The notes: a model not told the origin generated them from the letters alone. 64,000 bases of DNA from Rhodospirillaceae bacterium (GCA_002713365.1 PASR01000008.1:272363-336362); one strand, 5' to 3'. Shown: positions 1-64,000, counted from the stretch's first letter. Translations and numbers: made by a program.

Positions 1-226
1 CCTTAAAGCAAATATAGAAAGCCTTAAAGAAAGAGATCCAAAGGGTTTATATTCCGCAGCCGACGCTGGACTGCTAAAAAACCTCATAGGTTATTGTGAT
101 TCAACTCCCTATGAAGAGCCTAATAAATACGAATTAATGATTAACACTAGTAAAGGTCATTCAGTAAAAAAAGCCTCAGATAAATTATTTAAATATATAA
201 ATGATAGAGTTATATCTTGTTTGTAA
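1..226 (+). CDS. cysC: Adenylylsulfate kinase (APS kinase), C-terminal end, partial
   Basis: The reading frame is open from the left edge and stops with TAA at 224-226, so only about 74 C-terminal residues are seen. They contain the order ERDPKGLY, then AGLLKNLIG, then PYEEPNKYELMINT, which matches the end of APS kinase (consensus DPKGLY, then YE-P-x-PE). APS kinase phosphorylates adenylylsulfate to PAPS using ATP in the cytoplasm. The P-loop lies outside the window, so whether this is a stand-alone CysC or the end of a CysNC fusion cannot be told. No clear terminator follows; a short GGCC-TAAA-GGCC hairpin lies near 280-295. Confidence 0.75.
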   Translation, partial: LKANIESLKERDPKGLYSAADAGLLKNLIGYCDSTPYEEPNKYELMINTSKGHSVKKASDKLFKYINDRVISCL

Positions 227-303
227 TCAATATTAAGAAAATGATAGACATCATAAACACAAATTATCTTTAGCTCACTCGAGGCCTAAAGGCCCTATAA
301 TAA

Positions 304-558
304 TTGGATAATAGTTATCAAATGTATTCCAGGTCATTAAAAATTTTTATAAAGATATTAATTACCGTCTTTGCTCTCATTGGTTGGGGTTTTGCTTGGA
401 CTTTTTTTATAAAATATATGTCCATAGAAGATATAACTGGTATTAGAATTATCGGGTCACTAGTAGGCGCATTTTTTATCTGGAAATGGATATCTAGTGC
501 ATTTAATAAAAGAGATATTAAACTTTCGGAAACAAATAGCCCTAATAACCGAAACTAA
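304..558 (+). CDS. Small two-helix membrane protein, unknown function
   Basis: I do not recognise this protein. The 84-residue frame has two hydrophobic segments (about residues 12-36 and 43-62) separated by a short acidic stretch and followed by a polar tail rich in Lys, Asn and Ser, so it probably sits in the inner membrane. The frame opens with TTG at 304; an ATG at 322 is an equally good start and neither has a convincing ribosome-binding site. It follows the APS kinase gene by under 100 bases and may be transcribed with it. The coding call rests on length, hydrophobic pattern and lack of a competing frame. Confidence 0.45.
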   Translation: MDNSYQMYSRSLKIFIKILITVFALIGWGFAWTFFIKYMSIEDITGIRIIGSLVGAFFIWKWISSAFNKRDIKLSETNSPNNRN

Positions 559-618
559 TTATTTCTGTTCAAAAATATAATTGATTTTACCGGCCAAAAT
601 ATTATTTAACTAAAGAAC

Positions 619-1503
619 TTATTTACCCCATGTTAGCGCAACTGGGTTTAATTCTTTTGCCATATTTAATAAAGCGGATTTAACTGCGGGGTTTAATGGA
701 GCGATAGGGTGACGGCAAAAATCGGATTCTATAACGCCCCCTTCTTTAAAAAGAGTTTTAGCGCCCCTAAAACCGCATAAGCGGTTTTCATGGTTAATTA
801 AAGGAAGTACTTGGGCGTAAATTGATTTAGCCTCAGATCTGTTGCCAGATAGATGTGCCATAATAGCTGGGCGAATAAGGTCAGGAATAAGTGCTGATGT
901 CATACTGCCAGTCGCTCCTGCATCAAGATCAGCAAGTAACGTTATTCCTTCTTCGCCATCAAACGGTCCATAAATAGAATCGCCTGCTTTTTCTAATAGT
1001 GAACGAATCTTAATAGCCGCTTGTGCACATTCTATCTTGAAGCAACATAATTGTTCTATCTCAAGGGCCATGCGGACAAGCAAATCCACAGGTAACTCCA
1101 CTCCTGAAATCGGAGCATCCTGTAACATTATAGGAATGCCAACATCACTAGCGGCTGCAAAATGTTCATAAATCTGTTCTGCTGTACCGTGAATCAATGC
1201 TCCATGATATGGCGGCATCAGCATAATCATCGAGGCACCAAGTTCTAATGCTTTATAAGCTCTTGAAACAACAATATCAGTCGCAAAATGACTAACGGTA
1301 ACAATTACAGGCACCCTTCCAGAAACATGACTAAGGCAAACTTTTGTTAATAGCTCTCTTTCTTCATCTGATAGAAGAAATTGCTCTGAAAAATTGGCAA
1401 GAATACAGATACCATCAACACCCTGATCAATCATGCAGTCAAGCACTCGCCGCATACCTTCTAAATCGAGTTCACCTTGATTAGTGAACGGTGTAGGCGC
1501 CAC
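619..1503 (-). CDS. DapA-family (dihydrodipicolinate synthase-like) lyase
   Basis: The protein is a TIM-barrel class I aldolase of the DHDPS/N-acetylneuraminate lyase family, with the diagnostic APTPF start and the Schiff-base Lys at about residue 156 (CCFKIEC). The Tyr expected in the YNxP motif of true DHDPS is replaced, because the local sequence is MLQDAP. This argues for a catabolic aldolase or dehydratase rather than lysine biosynthesis. The listed start is a GTG that lies inside the normally conserved GIWPVAPTPF motif. The frame continues upstream with KYTGIWPV, but without an ATG, GTG or TTG before it runs into the preceding gene. A CTG at 1551-1549, overlapping that gene's TGA, is a possible start. 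It is the second gene of a two-gene minus-strand unit with the VOC protein. Confidence 0.8.
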   Translation of the reverse strand: MAPTPFTNQGELDLEGMRRVLDCMIDQGVDGICILANFSEQFLLSDEERELLTKVCLSHVSGRVPVIVTVSHFATDIVVSRAYKALELGASMIMLMPPYHGALIHGTAEQIYEHFAAASDVGIPIMLQDAPISGVELPVDLLVRMALEIEQLCCFKIECAQAAIKIRSLLEKAGDSIYGPFDGEEGITLLADLDAGATGSMTSALIPDLIRPAIMAHLSGNRSEAKSIYAQVLPLINHENRLCGFRGAKTLFKEGGVIESDFCRHPIAPLNPAVKSALLNMAKELNPVALTWGK

Positions 1504-1547
1504 TGGCCATATACCAGTATATTTAGCTTTATTTTTTAAGTTTTTTT

Positions 1548-2456
1548 TCAGGATAACTTCCCTCCTGGCATGAACCCAAGCTCGCGCTCAAGGTCTAACA
1601 TTACTTCAGCTTGGTCCGAAAATGGTTCCTGAATAATAGGCCAACGGTTTATCAAAGGCCTCATATAATCTCCATGGTAAACACTACGAACTTCATTTGT
1701 TAGAGAAAAAATATGATCCCCATTCTCAGGGTTAAAGATTTTATCACAGAAAAAAACCTCCCCTTCACCGGTGCCCATTAATGCGCCTCTTTCTCTTATT
1801 ATGTCACGAGCTGTATTATAATGTGTTATATGAAATGATATATGAAAATTATAGAGCTCATAACTGGCAAGCTTTTTCTCCACAAAAAATAGCTTTTGAA
1901 AGGGCCCAACATTAACTGACGCTGTTCTACTTCCATTCCTTTTCTCAATCTGGGTGATTGAATGGAATACCTCACGATAAAATTTGACAATATGTTCTAA
2001 AACTCCGCTAGGCACTGGAATTTCTATATAGCCTATGCCTAAAGGCCTTAAAAATGGCATGCTTTTTGAAGAGTGAAGACGCATACGGAAACCAAATGGA
2101 CTGACTATGTTAGCTGCATTGTTTTCAAACCTAGCTTTATAAGGTGTATCTTTAAATTTTTGTAATTTATTCAAGCGGGTTAACCTTAATCGAATAATAT
2201 CTAGATCTGGAACGATTAATCCAACTAGCCCGGGAAAGGGTGGTGTCGCGCCACGTCGCGGAAGGTGAAATTGCTGTAGTCCAACATTGACTCCCATATT
2301 TGTTTCATCAGCTCTACGAAACGGGTCCCTTGTTAACCCTAAACCTCCAATAAAAAAAATAGTCGCAAGATCATGGTCGGAGACTTGAAAATTAATATGA
2401 TCAAGGTGAAGTATGCCTCCCACCTCAGGAAAGGTTTTTGAAAGATGTTCTGTCAT
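1548..2456 (-). CDS. VOC-family protein (glyoxalase/extradiol dioxygenase fold)
   Basis: Two vicinal-oxygen-chelate modules are visible. The first starts near residue 15 with LHLDHINFQVSD, and the second starts near residue 140 with IGYIEIPVPSG. The overall length of 302 residues fits a two-module extradiol dioxygenase-like or hydroxyphenylpyruvate dioxygenase-like protein. Metal ligands cannot be placed with certainty, since the second module lacks the opening His, while a later FHISFHITHY segment offers histidines. It is divergent from the MBL gene at 2590 and shares a 133-base promoter region. Clustering with a cyclase, a flavin monooxygenase and an aldolase suggests a role in ring or side-chain cleavage, which is inference. 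Confidence 0.75.
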   Translation of the reverse strand: MTEHLSKTFPEVGGILHLDHINFQVSDHDLATIFFIGGLGLTRDPFRRADETNMGVNVGLQQFHLPRRGATPPFPGLVGLIVPDLDIIRLRLTRLNKLQKFKDTPYKARFENNAANIVSPFGFRMRLHSSKSMPFLRPLGIGYIEIPVPSGVLEHIVKFYREVFHSITQIEKRNGSRTASVNVGPFQKLFFVEKKLASYELYNFHISFHITHYNTARDIIRERGALMGTGEGEVFFCDKIFNPENGDHIFSLTNEVRSVYHGDYMRPLINRWPIIQEPFSDQAEVMLDLERELGFMPGGKLS

Positions 2457-2476
2457 AATAAATCCTGTTTTTTAAA

Positions 2477-2488
2477 CAAAAGCTTTTG
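2477..2488. promoter_or_regulatory. 12-bp perfect palindrome in divergent promoter region
   Basis: CAAAAGCTTTTG is a perfect palindrome in the 133-base space between the divergent VOC and MBL genes. Such a site could bind a dimeric regulator controlling both arms of the catabolic block. An AT-rich TATATAAA stretch near 2524-2532 could be a -10 element for the plus-strand gene. The palindrome is AT-rich and could also occur by chance in this genome. Confidence 0.25.
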
Positions 2489-2589
2489 CAATCACTTGTT
2501 TGCTCCCGTTGTTTTATTCTATCGTATATAAATCTTAACTTCGTCAACATCACTAACAATTTATTAATCCAAAGGAATGCAGACAAAAA

Positions 2590-3462
2590 ATGTCAGTAAG
2601 TAGTGTTACCGAACTAGTAGCAGGAAAAGTATATGCATTGCATAACACCTTTGAGCTCAATGGAAAAATAAGTGCCTACCCAGAAAAAGCACGAGGCTTC
2701 TCTCCAGCAAATTGCTACCTACTAATTGACGAAAAAGCAGCAATGCTTCTAGACACAGGGTACACAGCACATGAAGGCGCAATATTAGAGCAACTGGATA
2801 GTCTTCTAGACCGTGAAATGCCCCTTTCTATCTTTCCTCTTAGAATAAATGAGTTTATGTCAGTTTGTAATACTATGGCCATTGCAAAAAGGTTCAACGT
2901 GGTTGAGTGTTTTTCAAACGTTCCCAATATCGAAGAATGGGTGGAATTTGAAACCCTAAGGGGGGAAGAACGCAACCCGATCCTTAAAACAACTCTTTTG
3001 GGTAGAGGTGAACAATCTCAGGTTTTTTTGGGAGAAAAACGCAAAATAAATGTGCTTACAGCTCCTATACGTTTAATTAGCACGAGATGGATTTACGATG
3101 AATCTAGTAAAATTTTATTTTCTTCTGATATGTTTAGCCACATTTGGAGCGACTTTGAGAACAGCCCATGGCAGATCGGTAATAATGAAACCGATCCGGT
3201 AACTGATTTTAAGTTTGTTAGGTCATACCTACTCAATACCCGTTACTGGTGGATAGAAGGTGCCCATACTAAGCCCATACGTAATGCCATAGATGATATA
3301 TATACACGTTTTAATATTCAAACAATTGCTCCCGGGTACGGAACAATCTTACGCGGGAGAAATCATGTCGTAAATCAGTTCAAAGTATTAGATGAAGTAT
3401 TAGAAAAACTAGACCGGCAACATATATTACCAGCGTATGTACCAAGAGGACTGGAGAGATGA
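2590..3462 (+). CDS. MBL-fold-like protein lacking the HxHxDH motif
   Basis: The opening residues (NCYLLIDEKAAMLLDTGYTAHEG) match strand 1 and the Asp-Thr-Gly loop of metallo-beta-lactamase-fold hydrolases. At the position where HxHxDH should follow there is instead FPLRINEFMSVCNT, so the first metal site is absent. Later family landmarks persist: FSSDMF near residue 182 (the Asp position), EGAHTKP and IAPGYG near the C-terminus. This may be a non-hydrolytic or di-iron-altered member, or a partner of the next gene. It overlaps the second MBL gene by 4 bases (ATGA), which implies translational coupling. The start ATG follows an AGGAATG stretch. Confidence 0.7.
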   Translation: MSVSSVTELVAGKVYALHNTFELNGKISAYPEKARGFSPANCYLLIDEKAAMLLDTGYTAHEGAILEQLDSLLDREMPLSIFPLRINEFMSVCNTMAIAKRFNVVECFSNVPNIEEWVEFETLRGEERNPILKTTLLGRGEQSQVFLGEKRKINVLTAPIRLISTRWIYDESSKILFSSDMFSHIWSDFENSPWQIGNNETDPVTDFKFVRSYLLNTRYWWIEGAHTKPIRNAIDDIYTRFNIQTIAPGYGTILRGRNHVVNQFKVLDEVLEKLDRQHILPAYVPRGLER

Positions 3463-4244
3463 TTATGAAGAACGGGAATTCACTACCACGCGAAATCGCA
3501 CCTGGCATATTCTGGCTGGGTGACTGCCTGGAACAACAGCATAAAGGCATGACTTATCATTCATATAACGCAGCTTTTCTGTTAACAGGCAATGAATCTT
3601 CAATATTAATTGAAACAGGCCACCCTAAGGACTTCCCTGAAATAGAACGTCAAATGGTTGAAATTTTATCGCATGACCAGCCCCCACTGAAACATCTTTT
3701 TATCACTCACCAAGAAACCCCTCACTCAGGGGGACTTGGTAGAGTATTACAAAACTGGCCTAATATCACTGTACATGGTGATGTTGCTGATTATCACCTA
3801 GCTTTTCCAAATCATAAATCCCAGCTAAAAAATATGGAAGTTGGCGATAAAATTGATATAGGAGGACGCCAACTTATAGCAGTAGAGCCAGTCATCCGGG
3901 ATTTGCGCACTTCTTTATGGGCCTTTGACACAGGGGCAAACACCCTCTTTCCAGGTGACGGTTTCGCCTATAGCCATTATCACTGGGATGGGCACTGCGG
4001 CCGAGTCGCAGAGGAAGCCGAATCCCTGGACTTAAAAGATGTACTTGCCGTGTTTGCTGAAAGGGCTTTGTATTGGACAACTACCACTGATATGAATATT
4101 TACGTAGACAAGTTAGAAGAACTAATGGATGAGCTAAAAGTAGAAATAGTGGCTCCTACCCACGGACTGCCTGTAACCGACCTTGCTGCTACGATGCCAA
4201 AAGTTCGTGAGGGACTGATTTCTGAAGGAAATGTTAACACATAA
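3459..4244 (+). CDS. MBL-fold protein, ODP/flavodiiron-like variant
   Basis: This 261-residue protein has the MBL fold with FLLTGNESSILIETG, then FITHQETPHSGG near residue 87, HGDVADYH, FPGDGFAYSHYHW and APTHGLP. The metal motif reads HxExPH, closer to the HxExDH of flavodiiron (ODP-type) proteins than to HxHxDH, but with the Asp replaced by Pro. The Asp and the last His of the second metal site are present. It therefore looks like a di-iron or single-metal MBL protein of unknown substrate. It is translationally coupled to the preceding degenerate MBL gene, and the two may form a heterodimer (inference). A second ATG lies two codons in. Confidence 0.75.
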   Translation: MIMKNGNSLPREIAPGIFWLGDCLEQQHKGMTYHSYNAAFLLTGNESSILIETGHPKDFPEIERQMVEILSHDQPPLKHLFITHQETPHSGGLGRVLQNWPNITVHGDVADYHLAFPNHKSQLKNMEVGDKIDIGGRQLIAVEPVIRDLRTSLWAFDTGANTLFPGDGFAYSHYHWDGHCGRVAEEAESLDLKDVLAVFAERALYWTTTTDMNIYVDKLEELMDELKVEIVAPTHGLPVTDLAATMPKVREGLISEGNVNT

Positions 4245-4514
4245 CAGATAAGGTTAAATAGTTCTAAAACTTTCAAATATGTTTAACTATAAATTTACTC
4301 GGCCTTATTATCTAGCAATTAACGAACCAAAAGTTTTGGTCTAAAAATTAATTATGATGAATTATGCTTTTGCTGAATAATATGAATTTATAAAATTTAT
4401 AATGACTCAAAAAAAGAGTAATAATTAGAAAAATTACTTTATAGCCGTCAAAATGACTATTAATAGATAAAGTCCTGTTCTTATAATTTTTTAAAAAAAT
4501 CCGGGGAGATTATT

Positions 4515-5519
4515 ATGAAAATTATTCCAAAAAATAAACTAAAAAAAGACATAACTATAGCTGACATCGAGACTATGCGTGACAAAGTTAAAAATTGGGG
4601 TCGGTGGGGACCTGATGATGAAATTGGAACATTGAACTTCGTAACGGAAAAGGAAATCATGGCAGCTAGGGATACTATACGAAAAGGTAAAGTAATATCA
4701 TTAGGCCTACCATTCGATAAAGATGGGCCACAGCGGGGCGGTCAGGGACGTTTTAACCCCATCCATACCATGTTAGCGACCGGAACAGACGCAGTAACTG
4801 GAGTACAGGACGAAAAAACAGCTCCTGACATGGTAGAAACGCAAATAATGTGTCGTTATGCCGATGACATGATATCGATGCCACTGCAATGCGGCACACA
4901 ATGGGACAGCCTCGCTCATGTGTTTGCTAATGATAAAATGTGGAATGGGTATGATGCTCGTTTAGTGGATTCTAACGGAGCTAAAAAAAACGGTATCCAA
5001 AACACACGTGACCGCATGTGTGGAAGAGGGGTTTTGTTGGATATACCTCGATTTCTTGGGGGGGACTGCCTGGAAGACGGCTATGGAATAGGTAATGAAG
5101 AACTTGATGAATGTGCAAAAGCACAGAATGTGGAAATTCGTCGTGGTGACTTTGTTCTTGTAAGAACAGGTATGATGGAACGCTGCTTAGCTGAAGGAGA
5201 TTGGGGCAGTTATGCTGGTGGCGATGCTGCAGGAATGAGATTTGAAACAGCCGAATGGGTTTTTAAAAAAGAGATTGCAGCTATTTGTTCAGATACGTGG
5301 GGATGCGAGGTAAGGCCAAACGAATCATTAGTGGCTTTCCAGCCTTGGCACTGGGTAGTAATACCAATGATAGGGATCACAATGGGAGAAATTTTTTATC
5401 TCAAAGACCTAGCTGACGACTGTCTCGATGATGGAATATACGAATTTCTATTCTGTGCACCTCCCTTACCTATTACCGGTGCTGTTGGTTCACCAATAAA
5501 CCCTCAAGCAATAAAGTGA
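4515..5519 (+). CDS. Cyclase-family hydrolase (kynurenine formamidase-like)
   Basis: The 334-residue protein belongs to the metal-dependent cyclase/KynB family (PF04199-type). The hallmark HxGTxxDxPxH appears as QCGTQWDSLAHV near residue 118, where the first His is Gln but the Asp and last His remain. The opening WGRWGPDDEIGTLNFVT is typical of the long cyclase-family proteins found in catabolic clusters. Members hydrolyse cyclic amides, esters or lactones, but the substrate here is unknown. The start has a strong ribosome-binding site (GGGGAG, 4502-4507). A 270-base AT-rich gap precedes it, with a TATAAT at 4482-4487 that may be its promoter's -10 box. Confidence 0.8.
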   Translation: MKIIPKNKLKKDITIADIETMRDKVKNWGRWGPDDEIGTLNFVTEKEIMAARDTIRKGKVISLGLPFDKDGPQRGGQGRFNPIHTMLATGTDAVTGVQDEKTAPDMVETQIMCRYADDMISMPLQCGTQWDSLAHVFANDKMWNGYDARLVDSNGAKKNGIQNTRDRMCGRGVLLDIPRFLGGDCLEDGYGIGNEELDECAKAQNVEIRRGDFVLVRTGMMERCLAEGDWGSYAGGDAAGMRFETAEWVFKKEIAAICSDTWGCEVRPNESLVAFQPWHWVVIPMIGITMGEIFYLKDLADDCLDDGIYEFLFCAPPLPITGAVGSPINPQAIK

Positions 5520-5564
5520 ATATTTTAAATACCAGACCCTAATTTACACAAAAGAGAGTTAAAA

Positions 5565-6734
5565 ATGACTGAACAGTTTTTGCGCTTCGGCATATTCCTA
5601 GCTCCTTTTCATAGTCCAGATGAAAATCCAACTTTGGCCCTCGAACGAGATCTCGATCTTGTAACTCATATTGATAAACTAGGATACAATGAAGCCTGGA
5701 TTGGGGAACACCATTCAGGAGGCTTTGAAATAATTGCTTCACCAGAGGTTTTTATAGCATTCGCAGCAGAACGCACTAAAAATATCCGTCTAGGGACCGG
5801 GGTATCCTCACTTGCCTATCATCATCCGCTTATTAATGCAGATCGTATCAATCAGTTGGATCATATGACTAGGGGTAGGGTAATGTTCGGTGTAGGGCCT
5901 GGTTCATTGCCATCTGATGCTTTTGCCATGGGTTTTCACCCTAATGAACAGCGGCGAAGAATGAATGAAGCCCTTGATGTTTTGCTACCTTTATTGAACG
6001 GAGAGCAAGTAGATGTAGAAACAGACTGGTTTGTTTTAAAAGAGGCTAAGCTACAACTTCCTAGTTTCAGTAAGCCTATGATAGAAATGGCTGTAGCCTC
6101 ATTGCGTTCACCAGCCGGTGCTCTAGCAGCTGGTAAGCATGGAATTGGCCTGTTATCACTTGGTGGAACATCCAACGAGGCATTAGCTGCGCATGCTGAA
6201 AATTGGAGGCGATGTGAAGAGGCCGCTCTGGAATATAATCAAACAGTTCACCGCAAAAATTGGCGGATTGTCACTTTAATGCATATTGCAGAAACCCGAG
6301 AAAAGGCAGAGAAAAATATTGCATTCGGGCTTGATAAATTTTCTAGGTATTTTCGTGACATAGCCCCCACGCCGATAGTGCCTCCAGGAGTTGAAGACCC
6401 GTTAAAATACTTACGAGATTCGAGAATGGCTGTAATAGGAACTCCGCAGGATGCGATTGAACATATAGAGCGGTTGTTGAAAGGATCAGGTGGATTCGGG
6501 GTTTTATTGGAGTTGGCACATGACTGGGCTGATTGGGAACAAACTCAGAAAAATTATGAACTAATGTCGCGTTATGTGATTCCTCATTTTCAATCAAGTA
6601 TGAAAGTAAGAAGTGAATCTTATAAAAATGTAGCGGCTAACCGGGAAAAGTATGTTGGTGCTGTTAATGAGGCAATCAGTAATGAAACTAGCCGCTACGA
6701 GGAAAGGCAGCGAAAAGTTAATAATGAGCAATAA
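5565..6734 (+). CDS. Luciferase-like (LLM) flavin-dependent monooxygenase
   Basis: The protein has the bacterial luciferase-like TIM barrel: FGIFLAPFHSP at the N-terminus, EAWIGEHHSGG near residue 45, RIRLGTGVSSL-type strand (here NIRLGTGVSSL), and RVMFGVGPGSLPSDAFAMG near residue 105. At 389 residues it is at the long end of the family and ends in a charged Lys/Arg/Glu-rich tail. LLM enzymes use reduced FMN (or F420) and oxygen for Baeyer-Villiger, hydroxylation or desulfonation reactions. It follows the cyclase gene by 45 bases and is probably in the same transcript. A flavin reductase is not encoded nearby. Confidence 0.85.
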   Translation: MTEQFLRFGIFLAPFHSPDENPTLALERDLDLVTHIDKLGYNEAWIGEHHSGGFEIIASPEVFIAFAAERTKNIRLGTGVSSLAYHHPLINADRINQLDHMTRGRVMFGVGPGSLPSDAFAMGFHPNEQRRRMNEALDVLLPLLNGEQVDVETDWFVLKEAKLQLPSFSKPMIEMAVASLRSPAGALAAGKHGIGLLSLGGTSNEALAAHAENWRRCEEAALEYNQTVHRKNWRIVTLMHIAETREKAEKNIAFGLDKFSRYFRDIAPTPIVPPGVEDPLKYLRDSRMAVIGTPQDAIEHIERLLKGSGGFGVLLELAHDWADWEQTQKNYELMSRYVIPHFQSSMKVRSESYKNVAANREKYVGAVNEAISNETSRYEERQRKVNNEQ

Positions 6735-6892
6735 AAGTATTTTACAGGTTTTATAAAAATTTTAGTTCTTCAATTATATAATCAATACTATTTTTATAAA
6801 GGTCTATTGAAAACAAAACTCTCATTCATACGGCTGAGTTTTATTATGTCATAAAAATATTTGATATACTCTTTAAAAAGGGGGAATTTATT

Positions 6893-8365
6893 ATGAGTGA
6901 TAATAGTAATTCTCTAAAGTTTGATCTGGTAGTGGTAGGCTGTGGTATATCTGGTTTATCAGCAGCTGTAACAGCTCAGCAAAATGGAGCTAGAGTAGCT
7001 ATTTTAGAACGTTCCCCAAAAGAGGAGCGTGGGGGAAACACCCGTTACACTGAATCCTATTGGCGCATGCAATCTCGTGATTCTGTATCTGCAGATTTTG
7101 AAGAGCAATTAATAGCTAATTCGGGTGGATATCCAGATCCAGAAATAACCCAAGAAACTTTGAGGGCCTATAATGAGTGGTCGCCAATTCTTAAAGCTTT
7201 AGCCTTCACTGACCCAGAACTAATCTCAACAATAGCCCAGGAAGCGCCACTTGCCCTAAAATGGCTGGAAAGTTTTGGGATCAAATTCGATTTTCTGCCT
7301 AATTACTTTATAAATGAGTCGACTACACGAATGGCTCCAATTGGTGGTGGGCTAGCATTAGTAGAAACACTGGCTAAATATGCTGAGACCGTTCCTTCAG
7401 ATATAACCTTCTTCTACAATACGGCAGCTAAATCTCTTTTGAATTCTAAAAATGGAGAAATTATAGGGGTTAGCGCAGTTAACAATCAAAATCTGCGCTT
7501 AGATATCCTGGGTGATGCCGTTGTTCTTGCTAGCGGAGGATTCCAAGGTAATCCGGAAATGCAAAGTCAATATCTGGGAACCCAAGCCGTGTATACTCGT
7601 CCAGTGGCTCGGGGGGGGTATTATAATAGAGGAGAAGGGATAAGAATGGCCTTAGACGCAGGCGGATCCCCAGCTGGAGACTATGGTAGTTTTCATGCTC
7701 AGCCAGTTGACCCACGCTCCGGTGAGCAAGAACCGATAGTATTAACATACACGTATGGCATCCTAGTTAATAAACTTGGTATGAGGTTTGTAGACGAAGC
7801 ACCTACGACAGTTGACGCAAGTTATGAATCTCGCACCAGAGAAATAATGAAACAACCCGAAGGACTCGCTTTTGCAATTCATGACGGACGCCTCGACGAT
7901 ATTCCAAACTGGAAAAAATCAATTAGGTCTAGTGTTCCACCTATAATGGCTGAAACACTTTCTGAGATTGCAGATAAGATAAATGTAGATACTTATAGCT
8001 TGGTTTCCACCATACACGCCTTTAATAATGCCTGTCCTGAACCTTCAAACTTTAACCCAATACACGTAGATGGGCTAGCAACTCAAGGTCTACTTCCTAA
8101 TAAATCAAATTGGTCAAGAGTAATTGATAAGCCCCCATTTCGAATATGGCCAATTATTGCTGCCAACTGTTTTACATTTGGAGGTATAAAGGTAAATACA
8201 AATGCGCAGGTAATAAATATGGATGGAGATATAATTCCTAGACTTTACGCGGCAGGAGAGGTTGTTGGACTTTACTATCGCAACTATCCAGGTTCTACTT
8301 CGGTGATGCGCGGAGCCGTTACCGGCAGGCTAGCAGCTCTCCACTTCACTCGTCTACAAAACTAA
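6893..8365 (+). CDS. FAD-dependent oxidoreductase, TcuA/fumarate-reductase flavoprotein type
   Basis: The 490-residue protein has an N-terminal Rossmann dinucleotide motif (VVGCGISGLSAA, residues 14-25), the flavoprotein landmark RGGNTRYTES near residue 43, ASGGFQGNPEMQ near residue 212, and a C-terminal LYAAGEVVGLYYRNYPGSTS segment. This order is that of the succinate dehydrogenase/fumarate reductase flavoprotein superfamily, closest in feel to tricarballylate dehydrogenase (TcuA) or 3-ketosteroid dehydrogenase types. Such enzymes oxidise or reduce C-C bonds next to carbonyl groups. A GGGGGAA ribosome-binding site precedes the ATG. It forms the second half of the catabolic block with the cupin and aldo/keto reductase genes. 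Confidence 0.85.
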   Translation: MSDNSNSLKFDLVVVGCGISGLSAAVTAQQNGARVAILERSPKEERGGNTRYTESYWRMQSRDSVSADFEEQLIANSGGYPDPEITQETLRAYNEWSPILKALAFTDPELISTIAQEAPLALKWLESFGIKFDFLPNYFINESTTRMAPIGGGLALVETLAKYAETVPSDITFFYNTAAKSLLNSKNGEIIGVSAVNNQNLRLDILGDAVVLASGGFQGNPEMQSQYLGTQAVYTRPVARGGYYNRGEGIRMALDAGGSPAGDYGSFHAQPVDPRSGEQEPIVLTYTYGILVNKLGMRFVDEAPTTVDASYESRTREIMKQPEGLAFAIHDGRLDDIPNWKKSIRSSVPPIMAETLSEIADKINVDTYSLVSTIHAFNNACPEPSNFNPIHVDGLATQGLLPNKSNWSRVIDKPPFRIWPIIAANCFTFGGIKVNTNAQVINMDGDIIPRLYAAGEVVGLYYRNYPGSTSVMRGAVTGRLAALHFTRLQN

Positions 8366-8398
8366 TTGTTTAAATAGGTAAAATAATAGGAGCGTACT

Positions 8399-8929
8399 AT
8401 GGCCACTGCCCGCCACCCTAGACCACCAGAACTTTTAAATATGCCTCTAGACAAAATTATAAAACTTTTTGTCGGTCGCTATCGTGATAAAGTTCCAGAC
8501 TGGGAGGCTTTTGAAGACGCTAAAGTTGATGGTTATAAACGTGCCCAACATCGTTTTATCGGTGGAGGGGGGTCTGGCAAACATAATGATCCCAATTCCA
8601 TCCCCGACCGAGCTCATACACTCTCTATTATGTATGTAGAGCCTGGACAAGGTAATGCAGCACACACACATGAGGTAGAAGAAACATTCTTCGTATTAAA
8701 AGGGCTATTAAATGTTTTTCTCGAGGATGAAACTGGTAATCGAGAAGAAATACGTTTAGGAGAATGGGAATGTATATCTTGTCCTCCGGGTGTAATACAC
8801 GGTTATATTAATAATAGCCTAGAACCTGTTTGGTTCCAGGTGATGCTAGGAAGGAATAAACCGGAAACCATGGGATATAGTAATGAGCAGCTCTACCAAA
8901 GAAGGGAATCTCATTTAAGAAAAGAATAG
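8399..8929 (+). CDS. Cupin-domain protein
   Basis: A single cupin barrel occupies residues about 75-160. Motif 1 reads GNAAHTHEVEETFFVLKG, with the expected HxH and Glu metal ligands, and motif 2 reads CPPGVIHGYIN with the last His. The N-terminal 70 residues carry no known motif but include a Gly-rich GGGGSGK stretch. Cupins of this size are dioxygenases, isomerases or ligand sensors. The neighbouring flavoprotein and reductase suggest a catabolic enzyme. A good ribosome-binding site (AATAGGAGCG) lies before ATG, 33 bases after the flavoprotein stop. Confidence 0.8.
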   Translation: MATARHPRPPELLNMPLDKIIKLFVGRYRDKVPDWEAFEDAKVDGYKRAQHRFIGGGGSGKHNDPNSIPDRAHTLSIMYVEPGQGNAAHTHEVEETFFVLKGLLNVFLEDETGNREEIRLGEWECISCPPGVIHGYINNSLEPVWFQVMLGRNKPETMGYSNEQLYQRRESHLRKE

Positions 8930-9000
8930 TGATTATACATATACTAAATATATTTACAAAAAGAATTCGCTGATTAAATCAAATTCAAGAGAGAAATCAT

Positions 9001-10005
9001 ATGTCCAAATATAATAATAATTTTAAAAGAAAACTCGGCAGTAGCGATATTGAGATCATACCAGTTGGCCTAGGATGTATGTCATTTTCGGGTGTTTATG
9101 GGCCGAGTAATGACGCTAATGCGATTAAACTTATCCAGAAAGCGATAGATAATGGCTTAGATGCATTAGACAGTTCGGACATGTACGGATGGGGTCATAA
9201 TGAAGAACTACTTGGACAAGCATTAAGCGGAAGACGAGAAAAAGTCACACTGATATCTAAGTTTGGTCAAGTACAAAACCCTGATGGCGGCGGAAATCTT
9301 GTAGATGGGCGACCAGAATATGTCTACAATGCATGTGATGCTAGTTTAAAGAGGTTAAAAACAGAAGTAATAGACCTATACCTTCAGCACCGGATAGACC
9401 CTAAAGTTCAAATTGAGGAAACGGTCGGAGCTATGTCCGAATTAATTAAACAGGGTAAGGTGCGTGCAATCGGGATTTGTGAAGGAAACGCAGATACAAT
9501 TCGTCGCGCCAATGCAACCCATCCTCTTGCCGCAGTACAAAGTGAATATTCATTACTCTATCGTGAACAAGCTGAAGAGGCTCTAGAAGCAACCAGAAAT
9601 CTTGGTATATCGTTTATTGCCTACTCACCTCTTGGCCGAGGTTTACTGACTAGTAATTTTTTAGGAATGAAAAATCTTCCTGAAAATGACCCCCATGCAC
9701 GCCATCCCCGTTATGCAGGTGATAACTTTAAACATAATATGCAGCTAGCTGAAAAGTTAGCAAAAATTGCACAGGATAAAGGATGTACACCAGCACAACT
9801 TTGTATCGCCTGGTTACTTGCCCAGGGTGAAGACATCGTAACTATCCCAGGAACAAAAAAAGAAGAACGTCTAGACGAAAATATGGACGCATTAAATGTT
9901 CAGCTCTCGGAAGAGGAAGTTACAAATATCTCAGCAGCAGTTCCCATCGGCTCCGCTGCAGGAACGCGTTACCCCGCAGGTGGCATGAAAGGTGTACATA
10001 TTTAA
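9001..10005 (+). CDS. Aldo/keto reductase
   Basis: This is a full-length (334 residues) NADPH-dependent aldo/keto reductase with the family order LGCMSFSGVYGP, LDSSDMYGWGHNEELLGQAL (catalytic Asp and Tyr), LISKFG (Lys), DLYLQHRID (His position), SEYSLLYR and the C-terminal TIPGTKKEERLDENM cofactor-binding segment. It resembles the AKR11/AKR13 group (YajO/IolS-like). It reduces aldehydes or ketones in the cytoplasm; the substrate is not deducible. It is the last gene of the 619-10005 catabolic block, about 70 bases after the cupin gene and preceded by AGAGAGAAATC. Confidence 0.88.
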   Translation: MSKYNNNFKRKLGSSDIEIIPVGLGCMSFSGVYGPSNDANAIKLIQKAIDNGLDALDSSDMYGWGHNEELLGQALSGRREKVTLISKFGQVQNPDGGGNLVDGRPEYVYNACDASLKRLKTEVIDLYLQHRIDPKVQIEETVGAMSELIKQGKVRAIGICEGNADTIRRANATHPLAAVQSEYSLLYREQAEEALEATRNLGISFIAYSPLGRGLLTSNFLGMKNLPENDPHARHPRYAGDNFKHNMQLAEKLAKIAQDKGCTPAQLCIAWLLAQGEDIVTIPGTKKEERLDENMDALNVQLSEEEVTNISAAVPIGSAAGTRYPAGGMKGVHI

Positions 10006-10321
10006 TAGATATTATATAAAACATACTCAGTATATATATATTTACTAATATTGTTTGCTTTTGAGGTTGGGCATATCTGCCTCATTTATATTATTTTACG
10101 TAATAGAAATATTATAGATGTGCCCATTGTCGTTTTATCAGGATTTCCATCTATTTCTAAATAGGTTATTCTCGGATGTGAATTCCTATTTACTCTGCTA
10201 TCCATTTTTAGCGTGAATAAGGGATGTCTGGAGTTACTTTGAGTTAGTATATAGTTTTTTCTCTAACCTAATTTAATAGTTATTAAAATTTGAGACTATT
10301 TCATAGGGCTGGAAAACGATA
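10006..10321. other. 316-base intergenic region, AT-rich, imperfect long-range stem
   Basis: No gene is visible. Two segments, GGGCATATCT at 10069-10078 and AGATGTGCCC at 10116-10125, are inverted repeats with one mismatch and 37 bases between them. They could end transcription from the aldo/keto reductase gene or form a leader structure for the sensor kinase gene. The last bases before the sensor kinase ATG (AGGGCTGGAAAACGATA) provide a modest ribosome-binding site. Confidence 0.3.
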
Positions 10322-13300
10322 ATGATTAACAGTTCATTAGTAATTATAGTGTCTCTTGCATATATAGGCGTTCTTTTTGCCATAGCATCCTATGGCGACC
10401 AATTGGCTGCGACGAAACCAGCAAGACGAGCAGAAGGAAAACCAATTGTCTATGCGCTCACCCTAGCAGTATACTGCACTTCTTGGACATTCTATGGCAG
10501 TGTCGGGTTAGCAGCTTCCAGCGGCTATGATTTTCTTCCAGTTTATATAGGCCCCATTCTTTTATTCACGCTTGGTTACCCAATAATACTTAAAATAATA
10601 CGCATAGCAAAAGCTGAAAATATAACTACAATTTCAGATTTTGTTGCCGCTCGGTTTGGAAAAAATCAAACACTATCAGCAATCGCAACCGTAACAGTTG
10701 TTCTTGGCATACTACCCTACATCGCGTTACAGCTTAAAGCAGTATCCGCAAGCTTTAACGTATTAACAAACAATCTTGATGGTAAAGTTTCTACAGCCAT
10801 CGGTATCGGCAACTGGTGGTCGGATACAGCTTTAGTAGTTGCCGCTCTCATGATAATATTTTCTATTATATTTAGCACCCGAAACGTAAATGCTACTGAA
10901 CACCATCATGGTATGATGTTAGCTATTGCTTTTGAATCTCTGATAAAATTATTCGCCTTTATTGCAGTTGGGGTCTTTGTCACATTTTTTATGTTTGGAG
11001 GTATAGGTGAGCTGTTCTCAGGTGCTGCTGAATCACCTCTTATTGTAGAACGCTTTTCTAACGGAATTGATGGGCCAAAATGGATTACGATTACTTTGCT
11101 TTCTATGGCAGCCATAATATGTCTACCAAGACAGTTTCATGTTGCTGTTGTAGAAAATTCTAGTGAGGACGAGCTTAAAAAAGCTGCTTGGATATTCCCA
11201 CTATACTTAATAGCTATAAATGTGTTTGTCATCCCAATTGCGCTGGCTGGTTTACTAGTTTTTGAAGGTTCAAACCTCGACGCTGATACTTTTGTATTGG
11301 CCCTACCGATGCTCAAACAACAGGAGATACTTGCATTATTAGTTTTTATTGGTGGCCTTTCAGCAGCCACCGGAATGGTAATCGTTGCCACCGTAGCGTT
11401 AAGCACTATGGTTTCCAACGACGTTGTGATGCCCTTATTTATAAGGTTCGGACCTCACGGAATTGGTAACCGAGGCAATATTGGGAAATTAGTTCTAAAG
11501 GTTCGTCGTGTGTCAATATTTTTTATCCTCATACTTGCATTTGTCTACTATAGAATCGCAGGAGAAGGGCAAGCTTTAGCATCAATTGGCCTCATTTCTT
11601 TTGCAGCAGTTGCACAATATGCGCCCTCAATATTTGGTGCAATTTTTTGGCAAAAAGCATCAAGGTTAGGCGCCCTGAGCGGAGTATTATTAGGGTTTTT
11701 TATATGGGCCTATACATTATTATTGCCCACTTTTTCAGAAAGCACTTGGTTGCCCATTGAGTTTATGATTGATGGGCCCTGGAAAATTAGTTTTCTTGCG
11801 CCACATGCACTTTTTGGAATACCTTTTAATGATCCACTAACCCATGGTGTAATATGGAGTATAGGGGCTAATATTTTAGCCTTCGTGTTAATCTCCTTAG
11901 TAACTAAACATACTGAAATTGAGCGTTCACAAGCGCAAGCATTCGTTCATATCGATACTAGTTATAGTTTCAATAAAATTGAAAAACTTCCAGCCACATT
12001 AACTGTAAGTGATGTGCAAAATATAGCCATCGGCTACCTAGGGGTAGATTCTGTGGAACGAGCCTATAATGAATATGCAGCCAATCAATTTCTTGAATTG
12101 GACCCTATGGCTAAAGTAGATGCAGGCCTTTTAAGATACACGGAACGACTCTTAGCAGCAGCCATAGGAGCACCTTCTGCTCGTCTAGTTATGGCCCTAT
12201 CCCTTGAGCGTCGCAATATGAACATGAAAAGTGCCCTGTCTCTTCTTGATGACGCATCAGATGCAATCCGATTCAATCGTGAATTATTACAATCGACCAT
12301 GGAAAATGTTAGCCAAGGAATTGCTGTATTTGATGAAAAACTTCGCCTCGTTTGGTGGAACCAACATTTTGTCGACTATTTGAGCTTACCTCATGAATAT
12401 GCACGCACTGGCCTTACTGCAGAGGATTTAATTCGTTATAGCGCTGAACATGGCGAATATGGGGCTGTGGATAGTGATACTATCGTAACCGAAATGATGG
12501 ATGCCCACCGTTCACTTACACCTATAACATATGAAAGAACCTTACCTAATGGCACAATATTAGAAGGACAAACAACGGCAACTCCAGGAGGAAATATTGT
12601 TATAACCTTTACTGACGTTACAGAGCGAGTTAATACAACTGTTGAATTAGCTGAAGCAAAAGAGAGTTTAGAACTACGCGTAATTGAAAGGACACAAGCC
12701 TTAACCCAGTTAAATAATCAATTGCGAGAAGCTACATTAATAGCAGAAAATGCAAACCTTGGAAAAACGCATTTCTTAGCTGCTGCAAGTCACGATCTAC
12801 TCCAGCCGCTAAACGCAGCTAGGCTATTTCTCTCTTCTTTAGCAGAAAGACCACAATCTGCTGATAATGCTAAAATAATTGAAAGGGTAGAAACTTCCCT
12901 TAAATCAGTAGAAAACCTTCTAGAGGAATTACTGGATATATCTAAACTTGATGCAGGTGGTTTTGTAACTCATATTGAAGATTTTGCTATCAATAATTTA
13001 CTTCATGAGTTAACGCTGCAGTTCGCAGCTCTAGCACAAGAAAGAAATATAAACATTAGTTTTGTGTCATCACAAAGGTTTGTGAAAAGCGATATAAGAT
13101 TACTCCGAAGAATTCTGCAGAATTTTTTATCTAACGCAATACGTTACACTCCGATTGGAGGCAGAGTCTTGATTGGCTGCCGCCTTAAAGGTGATACATT
13201 AAGAATAGAGGTATGGGATACAGGCCACGGTATCCCAGAGGAAAAACAAAAAACTATTTTTGGGGAGTTTGAGCAACTAGCCAATAGTGAAAACTTATCA

Positions 13301-13864
13301 ACTGGTCTGGGATTGGGGTTAGCAATAGTAGATAGAATCTCTAAAATACTAAACCATCAGATAACCGTAAAATCACAAATCAATAAAGGATCAATGTTTG
13401 CTATATCATTGCCGATAGGCGAGGCAGTTTTTGATCTTTCCATAAAAGCAAAAAAGTCAAACCCTGTTAGTGATAAACTTACTGACGCTATAGTACTTTG
13501 TATTGATGATGACCAAAATATACTAGATGCAATGACCGAGTTACTTAGCGTATGGCAATGTGACGTTCGAACAGCCTGCAATAGTTCAGATTGGCAAGAC
13601 GCCCTTAATGGCGCCACTCCAAATATAATTTTGGCGGATATACACCTAGGAACATCTATTAGTGGATTAAATGTGGTTGATAACATATTTTTAAAATTTG
13701 GAAGACCGATCCCTACTATTGTTATTTCAGCAGATCAAAGCGAAAAAATGATACTTGAGGCTTCGCGCAAGGGGCATTCCATATTGGCTAAACCCGTTAA
13801 GCCAGCCGCACTGCGGGCTCTTATGACTCGCCTTCTTACAACAACTAACCAGCAACTAAATTAG
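10322..13864 (+). CDS. SLC5-type hybrid sensor histidine kinase (CrbS/MxtR-like)
   Basis: This 1180-residue protein begins with a sodium/solute-symporter-like domain of about 13 hydrophobic segments (residues 1-530). A STAC-type linker (about 545-640) and a PAS domain (about 660-760) follow. The kinase core has the phosphorylatable His near residue 824 in SHDLLQPLNAARLF, the N box NFLSNAIRYTP and glycine boxes DTGHGIP and GLGLGLAI. The C-terminal receiver has its Asp near residue 1106 (ILADIHLG) and Lys in AKPVKP. The architecture equals that of CrbS (Vibrio) and MxtR (Pseudomonas), which sense carbon status and control acetate use together with a LuxR-type regulator. Such a regulator lies just downstream on the other strand. 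No acs gene is present, so targets are unknown. Confidence 0.88.
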   Translation: MINSSLVIIVSLAYIGVLFAIASYGDQLAATKPARRAEGKPIVYALTLAVYCTSWTFYGSVGLAASSGYDFLPVYIGPILLFTLGYPIILKIIRIAKAENITTISDFVAARFGKNQTLSAIATVTVVLGILPYIALQLKAVSASFNVLTNNLDGKVSTAIGIGNWWSDTALVVAALMIIFSIIFSTRNVNATEHHHGMMLAIAFESLIKLFAFIAVGVFVTFFMFGGIGELFSGAAESPLIVERFSNGIDGPKWITITLLSMAAIICLPRQFHVAVVENSSEDELKKAAWIFPLYLIAINVFVIPIALAGLLVFEGSNLDADTFVLALPMLKQQEILALLVFIGGLSAATGMVIVATVALSTMVSNDVVMPLFIRFGPHGIGNRGNIGKLVLKVRRVSIFFILILAFVYYRIAGEGQALASIGLISFAAVAQYAPSIFGAIFWQKASRLGALSGVLLGFFIWAYTLLLPTFSESTWLPIEFMIDGPWKISFLAPHALFGIPFNDPLTHGVIWSIGANILAFVLISLVTKHTEIERSQAQAFVHIDTSYSFNKIEKLPATLTVSDVQNIAIGYLGVDSVERAYNEYAANQFLELDPMAKVDAGLLRYTERLLAAAIGAPSARLVMALSLERRNMNMKSALSLLDDASDAIRFNRELLQSTMENVSQGIAVFDEKLRLVWWNQHFVDYLSLPHEYARTGLTAEDLIRYSAEHGEYGAVDSDTIVTEMMDAHRSLTPITYERTLPNGTILEGQTTATPGGNIVITFTDVTERVNTTVELAEAKESLELRVIERTQALTQLNNQLREATLIAENANLGKTHFLAAASHDLLQPLNAARLFLSSLAERPQSADNAKIIERVETSLKSVENLLEELLDISKLDAGGFVTHIEDFAINNLLHELTLQFAALAQERNINISFVSSQRFVKSDIRLLRRILQNFLSNAIRYTPIGGRVLIGCRLKGDTLRIEVWDTGHGIPEEKQKTIFGEFEQLANSENLSTGLGLGLAIVDRISKILNHQITVKSQINKGSMFAISLPIGEAVFDLSIKAKKSNPVSDKLTDAIVLCIDDDQNILDAMTELLSVWQCDVRTACNSSDWQDALNGATPNIILADIHLGTSISGLNVVDNIFLKFGRPIPTIVISADQSEKMILEASRKGHSILAKPVKPAALRALMTRLLTTTNQQLN

Positions 13865-13899
13865 ACACACAGTTTTAGTCATCCTTAATTTGGGGAAAT

Positions 13900-14559
13900 T
13901 TAGATTGATTCTTCTACTGAAATGTCACCGTCTAATCTAGTTGCTAGAATAACCGCCTGAGTGCGGCTATTAACTCCTAATTTCTGTAAAATTGCTGATA
14001 CGTGTGATTTAACCGTTGCCTCAGAAATGTTTAATTGATAAGCAATTTGCTTGTTTAGCTGTCCCTCACTTACCATTCTGAGCACACGGAATTGTTGAGG
14101 AGTTAAGCTGGATAGACGCGCTGCACGATCACTATCTTCTAGTTTTAGTTCATCATTATTTTCCAGATCTGGCACCCAGTATTCGCCTGCCAGCAATGAA
14201 TTAATAGCTTCACGTATTTCCGAAACAGGTGATGACTTCAAAATATATCCGGATGCTCCATGCGCAACCGCTTGGCGAATTAATCGGGGATCAGAGCTGG
14301 CCGATATAATAGCGATAGGAACAGAGGGAAACTCAGCCCTCAAAAAGCATAAACCTGTTAGGCCATGCATCCCTGGCATATGTATATCAAGTAATAACAG
14401 GTCTATCCTATTAGCAGCACCAAGAATCTTCTCTGTTTCATCTAGTGTCGATGCTTCCAATAAATTTATATTGGGAACCCCATCAGAAATCACTTGTCTG
14501 ATAGCGCTACGTAGAAGCGGGTGATCATCCGAAATCACAATATTATTTATTTGCGACAC
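13900..14559 (-). CDS. LuxR/NarL-type response regulator (CrbR/ErdR-like)
   Basis: Residues 1-120 form a receiver domain: acidic pair in VISDDHPLLR, phosphorylatable Asp in LLLLDIHMPGMHG near residue 57, and Lys in YILKSSPVSEI. Residues about 150-215 form a LuxR helix-turn-helix, with LTPQQFRVLRMVSEGQLNKQIA followed by SEATVKSHVSAILQKL. The gene converges on the hybrid kinase gene with only 35 bases between the stops, and the pair is the expected partnership of a CrbS-like kinase and CrbR-like regulator. Kinase-regulator pairing is inferred from context. It is transcribed from its own promoter in the 124-base region upstream of 14559. Confidence 0.88.
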   Translation of the reverse strand: MSQINNIVISDDHPLLRSAIRQVISDGVPNINLLEASTLDETEKILGAANRIDLLLLDIHMPGMHGLTGLCFLRAEFPSVPIAIISASSDPRLIRQAVAHGASGYILKSSPVSEIREAINSLLAGEYWVPDLENNDELKLEDSDRAARLSSLTPQQFRVLRMVSEGQLNKQIAYQLNISEATVKSHVSAILQKLGVNSRTQAVILATRLDGDISVEESI

Positions 14560-14683
14560 ATACTCTTCCTATTAGTAGTGTTTCATTGCGCCTAACTATT
14601 TTACAGTATGTCCGTTAGTTTTCCGAGTCCAACAATAACATTGAGGCATAAATATATTATTACTTAAATTTATAATTAGTAAA

Positions 14684-15379
14684 TTATTCTATTTCCTCAC
14701 CATATGCCCAACGGCTTAGCATAACTTCTTTAAAAACCCCTGCATAATTCAATGGTTCTTTCCGCCAAAATTCTTCACAAGCGTGTAAACTGGGAAACTC
14801 CATAATCATTAAACTTCCAATAAGCTCAGAACCAGAATCATTTTGAAGCGGACCACGTGCAACATATCGTTCCATAACTAAGGCTTGGTATTCATGGTGG
14901 TCTCCGGCTACAGAGTTGCGTAATGTATTGCCATCAGGCCCATCTATAGCAATTATAACAAACTGCTCCCAACCTTTCATACGGGGATAGTCAAGCTGTC
15001 GCATTTCCATACTTGATGACCAACGAGTGATATTAAAACCTTTATAAATATCATTCATAAAATAAGGGTCATTTTCGACCCATAGCGTAGCGACACCCCT
15101 ATCGGGTGCATCTAGTAGAATAAGAAATCCAGTAATATTTATTCCGTCTTCTTCTTTGATTGGGCCAACAAAACGAATTCTATCACTTTGGGTAATAAAA
15201 TATTCTTTATGTTTTCGACGTTTTGAATCGTCAATCTCTATGAATTTGTCTATATCTAATTCAATATGAATAAACCAACATGGTGATTTATTCATATAAT
15301 ACAGTTTCAGTTCAGATTCACTCAACCCATAACGTGGATCACCCTCTAAGGCACCTGATGGATTAGCTAAATCATTCAT
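14684..15379 (-). CDS. Tandem YCII-like domain protein
   Basis: The 231-residue protein appears to hold two ferredoxin-like YCII-related domains. The first (about 35-120) ends with GVATLWVENDPYFMND then GFNITRW. The second (about 135-225) ends with SLHACEEFWRKEPLNY then VMLSRWAYG. Each repeat shows the YciI-style end pattern of a D/EP-x-Y segment, a short helix and a strand. No function is firmly known for most such proteins; some act as small lyases, dehydrochlorinases or stress-associated proteins. It is divergent from the glycosyltransferase cassette, separated by 378 bases. Confidence 0.65.
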   Translation of the reverse strand: MNDLANPSGALEGDPRYGLSESELKLYYMNKSPCWFIHIELDIDKFIEIDDSKRRKHKEYFITQSDRIRFVGPIKEEDGINITGFLILLDAPDRGVATLWVENDPYFMNDIYKGFNITRWSSSMEMRQLDYPRMKGWEQFVIIAIDGPDGNTLRNSVAGDHHEYQALVMERYVARGPLQNDSGSELIGSLMIMEFPSLHACEEFWRKEPLNYAGVFKEVMLSRWAYGEEIE

Positions 15380-15757
15380 TAAGAACCTCTTTATATTTAA
15401 ACTTTAATAATTTATCATCACCATATATTTTCTAAATCAGCTGTGATTAAAAAATATAATTAATATTGTAAGATATTTTAATAAAATCGTCACATGAAAT
15501 AAAACTTTTTTGATTGTACTTAAGATACATGTGATACAGCAGACGAGTTTTTTTAAATAAATAAAATATAGCCGATTTCGAAAAAGCTGAGACTAGTTCA
15601 GGCCTTGCCTTATATTTTTTTAATTATAAATAAACTATGACTTAGAAATTAATAGGCCAAACCCATTATTAAATATTTTCTAATAACCAAAAAAGTAAAT
15701 AAAGTGTATTTATTACTATGCCCCTAATTAGATTACGCTATTTTATGAATAAGCAAC
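15380..15757. other. 378-base divergent intergenic region
   Basis: The region separates the minus-strand YCII gene from the plus-strand transferase cassette and must hold promoters for both. It is very AT-rich, with long A and T runs. I see no RNA gene, no convincing terminator and no clear operator. The coding start at 15758 has only a weak ribosome-binding site (AATAAGCA). Confidence 0.3.
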
Positions 15758-16456
15758 ATGATGGGTGATAAAAAAGAAAAGATAGGTATCATTATACCAG
15801 CGCTTAACTCATCAGCAGAGATTAATCTAACACTTTTATCCTTAAAGGAAACCAATAAGGTTTTTGATGTTGACCTATTATTAGTTGATGGGGGCTCAGT
15901 AGATAATACTATAGAAATTGCTAAGTCATATGGAGCTAGAATAATAAATACCTCCCCAAACCGAGGTAATCAATTAGCGCTAGGCGCATTAGCTGTTAAA
16001 GGGGACTGGATGCTATTTATTCATGCTGACACTAAATTGGAAAAAGGGTGGATAAAAACAGTTAATAATTTTATAAAAAACCCTAGAAACTCGAATAATG
16101 CCGCATATTTTCGTCTGGCTTTTAATGACCAAAACTCAGCAGCGCGTCGTCTTGAAAAAATAACAGAATGGCGTTGTCGTTTTTTAAAAATGCCCTATGG
16201 TGATCAAGGTCTGCTAATAAAGCGCTCACTGTATAATTTGGTAGGTGGATACCAACCAATGGTTATAATGGAAGACGTGGACCTAATCCGCAGACTTAAA
16301 CCATACAAACTAATACCCCTTCCTGTAACAGCAATAACATCCGCAAATCGCTACTCTAAGAATGGCTACTTAATAAGATCAGCAAGAAATTTATTATGCC
16401 TGACACTATATTATCTCGGTGTACCAATAAAACTTATACATCGTATATACGGTTGA
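15758..16456 (+). CDS. GT2-family transferase, TIGR04283-like (rSAM/selenodomain-associated transferase 2)
   Basis: The GT-A fold is clear: IIIPALNSSAEIN at the start, VDGGSVDNT near residue 47, NRGNQLALGA near residue 70, LFIHADTKL as the DXD-like metal motif, and PYGDQGLLIKRSLY then IMEDVDLIRRL as the acceptor-site motifs. These match the family often labelled arsenosugar-biosynthesis glycosyltransferase (TIGR04283), a name that is not evidence of arsenic chemistry here. The C-terminal 35 residues are hydrophobic and basic, which suggests membrane association. It leads a five-gene, same-strand cassette. An alternative ATG lies one codon downstream. Confidence 0.82.
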   Translation: MMGDKKEKIGIIIPALNSSAEINLTLLSLKETNKVFDVDLLLVDGGSVDNTIEIAKSYGARIINTSPNRGNQLALGALAVKGDWMLFIHADTKLEKGWIKTVNNFIKNPRNSNNAAYFRLAFNDQNSAARRLEKITEWRCRFLKMPYGDQGLLIKRSLYNLVGGYQPMVIMEDVDLIRRLKPYKLIPLPVTAITSANRYSKNGYLIRSARNLLCLTLYYLGVPIKLIHRIYG

Positions 16457-16460
16457 GCCG

Positions 16461-17081
16461 ATGTGCCCTCAGCATTTAGTTATATTTGCTAGACAGCCTT
16501 TACTAGGCAAGACTAAAAGTCGTCTTGCAGCAGATATTGGAGCCATCGCCGCACATAAATTCTATCGTAAAACACTTAATAGAACTGCTTGGAATTTAGG
16601 CCGGGATCATCGATGGAAAACTTGGTTATCTGCAACTCCAGATATTTCTGCTATAAATAAGCGCCTTTGGCCCATTCCCCCAAACATAGCATTGTTTGGA
16701 CAAGGAAGAGGTAATATTGGCACACGCATGAGCCGCGTTTTTAATGCACTCCCAGCCGGGCCAATAGTAATTATTGGCAGTGATATTCCATCAATACAAA
16801 AAAGTGACATTCAAACTGCATTTAAAGCACTTGGACATAATAGTTTTGTTTTCGGGCCCGCTTTTGACGGTGGATATTGGCTTATTGGTTTAAACTCCGT
16901 AACAACTTTACCAATGAATTTATTCAAAAATGTGCACTGGTCTAGTCCCAATGCGCTATCTGATACTTTAATTAATATACCTAATAGATTTCGTGTCCAG
17001 ATACTTAAAAAGCATTTAGATATTGATGATGGTAAAGCGTGGCATTATTGGAAAAACAATAAACCCAAAGCAGGAAATTAA
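16461..17081 (+). CDS. CofC/MobA-like transferase, TIGR04282-like
   Basis: At 206 residues this fits the family called transferase 1, rSAM/selenodomain-associated (TIGR04282). Visible motifs are IFARQPLLGKTKSRLA at the N-terminus (nucleotide-binding loop of the GT-A/NTP-transferase fold), IGSDIPSI near residue 103 (metal-binding Asp), FGPAFDGGYWLIGL near residue 132, and LDIDDGKAW near the end. The fold is that of nucleotidyltransferases such as CofC and MobA, so it may activate a phosphorylated substrate with a nucleotide. It starts 4 bases after the GT2 gene, indicating co-translation. The two families are commonly adjacent in bacterial genomes. Confidence 0.82.
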   Translation: MCPQHLVIFARQPLLGKTKSRLAADIGAIAAHKFYRKTLNRTAWNLGRDHRWKTWLSATPDISAINKRLWPIPPNIALFGQGRGNIGTRMSRVFNALPAGPIVIIGSDIPSIQKSDIQTAFKALGHNSFVFGPAFDGGYWLIGLNSVTTLPMNLFKNVHWSSPNALSDTLINIPNRFRVQILKKHLDIDDGKAWHYWKNNKPKAGN

Positions 17082-17086
17082 GGATA

Positions 17087-18175
17087 ATGGCATCATACTC
17101 AAGAACAAATAATGATAGATTGATAGATAGTTTAGTTAATGAATTAAAAAAATTAAGTGGCTTAGAAAAAATATCGAAATCAGATTTAATTCCAATTCCT
17201 ACCTCTGGCCTAGCTCATGAACATATTAAACTAAATGGATACAAATTATTAGCAAGGGTACCCAAACAAAGCCAATTAGGATTAGGTGCATTAGAAAACC
17301 TAAGCTATCAAGAAGCATGTTTCACGCGAGCTTCAGCCAGTAACCACACACCAAAACTTTATGAAACGTTAGCGCCTACTGTTGATATGCCGATGGGAGC
17401 ACTTATAGTTGAGGAAATTATTGGGGAAAGTTTATGCCTACCCCAAGATGTTCTTCCTATGTGTAAAGCGCTTGCTTCAATACACTCAATTCCTCTTCCA
17501 GCTGATATACATAAACAACCATTAAAAAACCCTCCAAACGCAATAACAGATACATTTAAAGAAGTACTAGACCAATCTGCTTTTATAAATAAAGCTCAAT
17601 TAGAGTACGATTCTGAGTGTCAAATTCGAGAAGAGCTTGTAAAAACTGGGCAATTACTGGCAAAAAACAAAAAACCTGTAACAAGCTTAATTGCATTTGA
17701 TTCTCATCCCGGAAATTTTTTACGTACCTCTACAAATAAAGTTATTTTAGTTGACCTCGAAAAGGCAAGATACGGTGTGCCAGCATTCGACCTAGCACAC
17801 TCAACTCTTTATACATCCACTACGTGGGATGTAGATACATTTTCAATTCTCAGTCATTCGAATATAGCAAAATTTTATGAATTTTGGTTAGAGAACGTGC
17901 CGAAGAATTTATCTGAATCCGTAAGAGAATGGCTAGTAGATTTAAGAAGAATGATGTGGTTATGGTCCATCACTTGGTGTGTCAAATGGCTAGCGCAAAC
18001 AAAAGAAAAAAAAATCACAAATAGTCTAATAATAGATCCTAATTATAAGAATCTAATGAGTCATGTAGAGGATCGTGTAAGTCACTATCTAAAACCAGAA
18101 ATTATCGAAAAAGTAAGAAATGATTGGAGAACTAAAAACGACCTAACTACTTTACTTAATTATAATATTACATAA
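17087..18175 (+). CDS. APH-fold phosphotransferase (choline/thiamine kinase-like)
   Basis: This 362-residue protein has the aminoglycoside phosphotransferase/choline kinase fold. The catalytic loop reads FDSHPGNFLR near residue 206, in place of the usual HGDxxxxN, and the metal-binding segment reads VDLEKARYGVPAFDLAH. The N-terminal part (ARVPKQSQLG, then YQEACFTRAS) fits the ATP-binding lobe. Such kinases phosphorylate small alcohols such as choline, ethanolamine or thiamine. It follows the CofC-like gene by 5 bases and precedes an ABC importer, so the imported compound is a likely substrate (inference). The substrate itself cannot be read from sequence. Confidence 0.78.
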   Translation: MASYSRTNNDRLIDSLVNELKKLSGLEKISKSDLIPIPTSGLAHEHIKLNGYKLLARVPKQSQLGLGALENLSYQEACFTRASASNHTPKLYETLAPTVDMPMGALIVEEIIGESLCLPQDVLPMCKALASIHSIPLPADIHKQPLKNPPNAITDTFKEVLDQSAFINKAQLEYDSECQIREELVKTGQLLAKNKKPVTSLIAFDSHPGNFLRTSTNKVILVDLEKARYGVPAFDLAHSTLYTSTTWDVDTFSILSHSNIAKFYEFWLENVPKNLSESVREWLVDLRRMMWLWSITWCVKWLAQTKEKKITNSLIIDPNYKNLMSHVEDRVSHYLKPEIIEKVRNDWRTKNDLTTLLNYNIT

Positions 18176-18229
18176 GTAAAAATAAGTTACGCAAAAGAAT
18201 TTTAAATTACTTATTTATGAGAGAAAATA

Positions 18230-19432
18230 ATGCGCTTACTAATTCTAATACTGTTTATCAATATTTATCCTGCTTCTTTTGCGAACGCAAAGAGCGAAAC
18301 ATGGGAAAGAATAGTTACTAAATCACAAGGACAGACAGTTTACTGGAATGCCTGGGGAGGAGATGAGCGCATAAACTCTTATATAAATTGGGCTGGAGCA
18401 GAAGTTAAAAAGAATTACGGGGTGAGTGTAAAACACGTAAAATTATTAGATACCTCAGAAGCCGTTTCTAGGGTTCTCGCAGAAAAAGCAGCGGGGAGGT
18501 CATCAGAAGGCTCTATTGATCTAATCTGGATAAACGGCGAAAACTTTGCTGCCATGAAAAAGAATAAACTTTTATTTGGTCCCTGGACCTCTGATCTGCC
18601 CAATTACCATCTAGTTGATACGATAGGAAAAAAAACGACGACTATCGACTTTACTATTCCCGTTGAAGGCTTAGAGGCTCCATGGGGTATGGCACAATTC
18701 GTTTTTATGTATGATAGTAAATTTATATCCAGCCCTCCAATGTCAATAAAAAAACTTCTTGCTTGGGCCAAAAATAATAAAGGTCGTTTCACCTATCCCC
18801 AACCACCAAATTTCTTAGGTACTACATTTTTAAAACAGGCATTGATAGAATTAATAGTAGATAAAAAATCACTACAAAGAGAAGTCGATTATAAGTCCTT
18901 TCATAAGGTTACACAGCCATTATGGTCGTATCTAGATAATCTACATCCTTTTCTATGGCGGTCTGGAAAAATATTTCCGCAAAATGGACCTGCACAAAAC
19001 AGACTGCTGGGTGATAACGAAATTGATATCTCCTTATCTTTTGAACCGTCTGAAGCTTCAAGCCTCATATCAACAGGGGCTATCCCTAACTCTGTTAGAA
19101 CCTTCGTACTAAGCAAAGGAACCGTCGGTAATACTAGTTTTTTGGCAATACCTTTCAATGCTAAATCCAAGGAAGGAGCTCAGGTTTTAGTCAATTTTTT
19201 AATGTCACCTTACGCACAGGCTCGCAAACAAAACCCATTGTACTGGGGAAATGGTACTGTTCTAGATATGAATAAACTAAAACTAAAAGAAAGGGACTAT
19301 TTCACATCATTAAGTCTGGGTGTTGCAACATTATCACCGGAAAGTCTAGGAAACGCGCTACTTGAGCCCCACCCATCTTGGGTAAATGCCATCGAAAAAA
19401 CTTGGTCAAAGCGATACGCCATTGGTAAATAA
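18230..19432 (+). CDS. ABC transporter substrate-binding protein, YnjB-like
   Basis: A signal peptide occupies about residues 1-20 (MRLLILILFINIYPASFANA), so the protein is periplasmic. The mature protein resembles E. coli YnjB in the segments VYWNAWGGDERINSYINW, DLIWINGENFAAMK, and APWGMAQFVFMYDS. Its length of 400 residues matches the family. YnjB-type proteins belong to the iron/thiamine/polyamine-like binding-protein group and their ligand is unknown. It follows the kinase gene by 54 bases and precedes the cognate permease gene. Confidence 0.82.
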   Translation: MRLLILILFINIYPASFANAKSETWERIVTKSQGQTVYWNAWGGDERINSYINWAGAEVKKNYGVSVKHVKLLDTSEAVSRVLAEKAAGRSSEGSIDLIWINGENFAAMKKNKLLFGPWTSDLPNYHLVDTIGKKTTTIDFTIPVEGLEAPWGMAQFVFMYDSKFISSPPMSIKKLLAWAKNNKGRFTYPQPPNFLGTTFLKQALIELIVDKKSLQREVDYKSFHKVTQPLWSYLDNLHPFLWRSGKIFPQNGPAQNRLLGDNEIDISLSFEPSEASSLISTGAIPNSVRTFVLSKGTVGNTSFLAIPFNAKSKEGAQVLVNFLMSPYAQARKQNPLYWGNGTVLDMNKLKLKERDYFTSLSLGVATLSPESLGNALLEPHPSWVNAIEKTWSKRYAIGK

Positions 19433-19490
19433 GGATATGTTTTATTATTTATAAATATAAAGCAAGGCTATATTAAATTATAATTAATGT

Positions 19491-21215
19491 ATGAACGATA
19501 AAGTTAAAAATTATCAAAGCTTTCTAACTACGGCTTTGCGCATCATACCGCTAATAACACTAATATTATTTATTGGGCCAGTTTTAGCAGGTCTAATTGG
19601 CACAATTTTACCAGCATTCGGATATCTGCCAGCCTTAGGCGGCAATGGATTCTCACTTGACCCTATAAGAGAAATGCTATTAGCCCCAGGTATTTATAAC
19701 TCTATTCGTTTATCTTTTTTCACCGGACTAGCGACAACAATAATCTCTCTAGCTCTAGTAATTTTATTCTGCGCTAGTTGGCATGGAACTTGGTTATTTA
19801 CAAAAATACAAAGATTTCTATCACCACTTCTATCTGTTCCCCATGTTACAATTGCATTTGGTTTATCGTTTTTATTAGCTCCGAGCGGATGGTTTTTTCG
19901 GCTTACCTCACCCTGGGCAACTGGGTTTATAAGACCACCTGACATAATAATAACTCAGGACCCTTTCGGCATAACTTTAATAACTGCATTGGTAGTAAAA
20001 GAGGTTCCTTTCCTATTTTTAATGACCTTAGCCGCAATAAACCAGATCAACTATGTGCAACACCTTACGGTAGCTCGTTCATTGGGTTATGGCCCTATAG
20101 CTGCGTGGCTTAAGACAGTATTTCCTAAGATATACCAGCAAATACGTCTTCCAATATTTGCCGTATTGGCATATGCAATTTCTGTAGTGGATGTTGCAAT
20201 CGTGATTGCCCCAACCACACCGCCACCGCTTGCTGTTCAACTCTTGAGATGGTTCAACGACCCAGAAATATTAATGCGGTTTATAGCTTCAGCAGGAGCA
20301 ATTTTACAATTTATGTTAGTTATTTTGGCAATTGGAGTATGGTGGACATGTGAAAAAATAATAACTTACTTTGGAAAAAAGTGGGTTTTTACTGGGGGAC
20401 GTTTCACATGTGATAAATGGTTGCGCTTAATAGTAGCTCTTTGTCTTCTTTTAGTCTTCATCATTGCTTTTTTTAGCCTCGCAAGTATGGCTGTATGGTC
20501 AGTATCAGGAGATTGGCGATTTCCACATACATTTCCGCAAACATTAAGCATGCAAACGTGGTTTAATAATGCGAACGAACTTTATTCAGCTACTTGGAAT
20601 ACACTAGGTATTGGTTTTATTACCTGCATAATTTCACTATTATTAACTATAGGTTGCTTAGAAAACGAAATACGTCTTGGTAAGAAAGCACAAAACAATA
20701 GCCTGTTTTTACTTTATACTCCCATGCTAATCCCTCAGGTGGCATTCCTTTTTGGCACTCAAATAATGTTAATTATGATGCATATGGATGGAAGTTGGTT
20801 GGCAATAATATGGACACATCTTATTTTTGTTTTACCTTACGTATATATATCATTAGCTGACCCATATCGTTCATGGGATAGAAGATATGCCGACACCGCA
20901 GCTTGTCTTGGATCAAGGCCATTGCGAATAATTATTCGTGTTAAATTACCTATGTTATTACGACCAATTTTTATATCAGCCGCTGTTGGCTTTGCTGTGA
21001 GCGTAGGGCTTTACTTACCTACACTGTTTGCAGGCGCAGGGAGATTTGATACCTTAACAACAGAAGCAGTTAGTCTTGCGGCAAGCGGCAACCGAAGGAC
21101 TATTGGTACATACGCATTACTACAAATGTTATTACCTTTCTTTGCATTTGTATTAGCAACTGCTATTCCTTCATGGTTACACCGAAATAGAAGAGGTCTG
21201 CTGATAACAAATTAG
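19491..21215 (+). CDS. ABC transporter permease, two-module, YnjC-like
   Basis: The 574-residue inner-membrane protein contains about 12 hydrophobic segments in two homologous halves. Each half has an EAA-type loop for the ATPase: ARSLGYGPIAAWLKTVFPKI near residue 195, and AACLGSRPLRIIIRVKLP near residue 470. This fused arrangement matches YnjC, the partner of YnjB in E. coli. In that operon the ATPase gene ynjD follows, but here the next gene (21290) is a glutathione transferase-like protein and no suitable ATPase is in the window. The transporter must borrow an ATPase encoded elsewhere or is not a standard importer. Confidence 0.85.
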   Translation: MNDKVKNYQSFLTTALRIIPLITLILFIGPVLAGLIGTILPAFGYLPALGGNGFSLDPIREMLLAPGIYNSIRLSFFTGLATTIISLALVILFCASWHGTWLFTKIQRFLSPLLSVPHVTIAFGLSFLLAPSGWFFRLTSPWATGFIRPPDIIITQDPFGITLITALVVKEVPFLFLMTLAAINQINYVQHLTVARSLGYGPIAAWLKTVFPKIYQQIRLPIFAVLAYAISVVDVAIVIAPTTPPPLAVQLLRWFNDPEILMRFIASAGAILQFMLVILAIGVWWTCEKIITYFGKKWVFTGGRFTCDKWLRLIVALCLLLVFIIAFFSLASMAVWSVSGDWRFPHTFPQTLSMQTWFNNANELYSATWNTLGIGFITCIISLLLTIGCLENEIRLGKKAQNNSLFLLYTPMLIPQVAFLFGTQIMLIMMHMDGSWLAIIWTHLIFVLPYVYISLADPYRSWDRRYADTAACLGSRPLRIIIRVKLPMLLRPIFISAAVGFAVSVGLYLPTLFAGAGRFDTLTTEAVSLAASGNRRTIGTYALLQMLLPFFAFVLATAIPSWLHRNRRGLLITN

Positions 21216-21289
21216 TTTTGCGCAACTTAAATTATTGACTCTAAAAAAACCAATTGAAAACAAAATTATATGTAATCTAGGAAAATAAG

Positions 21290-21940
21290 ATGATGATACT
21301 TTACAGCTACTGGCGTTCACTCGCTGCGTATAGAGTGCGTATTGCCCTCCACATAAAAGGCATCCCCTATGAGGTTAAGTCTATGGACCTCATTCAAGGA
21401 GACCAGTTCAATATAGACTACAGAAAAATTAACCCACAAATGGTAGTGCCCACATTAGTTGATGGCGAAAATATTCTTACTCAATCGATGGCAATTTTAG
21501 AATATATTGAAGAACTTCACCCTAATCCTTGCCTTTTACCAAATGACCCTATTGGTCGTTCTCGGGTAAGAGCAATATCCCTAATTTCTGTGGCAGATAC
21601 TCACCCCTTGGTCATACCGCGCATCCGCAAATATATAACCCAGAACCTAGCACATGACGAAGCCACGCTTGAAACCTGGATTTCCAATTGGTTGTCTAAA
21701 GGGCTTGAAGCAATAGAAGAAAACTTAGACAGAAGTAAAGAAACTGGTACCTACTGTCATGGAGATAGCGTAACTTTTGCTGACATTTGCGTCGTACCAC
21801 AATTTGGTGCCGCTCGTTTGTTCGGCATTAATACAGAGCCCTATCCACGAATAGCTAATATATTTGATACCTGTATGAAGATTCCAGCCTTCTTTGATTC
21901 TCGTCCTCAGGTCCAACCGGATTTTCCTAAAGAAACGTAA
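21290..21940 (+). CDS. maiA: Zeta-class glutathione transferase, maleylacetoacetate isomerase-like
   Basis: The opening LYSYWRSLAAYRVRIALHIKGIPYEV is the zeta-class pattern (usual SSxxxRVRIAL, here with the second Ser as Leu). NPQMVVPTLVDGENILTQSMAILEYI supplies the glutathione-binding cis-Pro and Gln-Ser. The C-terminal GDSVTFADICVVPQ is the GST helix-6 N-capping box. At 216 residues the length fits MaiA, which isomerises maleylacetoacetate to fumarylacetoacetate in tyrosine or homogentisate breakdown. No hmgA or fahA is nearby, so a related cis-trans isomerase role is possible. The gene lies 75 bases after the permease gene and may not belong to that cassette. Confidence 0.78.
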   Translation: MMILYSYWRSLAAYRVRIALHIKGIPYEVKSMDLIQGDQFNIDYRKINPQMVVPTLVDGENILTQSMAILEYIEELHPNPCLLPNDPIGRSRVRAISLISVADTHPLVIPRIRKYITQNLAHDEATLETWISNWLSKGLEAIEENLDRSKETGTYCHGDSVTFADICVVPQFGAARLFGINTEPYPRIANIFDTCMKIPAFFDSRPQVQPDFPKET

Positions 21941-22001
21941 ACTGTAAATAACTTATAAAATAGCTAACTATTTTGCTTACAAATGTAACACTAATTAGAT
22001 T

Positions 22002-22017
22002 AGTCAAATTATTGACT
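22002..22017. promoter_or_regulatory. Inverted repeat AGTCAA-N4-TTGACT overlapping the ribosome-binding site region
   Basis: A perfect 6-base inverted repeat with a 4-base spacer ends one base before the GGAG ribosome-binding site of the CoA-transferase-family gene (ATG at 22029). It could be an operator for a dimeric repressor or a small hairpin that affects translation. Only one copy was seen. Confidence 0.3.
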
Positions 22018-22028
22018 GGAGAAAAATA

Positions 22029-23207
22029 ATGCCAGGTAATACAAAAATTAAAAGACAAGGACCACTGCTAGGTCTAAAAATAGTCGAATTAGCTGGAATT
22101 GGTCCTGCCCCATTTGCTGCAATGCTAATGGCAGATTTAGGTGCAGAAATAATCCGCGTCGACCGACGTGTCGACCCAGGTTTGGGCGTACCTCGTGGAG
22201 CAGAATACGATCTAATGAACCGCAGCCGTCAATCAATAGCTATAGATTTGAAAAATCCTGAAGGTGCGGAAACTGTTCTCAAACTACTTGAAAAAGCCGA
22301 CGTAATAATTGATCCTTTTCGTCCTGGCGTTACTGAAAAGCTTGGTATTGGCCCTGATCAAGCTATGCAACGAAATGGCCGTTTAATATATGCACGAATG
22401 ACCGGTTTTGGTAATGAGGGGCCTTTAGCGCTCACGGCGGGCCATGATATAAATTATATAGCCTTAACAGGCGCCCTACACGCTATTGGCACTAAAGAAA
22501 AACCTATACCACCATTAAATATGATAGGAGACTTCGGTGGCGGGGGAATGTATCTAGCGTTTGGTGTTATGGCCGCTGTGTACGAAGCACAAAATAGCGG
22601 GCAAGGACAAGTCGTGGATATAGGAATGGTTGATGGAGCCATATCACTTATGACACCTATATATGGCTTGCATGCCTCAGGATATTGGAATGATGCGCGC
22701 GAAGAAAACATTCTTGACGGTGCTGCACCTTTTTATGGAACTTTTGAAACTTCAGACGGTAAATTTATTTCTATAGGTTCTATTGAAAAGAAGTTTTATG
22801 CCCTACTGCTAGAAAAGCTGGGCCTAGATAGAGATTCTCTGCCAGATCAGATGAATCGCGAAAAATGGCCAGAACTCAAAAAAGCTATTGAGGATAAAAT
22901 TAAAACGAAAACTAGAGATGATTGGGTTGCAATTATGGAGGGTACTGACGTTTGTTTTGCTCCAGTACTTTCGCTAACCGAAGCACCAAATCATTTTCAT
23001 AACAAGGCACGCAAAAATTTTGTGGATGTTTCTGGAATAGTCCAGCCAGCACCTGCGCCCCGTTTCAATCGTACCCCAGGTAAGGTACATTCACCTCCCC
23101 CTCAACCTGGCGAACATACAGAACTAGCTCTAGCTGAGTGGGGTTTCACTAATGAAGAAATTAATGGCCTGATCGAATCCGAAGCCATTGGTCGAGAAGA
23201 AAATTAA
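22029..23207 (+). CDS. CaiB/BaiF-family alpha-methylacyl-CoA racemase-like enzyme
   Basis: The 392-residue protein belongs to the class III CoA-transferase fold (KIVELAGIGPAPFAAMLMADLGAE). All three residues known as catalytic in the mycobacterial alpha-methylacyl-CoA racemase are matched: His139 in AGHDINYIALTGAL, Asp168 in IGDFGGGG, and Glu253 in SIEKKFYALL. This favours a racemase of 2-methyl-branched acyl-CoA thioesters over a formyl- or succinyl-CoA transferase. Such an enzyme would feed branched lipids or bile-acid/sterol side chains into beta-oxidation. A GGAG site precedes the ATG. The next gene overlaps its end if the upstream TTG start is used. Confidence 0.86.
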   Translation: MPGNTKIKRQGPLLGLKIVELAGIGPAPFAAMLMADLGAEIIRVDRRVDPGLGVPRGAEYDLMNRSRQSIAIDLKNPEGAETVLKLLEKADVIIDPFRPGVTEKLGIGPDQAMQRNGRLIYARMTGFGNEGPLALTAGHDINYIALTGALHAIGTKEKPIPPLNMIGDFGGGGMYLAFGVMAAVYEAQNSGQGQVVDIGMVDGAISLMTPIYGLHASGYWNDAREENILDGAAPFYGTFETSDGKFISIGSIEKKFYALLLEKLGLDRDSLPDQMNREKWPELKKAIEDKIKTKTRDDWVAIMEGTDVCFAPVLSLTEAPNHFHNKARKNFVDVSGIVQPAPAPRFNRTPGKVHSPPPQPGEHTELALAEWGFTNEEINGLIESEAIGREEN

Positions 23208-23214
23208 AAAGAAA

Positions 23215-24114
23215 ATGGTAAACTTTATAGATTATAATAAAGAATTAAAATTTGAATATGGTATTACTCAGCGTTTATCACCTTTAATTCGCAGAGTTAT
23301 AGCTCCTAACCCTAGCGCGTTTACATTACATGGTACGGGCACTTATATAGTTGGGAATGACGAAGTAGCTATTATTGATCCAGGACCTGCAATTCCTGAG
23401 CATATACAGGCTATTCTCAAAACTTTAAAAGGAGAAAAAATTACTCATATCTTGGTTACCCATACCCATCTCGATCACTCTCCAGCTACAGTTCAAATTA
23501 AAGCTGCTTCAGGAGCTTTATCCTACGCTTACGGCCCACATGCTCGTAATATTAAAAACAGTGATATGGAAGAGGGCGCAGATTTTGATTTTAAACCCGA
23601 TAAACGACTCAAAGATGGAGAGATTATAAAAGGAAGTAATTGGACTATTGAGAGCATTCATACCCCAGGACACACATCAAACCATATGTGCTTTGCATTA
23701 AAGGAAGAAAACGCAATGTTTCCAGGCGATCATGTAATGGGCTGGTCCACCACAATAGTATCTCCGCCAGATGGAGACATGTCTGCTTATATGACTTCTT
23801 TAGATAAGCTCAATCATAGACCAGAAAGTATCTACTACCCCACTCATGGAGCTCCTATAACTAATCCAAGGCCATATGTAGAATCTTTACTAGCTCACCG
23901 TTATGAACGAGAGGATGAGATTATGGTTTGTCTGAAAGATGGCATAGATAACATCCCAGATATTGTGGAAATAATTTACGCTAAAATTGATTCCAGTCTA
24001 CATAAAGCCGCAGCACGATCTGTGCTGTCGCACTTAATCCACATGATAAAAACTAACCGAGTGAAATGTGAAGGCATACCAACACCTGATAATAAATACA
24101 GAGCCGTTAATTAA
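23215..24114 (+). CDS. MBL-fold hydrolase, LACTB2-like
   Basis: A complete metallo-beta-lactamase metal site is visible: THTHLDHSP, TPGHTSNH, FPGDHVMGWSTT and YPTHGAP. The order, size (about 299 residues) and C-terminal winged-helix-like segment resemble LACTB2/beta-lactamase-like 2 hydrolases, which act on thioesters or RNA. The frame extends to a TTG at 23188, but the ATG at 23215 (MVNFIDYN) is preferred because it avoids overlap with the preceding racemase gene and removes an odd Lys-rich leader. Co-transcription with the racemase suggests an acyl-CoA thioesterase-like role (inference). Unlike the two MBL genes at 2590-4244, this one keeps every ligand. Confidence 0.85.
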   Translation: MVNFIDYNKELKFEYGITQRLSPLIRRVIAPNPSAFTLHGTGTYIVGNDEVAIIDPGPAIPEHIQAILKTLKGEKITHILVTHTHLDHSPATVQIKAASGALSYAYGPHARNIKNSDMEEGADFDFKPDKRLKDGEIIKGSNWTIESIHTPGHTSNHMCFALKEENAMFPGDHVMGWSTTIVSPPDGDMSAYMTSLDKLNHRPESIYYPTHGAPITNPRPYVESLLAHRYEREDEIMVCLKDGIDNIPDIVEIIYAKIDSSLHKAAARSVLSHLIHMIKTNRVKCEGIPTPDNKYRAVN

Positions 24115-24117
24115 AAA

Positions 24118-24765
24118 CTATTCCATAGTTATTTTATATTGCCCACGAATGTATCTCGATACTGGTATTAATCGGCTTGATTTATCTAAACTCTGCACTG
24201 CAATAACACGCCTAAACTCTGCCAGAGCAATTCGTGTAATACTTGCCATTTCAAGTTTACTAATTTCATTTAAAGTAAACCACGAGAGGTTTTTCAATTC
24301 ACCATCTCCTCCCAAACTTCCTCTAGCTTCAGAGGCTTGAACAGAAAAAAATCGAGCATCAAATCGACGAATTCTATTAGGAGGTGTAATGGCCCTAAAG
24401 AAATAATCCATTGATCCAAGTAATGGACCAATTTTATTATGCCATTGATTATTGTCGCTTGCACCTGATGCGACTAATAAACCCGTCTCTTCAAAAGTTT
24501 CGCGTACTGCAGCCACAGCAATTGCCCTGGCCCTGGCCGGGGTTGCAGCCCTTTCAAGCATCTTAGCCACACCGCTGCGCAGTTCAGAAGAAGGAATAGC
24601 TCTACTATCTGAAGAGTTAACTCGTCCTCCAGGAAAAACATATGCGTTAGGCATAAATGCATGACCCTGGTGGCGCTGCCCCAAAAGGATTCTTAAATTG
24701 TTACCATGTCCACGATACAACACAAGTGTAGCAGCATCTTTTGGGCGCAACGTTTTTTTGTCCAT
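24118..24765 (-). CDS. Nudix hydrolase
   Basis: The Nudix fold is supported by YVFPGGRVNSSDSRA and the Nudix helix AVAAVRETFEETGLLV near residue 90, which holds the REUxEExGU core. The spacer between the GG and the RE is longer than in the standard box because of an inserted Ala/Arg-rich stretch, as in the NUDT7/NUDT19-like CoA diphosphatase group. The protein is 215 residues long and likely hydrolyses a nucleoside diphosphate derivative. It converges on the MBL gene with 3 bases between the stops, and lies just downstream of the NIPSNAP gene on the same strand. Confidence 0.82.
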   Translation of the reverse strand: MDKKTLRPKDAATLVLYRGHGNNLRILLGQRHQGHAFMPNAYVFPGGRVNSSDSRAIPSSELRSGVAKMLERAATPARARAIAVAAVRETFEETGLLVASGASDNNQWHNKIGPLLGSMDYFFRAITPPNRIRRFDARFFSVQASEARGSLGGDGELKNLSWFTLNEISKLEMASITRIALAEFRRVIAVQSLDKSSRLIPVSRYIRGQYKITME

Positions 24766-24781
24766 AAAACCCTTTTTACAA

Positions 24782-25438
24782 CTATTTAATGGGAGAAAAT
24801 TTCGTCGGCACTAAATATCGACTTTCTTGTTTCTGAATGCGATGACCATTAGCAGCCTGGTAAGTTTTCCATTCTGGATCACTCGTCGCTTTAACTTGAA
24901 GCTCTTCTCTTTGTGCTTGACTATCCCAATACCACAAGTGAACAACATCATTGATGGTTCCGGTAACTGATGAAAAATATCCAATAAGCTTCCAGCCCGC
25001 CCTATTTATAATTGGCATAGCCATTTTCTTTGTAATTTCAACATATGACGGTACTTGGGCATAATTCAGAGTATAGGTGCGCTCATCAACGAAACCCAAG
25101 TTACTATCATTACCCATAAACGAAAAAGGTTCTACAATATCTGTTGCAACTAACAATCGATTAAACTGCTTTACAAATACTCCTTCACTATTCGTTTTCC
25201 GATAATCCATCCAATCCTCATCATTATATAATGCACGTCTACATTCTTGTCGATGTGCCGCATTATCCCATTTCCAATAATGTACTACTTGATTTAAAGG
25301 GCCTGTCTCAACTGTAAAATAACCAGCAAGATCAAATCCATGCTTATATTGTAACGGCAGACCATTACTTTCATAAGTATCTAAAAAATAGTTCATCTTT
25401 CCCGCAGCTATAGTATACGTTCGTGCATCGATTATCAT
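24782..25438 (-). CDS. Tandem NIPSNAP-family protein
   Basis: Two NIPSNAP ferredoxin-like domains are visible. The first (1-105) starts DARTYTIAAGKMNYFLDTYES and includes VVHYWKWDNAAHR. The second (about 115-218) starts DERTYTLNYAQVPSYVEI and includes VVHLWYWDSQAQR. The repeated RTYT start and VxHxWxWD core are diagnostic. Bacterial NIPSNAP proteins are of poorly defined function and are often found in catabolic clusters as small dimeric alpha-beta-barrel enzymes. It sits 17 bases upstream of the Nudix gene, and is divergent from the SMP-30 gene. Confidence 0.85.
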   Translation of the reverse strand: MIIDARTYTIAAGKMNYFLDTYESNGLPLQYKHGFDLAGYFTVETGPLNQVVHYWKWDNAAHRQECRRALYNDEDWMDYRKTNSEGVFVKQFNRLLVATDIVEPFSFMGNDSNLGFVDERTYTLNYAQVPSYVEITKKMAMPIINRAGWKLIGYFSSVTGTINDVVHLWYWDSQAQREELQVKATSDPEWKTYQAANGHRIQKQESRYLVPTKFSPIK

Positions 25439-25544
25439 TTAGATTTCCTTTATAAAATAATATAAGCCTATTTAATTATGTTTTATTTTTACATAGTATC
25501 TTAGAGTTTAAAAACCCCTTTGAGATAGTAATAGGAGAGGGTAT

Positions 25545-26447
25545 TTGACAAAAATTCTTGACATAATAAAGACGAGAGCAATTTTAGGCGAAAGTCCTGT
25601 TTGGTCCGCACAAGAACAGGTTTTATACTGGATCGATATTAAGTCTCCAGCAATACACTGTTTTAATCCCATAACTCACGAAAATAAATCCTGGGAAATG
25701 AAACAAGAAATAGGAAGTATAGCTTTAAGACAGAATGGTGGGTTGATTGCAGGTTTTCGTAGTGAAATAGCTCTAATTAATTCTGACATGAAAACCATAG
25801 TAACAATAGCTACGCCAGAATATAACAATTCCATGTCTAGATTCAATGACGGAAAATGTGATCGACAAGGTAGATTTTGGACTGGTACAATGTTCGACCC
25901 GCCAGGACCACCAACTAGCTATTTTAATAGGAAACCAATAGGTAAACTTTATCGCGTGAATAGCAAAAACGAATGTAAAGCCATAATAGATAATATTTTA
26001 GTGCCAAACGGACTGGCCTGGTCTCCAGATGGTAGTGTGATGTATTTTACTGATTCACCCAAACGTATAATATGGGCTTATGAGTATAATGTTGATACTG
26101 GTGAACCAGGAAAACGTAGAATATTTGCTAAAATACCCAAAGGAGTTACAAGAGGAACCTGTGATGGCGCTACTATTGACTGTGAAGGCTATTATTGGTG
26201 TTCTGAGTTTCGCGGGGGACGTCTAGTTCGTTACTCTCCGAACGGAAATATAAGTCGTACAATTAAATTACCAGTTAGCAGACCTACTTCTTGTGCCTTT
26301 GGGGGCAAGGATTTATCTGTTTTATACGTTACATCAGCAAAAATCATGATGAATAAAGAAGAATTAAAACTAGACTTTAATGCTGGAAGCCTTCTAGCCC
26401 TAGATGTTGGTGTTTGTGGACTAGAGGAAAGTTACTTTCCTGATTAA
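25545..26447 (+). CDS. SMP-30/gluconolactonase-family lactonase
   Basis: The six-bladed beta-propeller family is recognised by LGESPVWSAQEQVLYWIDI (metal-binding Glu), SRFNDGKCDRQGRFWTGTM (Asn and Asp), VPNGLAWSPDGSVMYFTDS and TCDGATIDCEGYYWCSEFRGG. These are the regucalcin/gluconolactonase metal and substrate residues. Such enzymes hydrolyse sugar lactones in the cytoplasm or periplasm; no signal peptide is present. The start is TTG at 25545, supported by a strong AGGAGAGGG ribosome-binding site about 6 bases upstream. No sugar dehydrogenase lies next to it, so the lactone is unknown. Confidence 0.87.
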   Translation: MTKILDIIKTRAILGESPVWSAQEQVLYWIDIKSPAIHCFNPITHENKSWEMKQEIGSIALRQNGGLIAGFRSEIALINSDMKTIVTIATPEYNNSMSRFNDGKCDRQGRFWTGTMFDPPGPPTSYFNRKPIGKLYRVNSKNECKAIIDNILVPNGLAWSPDGSVMYFTDSPKRIIWAYEYNVDTGEPGKRRIFAKIPKGVTRGTCDGATIDCEGYYWCSEFRGGRLVRYSPNGNISRTIKLPVSRPTSCAFGGKDLSVLYVTSAKIMMNKEELKLDFNAGSLLALDVGVCGLEESYFPD

Positions 26448-26501
26448 AACCAACCCTAACAAAATAAAAAATAATCTTTTTAAGTCCCTGTAAATACTAA
26501 C

Positions 26502-26514
26502 TCAGATAATCTGA
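26502..26514. promoter_or_regulatory. 13-base palindrome TCAGATAATCTGA
   Basis: A perfect 6+1+6 palindrome lies 55 bases after the SMP-30 gene and about 180 bases before the heat-shock gene. It may be an operator half-site pair or part of a weak terminator; a T-run does not follow. Confidence 0.25.
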
Positions 26515-26540
26515 ACTATATTAGATTTATAACTATAGAC

Positions 26541-26568
26541 CTTGAAATTCATATATATAAGACTACGT
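26541..26568 (+). promoter_or_regulatory. Candidate RpoH (heat-shock sigma) promoter
   Basis: CTTG at 26541-26544 is followed after 18 bases by CTACGT at 26563-26568, resembling the alphaproteobacterial RpoH pattern CTTG-N17/18-CTATAT with two mismatches in the -10 part. It lies about 125 bases before the hsp20 start. The resulting leader would be long enough for an RNA thermometer, but I cannot fold it here. Confidence 0.35.
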
Positions 26569-26691
26569 ATGATCATTATCAGATAAGGCTAAAATATACT
26601 TTAACTAGATCATAAATAGAGCTAATGCGAATATTTGTGGGTTTATAATGTAATTAAAGAGTATGGGTGCATCAATAAAAGGAGTAAATAA

Positions 26692-27150
26692 ATGACAAGA
26701 GTTTCTTTACTCAAAAACCCACTCTTACTTGGTTTTGATCAATTCGAACGCACACTTGAACAAATTGCTAAAATTCCAGTTGAGGGGTACCCACCTTACA
26801 ACATTGAACGCATAGGTTCTAATGAACTGCGTATTACCCTTGCCTTAGCGGGTTTTTCACTCCAGGACTTAGAGATTCTCCTTGAAGATAATCAGCTGAG
26901 TATAAAAGGACAAAAAAAAGACGACGATCGAAGTATGTATCTTCATAGAGGCATAGCAAACAGACAGTTTAATCGTAATTTTATAATTGCGGATGGCATG
27001 GAAGTTGTATCAGCAATTTTTGATAATGGACTTTTGCACATAGACTTACTGCAACCAAAACCGGCGCGTAAAATACGAAAAATAAAAATATCTGATGGTC
27101 TAGAAAAAACAAAAAATAAAACGTTACATGTTTTAAAAGATAAAGACTAA
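26692..27150 (+). CDS. Small heat-shock protein, Hsp20/IbpA-like
   Basis: The alpha-crystallin domain covers about residues 35-130, with NELRITLALAGFSLQDLEI, QLSIKGQKK, YLHRGIANRQFNRNFI and GLLHIDLLQPKP. The pattern YLHRGIA-RQF is typical of class A alphaproteobacterial small heat-shock proteins of the IbpA type. The protein is an ATP-independent holdase that keeps unfolding proteins soluble in the cytoplasm. An AAAGGAG ribosome-binding site precedes the ATG. A DUF1150 gene follows after 25 bases, the usual alphaproteobacterial pairing. A candidate RpoH promoter lies upstream. Confidence 0.93.
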   Translation: MTRVSLLKNPLLLGFDQFERTLEQIAKIPVEGYPPYNIERIGSNELRITLALAGFSLQDLEILLEDNQLSIKGQKKDDDRSMYLHRGIANRQFNRNFIIADGMEVVSAIFDNGLLHIDLLQPKPARKIRKIKISDGLEKTKNKTLHVLKDKD

Positions 27151-27175
27151 TTTCATTTTATGAGAGGTTAAAATC

Positions 27176-27397
27176 TTGGTAAAAGTACTAGAGTTTAATT
27201 GGGAAGAACTACCCCCTGAGGAATTTGCTGAACTAGGCTTAGAGGAACTTGCGTATGTCAAAGCTAAGCCAGTAAAGGGAAATAAAATGTATGCAATTCA
27301 TACAGCTGACGGAAATGAGGTGGCTGTTGTTAACGGCAGGGAACTAGCTTTTGCTACAATCTTTCAGAATGAACTAGAACCGGTGAGCGTTCACTAA
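27176..27397 (+). CDS. DUF1150-family protein
   Basis: This 73-residue acidic protein carries the DUF1150 signature: ELAYVKAKPV in the first half, YAIHTADGNEVAVVNGRELAFA in the middle and a PVSVH terminus. The family is found in alphaproteobacteria, usually directly after hsp20 as here, and has no established biochemical role. The start is TTG at 27176, preceded by a GAGAGG ribosome-binding site. The stop is 3 bases from the stop of the convergent ptsN gene, so the two transcripts probably overlap. Confidence 0.85.
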   Translation: MVKVLEFNWEELPPEEFAELGLEELAYVKAKPVKGNKMYAIHTADGNEVAVVNGRELAFATIFQNELEPVSVH

Positions 27398-27400
27398 TTT

Positions 27401-27880
27401 CTAGCTCGCTGCTCTAAGATTAGAGCGGGTTTGAGGTGAACGTGATAGTAAGGCATATAGTGCATCAGCATTATTTGCACCACGTAACTTTTCACAAAGT
27501 ACATTTGAACGCATTAAACGAGAGATAAGCGCAAGTGCCTTTAAGTGTTCCGCTCCAGAGCCTTTAGGCGCCAATAATAAAAATATTAAATCTACAGGAC
27601 TATCATCTATACTATCAAAATCGATCGCCTTTTCAAGACGGGCAAAATATCCTTGGATTTTTTTTAAACCCAACAAATGGCCATGTGGAATGGCTCGTCC
27701 ATCTCCAACACCTGTTGTGCCAAGACGTTCTCGCTGTGATAAAATTTCAAATATATCTCTTTCATCCTGACCAGTATTATTAGCCGCATGCTTTGATAGT
27801 ATTTGAAGCGCTTGTTTTTTGCTTGTAACACGAAGGTCAGTGATGACATTCTCAACAGTAAGCAAATCGGATATTTCCAT
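27401..27880 (-). CDS. ptsN: PTS EIIA-Ntr regulatory protein
   Basis: The protein is a 159-residue EIIA-fructose/Ntr domain. The phosphorylatable His is residue 66 in GDGRAIPHGHL, and SQRERLGTTGVGDG upstream plus LIFLLLAPKGSGAEHLKAL are the family landmarks. EIIA-Ntr receives phosphate from NPr in the nitrogen PTS and regulates potassium transport and other targets by protein contact. It lies downstream of rpoN on the same strand after a gap of 260 bases. The hpf (hibernation factor) gene normally found between rpoN and ptsN in alphaproteobacteria is absent. Confidence 0.92.
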   Translation of the reverse strand: MEISDLLTVENVITDLRVTSKKQALQILSKHAANNTGQDERDIFEILSQRERLGTTGVGDGRAIPHGHLLGLKKIQGYFARLEKAIDFDSIDDSPVDLIFLLLAPKGSGAEHLKALALISRLMRSNVLCEKLRGANNADALYALLSRSPQTRSNLRAAS

Positions 27881-28140
27881 TCAAAACTTCTCTTTGATTT
27901 TATGCCCGCTTAAACGCTAGGTATCATTGTAATCCCTATCTAAGCCTAATGGTCAAGGCCACATGTAGAAATCATCTAAATGCATACTTAAGTAATAAAT
28001 TCCCAATGATTGTCAGGCCTAAGCATTACAACTATTCATAGGCGGCCGGAACATAATAATGGTCCGCATTCCTGTCAATAGCATAAAAAATCAGGTATTT
28101 AATAAAAATTATAATAAGACTAGAAAATTATATATATTTT

Positions 28141-29610
28141 TCATATCTCCGCCTGGGCGAGCTTTTTTCTACGGCGTTGCGTTGAAGAAGCTATATTCAA
28201 GCTTGCACGATATTTGGCTACAGTTCTTCTGGCAATATTAATACCTTCAAGTCTCAATATTTCAACAATGCGGTCATCAGAAAGAATAGTAGAAACAGTT
28301 TCAGTATCAATTAACTCTTTGATTTGAGTGCGTACCGATTCAGAAGAATGAACCTTTTTTGGGTCTACTGAACTAACAGAATTAGTAAAAAAATATTTTA
28401 GTTCAAAAACACCTCGGGGGGTCATCACATATTTATTCGAGGTAACTCTACTAACCGTACTTTCATGCACCTTTATCGATCTTGCAATATCATTTAAAAC
28501 TAACGGCTTTAAATGACTAACCCCAAAACGAAAAAATTCATCTTGGTTTTTTACTACTTCAGTCATAACTTTTACTATTGTTTTCGAGCGTTGGTCTAAA
28601 GATTTAACTAACCAGTTCGCTGATTGTAAATTTTCACGCATAAAGCGCTTGTCTTTATTTGATAAGTTATTTTTTGATAGCTCATCATAGTATATTTTAT
28701 CAACAACCACTGTAGGTAAACATTCATTATTCAGTTCTATAAACCAACCACCTTTCTTATTAGGGTAAACAATGATATCCGGTATTGCACACTCGGTAAT
28801 TTCCTGCTGAAAAACAAGCCCAGGCTTTGGGTTTAACAACTTTAACTCAGCGATAATGTCTATGATGTCATTTCTATCTACCATACAAACCGACTGTAAT
28901 GCAGAAATGTCATAACGTAGCATCAAATCTAAGTTTTTGAGAAACACCTGCATTACAGGATCCAACCGGTCACGGTCAGCTAATTGCAATGAAAAGCAAT
29001 CTGCTAGGTCTCGAGCAAAAACACCAACAGGATCAAATTCACGACATTTTTCTAGAACTATAAGAATTTCACTTTTATTAAATCCGGTGTGCTCAGAAAT
29101 ATCATCTACCGTTGAAGATAAGTAACCACCATCATCAAGCGAATCAATCAAAGCACGTCCAATCATAAGTTTTGATTTATCCGTAAAAGCAACGTTAAGT
29201 TGTGTATATAAGTGGTCGCGCAAACTATTTAATTGCTTCAATTCTGATGGTCTTGCATCACCCTGTAAATCTAAATTTGGGCCATTTGCATACCAATTAT
29301 CAAAAGACTGATCGCTAGAAAAAACCTTAAGTTCATTATTTTCTTCATTAATAATATTTTTACTATTATCAACTGAATAAGAATTAAAATCAGTATTTTC
29401 TATATCGATTTTATCTTCAATGACCGATAATTGGTTACCTTCAAAAACTTTATCTTCTATTTTTAGTAAAGGATTCTTCTCCATCTCTGTTTCTATATAT
29501 GCAGCAACTTCTAGATTAGATAATTGAAGCAGCTTAATAGCCTGCTGTAATTGAGGCGTAATACGGAGTGATTGCGATTGTTTTAGGGTTAAGTTTTGAG
29601 TGGACTTCAT
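28141..29610 (-). CDS. rpoN: RNA polymerase sigma-54 factor
   Basis: All three parts of sigma-54 are visible in 489 residues. The Gln/Leu-rich region I is LTLKQSQSLRITPQLQQAIK (residues 7-26). The acidic region II lies around 55-90. The core and DNA-binding part include ESTVSRVTSNKYVMTPRG (helix-turn-helix) and the RpoN box ARRTVAKYRASL close to the C-terminus. It directs RNA polymerase to -24/-12 promoters under activator control. It follows lptB by 11 bases, so it is part of the kdsD-lptC-lptA-lptB-rpoN transcript. No sigma-54-dependent activator is encoded in the window. Confidence 0.97.
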   Translation of the reverse strand: MKSTQNLTLKQSQSLRITPQLQQAIKLLQLSNLEVAAYIETEMEKNPLLKIEDKVFEGNQLSVIEDKIDIENTDFNSYSVDNSKNIINEENNELKVFSSDQSFDNWYANGPNLDLQGDARPSELKQLNSLRDHLYTQLNVAFTDKSKLMIGRALIDSLDDGGYLSSTVDDISEHTGFNKSEILIVLEKCREFDPVGVFARDLADCFSLQLADRDRLDPVMQVFLKNLDLMLRYDISALQSVCMVDRNDIIDIIAELKLLNPKPGLVFQQEITECAIPDIIVYPNKKGGWFIELNNECLPTVVVDKIYYDELSKNNLSNKDKRFMRENLQSANWLVKSLDQRSKTIVKVMTEVVKNQDEFFRFGVSHLKPLVLNDIARSIKVHESTVSRVTSNKYVMTPRGVFELKYFFTNSVSSVDPKKVHSSESVRTQIKELIDTETVSTILSDDRIVEILRLEGINIARRTVAKYRASLNIASSTQRRRKKLAQAEI

Positions 29611-29621
29611 AGTTATAAGAT

Positions 29622-30407
29622 CTAAAGTGTAAATTTTTCGCCCAAGTACACTCTTCTAACATCATTGTGTTCTACTATTTCAGAGGGGTTTCCTCCCATA
29701 AGCACGGCACCATCATGTAAAATATATGCACGGTCAACAATATCTAATGTTTCTCTAACATTATGATCAGTTATCAAAACACCTATACCTCTATGTTTTA
29801 GATGACCAACTAAATCACGGATTTCAGAGACTGCTATAGGATCAATTCCTGCTAAAGGTTCGTCAAGCAGTATAAAATGTGGTCGGCAGGCAATAGCGCG
29901 TGCAATTTCAACACGACGACGTTCTCCGCCAGAAAGAGCTAAAGATGGGGTGCGGCGTAAATGGCTTATTGTGAATTCAGCCATTAAATCTTCTATTAAA
30001 GCCTCACGACGATCTATATCAGTTTCTATTACCTCAATGACAGCGCGAATATTTTGTTCAACTGTTAGGCCTCTAAAAATTGATGCCTCTTGAGGTAAAT
30101 AACCAATACCTAACCTCGCCCTACGGTACATCGGTAGATCAGTTATGTCATGGCCATCTAGTGATATCATCCCTGTATCCGGAGAAAGCAAACCAGTGAT
30201 CATATAAAAACAAGTTGTTTTACCTGCACAATTAGGTCCCAACAAACCAACTGCCTCTCCTCGCTTTACTTTTATGCTTACATCCCGAACCACCGGACGT
30301 TTACTAAAACGCTTGCCAATATTAGTAGCAAGTAAACCATCGTTTTCTGCAACCAATCTAGGGGTTTTAGGGTCTAAGACTTCAGGGTGTTTCAATTTAT
30401 CCACCAT
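29622..30407 (-). CDS. lptB: LPS export ABC transporter ATP-binding protein
   Basis: This 261-residue ATPase has the Walker A motif GPNCAGKTT (the usual Gly before Ala is Cys, within the tolerated GxxxxGKT pattern), Q-loop YLPQEASIF, signature LSGGERRRVEIA, Walker B FILLDEPLAGIDP and switch His in LITDHNVRET. LptB powers extraction of lipopolysaccharide from the inner membrane with LptF and LptG, which are not in this window. The N-terminal 20 residues are a short extension before the ABC domain. The gene lies between lptA (18 bases upstream) and rpoN (11 bases downstream). Confidence 0.95.
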   Translation of the reverse strand: MVDKLKHPEVLDPKTPRLVAENDGLLATNIGKRFSKRPVVRDVSIKVKRGEAVGLLGPNCAGKTTCFYMITGLLSPDTGMISLDGHDITDLPMYRRARLGIGYLPQEASIFRGLTVEQNIRAVIEVIETDIDRREALIEDLMAEFTISHLRRTPSLALSGGERRRVEIARAIACRPHFILLDEPLAGIDPIAVSEIRDLVGHLKHRGIGVLITDHNVRETLDIVDRAYILHDGAVLMGGNPSEIVEHNDVRRVYLGEKFTL

Positions 30408-30425
30408 AATTAATTCTGATAACCT

Positions 30426-31277
30426 TTACTTTTTTGTTTTTAGAGCCGAGGGCATTATTATACCTCTTACTCTTTTATTAGGGTTTTTAGAACCAGGTTT
30501 ACTAGTAAGTAAACGGCTTCGTCCCGTGTTCAGATTAACCTCAGCACGGTCGCCGTTAAGTTGAGTTTTTCCCCTTGTAATTTTAACTTCTCCACTAACT
30601 TCGGCCAATCCATCATTAATTCTATAATCACCGCGGTCCGCTGTCACAATCTCAGATTCTGTGGAAAGATGCACGTTTCCATCAGCTTCTATACGCTCTA
30701 TTTTAGATGAATTTCTTTTTTTGTTTTCAGCCCCAAAATATGCACGCAGAATATCAGCGCGCACCCTCCTCTCTCCTCTAACGGCCATTGCTTTACCACG
30801 TGCAATAGCAAGTTGTTTTCCCTCATAATATTCTAAACTGTCATGGGCAATGATTTTGTCTTCTGGTGTAATCAAACTCACCGGACCACCCGTCATAATT
30901 AAAACTCCTGCTATAAGATCGTATATGGCTTTTTCAGAAGTTGCTAGTTCGGTCTTTGAGCTAATTTTAACGCTACCGCTAGCATAAATTTTATAAATCT
31001 CGTCGGTTCCAGTTTTATTTGGTCGGTAATGTGCCATTAGCTCATCTGCTCTAACAGTCACGTCTCCCTGGCTGGCATGTGCATCGCCGCGAGCTATATA
31101 AACTTTCTCGTTACGCTGCCACTCAATTCCTTCGTTCGCTTCAATATTAATTGGCTTATTATTAGCTTGACCAAATCCTAAGGATTGAGCTCCTCCAATA
31201 GAGGGCATAAAGATTATAAACACAGAAAATAACAGGGATATAAAAGACGAAAAACCAAAATATTCAATCTTATTCAT
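30426..31277 (-). CDS. lptA: LptA-family periplasmic LPS transport protein
   Basis: A signal peptide covers about the first 30 residues (hydrophobic stretch FISLLFSVFIIFMPSIGGA). The OstA/LptA beta-jellyroll follows with PINIEANEGIEWQRNEKVYIARGDA and a repeat-like second segment near residue 130 (KIIAHDSLEYYEGKQLAIA). LptA bridges LptC and LptD across the periplasm. At 283 residues it is longer than E. coli LptA (about 185), in keeping with long alphaproteobacterial forms. The gene overlaps the end of lptC by 4 bases (ATGA). Confidence 0.87.
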   Translation of the reverse strand: MNKIEYFGFSSFISLLFSVFIIFMPSIGGAQSLGFGQANNKPINIEANEGIEWQRNEKVYIARGDAHASQGDVTVRADELMAHYRPNKTGTDEIYKIYASGSVKISSKTELATSEKAIYDLIAGVLIMTGGPVSLITPEDKIIAHDSLEYYEGKQLAIARGKAMAVRGERRVRADILRAYFGAENKKRNSSKIERIEADGNVHLSTESEIVTADRGDYRINDGLAEVSGEVKITRGKTQLNGDRAEVNLNTGRSRLLTSKPGSKNPNKRVRGIIMPSALKTKK

Positions 31278-31963
31278 TCCGAACTTCCAACTCCACTGTA
31301 AACAAGCATCCGGGTTTTACCGGTAAACATTATACGATCTCCACCTTCAAATATACGGAATCCTTCAGACTCTAATGTTCCTAGTGGGCCTTGGCCTTCT
31401 ACTTTCTCATCACCAGATGCCAAATTTAAATCAAAATCAAATAGAGCTTTGGGCGTTCTTAATTCATGACCAGCATTATGGAATACATTAACATTACCAA
31501 TTAAATATAGATACTTTTTATCATCTTCATACTCCCCATCTTTAGCGCTAAGAGCGACCAACGAACCATCTTCAAGTACAATATCCGCCTTTGGTTTAAC
31601 AAGTTGATAAAATTCCCTATCTTTATTCTTTTTAAGAGAGCTAGAATCAGCGGTTATTTGAAATGGACGTAATTGTGAATCAACACTTAATAATCGTGCA
31701 TTTATGACCTGAGGACGTGATGTACCAATCGGGCCGACCTCTTCATTTGCTCGAAATCGGTCATTATCATTATCAAATTCCGGCCAAGCAACTACTACGA
31801 CTAGTAAAGCCATTGCCAAACCAGGCAATATGTATTTCATAGCTGCAACAAACCTCGAACGAGCAAAGCCGCCACGCTGAACACGTAATCCAACATCTAC
31901 AAATTTTTTAGTTAAAGGTTGCTGTCCCACTTCGGATGTTTCTTTAGGAGGAAGGTCATTCAT
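31274..31963 (-). CDS. lptC: LPS export system periplasmic protein LptC
   Basis: The 229-residue protein has one N-terminal membrane anchor (about 45-62, YILPGLAMALLVVVVAWP) and a periplasmic jellyroll domain with FQITADSSSLKK, DIVLEDGSLVALSAKDGEYE and FTGKTRMLV near the end. This matches the LptC/YrbK family. It links the LptBFG transporter to LptA. It starts 5 bases after kdsD and overlaps lptA, a standard alphaproteobacterial arrangement. Confidence 0.88.
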   Translation of the reverse strand: MNDLPPKETSEVGQQPLTKKFVDVGLRVQRGGFARSRFVAAMKYILPGLAMALLVVVVAWPEFDNDNDRFRANEEVGPIGTSRPQVINARLLSVDSQLRPFQITADSSSLKKNKDREFYQLVKPKADIVLEDGSLVALSAKDGEYEDDKKYLYLIGNVNVFHNAGHELRTPKALFDFDLNLASGDEKVEGQGPLGTLESEGFRIFEGGDRIMFTGKTRMLVYSGVGSSE

Positions 31964-31968
31964 TATAT

Positions 31969-32970
31969 CTAGGCTATACCCGCCCGCAAACAGTCATGTA
32001 GATGTATTATGCCAATAGGCTTATCAGCATCGACAACAAACATTACTGTTATCGCGTTTTCGTTCATAACGCCAAGAGCCTCGGACGCCAGGGATTCAGT
32101 TCGTATTGTTTTGGGGAATTTAGTCATCACCTCAGCGGCAGTAGTGCTTCTAAAATCTCTTGACATATGGCGGCGTAAATCCCCATCAGTCACTATACCA
32201 ATGAGTATACCGTTTGAATCCACAACTCCAGCGCAGCCAAACATTTTGTTTGTCATCGTTAATATAACATCATTCATAAGTGCATTAGGATTGGTTAACG
32301 GTAGTTCTTCACCTGCATGCATGAGATCATTTACCTTAAGTAAAGCCTGCCCAAGTTTACCACCTGGATGCAAAACCTGGAAATTATCAATAGAGAAATT
32401 TCTACGCTCCAACAAAGCCACTGCTAGCGCATCCCCCATAGCCAACATAGACGTTGTTGATGTAGTGGGTGCAAGCCCCATAGGACAGGCTTCAGAAATA
32501 CCCGGCAAACCTAATGTAAAGTCACTATAATTTGCTAAAGTACTTGTTGTCCTCCCAGTAATTGCAATCAAGGGAATTCCATAGCGCCTACAATAATCTA
32601 TTAGATCGATAAGTTCTGGTGTTTCTCCAGAGTTAGATAGAGCAACTACTCCATCTTCTCGAGTAATCATGCCCATATCACCGTGACTGGCTTCGGCCGG
32701 GTGAACAAAGTGTGACGGTGTTCCCGTACTGGCCAAAGTTGCAGATATTTTTCTTGCAATATGGCCACTTTTACCCATGCCAGTAACCACCACTCTGCCT
32801 TTAACTAACAGGAGAGTTTTTACCGCATTAGAAAAACTTTCATCAAGCGCACTAGACATGCTAATTAAGGCTTCAGCCTCCAATTTTAGTACTCGATGCG
32901 CTACAGTAAGGTCGTTAAGATCTTCTATAGAATCATTACTAGTGGTTTTTGTTTTTTTCGCTTTTGTCAT
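31969..32970 (-). CDS. kdsD: Arabinose-5-phosphate isomerase (KpsF/GutQ family)
   Basis: An N-terminal SIS sugar-isomerase domain (about residues 40-180; VVTGMGKSGHIARKISATLA, then HPAEASHGDMGMI) is followed by two CBS domains (about 210-265 and 275-330; IVTDGDLRRHMS, AITVMFVVDADKP). The enzyme converts ribulose 5-phosphate to arabinose 5-phosphate, the first step to Kdo in lipopolysaccharide. The 333-residue length fits. Its position at the head of the lpt genes ties Kdo supply to LPS export. Confidence 0.94.
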   Translation of the reverse strand: MTKAKKTKTTSNDSIEDLNDLTVAHRVLKLEAEALISMSSALDESFSNAVKTLLLVKGRVVVTGMGKSGHIARKISATLASTGTPSHFVHPAEASHGDMGMITREDGVVALSNSGETPELIDLIDYCRRYGIPLIAITGRTTSTLANYSDFTLGLPGISEACPMGLAPTTSTTSMLAMGDALAVALLERRNFSIDNFQVLHPGGKLGQALLKVNDLMHAGEELPLTNPNALMNDVILTMTNKMFGCAGVVDSNGILIGIVTDGDLRRHMSRDFRSTTAAEVMTKFPKTIRTESLASEALGVMNENAITVMFVVDADKPIGIIHLHDCLRAGIA

Positions 32971-33125
32971 GCAAATATTGTTGTGCTTCTTAAGTTTGAG
33001 AGAATGCCTATAATTCTAAAAATACTCTATTAAGGATTACAACTCTTCCGCTAAATAAAGAATTCTAGTATGTGATCGAATAATTAAAAGGTCAACGCAG
33101 CACTTCTGCAGTAGCAGGAAGAGTT

Positions 33126-33749
33126 TTAGCTATGAGAAAATATATCAACATCATTCCAACCTGCTAAATCGAGTTCCGCACGATAAGGTAAAAACTCAAA
33201 ACAGCTATTTGCTATCTCAGATCGTCTTTGGCGCTTGAGCATAGCATCCAATCGGTCTTTGAGGTCATGAAGATATAAAACATCGCAAGCGGCATATTCT
33301 AACTGTTCATTACTTAAGTTTTCAGCCCCCCAATCAGAAGTTTGTTGTTGCTTAGAAATATCAACTCCAAGTAAATCGCGACATAAGTCTTTTAATCCAT
33401 GACGATCCGTAAATGTTCGAACCAACTTAGAGGCTATTTTAGTGCAGTATGCTGGAGTAGCAAGAACCCCAAGATCTCGACGTAAAACTGCCAAATCAAA
33501 TCGTCCGTAATGAAATAATTTCAGGCGCGAAGAATCACTAAGAATAGACTTTAAATTAGGAGCTTCATAAATGCCTTCCACCCCACTCGAACATTGAACT
33601 AAATGTACAATCCCATCGCCGCTACACAGTTGCACTAGACATAGACGGTCACGAAACAAATTTAAGCCCAACGTCTCAGTATCTACGGCAATGATTGATC
33701 CAAGTTCTAGGTCATCAGGTAAGTCGTTTTGATAAATTTTTATATCCAC
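33126..33749 (-). CDS. rnd: Ribonuclease D-like 3'-5' exonuclease (short form)
   Basis: The DEDDy exonuclease domain is complete: Exo I AVDTETLGLN (Asp23, Glu25), Exo II around HYGRFDLAVL, and Exo III YAACDVLYLHDL with the Tyr and Asp of the DEDDy class. At 207 residues it lacks the C-terminal HRDC domains of E. coli RNase D, which is normal for alphaproteobacterial members. It likely trims tRNA or other stable RNA 3' ends. It is upstream of kdsD, 155 bases away on the same strand, a common alphaproteobacterial context. Confidence 0.9.
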   Translation of the reverse strand: MDIKIYQNDLPDDLELGSIIAVDTETLGLNLFRDRLCLVQLCSGDGIVHLVQCSSGVEGIYEAPNLKSILSDSSRLKLFHYGRFDLAVLRRDLGVLATPAYCTKIASKLVRTFTDRHGLKDLCRDLLGVDISKQQQTSDWGAENLSNEQLEYAACDVLYLHDLKDRLDAMLKRQRRSEIANSCFEFLPYRAELDLAGWNDVDIFSHS

Positions 33750-33961
33750 GGATTAATCTCTGTTATTTAATAAACTAAAAGCTCTGTCCACATCTAAGTA
33801 CGTTTGCTACTCCGCTACCATAAACCTTGTCAATCATCTATCCTTATTCAAATAAGATTACTTGGCACTTGAGCTAAGGAAGCGTTATACACAGATAAGT
33901 ACTCAAAAACTAATAATAGTTGATAATAAAACATTAGTGCAGAATTAGGAGGCCAAAGATA

Positions 33962-34912
33962 GTGCAACAAAAACGAGTGACAATCTTCGGCGGATCAGGG
34001 TTTATAGGACGCTATGTTGTTGAACTCCTGGCAGACCAGGGCGCAATAATTACCGTCGCAGTTAGAGATATAGAAAAAGCAAAATTTTTGAAACCATTAG
34101 GGCAAGTTGGCCAGATAACCCCAATAAAAATAAATGCTAGAAATAAAGCAGATATGGAGAAAGCAGTTAAAAATGCGGATATTGTAATTAATCTTATTGG
34201 TATCTTGTATAATCAGGGTCAACAAACGTTTAAAAATATGCACTCTAATGTTCCAGAAACACTAGCACGTTTATCTACAGAGGCCGGTGTAGATAATCTA
34301 TTGCAAGTATCAGCAATAGGGGCGAACAAATCTGCTCTATCAGAATATTTGCGTACTAAGGGAGAGGGAGAAAAAGTAATACGCGAGCATTTTCCAAAAG
34401 CTATTATTATTAGACCCTCAGTTATATTTGGCCCAGAAGATAAATTCTTTAATTTATTTGGTTCACTATCTCGCCTATTACCAATTCTACCCCTTTATGG
34501 TTATGGAAAAACCTTGTTTCAGCCCGTCTACGTAAAAGATGTAGCGTCAGCAATTGTAAGTGCCCTATCAAATACCTCGGCTATTGGTAAAACCTATGAG
34601 ATAGGAGGACCGCATATATATAGCTATACTGATCTGATGAAAATTATTCTCAACAATACACGTCGGAGGTGTCTTTTATTACCTGTTCCATTCCAGTTTG
34701 GCGAAATGCAAGGCAGAATAATGGGTTTATTTCCTAAACCACTTTTAACTTATGATCAGATACTATCCCTTAAATCCGACAATGTTGTAGGCTTGGGTGC
34801 TTTTAATCTATCCAATCTCGGAATAGAACCGACTGCTGTTGAAACAATTGTCCCAACTTACCTTAGCAGATACAAGAAAGGAGGTCGTCTAGGAAGAACA
34901 TCGATAGATTAA
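33962..34912 (+). CDS. NDUFA9-like atypical SDR (complex I-associated family)
   Basis: The N-terminal Rossmann motif VTIFGGSGFIGRYVVELLADQG and the segments INLIGILYNQGQQTF, RPSVIFGPEDKFFN and FQPVYVKDVASAI are those of the complex I NDUFA9-subunit family, an atypical extended SDR that binds NADPH but lacks the usual YxxxK. In bacteria the role is not settled; quinone or NADH-dehydrogenase association is suspected from the mitochondrial homologue. The start is GTG at 33962, supported by a strong AGGAGG site at 33947-33952. It converges on uppP with 5 bases between the stops. Confidence 0.87.
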   Translation: MQQKRVTIFGGSGFIGRYVVELLADQGAIITVAVRDIEKAKFLKPLGQVGQITPIKINARNKADMEKAVKNADIVINLIGILYNQGQQTFKNMHSNVPETLARLSTEAGVDNLLQVSAIGANKSALSEYLRTKGEGEKVIREHFPKAIIIRPSVIFGPEDKFFNLFGSLSRLLPILPLYGYGKTLFQPVYVKDVASAIVSALSNTSAIGKTYEIGGPHIYSYTDLMKIILNNTRRRCLLLPVPFQFGEMQGRIMGLFPKPLLTYDQILSLKSDNVVGLGAFNLSNLGIEPTAVETIVPTYLSRYKKGGRLGRTSID

Positions 34913-34917
34913 TATAA

Positions 34918-35718
34918 TTAGAAACCGTAAGCGTAACTAAGTATTAGGGCCCCAAATATTATCCTATAAATAACAAAAGGACCGAAGCCCGAATACTTTA
35001 ACCACCGCATGAGCATGGAAATTGCCATGGTTGCAGTAACAAATGATAAAATACCGGCTAATAGAGCGCTTCGCCAAACCACAGCATTACCATCACTAAA
35101 AAACTCATATACTACTAATGTTCCAGCTCCTGCAATTGCCGGTATAGATAATAACATTGAAAAGCGTGCAGATTCTATTCGTTCATATCCCAGAATTCTT
35201 GCAGCAGTAATAGTAACACCTGCCCGGCTAGAACCAGGAATCAAGGCAAATATCTGAAAAATACCAATAATAAATGCTTTTTGGTAATTTAAATGTTTAA
35301 GGGTGAGAATGGTCATACAATAGCGGTCAGCCCACCATAAAAGAATGCCAAAAACTATTGATGTCCATCCAATAACCTCAATTAACCGCAAATCACTCTC
35401 GATATAGTCTCGTAGAAAAAAGCCTGCCAAATACACAGGTAATGTCGCAATTATAAGATTAATTCCTAAAAACCCTTCTTCAGTCCTAGTACCCTTCACA
35501 AACTTAGCGGTTCCAGTAGCTATAAGAGATAAGTCATTCCTGAAATAAACCACCACCGCCCCCAGAGTGCCAACATGAACTGCGACATCAAAGCCCAAAG
35601 TGCTTCCATTAATGCCTAGTAACTCCGAGGCAGCACGTAAATGGGCTGATGAACTAACTGGTAAAAACTCAGTTATACCTTGCACTACAGAAAGTAGAAT
35701 TATTTCCAAGAGGTCCAT
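34918..35718 (-). CDS. uppP: Undecaprenyl-diphosphate phosphatase
   Basis: This is a 266-residue polytopic membrane protein of the BacA/UppP family. The two catalytic motifs are visible: GITEFLPVSSSAHL near residue 14 and GSSRAGVTITAARILGYER near residue 160. The enzyme dephosphorylates undecaprenyl diphosphate to recycle the lipid carrier for peptidoglycan and O-antigen synthesis, acting at the periplasmic face. It lies between an NDUFA9-like gene and, further on, a FzlA-like gene, a neighbourhood seen in many alphaproteobacteria. Confidence 0.95.
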   Translation of the reverse strand: MDLLEIILLSVVQGITEFLPVSSSAHLRAASELLGINGSTLGFDVAVHVGTLGAVVVYFRNDLSLIATGTAKFVKGTRTEEGFLGINLIIATLPVYLAGFFLRDYIESDLRLIEVIGWTSIVFGILLWWADRYCMTILTLKHLNYQKAFIIGIFQIFALIPGSSRAGVTITAARILGYERIESARFSMLLSIPAIAGAGTLVVYEFFSDGNAVVWRSALLAGILSFVTATMAISMLMRWLKYSGFGPFVIYRIIFGALILSYAYGF

Positions 35719-36052
35719 TTTAGGTTATCCTCTATATGTTTAGACTATTCAATATAATGAAGTAATAAGTACAATGTGTTAAATGCTAAATAAAGACTTT
35801 GGTGTTATAATATCAAAAAAAGCTTTTTAATATCACCGCGCAAACTAATATATTTTATGCTACTTTTTATTTATCCGTTATAGAAATGGTGTTTTAAATT
35901 CAAGGTTTAAAGATAATATAGAAAAAACAGGAATAAATTCGAATAACATACAGGTTATATATGAATAATGTTATAGCATCCTAATTAATTTTATTGTTCT
36001 GAACTATTATAATTACACAAGATTATTTCTGAATAACAAACTGGAAAATTTT
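35719..36052. other. 334-base divergent intergenic region with an imperfect hairpin
   Basis: No gene is visible. The stretch 35801-35836 can fold as an imperfect stem (GGTG with CACC outside, ATAT and A/T runs inside, plus a 5-base bulge). The rest is AT-rich and must contain promoters for uppP and for the alpha/beta hydrolase at 36053. The site before the hydrolase ATG is AACTGGAAAATTTT, a weak ribosome-binding site. Confidence 0.25.
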
Positions 36053-37024
36053 ATGGCTGATCTTGACGAGAACGTCACCAAAAAATGGATATCTAAAATT
36101 CATCCTCAACAAAAAGCTGCCCTTAAAAAAAATGCTGAGATAGTAGAGAGCATTGGAGGAGCCGGAGAAAGTATTGGTGAAATCAGAGAGAGCATGAACA
36201 AAGCGCGTTTAGTTTGGAATAAAGGCGGTCCTGAGATGGAAATCATGCTTGATAAGCACATACCTGGCCCCTTCAGAGAAGTTCCGATGCGGCTTTATAA
36301 ATGGAAAGATAAGCCTAATATGCCAGTGTTTTTATATTTGCACGGGGGCGGCTTTAAGTTAGGCAATCAATTATCTAATGACAGACAAATGCGAGAAATA
36401 GCAAAAGAATGGGGGGGGGCAGTCATAAGTTGTGACTATGTACATGTTCCTGAGCATACTTTTCCCGATCCTGTAATTGAAATTGCAGCTGTATTAGAAT
36501 GGCTTTCGGAAGAGGGAGCAAACTGGGGACTTAATAGTAACTCAATTGTAATAGGAGGGGCATCTGCCGGAGCGAGTATCGCATTTGGAGCTGCTTTTGA
36601 GTTGCACAATAATAAACCAAATTTAATAAAGGGTATTGTTTCTATTTATGGGGTTATTGATGATAATCTGGAATCAGACTCCATGAAAGAATTGGGAAAC
36701 GGAGATTTTATTATACTCACCGAGTATGTTAAGAAGGTGTATTCAGATTATGTAACGGATGCAGACAGGAATGACCCACGAGCTTTTGCCGTTAGAGGAG
36801 ATGTAACTAATCTTCCAAGTGTTTTCATCGCAGCTGCAGAACTAGATCCTATCCGAGACGATTCATTGAAATTAGCAGAATTAATGAAAGAAAAAGAGCA
36901 TCCACACTTCTTAAAAGTTTATCCAGGGGTAATGCATACATTTTTTACCCAATCAAATATTATTGATCAAGGAAGGGTATGTATCAGCGATATATGTAAC
37001 TACTTAAAACAAACAGTTGGATAA
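36053..37024 (+). CDS. Alpha/beta hydrolase, hormone-sensitive-lipase type
   Basis: The HSL family is shown by the oxyanion motif YLHGGGFKLGN near residue 100 and the nucleophile motif GGASAGAS near residue 169. The acid AAELDPIRDD and the His in YPGVMHTFF complete the triad. The protein has 323 residues, no signal peptide and a charged N-terminal helix region. HSL-type enzymes hydrolyse short-chain esters in the cytoplasm; the natural ester is unknown. The gene stands between uppP and the FzlA-like gene and looks like an insertion in that conserved neighbourhood. Confidence 0.87.
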   Translation: MADLDENVTKKWISKIHPQQKAALKKNAEIVESIGGAGESIGEIRESMNKARLVWNKGGPEMEIMLDKHIPGPFREVPMRLYKWKDKPNMPVFLYLHGGGFKLGNQLSNDRQMREIAKEWGGAVISCDYVHVPEHTFPDPVIEIAAVLEWLSEEGANWGLNSNSIVIGGASAGASIAFGAAFELHNNKPNLIKGIVSIYGVIDDNLESDSMKELGNGDFIILTEYVKKVYSDYVTDADRNDPRAFAVRGDVTNLPSVFIAAAELDPIRDDSLKLAELMKEKEHPHFLKVYPGVMHTFFTQSNIIDQGRVCISDICNYLKQTVG

Positions 37025-37072
37025 TATTAAAGCCTATAAATTATAAAACTTATAGAATGAAGTGTATAAATC

Positions 37073-37753
37073 ATGCGGACTCTATATCACCTATGGCTCT
37101 GCCCCTTTTCACGTAAGGTCCGCATAGCCCTGAGCGAAAAAAAACTTAATTACGACTTAGTAATCGAAAAGTCATGGGAACGCCGTAAAGCATTTTTAGC
37201 TCTTAATCCAGCGGGAGAGGTGCCAGTATTATTAGAAATTAATGACGAGAACTCTAATATAGTTCTGGCTGATTCAAGCTCAATATGTGAGTACCTTGAG
37301 GATTCTCACCCCAACCCCCCTCTAATTGACGGGGCTGCAACTGATCGTGCTGAAATTAGAAGGCTTATTGCTTGGTTCGATCTAAAGTTTTACCGAGAAG
37401 TTACTAGAAACCTAGTGGATGAAAAAATTAATAAACGCTTTCTAGGTTTGGGAGCACCATCTTCTATAGCCATCAGAGCTGGGCACTCGAATATAGGCAC
37501 TCATCTTTCATATATAGAATACCTGATGGAGAGACAAAATTGGCTTGCTGGTGATAAATTTTCATTGGCAGATATATCCGCTGCTGCCCAGTTATCATGT
37601 GTTGACTACATCAATGATGTACCCTGGGAAGAATATCCGGAAGCTAAATCTTGGTATGCTAGGTTAAAATCTCGCCCCAGCGTAAGACCTCTATTGGCTG
37701 ACAGAATTCCAGGCGTACCACCTCCAAAACATTATGCAAATTTAGACTTTTAA
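37073..37753 (+). CDS. fzlA: GST-fold protein, FzlA-like cell-division factor
   Basis: The 226-residue protein has an N-terminal thioredoxin-like GST domain (LYHLWLCPFSRKVRIALSEK, with ALNPAGEVPVLLE) and a helical C-terminal domain with KFSLADISAAAQLSC. The CPFSRKVR start, WERR segment and gene neighbourhood (NDUFA9-like, uppP, SDR) are those of FzlA, a GST-like protein shown in Caulobacter to bind FtsZ filaments and regulate division. FzlA does not use glutathione. The match is from remembered family patterns, so a conventional GST remains possible. Confidence 0.7.
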   Translation: MRTLYHLWLCPFSRKVRIALSEKKLNYDLVIEKSWERRKAFLALNPAGEVPVLLEINDENSNIVLADSSSICEYLEDSHPNPPLIDGAATDRAEIRRLIAWFDLKFYREVTRNLVDEKINKRFLGLGAPSSIAIRAGHSNIGTHLSYIEYLMERQNWLAGDKFSLADISAAAQLSCVDYINDVPWEEYPEAKSWYARLKSRPSVRPLLADRIPGVPPPKHYANLDF

Positions 37754-37767
37754 ATAAATTAATAGAA

Positions 37768-38652
37768 ATGCCTAATACATCTACACTTTTCTGCTTTGGT
37801 TTAGGCTACACAGCCATTGAGCTATCAAAATCTTTTATTGAAAGAGGCTGGTCAGTAAGAGGTACGTGCCGTAGTGAAGAAAAATGCAGAAAGCTCGCTC
37901 ATTTAGGAATAAAGGCATGGGTATTAGATGATGAAATACCTTTACTAAACCCTTCTGAGGCTCTAGAAGGCACAACCCACCTACTTAGTTCTGTGCCGCC
38001 AGATTCGATGACTGACCTTATAATCGAAAAATACTCGTCAAATATTTTAAATATTTCTGAACATCTACATTGGGTTGGCTATCTATCTAGCACGAGCGTT
38101 TATGGTGATACCGGTGGAAATTTGGTGGATGAGAAGTCAGACTGTTTTCCAACAACTACACGCGGGAAAAACCGTAGCATAGCTGAAAATTCATGGCTAA
38201 AACTATGGAAAAAACACAACGTCCCTGTGCATGTTTTCCGACTAGCCGGTATATATGGACCCGGGCGCAATGCCCTCGAGGTTGTAAAAAAAGGAAAAGC
38301 CAAACGCATTATAAAGAAAGGGCAGGTGTTCAATCGAATACATGTCGATGACATAGTCAAAGTACTCATAGCCTCTATTAACCAAATCAACCCGGGTTCC
38401 ATTTATAACGTTTGTGATGATTTAGCGGCCCCTCCTCAAGACATCATATTATTGGCCTGTAAATTACTTAACATTACCCCACCACCTGAAACACCATTCA
38501 ACGAGGCTAAAATATCTAATATTATTCGTAGTTTTTATTCAGAAAACAGACGAGTATCAAATAGTCTTATAAAAAATGAATTAGGAGTAAAACTTTCACA
38601 CCCTGAATATCGCTCAGGTTTAAAATCAATTTTCAAAAACAGCGTCTTCTAA
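37768..38652 (+). CDS. NAD(P)-dependent epimerase/dehydratase-like SDR (YeeZ type)
   Basis: The Rossmann motif is CFGLGYTAIELSKSFIERG at the N-terminus, followed by VRGTCRSEEKCR, the SSTSVYGDTGG active-site segment and FNRIHVDDIVKVL. The protein is 294 residues long and belongs to the atypical SDR group that includes E. coli YeeZ. Its substrate is unknown. It starts 14 bases after the FzlA-like gene, consistent with one transcript. Its last 27 bases overlap the convergent hydrolase gene on the other strand. Confidence 0.82.
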   Translation: MPNTSTLFCFGLGYTAIELSKSFIERGWSVRGTCRSEEKCRKLAHLGIKAWVLDDEIPLLNPSEALEGTTHLLSSVPPDSMTDLIIEKYSSNILNISEHLHWVGYLSSTSVYGDTGGNLVDEKSDCFPTTTRGKNRSIAENSWLKLWKKHNVPVHVFRLAGIYGPGRNALEVVKKGKAKRIIKKGQVFNRIHVDDIVKVLIASINQINPGSIYNVCDDLAAPPQDIILLACKLLNITPPPETPFNEAKISNIIRSFYSENRRVSNSLIKNELGVKLSHPEYRSGLKSIFKNSVF

Positions 38653-39450
38653 TTCCAAAGAGTTAACTAGACTGGCAAGAGTTATAAAAATCCGTTCCAA
38701 TTCATTTTTATTTGATAGCCTATGGTTACCTCCCTTAACTAAAATAAGTTCTACATCTTCGGATATTAATGCTTGCATTAGCCTACGTGACTGATCCCAA
38801 GGGACATCTTTATCACAAGTGCCATGAATAAGGCGGACTGGGAGATCAATATTTATCTCATTCTTCAGTACACACATCTGATTCCCATCTTGAATCAATT
38901 CTTTAGAGATAATGTAGGGCTCATCCGAGTAATCTGAGAACATCTTATAAACACCCTCCTCAAATATTTTTTTCATAGTTTTCACCCCCAAGTGATTTGG
39001 CAACAAGTCCTTTGTGAAGTCAGGAGCAGCCGCAATCCCCATTAAACCAACTACCCTACGTCTACTTTTGTTTTCTTCAAAAGCCAAAGCAACATGTATC
39101 ATAATCCAGGCCCCCATAGAGGATCCCACTAATATAAGGGGTCCACCCAGTCCTTCTATCTTGTCACGTACAAAATTAATTATAGTGATTGAATCTTCAA
39201 CCCAACGGCTTATTGTGCCATTTTCTATTGAACCTCCGGAGCTACCGTGTCCGCAATAGTCATAACGTAAGAATGCGTAGCCATTCTTTTTAGCCCAAGC
39301 TTCTAAAGCTGTTGCCTTGTTACCCGTCATGCTGGACATAAATCCACCAAGAAATACAATACCGGGTCTTTTTGTACCCTCCTTGGCCGGTATAGCGTAA
39401 TAGGCTAATCTAGTACCATCTTGGGCAATAACATGCGAAGGCGTTCTCAT
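38626..39450 (-). CDS. Alpha/beta hydrolase
   Basis: A serine hydrolase fold is visible. It has the oxyanion region VFLGGFMSSMTG, the segment RYDYCGHGSSGG, the nucleophile elbow LVGSSMGAW near residue 103, the acid in HGTCDKDVPW, and the His in KGGNHRLSN near the C-terminus. The start is placed at ATG 39450 (MRTPSHVIAQDGT) because the longer frame to 39504 would run into the divergent glycosyltransferase gene, whose ATG is at 39466. It resembles the dienelactone/acyl-hydrolase or mammalian ABHD10 (mitochondrial depalmitoylase) type. The 3' ends of this gene and of the SDR overlap by 27 bases. Confidence 0.85.
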   Translation of the reverse strand: MRTPSHVIAQDGTRLAYYAIPAKEGTKRPGIVFLGGFMSSMTGNKATALEAWAKKNGYAFLRYDYCGHGSSGGSIENGTISRWVEDSITIINFVRDKIEGLGGPLILVGSSMGAWIMIHVALAFEENKSRRRVVGLMGIAAAPDFTKDLLPNHLGVKTMKKIFEEGVYKMFSDYSDEPYIISKELIQDGNQMCVLKNEINIDLPVRLIHGTCDKDVPWDQSRRLMQALISEDVELILVKGGNHRLSNKNELERIFITLASLVNSLELEDAVFEN

Positions 39451-39465
39451 TATCGGTAATATGAC

Positions 39466-40674
39466 ATGAAACCTACTGTTCAGTCTAACATTCACATAAA
39501 ACAAGAAGATACAGGTCTATCTGTACTGCAAGTGCTGCCATCTCTAGAAACAGGTGGCGGTGGAGTTGAAAGAACCACAATTGATATTGCTGAAGCAATA
39601 GTAAATAGCGGCGCTAATGCCTTTGTAGCCTCAGAAGGGGGCCAGATGGTTAAGGAGCTTTTGGAATATGGGGCTAATCACATAACACTTCCATTAGCAT
39701 CAAAAAACCCTTTGACCATGAGAAATAATGTGAAGCGTCTCGTTAACACAATAAGGCAGAATAATATTAGTATAGTACATGCAAGAAGTAGGGCTCCTGC
39801 ATGGAGCGCATTGTCAGCTTCCAGAATCTGTAAATGTAATTTTTTAACTACCTTTCATGGCACCTACAATTACGGTAATGGCGTAAGTGGAAAAATAAAA
39901 AAATACTATAACTCGGTTATGACAAAAGGAGAGATTATAATTGCTAATTCTGAATTTATTGCTAAGCATATTACAAATGAATATGGGATTTCGGAAAAAA
40001 ATATTAGAATTGTGCCAAGGGGAATAGACTTAGATATATTTAATACACAAAAAGTAACCGAAGAAAAAATTTTACACCTCAAGAAACTTTGGTGTCTGGA
40101 TGAAAAAACTATTAAAATATTATTGCCAGGACGTCTCACTAATTGGAAAGGACAATCATTACTAATTAATGCGCTATACGAACTCAAAAAAAATATAGGC
40201 ACAGAAAACTTTAATATGATGGGACTATTAGTTGGATCTGATCAGGGGCGCTCATCATATAAGAAAAAATTAGAGCAACAAATTATATCATTAGGAATGG
40301 AAAATCATTTAAAAATCTTAGGTCATTGCTCCGATATGCCAACTGCGTATACTCTAGCTGATATCGTGGTTTCTGCTTCTACAGATCCAGAGGCATTTGG
40401 GCGCGTCGTGGCTGAAGCTCAGGCAATGGGAAAACCAGTTATAGTAGCCAACCATGGCGGAGGCATCGAGCAAGTGATCCCAGAAAAGACTGGTTGGCTT
40501 TTCAGACCAGGTGATCCTATTTCTCTTTCAGAAACCCTTAAACAGGTTATTGATATTGAAAATCATAATAAAAGTAAATTATCGAACATAGCTATTAATC
40601 ATGTAAAAAAATTTTATTCTAAAGCCAATATGTGCTCAGCAACACTCGATATTTATGCTGAACTTCGAAAGTAA
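39466..40674 (+). CDS. GT4-family glycosyltransferase
   Basis: The protein has the two-domain GT-B fold: LQVLPSLETGGGGVERTTID at the N-terminus (nucleotide-sugar loop), LLPGRLTNWKGQ near residue 225 at the start of the C-terminal domain, and the donor-binding EAFGRVVAEAQAMGKPVI (Ex7E motif) near residue 308. At 402 residues it is a standard retaining glycosyltransferase acting at the inner membrane. The next gene is a heptosyltransferase-like GT9, so both probably build lipopolysaccharide core or a related glycan (inference). Its start is 15 bases from the divergent hydrolase start. Confidence 0.9.
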   Translation: MKPTVQSNIHIKQEDTGLSVLQVLPSLETGGGGVERTTIDIAEAIVNSGANAFVASEGGQMVKELLEYGANHITLPLASKNPLTMRNNVKRLVNTIRQNNISIVHARSRAPAWSALSASRICKCNFLTTFHGTYNYGNGVSGKIKKYYNSVMTKGEIIIANSEFIAKHITNEYGISEKNIRIVPRGIDLDIFNTQKVTEEKILHLKKLWCLDEKTIKILLPGRLTNWKGQSLLINALYELKKNIGTENFNMMGLLVGSDQGRSSYKKKLEQQIISLGMENHLKILGHCSDMPTAYTLADIVVSASTDPEAFGRVVAEAQAMGKPVIVANHGGGIEQVIPEKTGWLFRPGDPISLSETLKQVIDIENHNKSKLSNIAINHVKKFYSKANMCSATLDIYAELRK

Positions 40675-40687
40675 TTAGCCTTTACTT

Positions 40688-41626
40688 ATGAACATCACTA
40701 AACCAGTTAAAAGAATTCTAGTTATAAAATTAGGAGCAATGGGCGATATTGTTCAAGCTACTGGTCCATTCGAGGCTATTCGCTCTCATCATTTAAACTC
40801 ACATATAACATTACTGACAACTAATAAATATGTTGATTTTGCTAAATCTGGTAATTGGTTTGACGATGTATGGATTGATGAAAGGCCGACTTGGTTTGAC
40901 CCGCAAGGGTGGATAAAATTAGCAAAACGTCTGCATAATAATAACTTTTATAGAGTTTACGACCTACAAACATCGGATCGCACAGCAATAATTTTTTTCT
41001 TATTACGTTTTGGGAAAAAACCAGAGTGGTCAGGTTCTGTTTATGGGTGTTCACACCGACATATAAACCCAAGCCGTAACTTGATGCATACTATTGAACG
41101 ACAGGCTGAACAATTAGCTATAGCTGATATAAATAATGTTCCAGCACCTAGTTTTAATTGTATCGAAGCAAGTTCTATTAACTTTGATCTTTCCAAGCCC
41201 TACGTTCTCTTAGTACCAGGCGGCTCTGCTCATAGACTAAATAAAAGGTGGCCAAAAAACAATTATGCCCAACTAGCTATAAGACTAGTGAATAAAAATA
41301 TTTTACCTGTAGTCATAGGACATAAATCAGAAGAAGAATTAGCAAGGTATATATCTGGGCTTTGTCCAGAATCAAAAGATCTAACAAATAAAACTTCAAT
41401 GATAGATATTATAGCATTGGCACGTCAGGCTGCCGGTGCAGTGGGTAATGATACGGGCCCCATGCATGTGATTGCCACCTCTGGAACACCATCTCTAGCC
41501 ATTTATTCCCATGCTTCTGATCCAGCAATATGCGGCCAAAGAGGAAGTAATGTTAGTATAATACGCCAGCAGTCACTTAAAAATCTTAGCGTTGACGAGG
41601 TTGAAGCGAGCCTACAATTGCGTTAA
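40688..41626 (+). CDS. GT9-family (ADP-heptose:LPS heptosyltransferase-like) glycosyltransferase
   Basis: GT9 landmarks are present: ILVIKLGAMGDIVQATGPFEAIR at the N-terminus, LLVPGGSAHRLNKRWPKNNYAQLA near residue 177, and VGNDTGPMHVIATSGTPSLAIYS near residue 255. The family transfers heptose from ADP-heptose to the LPS inner core. ADP-heptose could be supplied by HldE at 59872-61329. The gene follows the GT4 gene by 13 bases. Which glycan it acts on cannot be read from sequence. Confidence 0.9.
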   Translation: MNITKPVKRILVIKLGAMGDIVQATGPFEAIRSHHLNSHITLLTTNKYVDFAKSGNWFDDVWIDERPTWFDPQGWIKLAKRLHNNNFYRVYDLQTSDRTAIIFFLLRFGKKPEWSGSVYGCSHRHINPSRNLMHTIERQAEQLAIADINNVPAPSFNCIEASSINFDLSKPYVLLVPGGSAHRLNKRWPKNNYAQLAIRLVNKNILPVVIGHKSEEELARYISGLCPESKDLTNKTSMIDIIALARQAAGAVGNDTGPMHVIATSGTPSLAIYSHASDPAICGQRGSNVSIIRQQSLKNLSVDEVEASLQLR

Positions 41627-41688
41627 ATCGTGAAATATAGCAAAAAGATTGAAGATTCGTTAATCAAAACATGTTTTACGGAGATATA

Positions 41689-43638
41689 ATGGCTGAGGCC
41701 GATAACAAAAACCAAGTGATGATTACCTTACCGGATGGTAGCAAACGGAATTTTTCAGGGCCAGTAACTGGATTTGAGATTGCGGCCGATATTGGTCCAG
41801 GTTTAGCTAAGGCTGCCTTAGCATATAAAATTGATGGAAGCCTTACCGACCTAGCTGCCCAAGTGATCAAAAATGCATCAATTGAGATAATAACCTTAAA
41901 AAGTGATGATGATACAGTATACGATTTACTGCGCCACGACGCAGCACATGTCATGGCAGAAGCTGTTCAAGAGCTTTATCCCGATACGCAAATAACATTT
42001 GGTCCAGCTATAGAAAATGGCTTTTACTATGATTTCGTCCGTGATGAACCATTTAACCCTGACGATCTAAAAAAAATAGAAGCCCGCATGAAGGAGATTG
42101 TGGAACGTAATGAGACCATAACACGGGATGTTTGGGAAAGAGACAAAGCTATAGAATTTTTTGAAAAATCTGGAGAAAAATATAAAGCAGAACATATTCA
42201 AACTTTGGAAAGTAATGTCGAAATTTCGGTTTATCGCCAAGGTAACTGGCTTGATCTATGTACCGGGCCTCATTTGCCATCAACTGGTAAACTTGGCACT
42301 GCTTTTAAATTAATGAAGGTCTCTGGGGCGTACTGGCGTGGTGATGCACGTAATCAGCAGTTGCAGAGAATTTATGGAACTGCTTGGCGAAATAAAAAAG
42401 AATTGGACTTTTATATAACTCAGCTCGAAGAAGCAGAAAAACGGGATCACAGAAGACTTGGTCGAGAAATGGGTTTGTTCCATATACAGGAGGAAGCAGT
42501 AGGCTCAGTATTCTGGCATGAGAAAGGGTGGACACTTTACCGCGTATGCGAAGAATATATGCGCAATCGATTAACCAAAGCTGGTTATTTTGAAGTGAAA
42601 ACACCTCAATTAGTTGATCGGGGTTTATGGGAAAAATCAGGTCATTGGGAAAAATTCCGCGAAAATATGTTTACCATAAATGATGATGATGATCGTGTGC
42701 TCGCTGTTAAACCAATGAACTGCCCTTGCCATGTTCAAATATATAAACAGGGAACTACAAGCTATAGGGACTTACCATTAAGAATGGCCGAGTTTGGTTC
42801 ATGCCATAGATATGAACCCTCAGGGGCTCTGCATGGTTTAATGAGAGTGAGAGCCTTCACTCAAGATGATGCCCATATTTTCTGCACAGAAGATCAGATT
42901 GTGACAGAAACGAAGGCTTTCTGCGATTTATTATCAAGCATTTATAATGACTTTGGCTTTAAAGATGTAAAAGTGAAGTTTGCTGACAGGCCGGAGGTAA
43001 GAGCTGGCGACGACGCTACATGGGATAGGGCAGAACGAGCACTAATTGACGCAACCGACGCCGCTGGCCTGGATTACACTCACAATCCAGGCGAAGGAGC
43101 CTTTTACGGTCCAAAGCTTGAATTTGTTCTAAGGGATACAATAGGCCGAGATTGGCAATGTGGTACACTGCAGGTAGACTTTGTACTGCCAGAACGACTG
43201 GACGCTTCATATATAGGAGAAGATGGAAATAAACATCGCCCAGTAATGTTACATAGAGCAATTTTAGGGTCTTTCGAAAGATTCTTAGGTATTCTAATTG
43301 AGCATTATGCTGGACGCTTCCCAATGTGGCTTGCGCCGGTACAAATAGCCATAGCAACAATTACCAATGATGCTGATTTATACGCGGAAAAAGTCGCAAA
43401 TGAATTTACAAAAGCTGGTTTAAGGATTGTTACTGATTTACGTAATGTGAAAATTAATTATAAAGTAAGAGAACACAGTTTAGATCACATTCCAGTCATA
43501 TTAGTAGTTGGGCGTCGTGAATCTGATGAAAACACGGTTGCTTTACGCAGATTAGGATCAAAAAACCAAGAAGTTCTTGCCTTAGACGATGCTCTGAGCC
43601 AACTTATAGAGGAAGCAAAAAGACCCGATAATAAATAG
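41689..43638 (+). CDS. thrS: Threonine--tRNA ligase
   Basis: The order of domains is TGS (about 5-65), the editing domain with [11 protein letters not shown] and [10 protein letters not shown], the class II catalytic core ([46 protein letters not shown]) and the anticodon-binding domain from about residue 545. The Cys and two His residues of the active-site zinc are present. ATG 41689 is the chosen start because an ACGGAG site precedes it; a longer frame starts at 41671. ThrRS charges tRNA-Thr and is directly followed by infC, the usual bacterial order. Confidence 0.97.
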
Positions 43639-43667
43639 AAAGTTATTTTTTTAATTCATTAACCACT

Positions 43668-43683
43668 AGGAGATAGATACATC
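43668..43683 (+). promoter_or_regulatory. Ribosome-binding site and ATC start codon of infC
   Basis: AGGAG at 43668-43672 is followed after 8 bases by ATC at 43681, which opens the conserved IF3 frame. No ATG, GTG or TTG occurs in frame before the frame is well inside the protein. IF3 genes in many bacteria use AUU, AUC or AUA starts, which IF3 itself discriminates against, giving translational autoregulation. Confidence 0.75.
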
Positions 43684-44220
43684 GCTAGACGACCAGTAGA
43701 CGTTACCCCCCCGAAACGATCGGGACCACGGGTAAATTTAGACATTGACAATGCCGAGGTTCGGCTAGTCGATGAAAATGGAGAGCAAGTTGGAGTAGTA
43801 CCCACTGAAGACGCATTAGACAGAGCTTATAGTGTGAGTCTTGACCTAGTTGAGGTTTCACCCAATGCGGTACCACCTGTTTGTAAGATAATTGATTTCG
43901 GTAAACTTAAATACGAAGATCAAAAAAAGGCTAATGTCGCTCGAAAAAGACAGAAAACAATTGACGTTAAAGAGATAAAACTTCGACCAAACATTGATAC
44001 GCATGACTATGATGTCAAAATGCGAAACGCACGCAGATTCATTGATGATGGTGATAAAGTTAAGGTAACTTTAAGGTTTATAGGGAGAGAAATGGCTCAC
44101 CAAGAACTTGGAGCACAAGTTTTGCAAAGAGTTCGCGAAGAATTAGATAAAATTGCTAAGGTAGAACAAATGCCTAAATTTGAGGGCCGGCAATTAACTA
44201 TGGTCATGGCACCCCGCTAA
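43681..44220 (+). CDS. infC: Translation initiation factor IF-3 (non-AUG start)
   Basis: The frame from ATC 43681 gives 179 residues, the normal IF3 length. It opens with ARRPVDVTPPKRSGPRVN and VRLVDENGEQVGVVPTEDAL, the conserved IF3 N-domain. LDLVEVSPNAVPPVCKIIDFGKLKYE is followed by the C-domain RQKTIDVKEIKLRPNIDTHDYDVK and VTLRFIGREMAHQELG. A conventional start (GTG 43834) would delete about 51 conserved residues. IF3 binds the 30S subunit, prevents 50S joining and checks start codons. The gene follows thrS by 42 bases, and a strong hairpin lies after the stop. Confidence 0.95.
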   Translation: MARRPVDVTPPKRSGPRVNLDIDNAEVRLVDENGEQVGVVPTEDALDRAYSVSLDLVEVSPNAVPPVCKIIDFGKLKYEDQKKANVARKRQKTIDVKEIKLRPNIDTHDYDVKMRNARRFIDDGDKVKVTLRFIGREMAHQELGAQVLQRVREELDKIAKVEQMPKFEGRQLTMVMAPR

Positions 44221-44254
44221 TTTTATGTAACTGCTATATATTCATAAGCATTAA

Positions 44255-44300
44255 TTTCTACTTTACCGGTGGCAAACAATCAGACCCGGTAAAGTAGAAA
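44255..44300. terminator. 15-bp perfect stem-loop between convergent infC and SDR genes
   Basis: Arms 44255-44269 and 44286-44300 are perfect inverted repeats (TTTCTACTTTACCGG and its complement) with a 16-base loop. The position between two convergent stops suggests a bidirectional transcription terminator. The outer A and T bases of the arms provide short U runs on both transcripts. Confidence 0.7.
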
Positions 44301-44305
44301 ATCTG

Positions 44306-45085
44306 TTAAGCTGGTGGACGGGAATGCTGACCTCCATCCACCATAACAGTGGTGCCTGATACCCAAGACGCCCTTGGGCTTGCTAAAAAAGCAGCAACCC
44401 ATGCTATTTCCATAACAGAGCCTGCGCGTCCACCTGGTAACCCCTTCATAGTCTCGCGCCAGCGAGTTTCATCACCCCATTTCATATCAGCTGTAGTTTT
44501 TGCCTGAGTAACCAAACGGTCTGTTTCTATTGGTCCTGGATTAATACCCACCACGCGCACCCCTTTATCATAGCTCTCTGAGCCTAAAGCTCGAGTTAGT
44601 GCCATCAATGCAGCATTACCCATTGCACCAGCAATATAGCTCGGTCGTGACCTTTCCCCCGCCATTCCAATAATATTAACTATGACACCATGACCTCTCG
44701 CACACATTTCTGGATATATGGCCTTGGTCAAACCTATAAACCCAAAAACTTTAAGGTCCCATGCATCCTTTATGGTCTCAACATCTAAGCGGGCAATATC
44801 ACCAGCCGGAATAGCTCCAGCATTGTTGATCAGTATATCTACCCCAGAAGTTAAACCAGACAAATATAAAACATTATCAGTTTTTGACAGATCTGTTGCA
44901 TGAATAGTAACTTGAATATCAAACTTAGATTTAATCTCGTCCTTCAGATCTAGTAAATCTGACTCTGTTCTAGCTGCTAGATGCAAGTTGCATCCCTCCT
45001 CAGCCAAAATCAAAGCTATCGAGCGACCTATTCCCTTACTAGCCCCAGTTATCAGAGCGGTTTTACCCTTCAATTCTAAGTCCAT
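44306..45085 (-). CDS. SDR-family protein lacking the canonical catalytic Lys
   Basis: The short-chain dehydrogenase fold is clear: ALITGASKGIGRSIALILAEEG, the NNAGAIPAGDIARL segment, and the C-terminal VSGTTVMVDGGQHS. The YxxxK motif is altered: the aligned segment is SYIAGAMGNAALMAL, with Ala in the Lys position, and the upstream catalytic Ser is Gly in NIIGMAG. It therefore belongs to a variant SDR group or is a non-classical enzyme. The start is set to ATG 45085, with AGGTGA five bases upstream; a GTG is available at 45094. It lies on the strand opposite to the surrounding translation genes. Confidence 0.85.
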   Translation of the reverse strand: MDLELKGKTALITGASKGIGRSIALILAEEGCNLHLAARTESDLLDLKDEIKSKFDIQVTIHATDLSKTDNVLYLSGLTSGVDILINNAGAIPAGDIARLDVETIKDAWDLKVFGFIGLTKAIYPEMCARGHGVIVNIIGMAGERSRPSYIAGAMGNAALMALTRALGSESYDKGVRVVGINPGPIETDRLVTQAKTTADMKWGDETRWRETMKGLPGGRAGSVMEIAWVAAFLASPRASWVSGTTVMVDGGQHSRPPA

Positions 45086-45187
45086 TATATTCACCTATTA
45101 TTATTTTATTTATTAAAAAATATTACATTTACCAATGTGAAAAGGTTAACTTCAATAAAAAGAAAAAAAACAAACCTGACAAGGGCC

Positions 45188-45216
45188 TTGCGTTTATAAA
45201 CATAGGTAGTTATAAA
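45188..45216 (+). promoter_or_regulatory. Candidate sigma-70 promoter for rpmI-rplT-pheST
   Basis: TTGCGT at 45188-45193 and TATAAA at 45211-45216 are spaced by 17 bases. Transcription would start near 45223 and leave a leader of about 90 bases before rpmI. That leader contains a short AGAGA/TCTCT stem near 45250 and could carry the L20-type autoregulatory site known in other bacteria, but this cannot be confirmed by eye. Confidence 0.4.
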
Positions 45217-45311
45217 CCGCGCGATTTATTAACGATAGTGTGGCTAGAGAAATCATATCTCTGGGCATGCCTAGCTGTCGAAACTAAACCTCATAAATAT
45301 GCGGGGATAAA

Positions 45312-45521
45312 ATGCCCAAGATGAAAACAAAATCGTCAGCAAAAAAGCGATTCCGCTTAACAGCTTCAGGCAAAATTAGATTTAAGCCTTCCGGCATGAG
45401 ACATGGTATGCGGAAACGCTCTCAGTCTATGAAACGGAAGGCCCGTAAGATTGGAATTATGGCCGATGTTGACAGCAGTTTAGTTATGCCAACCATGCCT
45501 TACGCAAAAAAGAAGGGTTAA
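45312..45521 (+). CDS. rpmI: 50S ribosomal protein L35
   Basis: The 69-residue basic protein begins PKMKTKSSAKKRFRLTASGKI, the signature of bL35, and includes MRHGMRKRSQSMKRKARK. It is a structural protein of the large ribosomal subunit. GGGGA precedes the ATG. It is 3 bases from rplT, and both lead the pheST genes. In many bacteria infC is directly upstream; here the minus-strand SDR gene separates infC from rpmI. Confidence 0.96.
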   Translation: MPKMKTKSSAKKRFRLTASGKIRFKPSGMRHGMRKRSQSMKRKARKIGIMADVDSSLVMPTMPYAKKKG

Positions 45522-45524
45522 GAC

Positions 45525-45890
45525 ATGTCTCGTGCAACTAGTTCTGTTCATCGCCACTCAAAACGCAAAAAAGTTCTGAAGCTTGCCAAGGGCTATCGCG
45601 GGCGAAGTTCAACCAACTATAGAATAGCGATTGAACGAGTTGAAAAAGGACTTCAATATGCATACAGGGACCGAAAGGTAAAAAAGCGAAACTTTCGATC
45701 CTTATGGATCCAACGAATAAATGCTGGTGCTCGCCAACATGGTTTGACATACTCTCAGTTTATGAATGGGGTTAAACAAGCCGGTATTCAGCTTGATCGC
45801 AAAATTTTAGCTGATCTCGCGGTTAAAGAACCCGAAGCATTTAAAATGCTGGTCGATCAGGCGCAGGACGCTCTGAAAGCCTCAGCATAA
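45525..45890 (+). CDS. rplT: 50S ribosomal protein L20
   Basis: The 121-residue protein matches bL20: [45 protein letters not shown] and [17 protein letters not shown]. It is needed for early large-subunit assembly and, in E. coli and Bacillus, represses its own operon by binding the leader RNA. It follows rpmI by 3 bases and precedes pheS by about 32 bases. Confidence 0.97.
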
Positions 45891-45922
45891 CCTAGGCTAC
45901 ACGAGCCCATTTGGATTATACT

Positions 45923-47011
45923 ATGACCCCGTCTGATTTAACGGAGCTAGAATCTTCACTTTTAGCTGAAATAGCGGCAGCCGATAGTCTTGAGAAACTT
46001 GAGGCTGTTAGGGTTTCAGTTCTTGGTCGCAAAGGAAAAATAACCGAACAGATGAAAGGACTAAGTAGTCTAGAACCTAGCGCTCGAAAAACTTTAGGCC
46101 AAATACTTAATCAAATTAAAGACCGTTTAACTAAAGCTATTAAAACTCAGCAAATCTCCCTAGAAGCTACCGAACTAAAGAACAGAATTTCAGGTGAAAC
46201 TAGTGATGTTACCTTACCTCCTCGCCCCAGAAAAATAGGGCATATACATCCAATAAGTCAGGTAATGGAAGAATGTGTAGAGATATTTGGAGAAATGGGG
46301 TTTTTAGTAGCTGAGGGTCCAGATATTGAGGATGATTTTCATAATTTCACAGCACTTAATATTCCCCCGGAACATCCCGCAAGACAAATGCATGATACAT
46401 TTTACTTGCCAGAAAATGATGAGGGCTCAAGGTTAGTCTTACGAACACATACTTCACCAGTACAAATACGTACAATGGAAAATAATTCACCTCCAATCAG
46501 AATTATTGCTCCTGGTCGTACTTATAGAAGTGATTCCGATGCAACACACACTCCCATGTTTCATCAAGTCGAAGCCCTGGTAATAGATGAAACAACGCAT
46601 ATGGGTCATTTGAAAGGATGCATTATCGATTTCTGTCGAGCTTTTTTTGGGATCCCAGATCTACCAGTTAGGTTCAGACCAAGTCATTTCCCTTTTACAG
46701 AACCATCCATGGAGGTGGACATTGGTTGTATCCGCGCAGATGGGGAATTAAAAATAGGTAACTTTGGCGAAGGTGCCGATAACTGGTTAGAAATTATGGG
46801 TTCAGGAATGGTGCACCCTAAAGTTCTTGAATATGGCGGCATAGACTCAAATAAATACCAAGGGTTTGCTTTTGGCATGGGAATAGACCGTCTTGCCATG
46901 CTAAAATATGGTATTCCTGACTTAAGGACTTTTTTTGATACAGATCTACGTTGGCTTTCTCATTATGGATTCGTACCTTTAGGGGTGCCATCTATGATCC
47001 GAGGACTTTAG
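45923..47011 (+). CDS. pheS: Phenylalanine--tRNA ligase alpha subunit
   Basis: An N-terminal coiled-coil tRNA-binding arm (about residues 1-90, AVRVSVLGRKGKITEQMKGL) is followed by the class II catalytic core. Motif 2 is visible at IIAPGRTYRSDSDATHTPMFHQ and motif 3 at FGMGIDRLAMLKYGIPDLR. The substrate-pocket segment FRPSHFPFTEPSMEVD is present. Together with PheT it forms the (alpha-beta)2 enzyme that charges tRNA-Phe. ATG 45923 is used; a TTG at 45911 would add four residues. No attenuator-like Phe-rich leader peptide is evident. Confidence 0.96.
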   Translation: MTPSDLTELESSLLAEIAAADSLEKLEAVRVSVLGRKGKITEQMKGLSSLEPSARKTLGQILNQIKDRLTKAIKTQQISLEATELKNRISGETSDVTLPPRPRKIGHIHPISQVMEECVEIFGEMGFLVAEGPDIEDDFHNFTALNIPPEHPARQMHDTFYLPENDEGSRLVLRTHTSPVQIRTMENNSPPIRIIAPGRTYRSDSDATHTPMFHQVEALVIDETTHMGHLKGCIIDFCRAFFGIPDLPVRFRPSHFPFTEPSMEVDIGCIRADGELKIGNFGEGADNWLEIMGSGMVHPKVLEYGGIDSNKYQGFAFGMGIDRLAMLKYGIPDLRTFFDTDLRWLSHYGFVPLGVPSMIRGL

Positions 47012-47020
47012 GAGCGGGTT

Positions 47021-49417
47021 ATGAAATTCACACTCGGCTGGCTAAAAGATCATTTAGAAACTGAAGCAAGTCTTGCTAAAATAGTTGAGACACTTATTAG
47101 AATTGGGCTAGAAGTAGACAAAGTCGAAGACCCAGGAAGTAAGTTAGATCCCTTTATAACGGCGCAAGTAACAGACGTTCAAAAACATCCAGACGCTGAT
47201 CGTTTAAAAATCTGTAAAGTGGATACAGGTAGTGAACAAGTTCAAGTAGTCTGTGGAGCGCCAAATGCTAGAGTTGGCATGATTGGAGTATTCGCTCCAG
47301 CAGGAAGCTGGATACCAGGGTTAGACTTTAAGCTAAAAGCAGCCGAAATAAGAGGAGTCAAATCAAATGGTATGCTGGTATCTGAACGAGAGATGGAGCT
47401 ATCTGATAACCATGAAGGTATTATAGAGCTACCGGAAGAAACTATAATAGGTAAACCATTCGCTAGTATCTTGGGGATTGATGATCCAATAATAGATATT
47501 GAGCTAACTCCTAACCGGCCTGACTGTACTGGTGTAAGAGGTATAGCTCGAGACCTCGCTGCAGCCGGTTTAGGTCGTTTAAAGCCATCCATAAATTCTG
47601 AGCCTATTGAGGGTACTTATGACAGCCCATTTTCTTGGTCTATTACCTCTGATGATAATGCCTGCTCCTATGTAGTAGGAAGACACTTCAAGGGAATTAC
47701 TAACCGGCCTAGCCCTAAATGGCTGCAAAATAGACTTAATGCTATCGGCCTGAGACCAATATCAGCACTTGTTGATATTACTAACTATATAGCAATAGAC
47801 TTAGGCCGCCCTTTACACGTTTTTGATTCAAATAAACTCAATAATAAGACCCTCACTATGCGCCGCGCTAAAAGTAAGGAACCATTTTTCGCACTCATAG
47901 ACAAACACTATAAACTTGACGAATCTAAAACCGTTATTGGAGATGGAGATAAAGTGGCAGCACTCGCTGGGGTAATGGGAGGAATGGATAGTAGTTGTTT
48001 GCCAGAGACTACTGAAGTTTTTCTAGAAGTTGCTTTATTTGATCCAGTACAGGTTGCTACCACAGGGCGGGCAATGCAGATAGAGTCTGATGCTCGTTAC
48101 CGATTCGAAAGAGGGGTCGACCCACAATCAGCTGAGTGGGGTGCTGAAGCAGCTGCTCATATGATACTTAATATCTGCGGCGGAGAGGCTAGCAAAAAAG
48201 TAAGTGCAGGTTCACCACTTGACGCTTCACGCCTAATAGAACTTAGGCCAGACAGAGTTAAAACGCTTGGTGGCATAGAGGTGGCCATAGAAGAGCAAAT
48301 AGAGATTCTCGAGAAATTAGGGTTTTCAATCAATAAAGGAACGAAAATATTAGTATCCCCTCCGACCTGGCGCCCAGATATCCATGGGGAGGCCGACCTT
48401 GTGGAAGAGATTACTCGAATAATAGGTTTTGAAAAAATTATTCCTATTTCTTTAGCTAGAGAGCAAGCACTGCCATCAGTTACTATATCTCCCAGGCAAA
48501 AACGATATGGGATCGCCCGCAGAACTCTGGCAGCAGAAGGTTTAGAAGAAACTGTTACCTGGTCATTTATGGGCTCACAGCATGCAGATATATTTGGTGG
48601 AGTAGATGAATCACTTTATCTATCTAATCCAATTAGTAGCGACCTTGATGTACTACGACCTTCTATTATTCCCAACCTAGTACTCGCAGCTGGTCGAAAC
48701 ATGGACCGCGGGTTGCAAAACTTTGGATTATTTGAATTAGGGCCAGCTTATCAAGACGCAACCCCTGAAGGACAACTTTTAGTCGCCACGGGTATCCGAC
48801 AGGGTAATATAGAAAATCGTAATTGGTCGAATTCTTCCAGAGAAGTCGATGCAATTGACGCAAAAGGCGATGCCTTAGCAACACTCGAAGCAGCAGAAGC
48901 ACCTATTAAATCACTAAAAATTGTGACTAATGACATTCCGGAGTACTATCACCCAGGACGTTCGGCTAGCTTTCGACTTGGTAATAATATACTAGCATGG
49001 TTTGGTGAGCTGCACCCCAGCGTTTTACAAAAACTTGATATATCAAGCCCGTTGGTAGGTTTTGAAGTTTTCCTTGACCGCATACCAATAAAGAAGAAGC
49101 GCAAGACAGCACGCCCGCCACTTAAACTATCCCCATTACAGGCCGTGTACAGAGATTTAGCTTTTATTTTTGATGAGGATTATGCGGCAGATAATATGAT
49201 AGCAATAGCTCTAAGCGTAGATGATGATCTTATAGAAAACGTAAGGTTATTTGATGTCTACACAGGGAAGGGTATCGAAAAAGGGAAAAAGTCATTAGCT
49301 ATCGAAGTTATGTTACAACCAAGAAAAGAAACTTTAACTGAAGAACAGATAGATGACATCATACAAAAAATTGTTCTGGCTATAACAAACAAAACAGGTG
49401 GTGTATTAAGAAGCTAG
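47021..49417 (+). CDS. pheT: Phenylalanine--tRNA ligase beta subunit
   Basis: At 798 residues it has the full bacterial architecture. This comprises a tRNA-binding EMAP-like domain (about 40-150, ADRLKICKVDTGSEQVQVVCGAPNAR region), B3/B4 editing domains (about 210-370), B5 (about 400-475), the catalytic-like core, and a C-terminal ferredoxin-fold anticodon-binding domain ending at NKTGGVLRS. Editing of Tyr-tRNA-Phe occurs in B3/B4. It starts 9 bases after pheS with GGAG before the ATG. Its stop codon lies within the left arm of a terminator hairpin. Confidence 0.96.
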   Translation: MKFTLGWLKDHLETEASLAKIVETLIRIGLEVDKVEDPGSKLDPFITAQVTDVQKHPDADRLKICKVDTGSEQVQVVCGAPNARVGMIGVFAPAGSWIPGLDFKLKAAEIRGVKSNGMLVSEREMELSDNHEGIIELPEETIIGKPFASILGIDDPIIDIELTPNRPDCTGVRGIARDLAAAGLGRLKPSINSEPIEGTYDSPFSWSITSDDNACSYVVGRHFKGITNRPSPKWLQNRLNAIGLRPISALVDITNYIAIDLGRPLHVFDSNKLNNKTLTMRRAKSKEPFFALIDKHYKLDESKTVIGDGDKVAALAGVMGGMDSSCLPETTEVFLEVALFDPVQVATTGRAMQIESDARYRFERGVDPQSAEWGAEAAAHMILNICGGEASKKVSAGSPLDASRLIELRPDRVKTLGGIEVAIEEQIEILEKLGFSINKGTKILVSPPTWRPDIHGEADLVEEITRIIGFEKIIPISLAREQALPSVTISPRQKRYGIARRTLAAEGLEETVTWSFMGSQHADIFGGVDESLYLSNPISSDLDVLRPSIIPNLVLAAGRNMDRGLQNFGLFELGPAYQDATPEGQLLVATGIRQGNIENRNWSNSSREVDAIDAKGDALATLEAAEAPIKSLKIVTNDIPEYYHPGRSASFRLGNNILAWFGELHPSVLQKLDISSPLVGFEVFLDRIPIKKKRKTARPPLKLSPLQAVYRDLAFIFDEDYAADNMIAIALSVDDDLIENVRLFDVYTGKGIEKGKKSLAIEVMLQPRKETLTEEQIDDIIQKIVLAITNKTGGVLRS

Positions 49418-49453
49418 TTTTCCATATATGTGGAAAATACTAGCCTCTTTTAT
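49413..49453 (+). terminator. Rho-independent terminator after pheT
   Basis: GCTAGTTTTCCA (49413-49424) pairs with TGGAAAA-TA-CTAGC (49431-49444) around a 6-base loop, with a 2-base bulge, and is followed by a C/T-rich tail with TTTT at 49448-49451. The pheT TAG stop is part of the left arm. Confidence 0.65.
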
Positions 49454-49485
49454 GTGTACAATTTCTTCATTATCTTTTAATTGGG

Positions 49486-49514
49486 TAAAACTAATAAAAA
49501 GTTTATTAGTTTTA
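49486..49514. terminator. Second AT-rich 13-bp perfect hairpin downstream of pheT
   Basis: TAAAACTAATAAA and its exact complement flank a 3-base loop (AAG). The stem ends in T-rich sequence on both strands, so it may be a back-up terminator or a block to readthrough into lepA. It lies in the 293-base gap between pheT and lepA. Confidence 0.45.
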
Positions 49515-49620
49515 TACAGTAATTAATTAACACTTTGATTTTAATTAATTATTATTAGAATTTTTATGTATTAATAAGTGAGTATTTTAAGGTTATTTAA
49601 ATAATTAGAGTATATATTTC

Positions 49621-49665
49621 ATAAACACTCTGTTTATTAATATTTGTCCACATATTTATAAACAG
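49621..49665 (+). promoter_or_regulatory. Alternative hairpins in the lepA leader region
   Basis: TGTTTAT (49631-49637) can pair either with ATAAACA just upstream (49621-49627, 3-base loop) or with ATAAACA downstream (49658-49664, extended to 8 bp with CTGTTTAT/ATAAACAG). The two stems exclude each other. A DnaA-box-like TTGTCCACA lies in the downstream loop. Function is unknown. Confidence 0.3.
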
Positions 49666-49710
49666 GGTATTTTCATAATTCGTCTCTACGGAGCTGTTTA
49701 ATTTACCAGT

Positions 49711-51513
49711 ATGACAAACCTAAAATATATTCGAAATTTTGCTATTATTGCTCACATTGACCACGGCAAGTCGACTTTAGCAGATAGGCTAATACAACAT
49801 TGTGGGGGCCTAAGCGCCCGTGAAATGAGCGAACAAGTACTTGACTCTATGGAACTTGAGCGAGAACGAGGAATTACTATTAAAGCTCAAACCGTTCGTT
49901 TATCCTACAAGGCCCGCAATGGAAATACATACTCACTAAATTTAATGGACACCCCAGGACATGTAGATTTTTCTTACGAAGTGTCAAGGTCTCTAGCAGC
50001 GTGCGAAGGCTCTCTTTTGATTGTCGATTCTAGCCAAGGGGTTGAAGCCCAGACCCTAGCCAATGCATATTTGGCAATTGACGCTGGCCACGAGATTGTA
50101 ACTGTTCTTAATAAAATTGATTTGCCAGCCTCAGAACCAGTAAAAGTAAGAGAGCAGATAGAGGAAGTTATAGGGCTCGATGCATCAAACGCTGTTGAAA
50201 TATCTGCAAAATCAGGAAAGGGTATAGAAGATGCCCTCGAAGAGTTGGTATTATCTCTTCCTCCTCCTGAGGGCAATTCCGATTCTTCCCTACAAGCCCT
50301 TCTAGTGGATAGTTGGTACGACGCATATCTTGGTGTTGTTGCATTGCTTCGTATAAAAAATGGACGTATTAGCAAAGGGCAAAAAATACGTATGATGGCC
50401 ACTGAAAAGTCATACCAAATAGATAGAGTAGGGATTTTTACACCTAATCGTGTAGAGAAAGATTCACTCGAAACAGGCGAAATAGGGTTTATTACCGCAT
50501 CGATTCGATCAGTTATTGACTGCCAAGTGGGTGATACTATAACCGACGACCGCGACCCTGTGGCTGAGCCATTAGCAGGCTTTAAACCTTCGGTACCTGT
50601 GGTCTTTTGTTCTATTTTTCCGTCAGATTCTGCTCAATATGAAGATTTGCGAGATAGCTTATCTAAACTACATCTAAATGACGCCAGTTTTCACTTTGAT
50701 CCAGAAAGTAGTGCAGCACTCGGCCTTGGTTATCGTTGCGGCTTTCTTGGTCTACTACATATGGAAATTGTCCAACAGCGCTTAGAACGTGAGTTCAAAT
50801 TAGAACTCGTGGCCACAGCACCATCAGTAATCTATAAAATTCACCTAACTGACGAAACCACCATCAAACTTCATAATCCATCAGATTTTCCTAACGTGAC
50901 TAGAATAAAAGAAATAGATGAACCATGGATTAAAGCTAGCATTATCGTTCCGGATGAATATCTAGGCGCAGTTCTTCAACTTTGTACTGATAGAAGGGGT
51001 GAGCAAATCGACTTAACGTATGTTGGCGCAAGGGCTATGGCGATTTATCGTTTGCCGCTTAATGAAGTAGTATTCGATTTCTATGATCGCCTAAAATCAA
51101 TAAGTCGGGGATATGCAAGCTTTGACTACGAAATTGAAAATTATAGAGCCAGTGATTTAGTCAAAGTAGATCTGCTCATTAATGGAGAACCTGTCGATGC
51201 ATTATCTATGATTGTGCACCGCAGTCAATCAGAAGCACGAGGTCGAGCATTATGTGCTCGCTTGAAAAACCTTATACCGCGTCAATTGTTTAAAGTCGCC
51301 TTGCAAGCCGTAATTGGCGGAAAAGTAATTGCTAGAGAAACAGTTGGGGCAATGCGCAAGGATGTTACATCCAAATGTTATGGTGGCGACATCACCCGCA
51401 AACGAAAACTTTTAGAGAAACAGAAAGCCGGAAAGAAGCGCATGCGTCAGTATGGAAATGTTGAAATTCCACAATCAGCATTTATCGCCGCACTAAGGAT
51501 GGACGATAGTTAA
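49711..51513 (+). CDS. lepA: Elongation factor 4 (LepA)
   Basis: The 600-residue GTPase shows G1 [15 protein letters not shown]2/G3 [11 protein letters not shown] and [12 protein letters not shown], and G4 NKIDLP. It then has the EF-G-like domains II and III, and the LepA-specific C-terminal domain ([16 protein letters not shown]-type segment, here [20 protein letters not shown]). Length is the family norm. LepA binds translating ribosomes and affects elongation and assembly under stress. A TACGGAG site lies upstream of the ATG. Confidence 0.97.
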
Positions 51514-51557
51514 ATTTAAAATACTTTAGAAATTACCAGCTACAAAGATTGTGCTAA

Positions 51558-51857
51558 TTATTTCAATTTATAAATTATAAAAATAATTAATAAACCCGGC
51601 AATAATATAACCAAGAATATCGGAGCAGTAAGGATAGTAGAAATAACAGGGTGCCATAACTCTGGTCCTATTATTGGAATGTGGCGGGCGATAGCGGCCT
51701 CAGCCAGAAGTAGGCTCTCTTTGTTAACGCTATACCAAATCTCTCCCGCTGAAGATAACACCAAAAGACCAGAACCAGCCCAAATAATTATATCTCTAAT
51801 GAAAAAACCAATTCCTACAACAACAAGTATGCGACCGGTTAATTTACACATACCCAT
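51558..51857 (-). CDS. Small membrane protein, unknown function
   Basis: The 99-residue frame encodes three hydrophobic segments (about residues 7-36, with a further pair at about 66-95). Between them is a polar loop containing SLLLAEAAIARHIPIIGPELW. The conserved-looking pattern of an SL-x3-EA-x-IAR helix followed by a Trp and a hydrophobic C-terminal helix favours a real inner-membrane protein of a family I cannot name. A weaker frame on the plus strand (51679-51888) overlaps it and is less protein-like. It converges on lepA with a 44-base gap. Confidence 0.55.
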   Translation of the reverse strand: MGMCKLTGRILVVVGIGFFIRDIIIWAGSGLLVLSSAGEIWYSVNKESLLLAEAAIARHIPIIGPELWHPVISTILTAPIFLVILLPGLLIIFIIYKLK

Positions 51858-52089
51858 TAGTAATAATCATCCAGTAAATTTCTATTAATATTATTCATAA
51901 TAGTTCTGACATCATATATTATAAATATTTTTTATTACAAAACCTTCTTCAATTAGAGTAAAACCCTATAATTATAAATATCACATAATTTAAGCTCCTA
52001 TAACTATTGCAATAGAAAAATTGCTGCCTATTATCTGTTAAACCAACAAATTCTATTTTAATCATCATAATACTGGTGATGATTATTCA

Positions 52090-52179
52090 GGAGGGGTGGC
52101 CGAGTGGCTGAAGGCGCACGCTTGGAAAGCGTGTATACAGGCAACTGTATCGTGGGTTCGAATCCCACTCCCTCCGCCA
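52090..52179 (+). tRNA. tRNA-Ser (anticodon GGA)
   Basis: A 90-base class II tRNA is visible. The acceptor arm 5' GGAGGGG pairs with the 3' TCCCTCC arm, followed by discriminator G and an encoded CCA. The D-arm GGCCGAGTGGCTGAAGGC, anticodon loop TTGGAAA (anticodon GGA at 52124-52126), a long variable arm and the T-arm GGTTCGAATCCC are all in place. It reads UCC and UCU Ser codons. Confidence 0.97.
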
Positions 52180-52287
52180 TACCCTCGTCCAGAGGGGTTC
52201 TCAAGTCAGTTAGTGATTATTGTTGCACAAATTATTGATTCAGACTTAACATTACAAAGTGGCAATAACATAAGGAGTTGAAAGATT

Positions 52288-52680
52288 ATGACTACTGAAC
52301 TTGAGATGCTAGCTTGGGTTTCTGGTTTAACAATTTTTATGTGGGTCCCTTACATTTTAGCACATATCTCTAATGTTGGTTTAATGCCAGCTCTAACTTA
52401 TGAATCTGATAATACACCTTTAACCGGATGGGTGCTGAGAGCCAAACGAGCTCATTATAACGCGATTGAGAACCTTATACCATTCGCATCATTAGTAATT
52501 ATTGCAAATTTAGCTAATGTTACAAATGAGGCGACAGTTTCAGCTGCAATAGCCTACTTTTGGCTTCGCCTGGCACACTATTTAGCTTATGTATCTGGAT
52601 TACCATTCGGCCGAACATTAACTTTTGCAGGTAGTTGGTTAGCCCAACTTTGTATTCTGTACCAAGTTCTAGTCGTTTAA
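52288..52680 (+). CDS. MAPEG-family membrane protein
   Basis: The 130-residue protein has four hydrophobic helices and the MAPEG signature RAKRAHYNAIENLIPFA (residues 51-67), corresponding to the ERAxxNxxEN glutathione-interaction motif. Eukaryotic relatives are microsomal glutathione transferases and leukotriene C4 synthase; bacterial members are of unknown substrate. An AAGGAG site precedes the ATG. A long perfect hairpin follows the stop. Confidence 0.85.
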   Translation: MTTELEMLAWVSGLTIFMWVPYILAHISNVGLMPALTYESDNTPLTGWVLRAKRAHYNAIENLIPFASLVIIANLANVTNEATVSAAIAYFWLRLAHYLAYVSGLPFGRTLTFAGSWLAQLCILYQVLVV

Positions 52681-52696
52681 AACGATAAAGTTTTTC

Positions 52697-52742
52697 TCTG
52701 CGCCATTGATTTTGTTTTTTATAATAAAATCAATGGCGCAGA
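52697..52742. terminator. 17-bp perfect inverted repeat between convergent genes
   Basis: TCTGCGCCATTGATTTT (52697-52713) and its exact complement (52726-52742) flank a 12-base AT loop. It lies between the MAPEG stop and the convergent crotonase stop and is the strongest stem in the window apart from the tRNA and riboswitch. The role is most likely bidirectional termination. Confidence 0.7.
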
Positions 52743-52777
52743 CATTAGATTATGATTACAGCAAACCACCTAGGTTA

Positions 52778-53638
52778 TTAGTCAAAATTATTCTTTTTAC
52801 CTTGCCTAACATAAGCAATAACGTCTGATATGTGGCGTTCGCCGTGGTGGCTACTATCAGCAGCAACCTGAGAAAACATTTGCATCGCTAGGCCAGCATC
52901 AAAATCATCAGTCATTCTTCTTTTCCAAGGGCGCCTAATTACCTGTGTGGTCATTCGACGGGTTGTCCTTGGCTGCGTCATAATCTGATCAGCAAGTTCA
53001 TAAGCACGTTCAATTAATTTATCTTGTGGCACAACCTCATTTACCATGCCCCACTCTAGTGCTTGCTCAGCATTAATCGCCTCGCCTGTTAACAAAGCAT
53101 ATGCAGCCCTCTTAGTTCCTAACAACTCCTGGAAACACACATTAATACCATCACCAGGTACAGACCCTATATCATAATGCAAATCATAGATTATAGCATT
53201 TTCACTGCAGATAGTTAGATCACACATCAAACATAGTTCGGTATGAAATCCTGGACCATTAAGGACCCCAATAGTAGGGATCTCTAGGTCGTTTAGTAGA
53301 GAGTAGAGGTTTACTCGGCCATCCTTAAAAGCATATTCATAAGCCCAGTAGTTGAGGTCTTCAGCTTCTATTTTAAACCCTTCTGGATCTGGTTCCATCA
53401 TAAACTCATCACCAGATCCAGTAAAAATCATAATTTCGTTTTTATTATCAGCCCCTACAGTCTTAAAAAGCTGTTGCACTGATTTATGGTTTTCTACGCT
53501 TAATTTTATGGGCCCCCCATTTGTATGCGCCCTAACTAAAATTACACCATCTTCTCTTCTCTCAAGTATATAGTTATCTTTAAACACTTCTTTGTAATCT
53601 TCGAACTGAGGTTCTTCTATAAACTTAACTAACGACAT
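52778..53638 (-). CDS. Crotonase-family protein, 6-oxocamphor hydrolase-like
   Basis: The crotonase fold is shown by the oxyanion-hole segment GPGFHTELCLMCDLTICSE and the later LTGEAINAEQALEWGMVNEVV. The segment DLHYDIGSVPGDG places a His and an Asp nine residues apart, as in the catalytic His145/Asp154 pair of Rhodococcus 6-oxocamphor hydrolase. The following LLGTKRAAYALLTG also resembles that enzyme. It may therefore cleave a C-C bond in a cyclic diketone by a retro-Claisen reaction instead of hydrating an enoyl-CoA. The start is ATG 53638, with a strong GGGGAGAG site; the longer frame to 53671 has no support. Confidence 0.8.
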   Translation of the reverse strand: MSLVKFIEEPQFEDYKEVFKDNYILERREDGVILVRAHTNGGPIKLSVENHKSVQQLFKTVGADNKNEIMIFTGSGDEFMMEPDPEGFKIEAEDLNYWAYEYAFKDGRVNLYSLLNDLEIPTIGVLNGPGFHTELCLMCDLTICSENAIIYDLHYDIGSVPGDGINVCFQELLGTKRAAYALLTGEAINAEQALEWGMVNEVVPQDKLIERAYELADQIMTQPRTTRRMTTQVIRRPWKRRMTDDFDAGLAMQMFSQVAADSSHHGERHISDVIAYVRQGKKNNFD

Positions 53639-53862
53639 ACTTCTCTCCCCTTCAAGATTAAGATTTTTCAACTAAATGGCTAATAAGACAAAAGGATGAG
53701 AATCTTCTAAAAGTTAAATTCCATCCATATTAGATAATTATACTCCTTACAATTAACTACAATAGCACCAAAAGGGATAATTTAAAGAAAATGTAATTAT
53801 ATATGACTTATTAGATAATAATTAGAAAAACCAAAAACGGAATTAGGTAGTTAACCAGTACA

Positions 53863-54633
53863 TCATATACTTCCCGATAAGATTATGGGTTGCCCATCTA
53901 AATACTGCATTTTAGCTTTAATTCCATAGACATTAGAAATATTCTGAGTGCTAAGAACAGTTTCAGGAACGCCGTCGGCATGAATTTTTCCTTCAGACAT
54001 CAAAACCAATCGCGAACAATATTTAGCTGCTAGGTTGAGATCATGTAACACAGCCACTACCCCGGTCTTAGAAGAAACCTGATTTTTTAGTAACTGCATG
54101 ATTTTTATTTGGTGACTTGGGTCTAAACCTGTTACAGGTTCATCTGCCAAAATTAGTGGTGCTTGACCTGCAAGACAGCGTGCTAACATAGTTAGGGTTC
54201 TTTCGCCACCTGATAAGGATGTAACTTTCCTAAACTGTAAATCAGAAATTCCTGTAGAAGCCATAGATTCTGCAACTATATTACTAATGGAGCCCTCTCG
54301 CTTTTTTGTATCATAGATATGTGGTAAACAACCAAGTTCTACTATCTGCTTTACAGTAACTGGCCAATAACAGGGAGCTCCCTGAGCAAGATAGCCCAGG
54401 TGTTTAGAAACATAATTTCGGGATAAAGTGTTGATGCCCAAATTATTTAAATAAACACCTCCCTCTATCGGCTTTACAATTCCCAGCAGGCTTTTTAGCA
54501 AGGTAGTTTTCCCTGCCCCGTTGGGGCCAATTAGTCCAACTAATTCACCCGGTCGTATTTTTAAAGATATATTATTAATGATGTTATTGTTATTTTTAGA
54601 GATAAGGATATTCCTGGCAGTGAGAAAAGTCAT
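53863..54633 (-). CDS. btuD: Vitamin B12 ABC transporter ATP-binding protein
   Basis: The ABC ATPase has Walker A GPNGAGKTTLLKSLLG, signature LSGGERTLTMLARCLAG, Walker B PLILADEPVTGLDP and switch His in VVAVLHDLNLAAKYCSR. It is of the FecE/BtuD/HmuV type. The gene overlaps the permease gene by 4 bases and is the last gene of the riboswitch-controlled operon. The ligand assignment to cobalamin comes from the riboswitch and BtuB-like receptor, not from this protein alone. Confidence 0.9.
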   Translation of the reverse strand: MTFLTARNILISKNNNNIINNISLKIRPGELVGLIGPNGAGKTTLLKSLLGIVKPIEGGVYLNNLGINTLSRNYVSKHLGYLAQGAPCYWPVTVKQIVELGCLPHIYDTKKREGSISNIVAESMASTGISDLQFRKVTSLSGGERTLTMLARCLAGQAPLILADEPVTGLDPSHQIKIMQLLKNQVSSKTGVVAVLHDLNLAAKYCSRLVLMSEGKIHADGVPETVLSTQNISNVYGIKAKMQYLDGQPIILSGSI

Positions 54634-55649
54634 TGTCCCTCTCTCCTCATTTTTATCACTAACACAAGAAAGAATGGGGCGCCAATAAGTGACGTTAATA
54701 CACCTAATTGTAGCTCGGGACCCTGCGTTGCAAAACGTACTACTATATCAGCAGCTAATGTTAGAGCTGCGCCACCTAAAGCGCATGGAATTAATAAATA
54801 TCCAGGACTATAACCTACAAAGGGCCTCAGTAAATGAGGAACTATAAGGCCAACAAATCCAATAACACCAGCTACAGACACCGATGCACCAACAGCTAAT
54901 GCAATTCCTAAAACTATTCTCGTTTGTAAACTTTTAATATTAATACCCAATGAAAATGCAACATCCTCTCCCAAAGTAAGTGCATCTAAGCCCCTTCTAG
55001 TAGATAATAAAAAACAAGTCCCAATCACAATAAATGGCAGAGCCACAAATAAATGATTCATGCTACGATCAGTTAGGGATCCCAAAAGCCAGAAAAAAAC
55101 TTCAAACGCTGCAAATGGGTTCGGGGCCAAGTTAAGTGCTAATATCGTGAGAGCTCCTGCTACAGTATTTATAGCCACACCCGCAAGAATTATTGTAAGT
55201 ATTGATGGGTCCCGTCCTGCCAGACAATAAAGCAGGCCGACGGAAAGACAAGCACCAATCATGCCTCCTAGGGGTAAAGCAAAACTATAAGTCACGGATA
55301 AGCCTGTATAAAAAACTATAACTGATCCAAGCGCAGCACAGCCCGATACACCAATTAAACCGGGTTCGGCCAGAGGGTTTCGCAATAAGCCCTGCAAAGC
55401 AGCGCCAGACATGCCTAGGGATGCCCCAACCGCTAGTGCTAGAATTGCACGTGGCAATCTAAGCTCAAGAAGAATTATACCTGTAGGGGATTCATTTCCT
55501 AATAGAACATCTAAAAAAGTGATTATAGGAATTTCTGCCGTTCCCCACAAAACTGACATTAAGAAGAGGACAGTTACTAATGCCGCAAGTAGAAATAGTA
55601 AGCCTGCATAAGACAAATAGGGTACTAAATGTTTGTTATTGTATTCCAT
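54630..55649 (-). CDS. btuC: Vitamin B12 ABC transporter permease (FecCD family)
   Basis: The 339-residue inner-membrane protein has about ten hydrophobic segments and the FecCD landmarks LRLPRAILALAVGASLGMSGAALQGLLRNPLAEPGLIGVS and GFVGLIVPHLLRPFVG (given here as family segments). The LRNPLAEP loop and the FVGLIVPH segment contact the ATPase. It forms a dimer with two BtuD subunits. It sits between btuF (8 bases) and btuD (overlap). Confidence 0.92.
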   Translation of the reverse strand: MEYNNKHLVPYLSYAGLLFLLAALVTVLFLMSVLWGTAEIPIITFLDVLLGNESPTGIILLELRLPRAILALAVGASLGMSGAALQGLLRNPLAEPGLIGVSGCAALGSVIVFYTGLSVTYSFALPLGGMIGACLSVGLLYCLAGRDPSILTIILAGVAINTVAGALTILALNLAPNPFAAFEVFFWLLGSLTDRSMNHLFVALPFIVIGTCFLLSTRRGLDALTLGEDVAFSLGINIKSLQTRIVLGIALAVGASVSVAGVIGFVGLIVPHLLRPFVGYSPGYLLIPCALGGAALTLAADIVVRFATQGPELQLGVLTSLIGAPFFLVLVIKMRREGQ

Positions 55650-55657
55650 GATCTTAT

Positions 55658-56554
55658 CTATTTTTTCGCAAGAAGATTCATTCTTATTGAAGCAAGTAAT
55701 TCATAAGCTTTTAAAACCTGTGGACCGCCGCACATCAAACCCCATTCTGGAAACCTCATTATTGTCAGCCAAGGCTTATTGAGTCGATCAAGTGAGGTGA
55801 GTGCTGGATGTTTAAAAACTAACTGCGAGAGCGACGGATAGCCGTTTTTGGACTCAGGTATGATAACCAAATCAGGTCTAGTCATTATTATCTGCTCTAG
55901 GTTAATATTTCCTAACTGACCTCTACCCAGATTTTTAGCAAGGTTTCTAAATCCATGAACTTGTAGCATTTCATGTACTAATGTTCCCGGTCCATCTATA
56001 AGGCCACGAGTTCGCCAAACAATGGCCACCGGTTTTTTAGAATATGTATTTTTTAATGAAAATAAATTATCAACTTTAGAAATTATTATTTTAGCCTTAG
56101 CTTCCTCTCCTAGAATAGCAGCTAACTTAAGTAAATTATTTCTCATAGCCTCTAAACTGTTAGCAACCGGAACCGTAACTATATTTAATCCTAACTCTCG
56201 GATTACTGCTACTACATATTTTTTGCTATATTCGCCAGCCAACACTAAATCTGGCTTCAATAAGTATATTTCTTCCGCCATACCATAGTTTATATGAAGA
56301 TTCTTTGCCTTATCCGAAAACCGCGAAATCGACGAATCCCTTGCAAGATGACTAACTGATATTATTCTTTCAGTTTCTACCAGCGCCATTAATAATTGAT
56401 CAGTACACAAATTAATGGAAACTATGCGCTTTGGCTTTTCAGAGTTGGTTTGTGCACTCAAATTTGTGATACTTAAAATAAATATTAAGCCAACAAATAT
56501 AATGGCGATTTTTAATTTTGCTGTAGCAAAGAAACTATTTAAGAAAAACTCCAA
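55658..56554 (-). CDS. btuF: Periplasmic B12-binding protein
   Basis: A signal peptide covers about residues 8-34 (KLKIAIIFVGLIFILSITNLSAQ). The mature protein is a class III binding protein with RIVSINLCTDQLLMALVE, IYLLKPDLVLAGEYSKKYVV and RPDLVIIPES, which is the BtuF/FhuD type with two lobes joined by a rigid helix. It delivers cobalamin (or cobinamide) to BtuCD. It starts 3 bases after btuB. Confidence 0.88.
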   Translation of the reverse strand: MEFFLNSFFATAKLKIAIIFVGLIFILSITNLSAQTNSEKPKRIVSINLCTDQLLMALVETERIISVSHLARDSSISRFSDKAKNLHINYGMAEEIYLLKPDLVLAGEYSKKYVVAVIRELGLNIVTVPVANSLEAMRNNLLKLAAILGEEAKAKIIISKVDNLFSLKNTYSKKPVAIVWRTRGLIDGPGTLVHEMLQVHGFRNLAKNLGRGQLGNINLEQIIMTRPDLVIIPESKNGYPSLSQLVFKHPALTSLDRLNKPWLTIMRFPEWGLMCGGPQVLKAYELLASIRMNLLAKK

Positions 56555-56557
56555 CTC

Positions 56558-58504
56558 TTATAATCCAAAGTTAGTGCGTATTCCTATAAATGCCCCGATC
56601 CCCGGCCCATCAAAACCCCACACTTCTTGATGTTTTGTATCTAAAATATTTTCCACTCTTCCCAATAAAGTGACTTTATCAGTTAAGTCATAGCTACCTG
56701 CAACATTTACGAGAATGAAGTCATCCAGAAGTATATTTTTTTGGCTGGCAAAATAGTTACTAAATTGTACATCCCACTGTTCACCATTATAGTCGACACC
56801 TAGATCTATTTTAGCTCTGTCGTCATAAAACGTATAAATAAAGTTAGTACTTGCTAAATGACGAGCACGTCTAATTAAACTTTTTCCGGTGTCATCTTTT
56901 CCATTTGTATAAGTATATTGACCAGAAAATATCAGATTATTAAAAACTTTGCCTTCCAAACTAATTTCAATTCCATCTATTTTTGTCATTCCACTTAGAT
57001 TTTTAGAGGTATTACCACTTCCCTGAATTAGATTAGTAATACGATTATTAAAATAAGTAATATCAAGGTTTACGCTATCATCAAATAATGCTTGTTCTAA
57101 ACCAAAATCCCATCCTATGCTTTTCTCAGGATTTAATAATGGATTGCCTTCATAGTTGGCAGATGAGCCAAATAGTTCATACAAGGTTGGGTTTTTAACA
57201 CCCTTTCCATAACTTCCATGAAAGCGAGCGCCGGTACCCTTAAGAAGATATGAGGATGTTAAACGAAAGGTATTAGCATTTTGAAAAATATTATTTTTAT
57301 CATGCCGCAGACCTCCTGTAATAAATAATTGCCCTTCAAAGTCTAAGCCATACTCACCAACCAAACTATAATTAGTGATAGTGTGATCATTATTTCCCCA
57401 GGGACTTCTTGTAACTTGTTTATCCGTCTCTCTTTCGATTAGTAAAGTTACTCTATTCTCAGAATCAATACTGTCTAAAAAACTAAAAAACATATTAGTT
57501 TGATAATTAAACCGTGTTTTTTCTCCTTCAGCTTCAAAGGTAATTTCTTTTTTAACAGAAGTATCGGAATGATGTGAATGCTTACTTGCTGATAATAAAT
57601 GCTGCCAATTACCATCATTCATAGAATATTTTAAAAGTAATTTTCCTGTGCGTTGATCAACATCAGTTTCCCCATCTTCATCTCGAGTAAAAATAGTTCC
57701 ACTAACAGCAGGTTGTGAATCAGATTCAGTGATGTCACCTACTCTTCGAATAAAAACATCAATATCCAGGTTTTCAAGCGGCTTAAAACCCGCCTTAAAG
57801 TTAAAAGTAAAATTTTTATTTCCATCAATTTCACTATTTCCTTCAGATTCCGGAGCTATAGAATGTCCTTGAGTTTGATAACCTGTTAGTCCTGCATAAT
57901 AATTATATTTCATGCCACCACCACTAAGACTTACAGCAGCGTTAGTAGTATTTAATGAACCGGCTTCTGTAATACTGGTAAATGCAGCTGGCCCAAAGCC
58001 CCGCTTAGTAATAATGTTAACAACACCTCCAATTGCATCACTGCCGTAAATAGAGCTTTGTGGTCCACGAAGCACCTCAATTCTTTCGACATCAGCAGCC
58101 CTCAAACTACCAAAGTCAAATTCTGATCCGCCACTAGGATCATTAACTTTAACTCCATCAATAATAACTAAGGTATGGTTACCTTCTGCACCTCGAATTC
58201 TTAACTGGGTAAAACCCCCGACGGTTCCAGTCCTAAGAACAGCAATCCCTGGCAATTCACGTAATACATCAGAAACAGAATTCACCTGCTTTCGTTGTAT
58301 CTCTTCTGATGTCACTATAGAAACTGAGGTTCCAATCGCTCTTTCTGGAGAAGGAACTAAGTTTGCAGTAACAACTGTTTTAGGTAAAATAGTAGCAGGT
58401 GTTTTTGCAAGCGCCTCCATCGCTCCCAATAAGACCACTAATCCACATACAAAAAACAACAATATCTGGCGAAATGCTAAATTACTAATTAAATTAAAGT
58501 ACAT
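56558..58504 (-). CDS. btuB: TonB-dependent outer-membrane vitamin B12 receptor
   Basis: The precursor has a signal peptide of about 35 residues, a TonB-box-like TVVTANLV segment and a plug domain with VLRELPGIAVLRTGTVGGFTQLRIRGAEGNHTLVIIDG. An approximately 22-strand barrel ends in IGIRTNFGL, which lacks the usual final Phe. RGPQSSIYGSDAIGGVVNIITK is the standard plug end. The chosen start, ATG 58504, has GAGGGTAAGG just upstream; the frame extends five codons further. A cobalamin riboswitch lies upstream, so expression should fall when B12 is abundant. Confidence 0.92.
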   Translation of the reverse strand: MYFNLISNLAFRQILLFFVCGLVVLLGAMEALAKTPATILPKTVVTANLVPSPERAIGTSVSIVTSEEIQRKQVNSVSDVLRELPGIAVLRTGTVGGFTQLRIRGAEGNHTLVIIDGVKVNDPSGGSEFDFGSLRAADVERIEVLRGPQSSIYGSDAIGGVVNIITKRGFGPAAFTSITEAGSLNTTNAAVSLSGGGMKYNYYAGLTGYQTQGHSIAPESEGNSEIDGNKNFTFNFKAGFKPLENLDIDVFIRRVGDITESDSQPAVSGTIFTRDEDGETDVDQRTGKLLLKYSMNDGNWQHLLSASKHSHHSDTSVKKEITFEAEGEKTRFNYQTNMFFSFLDSIDSENRVTLLIERETDKQVTRSPWGNNDHTITNYSLVGEYGLDFEGQLFITGGLRHDKNNIFQNANTFRLTSSYLLKGTGARFHGSYGKGVKNPTLYELFGSSANYEGNPLLNPEKSIGWDFGLEQALFDDSVNLDITYFNNRITNLIQGSGNTSKNLSGMTKIDGIEISLEGKVFNNLIFSGQYTYTNGKDDTGKSLIRRARHLASTNFIYTFYDDRAKIDLGVDYNGEQWDVQFSNYFASQKNILLDDFILVNVAGSYDLTDKVTLLGRVENILDTKHQEVWGFDGPGIGAFIGIRTNFGL

Positions 58505-58764
58505 AAACCTTACCCTCATTATTCATCTGAACAACAAAACGGCTTAGATAGATTTACGACTTAATGGAGAAAGATATAGATCAGAGCCCACACAAAAACT
58601 GTGAATTCTATATTTTTTCATATCCTAATTCGCTCACCCACTGAACCGTTCGTTAGACAATCTTTGCACGAATGAGCTTATGGTCATTGATAAGGAAAAA
58701 ACCCTATATAGATCAAAAGTCAGTCGCAACATCAAGACGCCACCACCAACGATCCTTAACGCGC

Positions 58765-58965
58765 CTCCGGTAAAGTCCCGACCGAAAGCTGGGCGACGCG
58801 TTCTTTGGCAGGTCTCCTGGCTCACAGATCTTAAGCAATGATCCACCTTCCCCAGGTATATTACCCAAGTGGCTTTTTGATCATCGCCTCACCGTTCACA
58901 GTTGCGGGTACAGCCGCAGATTAAGTCTGGCTTATATAGCCTTTATCTCTTCTGCGTTCCCTTTT
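58765..58965 (-). ncRNA. Cobalamin riboswitch upstream of btuB
   Basis: Read on the minus strand, the core elements occur in order. GGGAACGCAG lies near 58960, followed by GCTGTACCCGCAACTGTGA (58913-58895) and GCCACTTGG. The B12 box GAGCCAGGAGACCTGCC follows (58825-58809). After it comes a conspicuously GC-rich patch (about 58800-58760) with an inner CGGT/ACCG stem, a likely expression platform. About 240 bases of AT-rich leader remain before the btuB start. The element explains an open frame at 58634-58846, which is not a gene. Confidence 0.93.
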
Positions 58966-59066
58966 CATCCCTTATGTTAAAATATTTATTAGGAACCAAA
59001 GACGGTTTAATAAATCATATATATTAGATTAATACAAATTAATAAAATAACTTTGGAGACATTAGT

Positions 59067-59819
59067 ATGCATAAAGGAAAAGTTGCGATCGTTACAGGTG
59101 CTAGTCAGGGAATTGGAGCAGAAACAGCTAAAGAACTTGCAGCTCAAGGTGCTTCGGTCATGCTAATTGCACGTAACATAAAAAATTGTCAAAAATTAGT
59201 ATCAGAGATCCAAGATAGTGGCGGAGTTGCCTCAGCAATAAAGTGTAATATTGCTGACTTGTCTCAAGTTCAATATGCAGTTTCTGAAACAGTTAAAATT
59301 TTTGGCGGCATTAATATTTTGATTAATAATGCTGGGGTTATTGAACCCATAGCTTTTATTAAAGATAGCAATCCTAGATCTTGGGCTGATTCTATTTCAA
59401 TTAATCTCATAGGATCTTACTTTATGTTGCAGTCAGTGTTACCTACTTTTAAAGATAATAGTGTAGTAATAAATGTTAGTTCAGGAGCCGCACATTCTCC
59501 GCAAGACGGATGGAGCGCTTATTGCGCTGGAAAAGCTGGGCTAGCAATGTTAACCCAGTCTTTTGCAAAAGAAATTTCTTCAGATTTAATTCGCATATAC
59601 GGTTATGCCCCCGGAACAGTCGATACTGACATGCAAACAAAAATTCGAACATCAGGTGTAAATCCCATTAGTAAAATAAAAAAAGAAGACCATTGGGGAG
59701 TAAAAACCCCAGCTAAGGTTATGTCGTGGCTGTGCAGCGAGGCCGCCTATGACTTAGCAGGGCAAGAATTGAGTATAAATGATAAAGCCTTACGAATTCG
59801 TGCCGGGTTGAGTAAATAA
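59067..59819 (+). CDS. SDR-family oxidoreductase
   Basis: A classical short-chain dehydrogenase of 250 residues: VAIVTGASQGIGAETAKEL for the dinucleotide fold, LINNAGVIEP, and the catalytic set NVSSGAAHSPQDGWSAYCAGK with Ser, Tyr and Lys all in place. The C-terminal part (LAGQELSINDKALRIRAG) fits the family. The substrate is unknown. It is divergent from the riboswitch and converges on hldE. A TTGGAGAC site precedes the ATG. Confidence 0.88.
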   Translation: MHKGKVAIVTGASQGIGAETAKELAAQGASVMLIARNIKNCQKLVSEIQDSGGVASAIKCNIADLSQVQYAVSETVKIFGGINILINNAGVIEPIAFIKDSNPRSWADSISINLIGSYFMLQSVLPTFKDNSVVINVSSGAAHSPQDGWSAYCAGKAGLAMLTQSFAKEISSDLIRIYGYAPGTVDTDMQTKIRTSGVNPISKIKKEDHWGVKTPAKVMSWLCSEAAYDLAGQELSINDKALRIRAGLSK

Positions 59820-59871
59820 TCTTAATAGATGCTCTTATGTTTTTAATACCTTTGATAAGGACTTTATATGT

Positions 59872-61329
59872 CTAACATAAAAGACGAGCGATAGTCTTTG
59901 TTGTTGAATACCCATCTATTAAGTCGGCCAAAACTATACGTCCCCCGTACGAACAAACAAACTCTCCGCCAACAACATCTTCAATCAAATAATCGGCGCC
60001 TTTTATCAATACATCCGGGCGCATTAATTTAATCAAATCTATAGGAGTATCATCATCAAAAACGATTACAGCATCTACGGAAGATAGTGATGCGAGAACT
60101 AGACTCCTGGCAACCGAATTTTGTACAGGGCGCCCTTCCCCTTTTAATCGAAATACAGAATCATCACTATTTAGACCAATAATAAGCTTATCACACTCTG
60201 ACTTAGCCTGTTCAATCAAGCTGATGTGGCCCGGGTGCATTAAATCAAAGCAGCCATTAGTAAATCCTATCGATAAACCTCGTGATCTCCATTCAGTTAT
60301 TCTCTTGTTTAGCTGGTTTTTATCAACAATATTTTTTTCTTCACTTACAGTGCCACTCAACGCATGAAATAGATCTATGTTTCGTACAACGGCTGTTCCT
60401 ATCTTACCGACAACTATACCGGCAGCAACGTTTGACAATTCAGCCGCTTCTGCGGAGTTCATGCCCGCAGCAACTCCAGCAGCCATTACTGCAACTACAG
60501 TATCACCAGCTCCTGAAACATCAAATATATCCCGTGCGAGAGCAGGTAAGTGCAATGGAGAATTATTGGATGTAATCAAGGACATACCTTCCTTACCGCG
60601 TGTTACTAAAACACTTCCAATAGCAAAACGATCAATAAGGTTTTCTGCAGCAGCAACAATTTGATCCGATGTTCTTGTAGGTAAAAGTGAAGATTCACTT
60701 AATTCCTTGCGGTTAGGAGTAAGGATGTCAGCACCATAATATTTAGAGTAGTCAGTGCCCTTAGGGTCAATAATAACAGGTATATTTAATAATTTTGCAG
60801 CTGTAATTATGTTTTTTGTTATGCTCCCAGACAGTACTCCCTTTCCATAATCAGATAGTACTATTGCACCTGGCGGCTCCTGGCCTAATAAAGCCTCAAC
60901 AGTCGAAAAAATACTCTCACGAAATTGCGCGGAATAAATATCAATTGATTCATCGTCAACTCTCAGTAAATGTTGGCCATCAGCAACAAAACGAGTTTTC
61001 ACTGTGGTAGCATAGTCGTTACCAACGATTAAGCTATTTATTACCCCTTGGTCATCATCTAGTAGATTATTTATTTGAGAGCCAGCTAGATCGTCACCAG
61101 TCACCGCAACTAAATTCGCTATACCGCCAATTGCTGATATATTGCAAGCTACGTTTCCTGCGCCACCAACAACATATGAACGGGTATTAATATTTAAAAC
61201 CGGTATCGGTGCCTCTGGTGATACTCTATCTACATCTCCGTAGACATACTGATCCAACATAATATCACCCACACACAAAATTTTGACATTGCGCAGTGAC
61301 CTTAACCAATTATCGAGATGATGTTTCAT
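59872..61329 (-). CDS. hldE: Bifunctional heptose-7-phosphate kinase / heptose-1-phosphate adenylyltransferase
   Basis: The N-terminal PfkB-type kinase domain (about 1-320) starts ILCVGDIMLDQYVYGDVDRVSPEAPIPVL and has the catalytic DVSGAGDTVVAVMAAG. The C-terminal nucleotidyltransferase domain (about 345-485) starts GFTNGCFDLMHPGHISLIEQA with the HxGH motif. Both halves are intact. The enzyme makes ADP-heptose for lipopolysaccharide inner core and could supply the GT9 enzyme at 40688. ATG 61329 (MKHHLDNWL) fits the family start; the frame extends to 61356. Confidence 0.95.
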   Translation of the reverse strand: MKHHLDNWLRSLRNVKILCVGDIMLDQYVYGDVDRVSPEAPIPVLNINTRSYVVGGAGNVACNISAIGGIANLVAVTGDDLAGSQINNLLDDDQGVINSLIVGNDYATTVKTRFVADGQHLLRVDDESIDIYSAQFRESIFSTVEALLGQEPPGAIVLSDYGKGVLSGSITKNIITAAKLLNIPVIIDPKGTDYSKYYGADILTPNRKELSESSLLPTRTSDQIVAAAENLIDRFAIGSVLVTRGKEGMSLITSNNSPLHLPALARDIFDVSGAGDTVVAVMAAGVAAGMNSAEAAELSNVAAGIVVGKIGTAVVRNIDLFHALSGTVSEEKNIVDKNQLNKRITEWRSRGLSIGFTNGCFDLMHPGHISLIEQAKSECDKLIIGLNSDDSVFRLKGEGRPVQNSVARSLVLASLSSVDAVIVFDDDTPIDLIKLMRPDVLIKGADYLIEDVVGGEFVCSYGGRIVLADLIDGYSTTKTIARLLC

Positions 61330-61418
61330 AAGCGTCACGTTATAATAAAATTGCATCTATAATTAGGGCATGCTGTAAACCCAAATTTATACAATTTAGT
61401 ACTCCTGTCTGCATGTTT

Positions 61419-61994
61419 TTATTCGCGCGGAGCATGTTTGGCTAAAATACGCTGCAAGGTCCGCCGATGCATATTTAATCTGCGCGCGGTCTCTGATACG
61501 TTACGGTTACATTGCTCATAAACTCTCTGAATATGCTCCCAACGAACACGGTCAGCAGACATTGGTCTCTCAGGAGGAGGAGGCATTGCATTTTCATGAC
61601 TTAAAAGAGCGGCAGCCACCTGATCCGCGTCAGCGGGTTTTGGTAAATAATCCACAGCACCAGCCTTTACCGCAACAACTGCTGTAGCAATGTTACCATA
61701 ACCAGTTAACATTATAATACGAACATCATTGCGAGCTTTGCGTAAAACCTCCACTACCTCTAGACCGCTACCATCGCCTAGACGTAAATCAACTACCGCA
61801 TATTTCGGACAGTTATCGACTGCTAACTGTTTTCCTTCGGAAACACTCTCAGCTGTTGACACAATGAACCCTCTGCGTTCCATAGCTTTGGCTAGTTGAT
61901 TTCGAAGATTTTGTTCGTCATCCACTATTAAAAGCGACATATCACTAGACGAACCAATAATTTCATTGCCAGATGATTTAATTTCTTGTTGCAT
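61419..61994 (-). CDS. regA: Redox response regulator RegA/ActR/PrrA
   Basis: A receiver domain (residues 20-130; acidic IVDDEQNLR, phosphorylatable Asp69 in AVVDLRLGDGSG, Lys in DYLPKPADAD) is joined by a proline-rich PPPPERP linker to a Fis-type helix-turn-helix ending in RNVSETARRLNMHRRTLQRIL. This layout is diagnostic for the RegA/ActR/PrrA family, global regulators of respiration, photosynthesis and carbon or nitrogen fixation. It is 10 bases after the regB gene. At 191 residues it is of normal length. Confidence 0.96.
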   Translation of the reverse strand: MQQEIKSSGNEIIGSSSDMSLLIVDDEQNLRNQLAKAMERRGFIVSTAESVSEGKQLAVDNCPKYAVVDLRLGDGSGLEVVEVLRKARNDVRIIMLTGYGNIATAVVAVKAGAVDYLPKPADADQVAAALLSHENAMPPPPERPMSADRVRWEHIQRVYEQCNRNVSETARRLNMHRRTLQRILAKHAPRE

Positions 61995-62004
61995 GGGGTC
62001 TCGA

Positions 62005-63354
62005 TTACCTCTTCATTGCAGTAATATCAAGACTACTCCGCAACCATTTAATCAATACTTCACTACCTTCAACATAACCGCCTTCACCCCTTATGTTACT
62101 GACAGTTAATCGTCCACCAGTGCGTTGTAATAAAGATTGTGCTATAAATAGACCTAAACCCAAATGATCGTCCTCTCGTGTAGAAATATATGGCTCTCCC
62201 ACACGGTCTAGAAGAGCAGGCGAAAAACCAGGTCCATCATCTCTTATAATAACAAATATAGAATTAATGGACCAGGATATTTGTATAGAAACTTTTTCAT
62301 TTGCAAACTGTAAAGCATTTTGTACTATATTACCCAGTCCATGATTAAACTCCGGACTGCTAAACACAATAGGCTCTTTACTATTATCCTCAGTTGATAC
62401 ATCAACGTCTAAAGAAACTCCTTCTTTTGGATATCTATCAGCCGCTGAACGAACCAAGTCAGACAAATTTATACGAGCAAAAGGAGTCCCACTATCTTCT
62501 GTTGATGGTTGCACTAGTAGCTCGGCTAATATTTCCTTACAACGCACAGCTTCAGCGCACAGAATCTTTATATCATCATTAAACTCGCTATTAGGCTGCA
62601 TTTCCCGATTTAACTCGGTCGCTGTAACTAAGATAGTAGATAATGGACTTCCTAACTCATGAGCAGCTGCAGCAGCTAAACCACCAACCGCTGATAATTG
62701 CTGTTCACGTGCCAGTGAAAGCTGCGTGACCGATAACGCGTTAGACATACGTCGACTTTCAGCAGCTAAACTACCCGCATATACCGCTAAAAATAGTGTT
62801 CCAATTACAACTGCAGTCCATAAGCCCCAAACATATAAACTTGGTAATTCCAGCCCTATATCAGTCCAGGGCAAAGGCAAATGTCTAAAAACTAGGGCTG
62901 TCGCACATACAATTACTAAACCACATAAAATTGCGGTTGCCCTTCTAGTTAACACAGTCGCAGAAACTGTTACCGGCCCTAAGAACAGTAAAGCAAAGGG
63001 ATTTGTCAGACCTCCAGTTAGATAAAGTAAAAAAGCTAATTGAAGTGTATCAAAAGCTAAATATGCGGCGGCCTCCCATTCTTTAAGTAACCCTTGTTCA
63101 GGGTGCCTAAAGGTCATTACAAGGTTCAATAGTACTGAAATACCAACAACTAACAGGGCAAAATTTATTGGTAATGACCAGTTCAATCCAAATTGAACCC
63201 AAAACAGTGCCATTAGTTGACCAATTACAGCAATCCATCGAATTCTTGTTAAAGTCCTGAGCTGCACCCGCCCATCAATAACAAATAACGACCCTGATGG
63301 AGAAACAGTTGCTGCATCAGGCGTTAAGTTTTCTATTTCTTCGGCCTGGTTCAT
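62005..63354 (-). CDS. regB: Redox-sensing histidine kinase RegB/ActS/PrrB
   Basis: Six hydrophobic segments in residues 38-195 include the quinone-binding motif GGLTNPF (114-120). The H box is AAAAHELGSPLSTI with His232. Cys272, in RCKEIL, lies 40 residues after the His, as does the redox-active Cys265 of Rhodobacter RegB relative to its His225. The ATPase part has NIVQNALQFAN, DDGPGFSP and LGLGLFIAQSLL. The kinase responds to the quinone pool and phosphorylates RegA. The upstream region to cobT is 144 bases. Confidence 0.95.
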   Translation of the reverse strand: MNQAEEIENLTPDAATVSPSGSLFVIDGRVQLRTLTRIRWIAVIGQLMALFWVQFGLNWSLPINFALLVVGISVLLNLVMTFRHPEQGLLKEWEAAAYLAFDTLQLAFLLYLTGGLTNPFALLFLGPVTVSATVLTRRATAILCGLVIVCATALVFRHLPLPWTDIGLELPSLYVWGLWTAVVIGTLFLAVYAGSLAAESRRMSNALSVTQLSLAREQQLSAVGGLAAAAAHELGSPLSTILVTATELNREMQPNSEFNDDIKILCAEAVRCKEILAELLVQPSTEDSGTPFARINLSDLVRSAADRYPKEGVSLDVDVSTEDNSKEPIVFSSPEFNHGLGNIVQNALQFANEKVSIQISWSINSIFVIIRDDGPGFSPALLDRVGEPYISTREDDHLGLGLFIAQSLLQRTGGRLTVSNIRGEGGYVEGSEVLIKWLRSSLDITAMKR

Positions 63355-63418
63355 TTTGCATCAACCACAATTTTATACGCCTTAATAAGGCAACAGCATT
63401 TAGAGTCCACTTTAGCTA

Positions 63419-63445
63419 ATTTTTTATGATTCTTTCATAAAAAAT
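63419..63445. terminator. 11-bp perfect AT-rich hairpin between cobT and regB
   Basis: ATTTTTTATGA and its exact complement flank a 5-base loop. The stem carries a run of six A or T bases per arm and lies between the cobT stop (63499) and the regB start (63354), where it could end cobT transcription. AT-rich stems of this length can also occur by chance here. Confidence 0.4.
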
Positions 63446-63498
63446 CTAAAGACCTTATAAAGGTAATACTATCTGGTTATCCGGATTATTAACAACAT

Positions 63499-64000
63499 TT
63501 AATTATTGTCGGTTACTATAGTTCTACAAGCTATAGAAGCACGTATAAGGTTTATTGCAACAGATGCTCCAACAGCTCCGCCCATAGAAATGCCTAGTTC
63601 AAGTAAGGGCCGCTTACCAAGTGCATTTAATACAATTGAATGAGGCGGTATTGGAGATAAATGTGAAATGCAACAATGCAAAATTAATTCTGGGTTAATT
63701 CTATGTAATACCAAAGCTGCAGCAGTAGAAACAAACCCATCCAGTAAAACAGGCATTCTAGCTATACGAGCTGCTATAATTGCCCCCACTTCTGCAGCAA
63801 TTTCCTGGCCTCCCAAACAACGCAAAACGTTTAAGGGGTCACGTATTAACGGCTTATTAACCTCTATCCCAGCTCTAATCGCTTCCAATGTATTGACACT
63901 ATTTGTGCTTTTTTCTTGTTTTTTATTACCAAACCAATCTTCAATGTTTTCTGATAACAAAACGCAACACATGGCTGATGCTGAAGTTTCATTACCAACC
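63499..64000 (-). CDS. cobT: CobT-like protein (DMB phosphoribosyltransferase homologue), partial, with altered active site
   Basis: The frame is open to the window's right edge; only the C-terminal half of the CobT fold is seen. GNETSASAM, DPLNVLRCLGGQEIAA, RMPVLLDGFVSTAAALVLH and HCCISHLSPIPPH identify the family, which attaches nicotinate mononucleotide ribose phosphate to dimethylbenzimidazole for the lower ligand of cobalamin. The segment that normally reads LGEGSGA or LGEGTGA, carrying the Glu proposed as the catalytic base (Glu317 in Salmonella CobT), reads MGGAVGA. The residue around the SxEPGH motif is also altered (SPIPPH). It may be inactive or have another substrate. Confidence 0.88.
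   Translation of the reverse strand, partial: VGNETSASAMCCVLLSENIEDWFGNKKQEKSTNSVNTLEAIRAGIEVNKPLIRDPLNVLRCLGGQEIAAEVGAIIAARIARMPVLLDGFVSTAAALVLHRINPELILHCCISHLSPIPPHSIVLNALGKRPLLELGISMGGAVGASVAINLIRASIACRTIVTDNN

Follow-up and report, generated by a model that had tools for sequence, protein, structure and literature searches.

The locus raises the question of whether five closely spaced genes of a Rhodospirillaceae bacterium serve a single pathway, as a first-pass annotation of the sequence had proposed when it described the import, phosphorylation, activation and transfer of a small molecule. The window, that is, the whole stretch of 64,000 nucleotides analysed here, belongs to the genome that we designate G000.

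Gene content of the locus

ORF calling in the window gave five intact ORFs, all on the plus strand, which span positions 15758-21215 and are separated by gaps of 4, 5, 54 and 58 bases. Their families were matched by NCBIfam and Pfam profiles, and the description of five tightly spaced same-strand genes was thus borne out. The cassette genes and the next gene downstream are as follows:

15758..16456, plus strand, GT2-fold glycosyltransferase-like protein of TIGR04283, 232 aa (NCBIfam; Pfam Glycos_transf_2)
16461..17081, plus strand, DUF2064/TIGR04282 CofC/MobA-like protein, putative nucleotidyl- or glycosyl-transferase, 206 aa (TIGR04282; DUF2064)
17087..18175, plus strand, small-molecule kinase of the APH/choline-kinase fold, 362 aa (Pfam; AlphaFold2 model)
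18230..19432, plus strand, YnjB-like periplasmic substrate-binding protein, 400 aa (NF008633)
19491..21215, plus strand, YnjC-like double-length ABC permease, 574 aa (BPD_transp_1; PhnV/PotC)
21290..21940, plus strand, GST/maleylacetoacetate-isomerase-like protein, conserved 3' neighbour in the family (TIGR01262)

The GST-like protein scored 231.7 bits against TIGR01262 (cut-off 171) and was 59-69% identical to the copies of the relatives. On the other side, and divergent from the cassette, a gene for a protein with two YCII stretches (14684-15379, minus strand) retains its position across the family. Further upstream, a large protein (10322-13864, plus strand) has, by eye, a solute-symporter-like N-terminus and a hybrid histidine kinase C-terminus, and the adjoining gene (13900-14559, minus strand) encodes a response regulator of the LuxR type whose nearest match, ErdR, scored 217.7 bits and so fell short of its cut-off of 390; the two look like a CrbS/CrbR pair of the acetate-switch type. 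Elsewhere in the window, a cobalamin riboswitch (58790-59015, minus strand, 102 bits) lies upstream of a 653-aa ORF (56558-58519, minus strand), which is possibly a B12 receptor.

Conserved residues and predicted folds

The catalytic residues are intact in the GT2 protein, the DUF2064 protein and the kinase. In the NCBIfam profile scan, the GT2 protein scored 201.4 bits against TIGR04283 (cut-off 182), and its motifs HAD (H89/D91), GDQ (148-150) and ED (172-173), conserved across 35 aligned relatives, are kept. The DUF2064 protein scored 143.1 bits against TIGR04282 (cut-off 134), and the alignment showed that residues G16, K19, R21, L22, D108, D136, D187 and D189 are conserved in the family and present here. 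The first-pass annotation would have given up its reading if the CofC-like protein lacked nucleotide-binding residues; since the nucleotide/metal residues (all of the above except L22) are intact, no such loss was found. The sole solved structure among the DUF2064 relatives, 3cgx, is named putative. In the literature searched, we found no member of TIGR04282/DUF2064 with a demonstrated reaction, no function for TIGR04282, TIGR04283 or ynjBCD, and no measured activity for the cassette families.

The kinase was matched by Pfam Choline_kinase (30.6 bits, just above the cut-off of 29) and APH (28.9 bits, cut-off 23.2) and by no NCBIfam model in the profile scan. Its catalytic residues D205, H207 and N210 and the Mg-site residue D223, invariant in the alignment, are present. 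With its AlphaFold2 model (pLDDT 92.8), the best fold matches were homoserine, choline/ethanolamine and N-acetylhexosamine 1-kinases (Z 20-22.6), including the anomeric kinase NahK; these matches were nearly tied, and the search therefore does not separate choline, homoserine and sugar kinases as substrate classes. Note that a Trp-rich helix at the C-terminus resembles the choline pocket of human choline kinase, by eye only, and was not used as evidence.

The binding protein scored 541.6 bits against the YnjB-like model NF008633 (cut-off 203), and the fold matches of its AlphaFold2 model (pLDDT 92.7) were sugar, polyamine, iron and phosphonate-type binders, tied and with no clear winner. The permease matched BPD_transp_1 and PhnV/PotC weakly and was 34-66% identical to permeases that adjoin YnjB in other genomes.

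Co-occurrence across Pseudomonadota

We examined the distribution of the families in a sample of 249 nearly complete Pseudomonadota genomes, using thresholds of at least 100 bits for TIGR04282 and at least 160 bits for TIGR04283 and counting YnjB when over its cut-off. TIGR04282 was strong in 105 genomes, TIGR04283 in 102, and YnjB was found in 32. The kinase family was present in six (G000, G051, G106, G141, G259 and G282), all of which have TIGR04282, TIGR04283 and YnjB, and no genome beyond these six combines YnjB with a strong TIGR04282 match. The overlap between kinase and YnjB was 6 observed against 0.8 expected (Fisher; P = 2.9e-6); this P value is indicative only, because the six positives come from five families and the genomes are not independent. 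The kinase lies within about 5 kb of the transferase pair in every one of the six, in several gene orders. Three of the six have the importer directly beside the kinase; the distance is 10 kb in G259 and 24 kb in G051, and G282 carries the importer on a separate contig. Two genomes outside the family of the window, G106 and G141, have contiguous genes for the kinase, binding protein, permease, YnjD, GT2 protein and DUF2064 protein. The association of kinase, importer and transferase pair is not due to chance, a point that the first-pass annotation had proposed to check for the kinase and both transferases.

Conservation in the family and the remote ATPase

Within the family of the window, 17 genomes out of a sample of 24 retain the cassette, with most genes 43-72% identical; the order in these 17 is GT2, DUF2064, kinase, binding protein, permease and GST, or as much of this order as a short contig can hold. 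In 14 of them (L031 252-1316, L029 8895-9935 and 12 other loci), a radical SAM/SPASM protein (Pfam SPASM), which fits no NCBIfam model, is encoded between DUF2064 and the kinase; the gene is missing at the cassette in the three genomes of the genus of the window and was not found elsewhere in the genome of the window itself. Otherwise the family is strong in just two of the 249 Pseudomonadota genomes, G282 and G266. We considered this protein as an essential member of the pathway and rejected it, since it is absent from the genus of the window and from five of the six kinase genomes. Just beyond the cassette, some relatives encode a DUF547 protein and another radical SAM protein, which bears a distant likeness to the tetraether synthase Tes (L025 14455-16633).

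Neither in the cassette of the window nor in those of the family relatives did we find an ATPase gene. Searching the 24 family genomes with the YnjD of G106, we found an orthologue (50-60% identical) in all 17 cassette genomes and in G009, which has a complete ynjBCD operon and no cassette kinase, whereas the six others gave nothing above 147 bits. The orthologue of the window's genome (G000:C6:343810-344433, 50% identical) is on the same contig as the cassette, about 52 kb from it and 7 kb beyond the end of the window. Replication genes are found close to the remote gene, and a TauE/SafE-like gene adjoins it in several genomes. Its distribution suggests that this YnjD is the likely ATPase of the cassette importer.

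The close relative G007 is informative in this respect. It has an MFS gene, GT2, DUF2064 and GST in the usual order, but the stretch from DUF2064 to GST contains no gene for a radical SAM protein, kinase, binding protein or permease, and the distant YnjD is absent as well. That the unlinked YnjD is absent together with the linked genes argues for YnjD as the ATPase of the cassette importer and for the kinase and importer as a single unit. The relative also shows that the transferase pair can be retained by itself, so that the five genes form two modules. Transferase pairs without kinase or transporter, which the first-pass annotation had regarded as evidence against its reading, do occur in most genomes as well as in G007; we read them as a sign of separable modules rather than as the absence of a pathway.

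The same observations bear on an alternative explanation, in which the importer and kinase (with the radical SAM protein of the relatives) do one job and the GT2-DUF2064 pair another, as unrelated neighbours. The loss of the first set in G007, which retains the second, agrees with this, as do the importers that are not adjacent to the pair in G051 and G282 and the 99 of 105 strong TIGR04282 genomes without the kinase; two unlinked functions are thus possible. However, both sets are present in every kinase genome, the kinase lies near the pair in each of them, with several gene orders among the six, and YnjB never accompanies a strong TIGR04282 match without the kinase in the 249 genomes. We therefore consider it unlikely that the two sets are mere neighbours.

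Two subfamilies of the kinase

The genome of the window has a second kinase (L042 9664-10710, G000:C7), 33% identical to the cassette kinase, whose gene adjoins moaB and genes for a lytic transglycosylase, uracil-DNA glycosylase and ETF-QO. The same moaB-linked arrangement is found on Azospirillum plasmids: a plasmid collection searched with the kinase gave only Azospirillum relatives, and the three inspected were moaB-linked and without transferases. One scan of a genome-contig collection gave just two relatives, from Billgrantia and Ramlibacter. A tree built from 47 kinases needed a single change to split the transferase-linked from the moaB-linked ones (branch support 81), compared with 16.0 changes for shuffled labels, and none of 500 shuffles was as low as 1. 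On this tree, the transferase-linked kinases are one subfamily apart from the moaB-linked paralogues. The transferase-linked kinase of three genomes, G051, G282 and G030, has remained at the moaB-type housekeeping locus or close to it, and this locus may therefore be the source from which the cassette was put together. The moaB/lytic transglycosylase locus is also where some other alphaproteobacteria have the GT2-DUF2064 pair itself, with or without the kinase.

Comparison with lic1 and E. coli ynj

The first-pass annotation likened the order of activities to the lic1 locus of Haemophilus. The lic1 (LicA-LicB-LicC-LicD) loci of Haemophilus and pneumococcus and the pnt phosphonate tailoring loci share with the cassette the inferred order of activities, and the lic and pnt pathways run import, kinase and/or LicC/MobA-like nucleotidyltransferase in that order (PMC6697681). 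By analogy, choline, ethanolamine or another amino alcohol would be imported, phosphorylated, activated in CDP-type form and put on a surface glycan or lipid. The kinase also matched choline kinase alpha in a profile search (E = 0.0025), in keeping with its Choline_kinase match, and LicA is among its fold matches (Z 19.5-19.6). However, an ABC importer stands in the place of LicB, a DUF2064 protein in that of the PF12804 LicC, and a GT2 protein, not a LicD-type phosphotransferase, at the terminal step; no LicB, LicC (PF12804) or LicD domain of Pfam was found among the five proteins, and the pair is associated with arsenosugar chemistry in its other context. By its domains, the five-gene locus would not count as a lic1 locus, and amino-alcohol tailoring is in our judgement improbable. 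The earlier statement that no licB, licC or licD homologue is present held, but since the kinase shares the LicA fold, the locus does contain one relative of a lic protein.

The importer resembles that of the E. coli ydjXYZ-ynjABCDE locus with ynjF in its binding protein, double permease and orthologous ATPase, and in other genomes DedA/TVP38 proteins and a CDP-alcohol phosphatidyltransferase are encoded close to YnjBCD. In contrast to E. coli ynj, where no kinase or transferases of the cassette kinds are annotated, the cassette has a kinase and two transferases beside the importer, with the ATPase gene far off. The annotation had placed ynjF in the E. coli ynj operon; in E. coli it lies on the strand opposite to ynjABCDE, although it is co-directional in other genomes.

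The transferase pair in arsenosugar clusters

In other bacteria, the transferase pair clusters with ArsM, ArsS or another radical SAM protein and with a fusion of a TVP38/DedA domain to a mercuric-reductase-like FAD oxidoreductase (L062 4350-6509; L100 11490-13646). ArsS was over its cut-off in 76 of the 249 genomes, 73 of which have TIGR04282; none of the 76 is a kinase genome or a YnjB genome, the YnjB figure being confounded by taxonomy. The database names of both transferases, each over its cut-off, and this clustering would suggest de novo arsenosugar biosynthesis. In the genome of the window, however, the best match to ArsS (TIGR04167) had E = 1.1e-8, below the 300-bit cut-off, and ArsM (NF008823) was matched at no more than 41.7 bits (cut-off 263). 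In none of the six kinase genomes did ArsS exceed its cut-off. Arsenosugar biosynthesis is contradicted by the gene content for the genome of the window and is very unlikely as an explanation of the cassette; the first-pass annotation was right to set the arsenosugar label aside. The cassette has the same two transferase families as the arsenosugar clusters (ArsM, ArsS, TIGR04282, TIGR04283 and TVP38-FAD oxidoreductase) and differs from them in its importer and kinase. Since the same pair stands with ArsM/ArsS in ArsS-bearing bacteria, the importer and kinase look like an alternative supply module for it.

The TVP38-FAD fusion, which is common to arsenosugar and YnjBCD clusters, is enriched with YnjB (13 observed, 5.0 expected, in the 249 genomes), and together with a DUF547 protein and a CDP-alcohol phosphatidyltransferase it accompanies YnjBCD in several genomes without the pair. 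It is the last gene of the kinase operon in G106, and none was found in the genome of the window.

Thiamine salvage, in which YnjBCD would import thiamine (as a database label for it has it) and the kinase would be a thiamine kinase, is highly improbable, since this would leave DUF2064 and GT2 unexplained and a search of the window and 14 related loci for TPP riboswitches gave none, even though known thiamine kinases have the APH/choline-kinase fold.

A tentative pathway and its implications

Taken together, the gene set probably imports, phosphorylates, activates and attaches a small, perhaps sugar-like molecule. The proposal of such a pathway gained from the co-occurrence and the intact DUF2064 sites; the cassette is not one obligatory linear five-gene unit, and the ATPase lies outside it. 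Our leading reading, which we hold tentatively, is of two modules in series, importer and kinase followed by the transferase pair. From the gene content, intact sites, folds, co-occurrence and joint absence that were observed, we infer a direction of flux in which the YnjB-like protein and the YnjC-like permease, energised by the remote YnjD, would import a small molecule that the APH-fold kinase would phosphorylate in the cytoplasm. The DUF2064 protein would then turn the phosphorylated compound into a nucleotide-activated form by a presumed nucleotidylation, and the GT2 protein would transfer it to an acceptor, which may be a glycan, a lipid or a glycerol-type alcohol.

As to the substrate, the least certain part, we favour a sugar-like compound, phosphorylated at the anomeric carbon as AmgK and NahK do, over choline, because the pair is tied to sugar chemistry in its other context. 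AmgK has the APH fold. In peptidoglycan sugar salvage, its product, a sugar 1-phosphate, is activated by the nucleotidyltransferase MurU, so that sugar kinase and nucleotidyltransferase lead to an activated sugar (PMC5371407). A sugar-like compound would fit the GT2 end step, with AmgK/MurU as a known kinase-nucleotidyltransferase salvage of that form; the cassette differs in that its putative nucleotidyltransferase is a DUF2064 protein, its kinase is outside the NCBIfam models, and a GT2 protein and a dedicated importer are present.

A more specific version, which we regard as speculative and quite unlikely, is that YnjBCD and the kinase lead, by salvage, to an end product of the same type as that of the de novo ArsM/ArsS route. 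The compound taken up from the environment would be an arsenosugar, thio- or other 5-deoxy-ribose-like sugar; it would be phosphorylated at carbon 1, and this phosphate would be handed to the shared TIGR04282/TIGR04283 pair for attachment to a lipid or glycerol. If true, the Ynj transporter family would gain a substrate class, and the TVP38-oxidoreductase and CDP-alcohol phosphatidyltransferase genes of other Ynj relatives would be explained.

YnjBCD is an E. coli transporter that is still annotated as putative, and the database label of the transferase pair misfits its surroundings here. Since the kinase is found only where the Ynj importer and the pair meet, both could be tested with one set of purified proteins. 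Our results suggest that the transferase pair acts as a general unit for attachment, which different supply modules can serve interchangeably.
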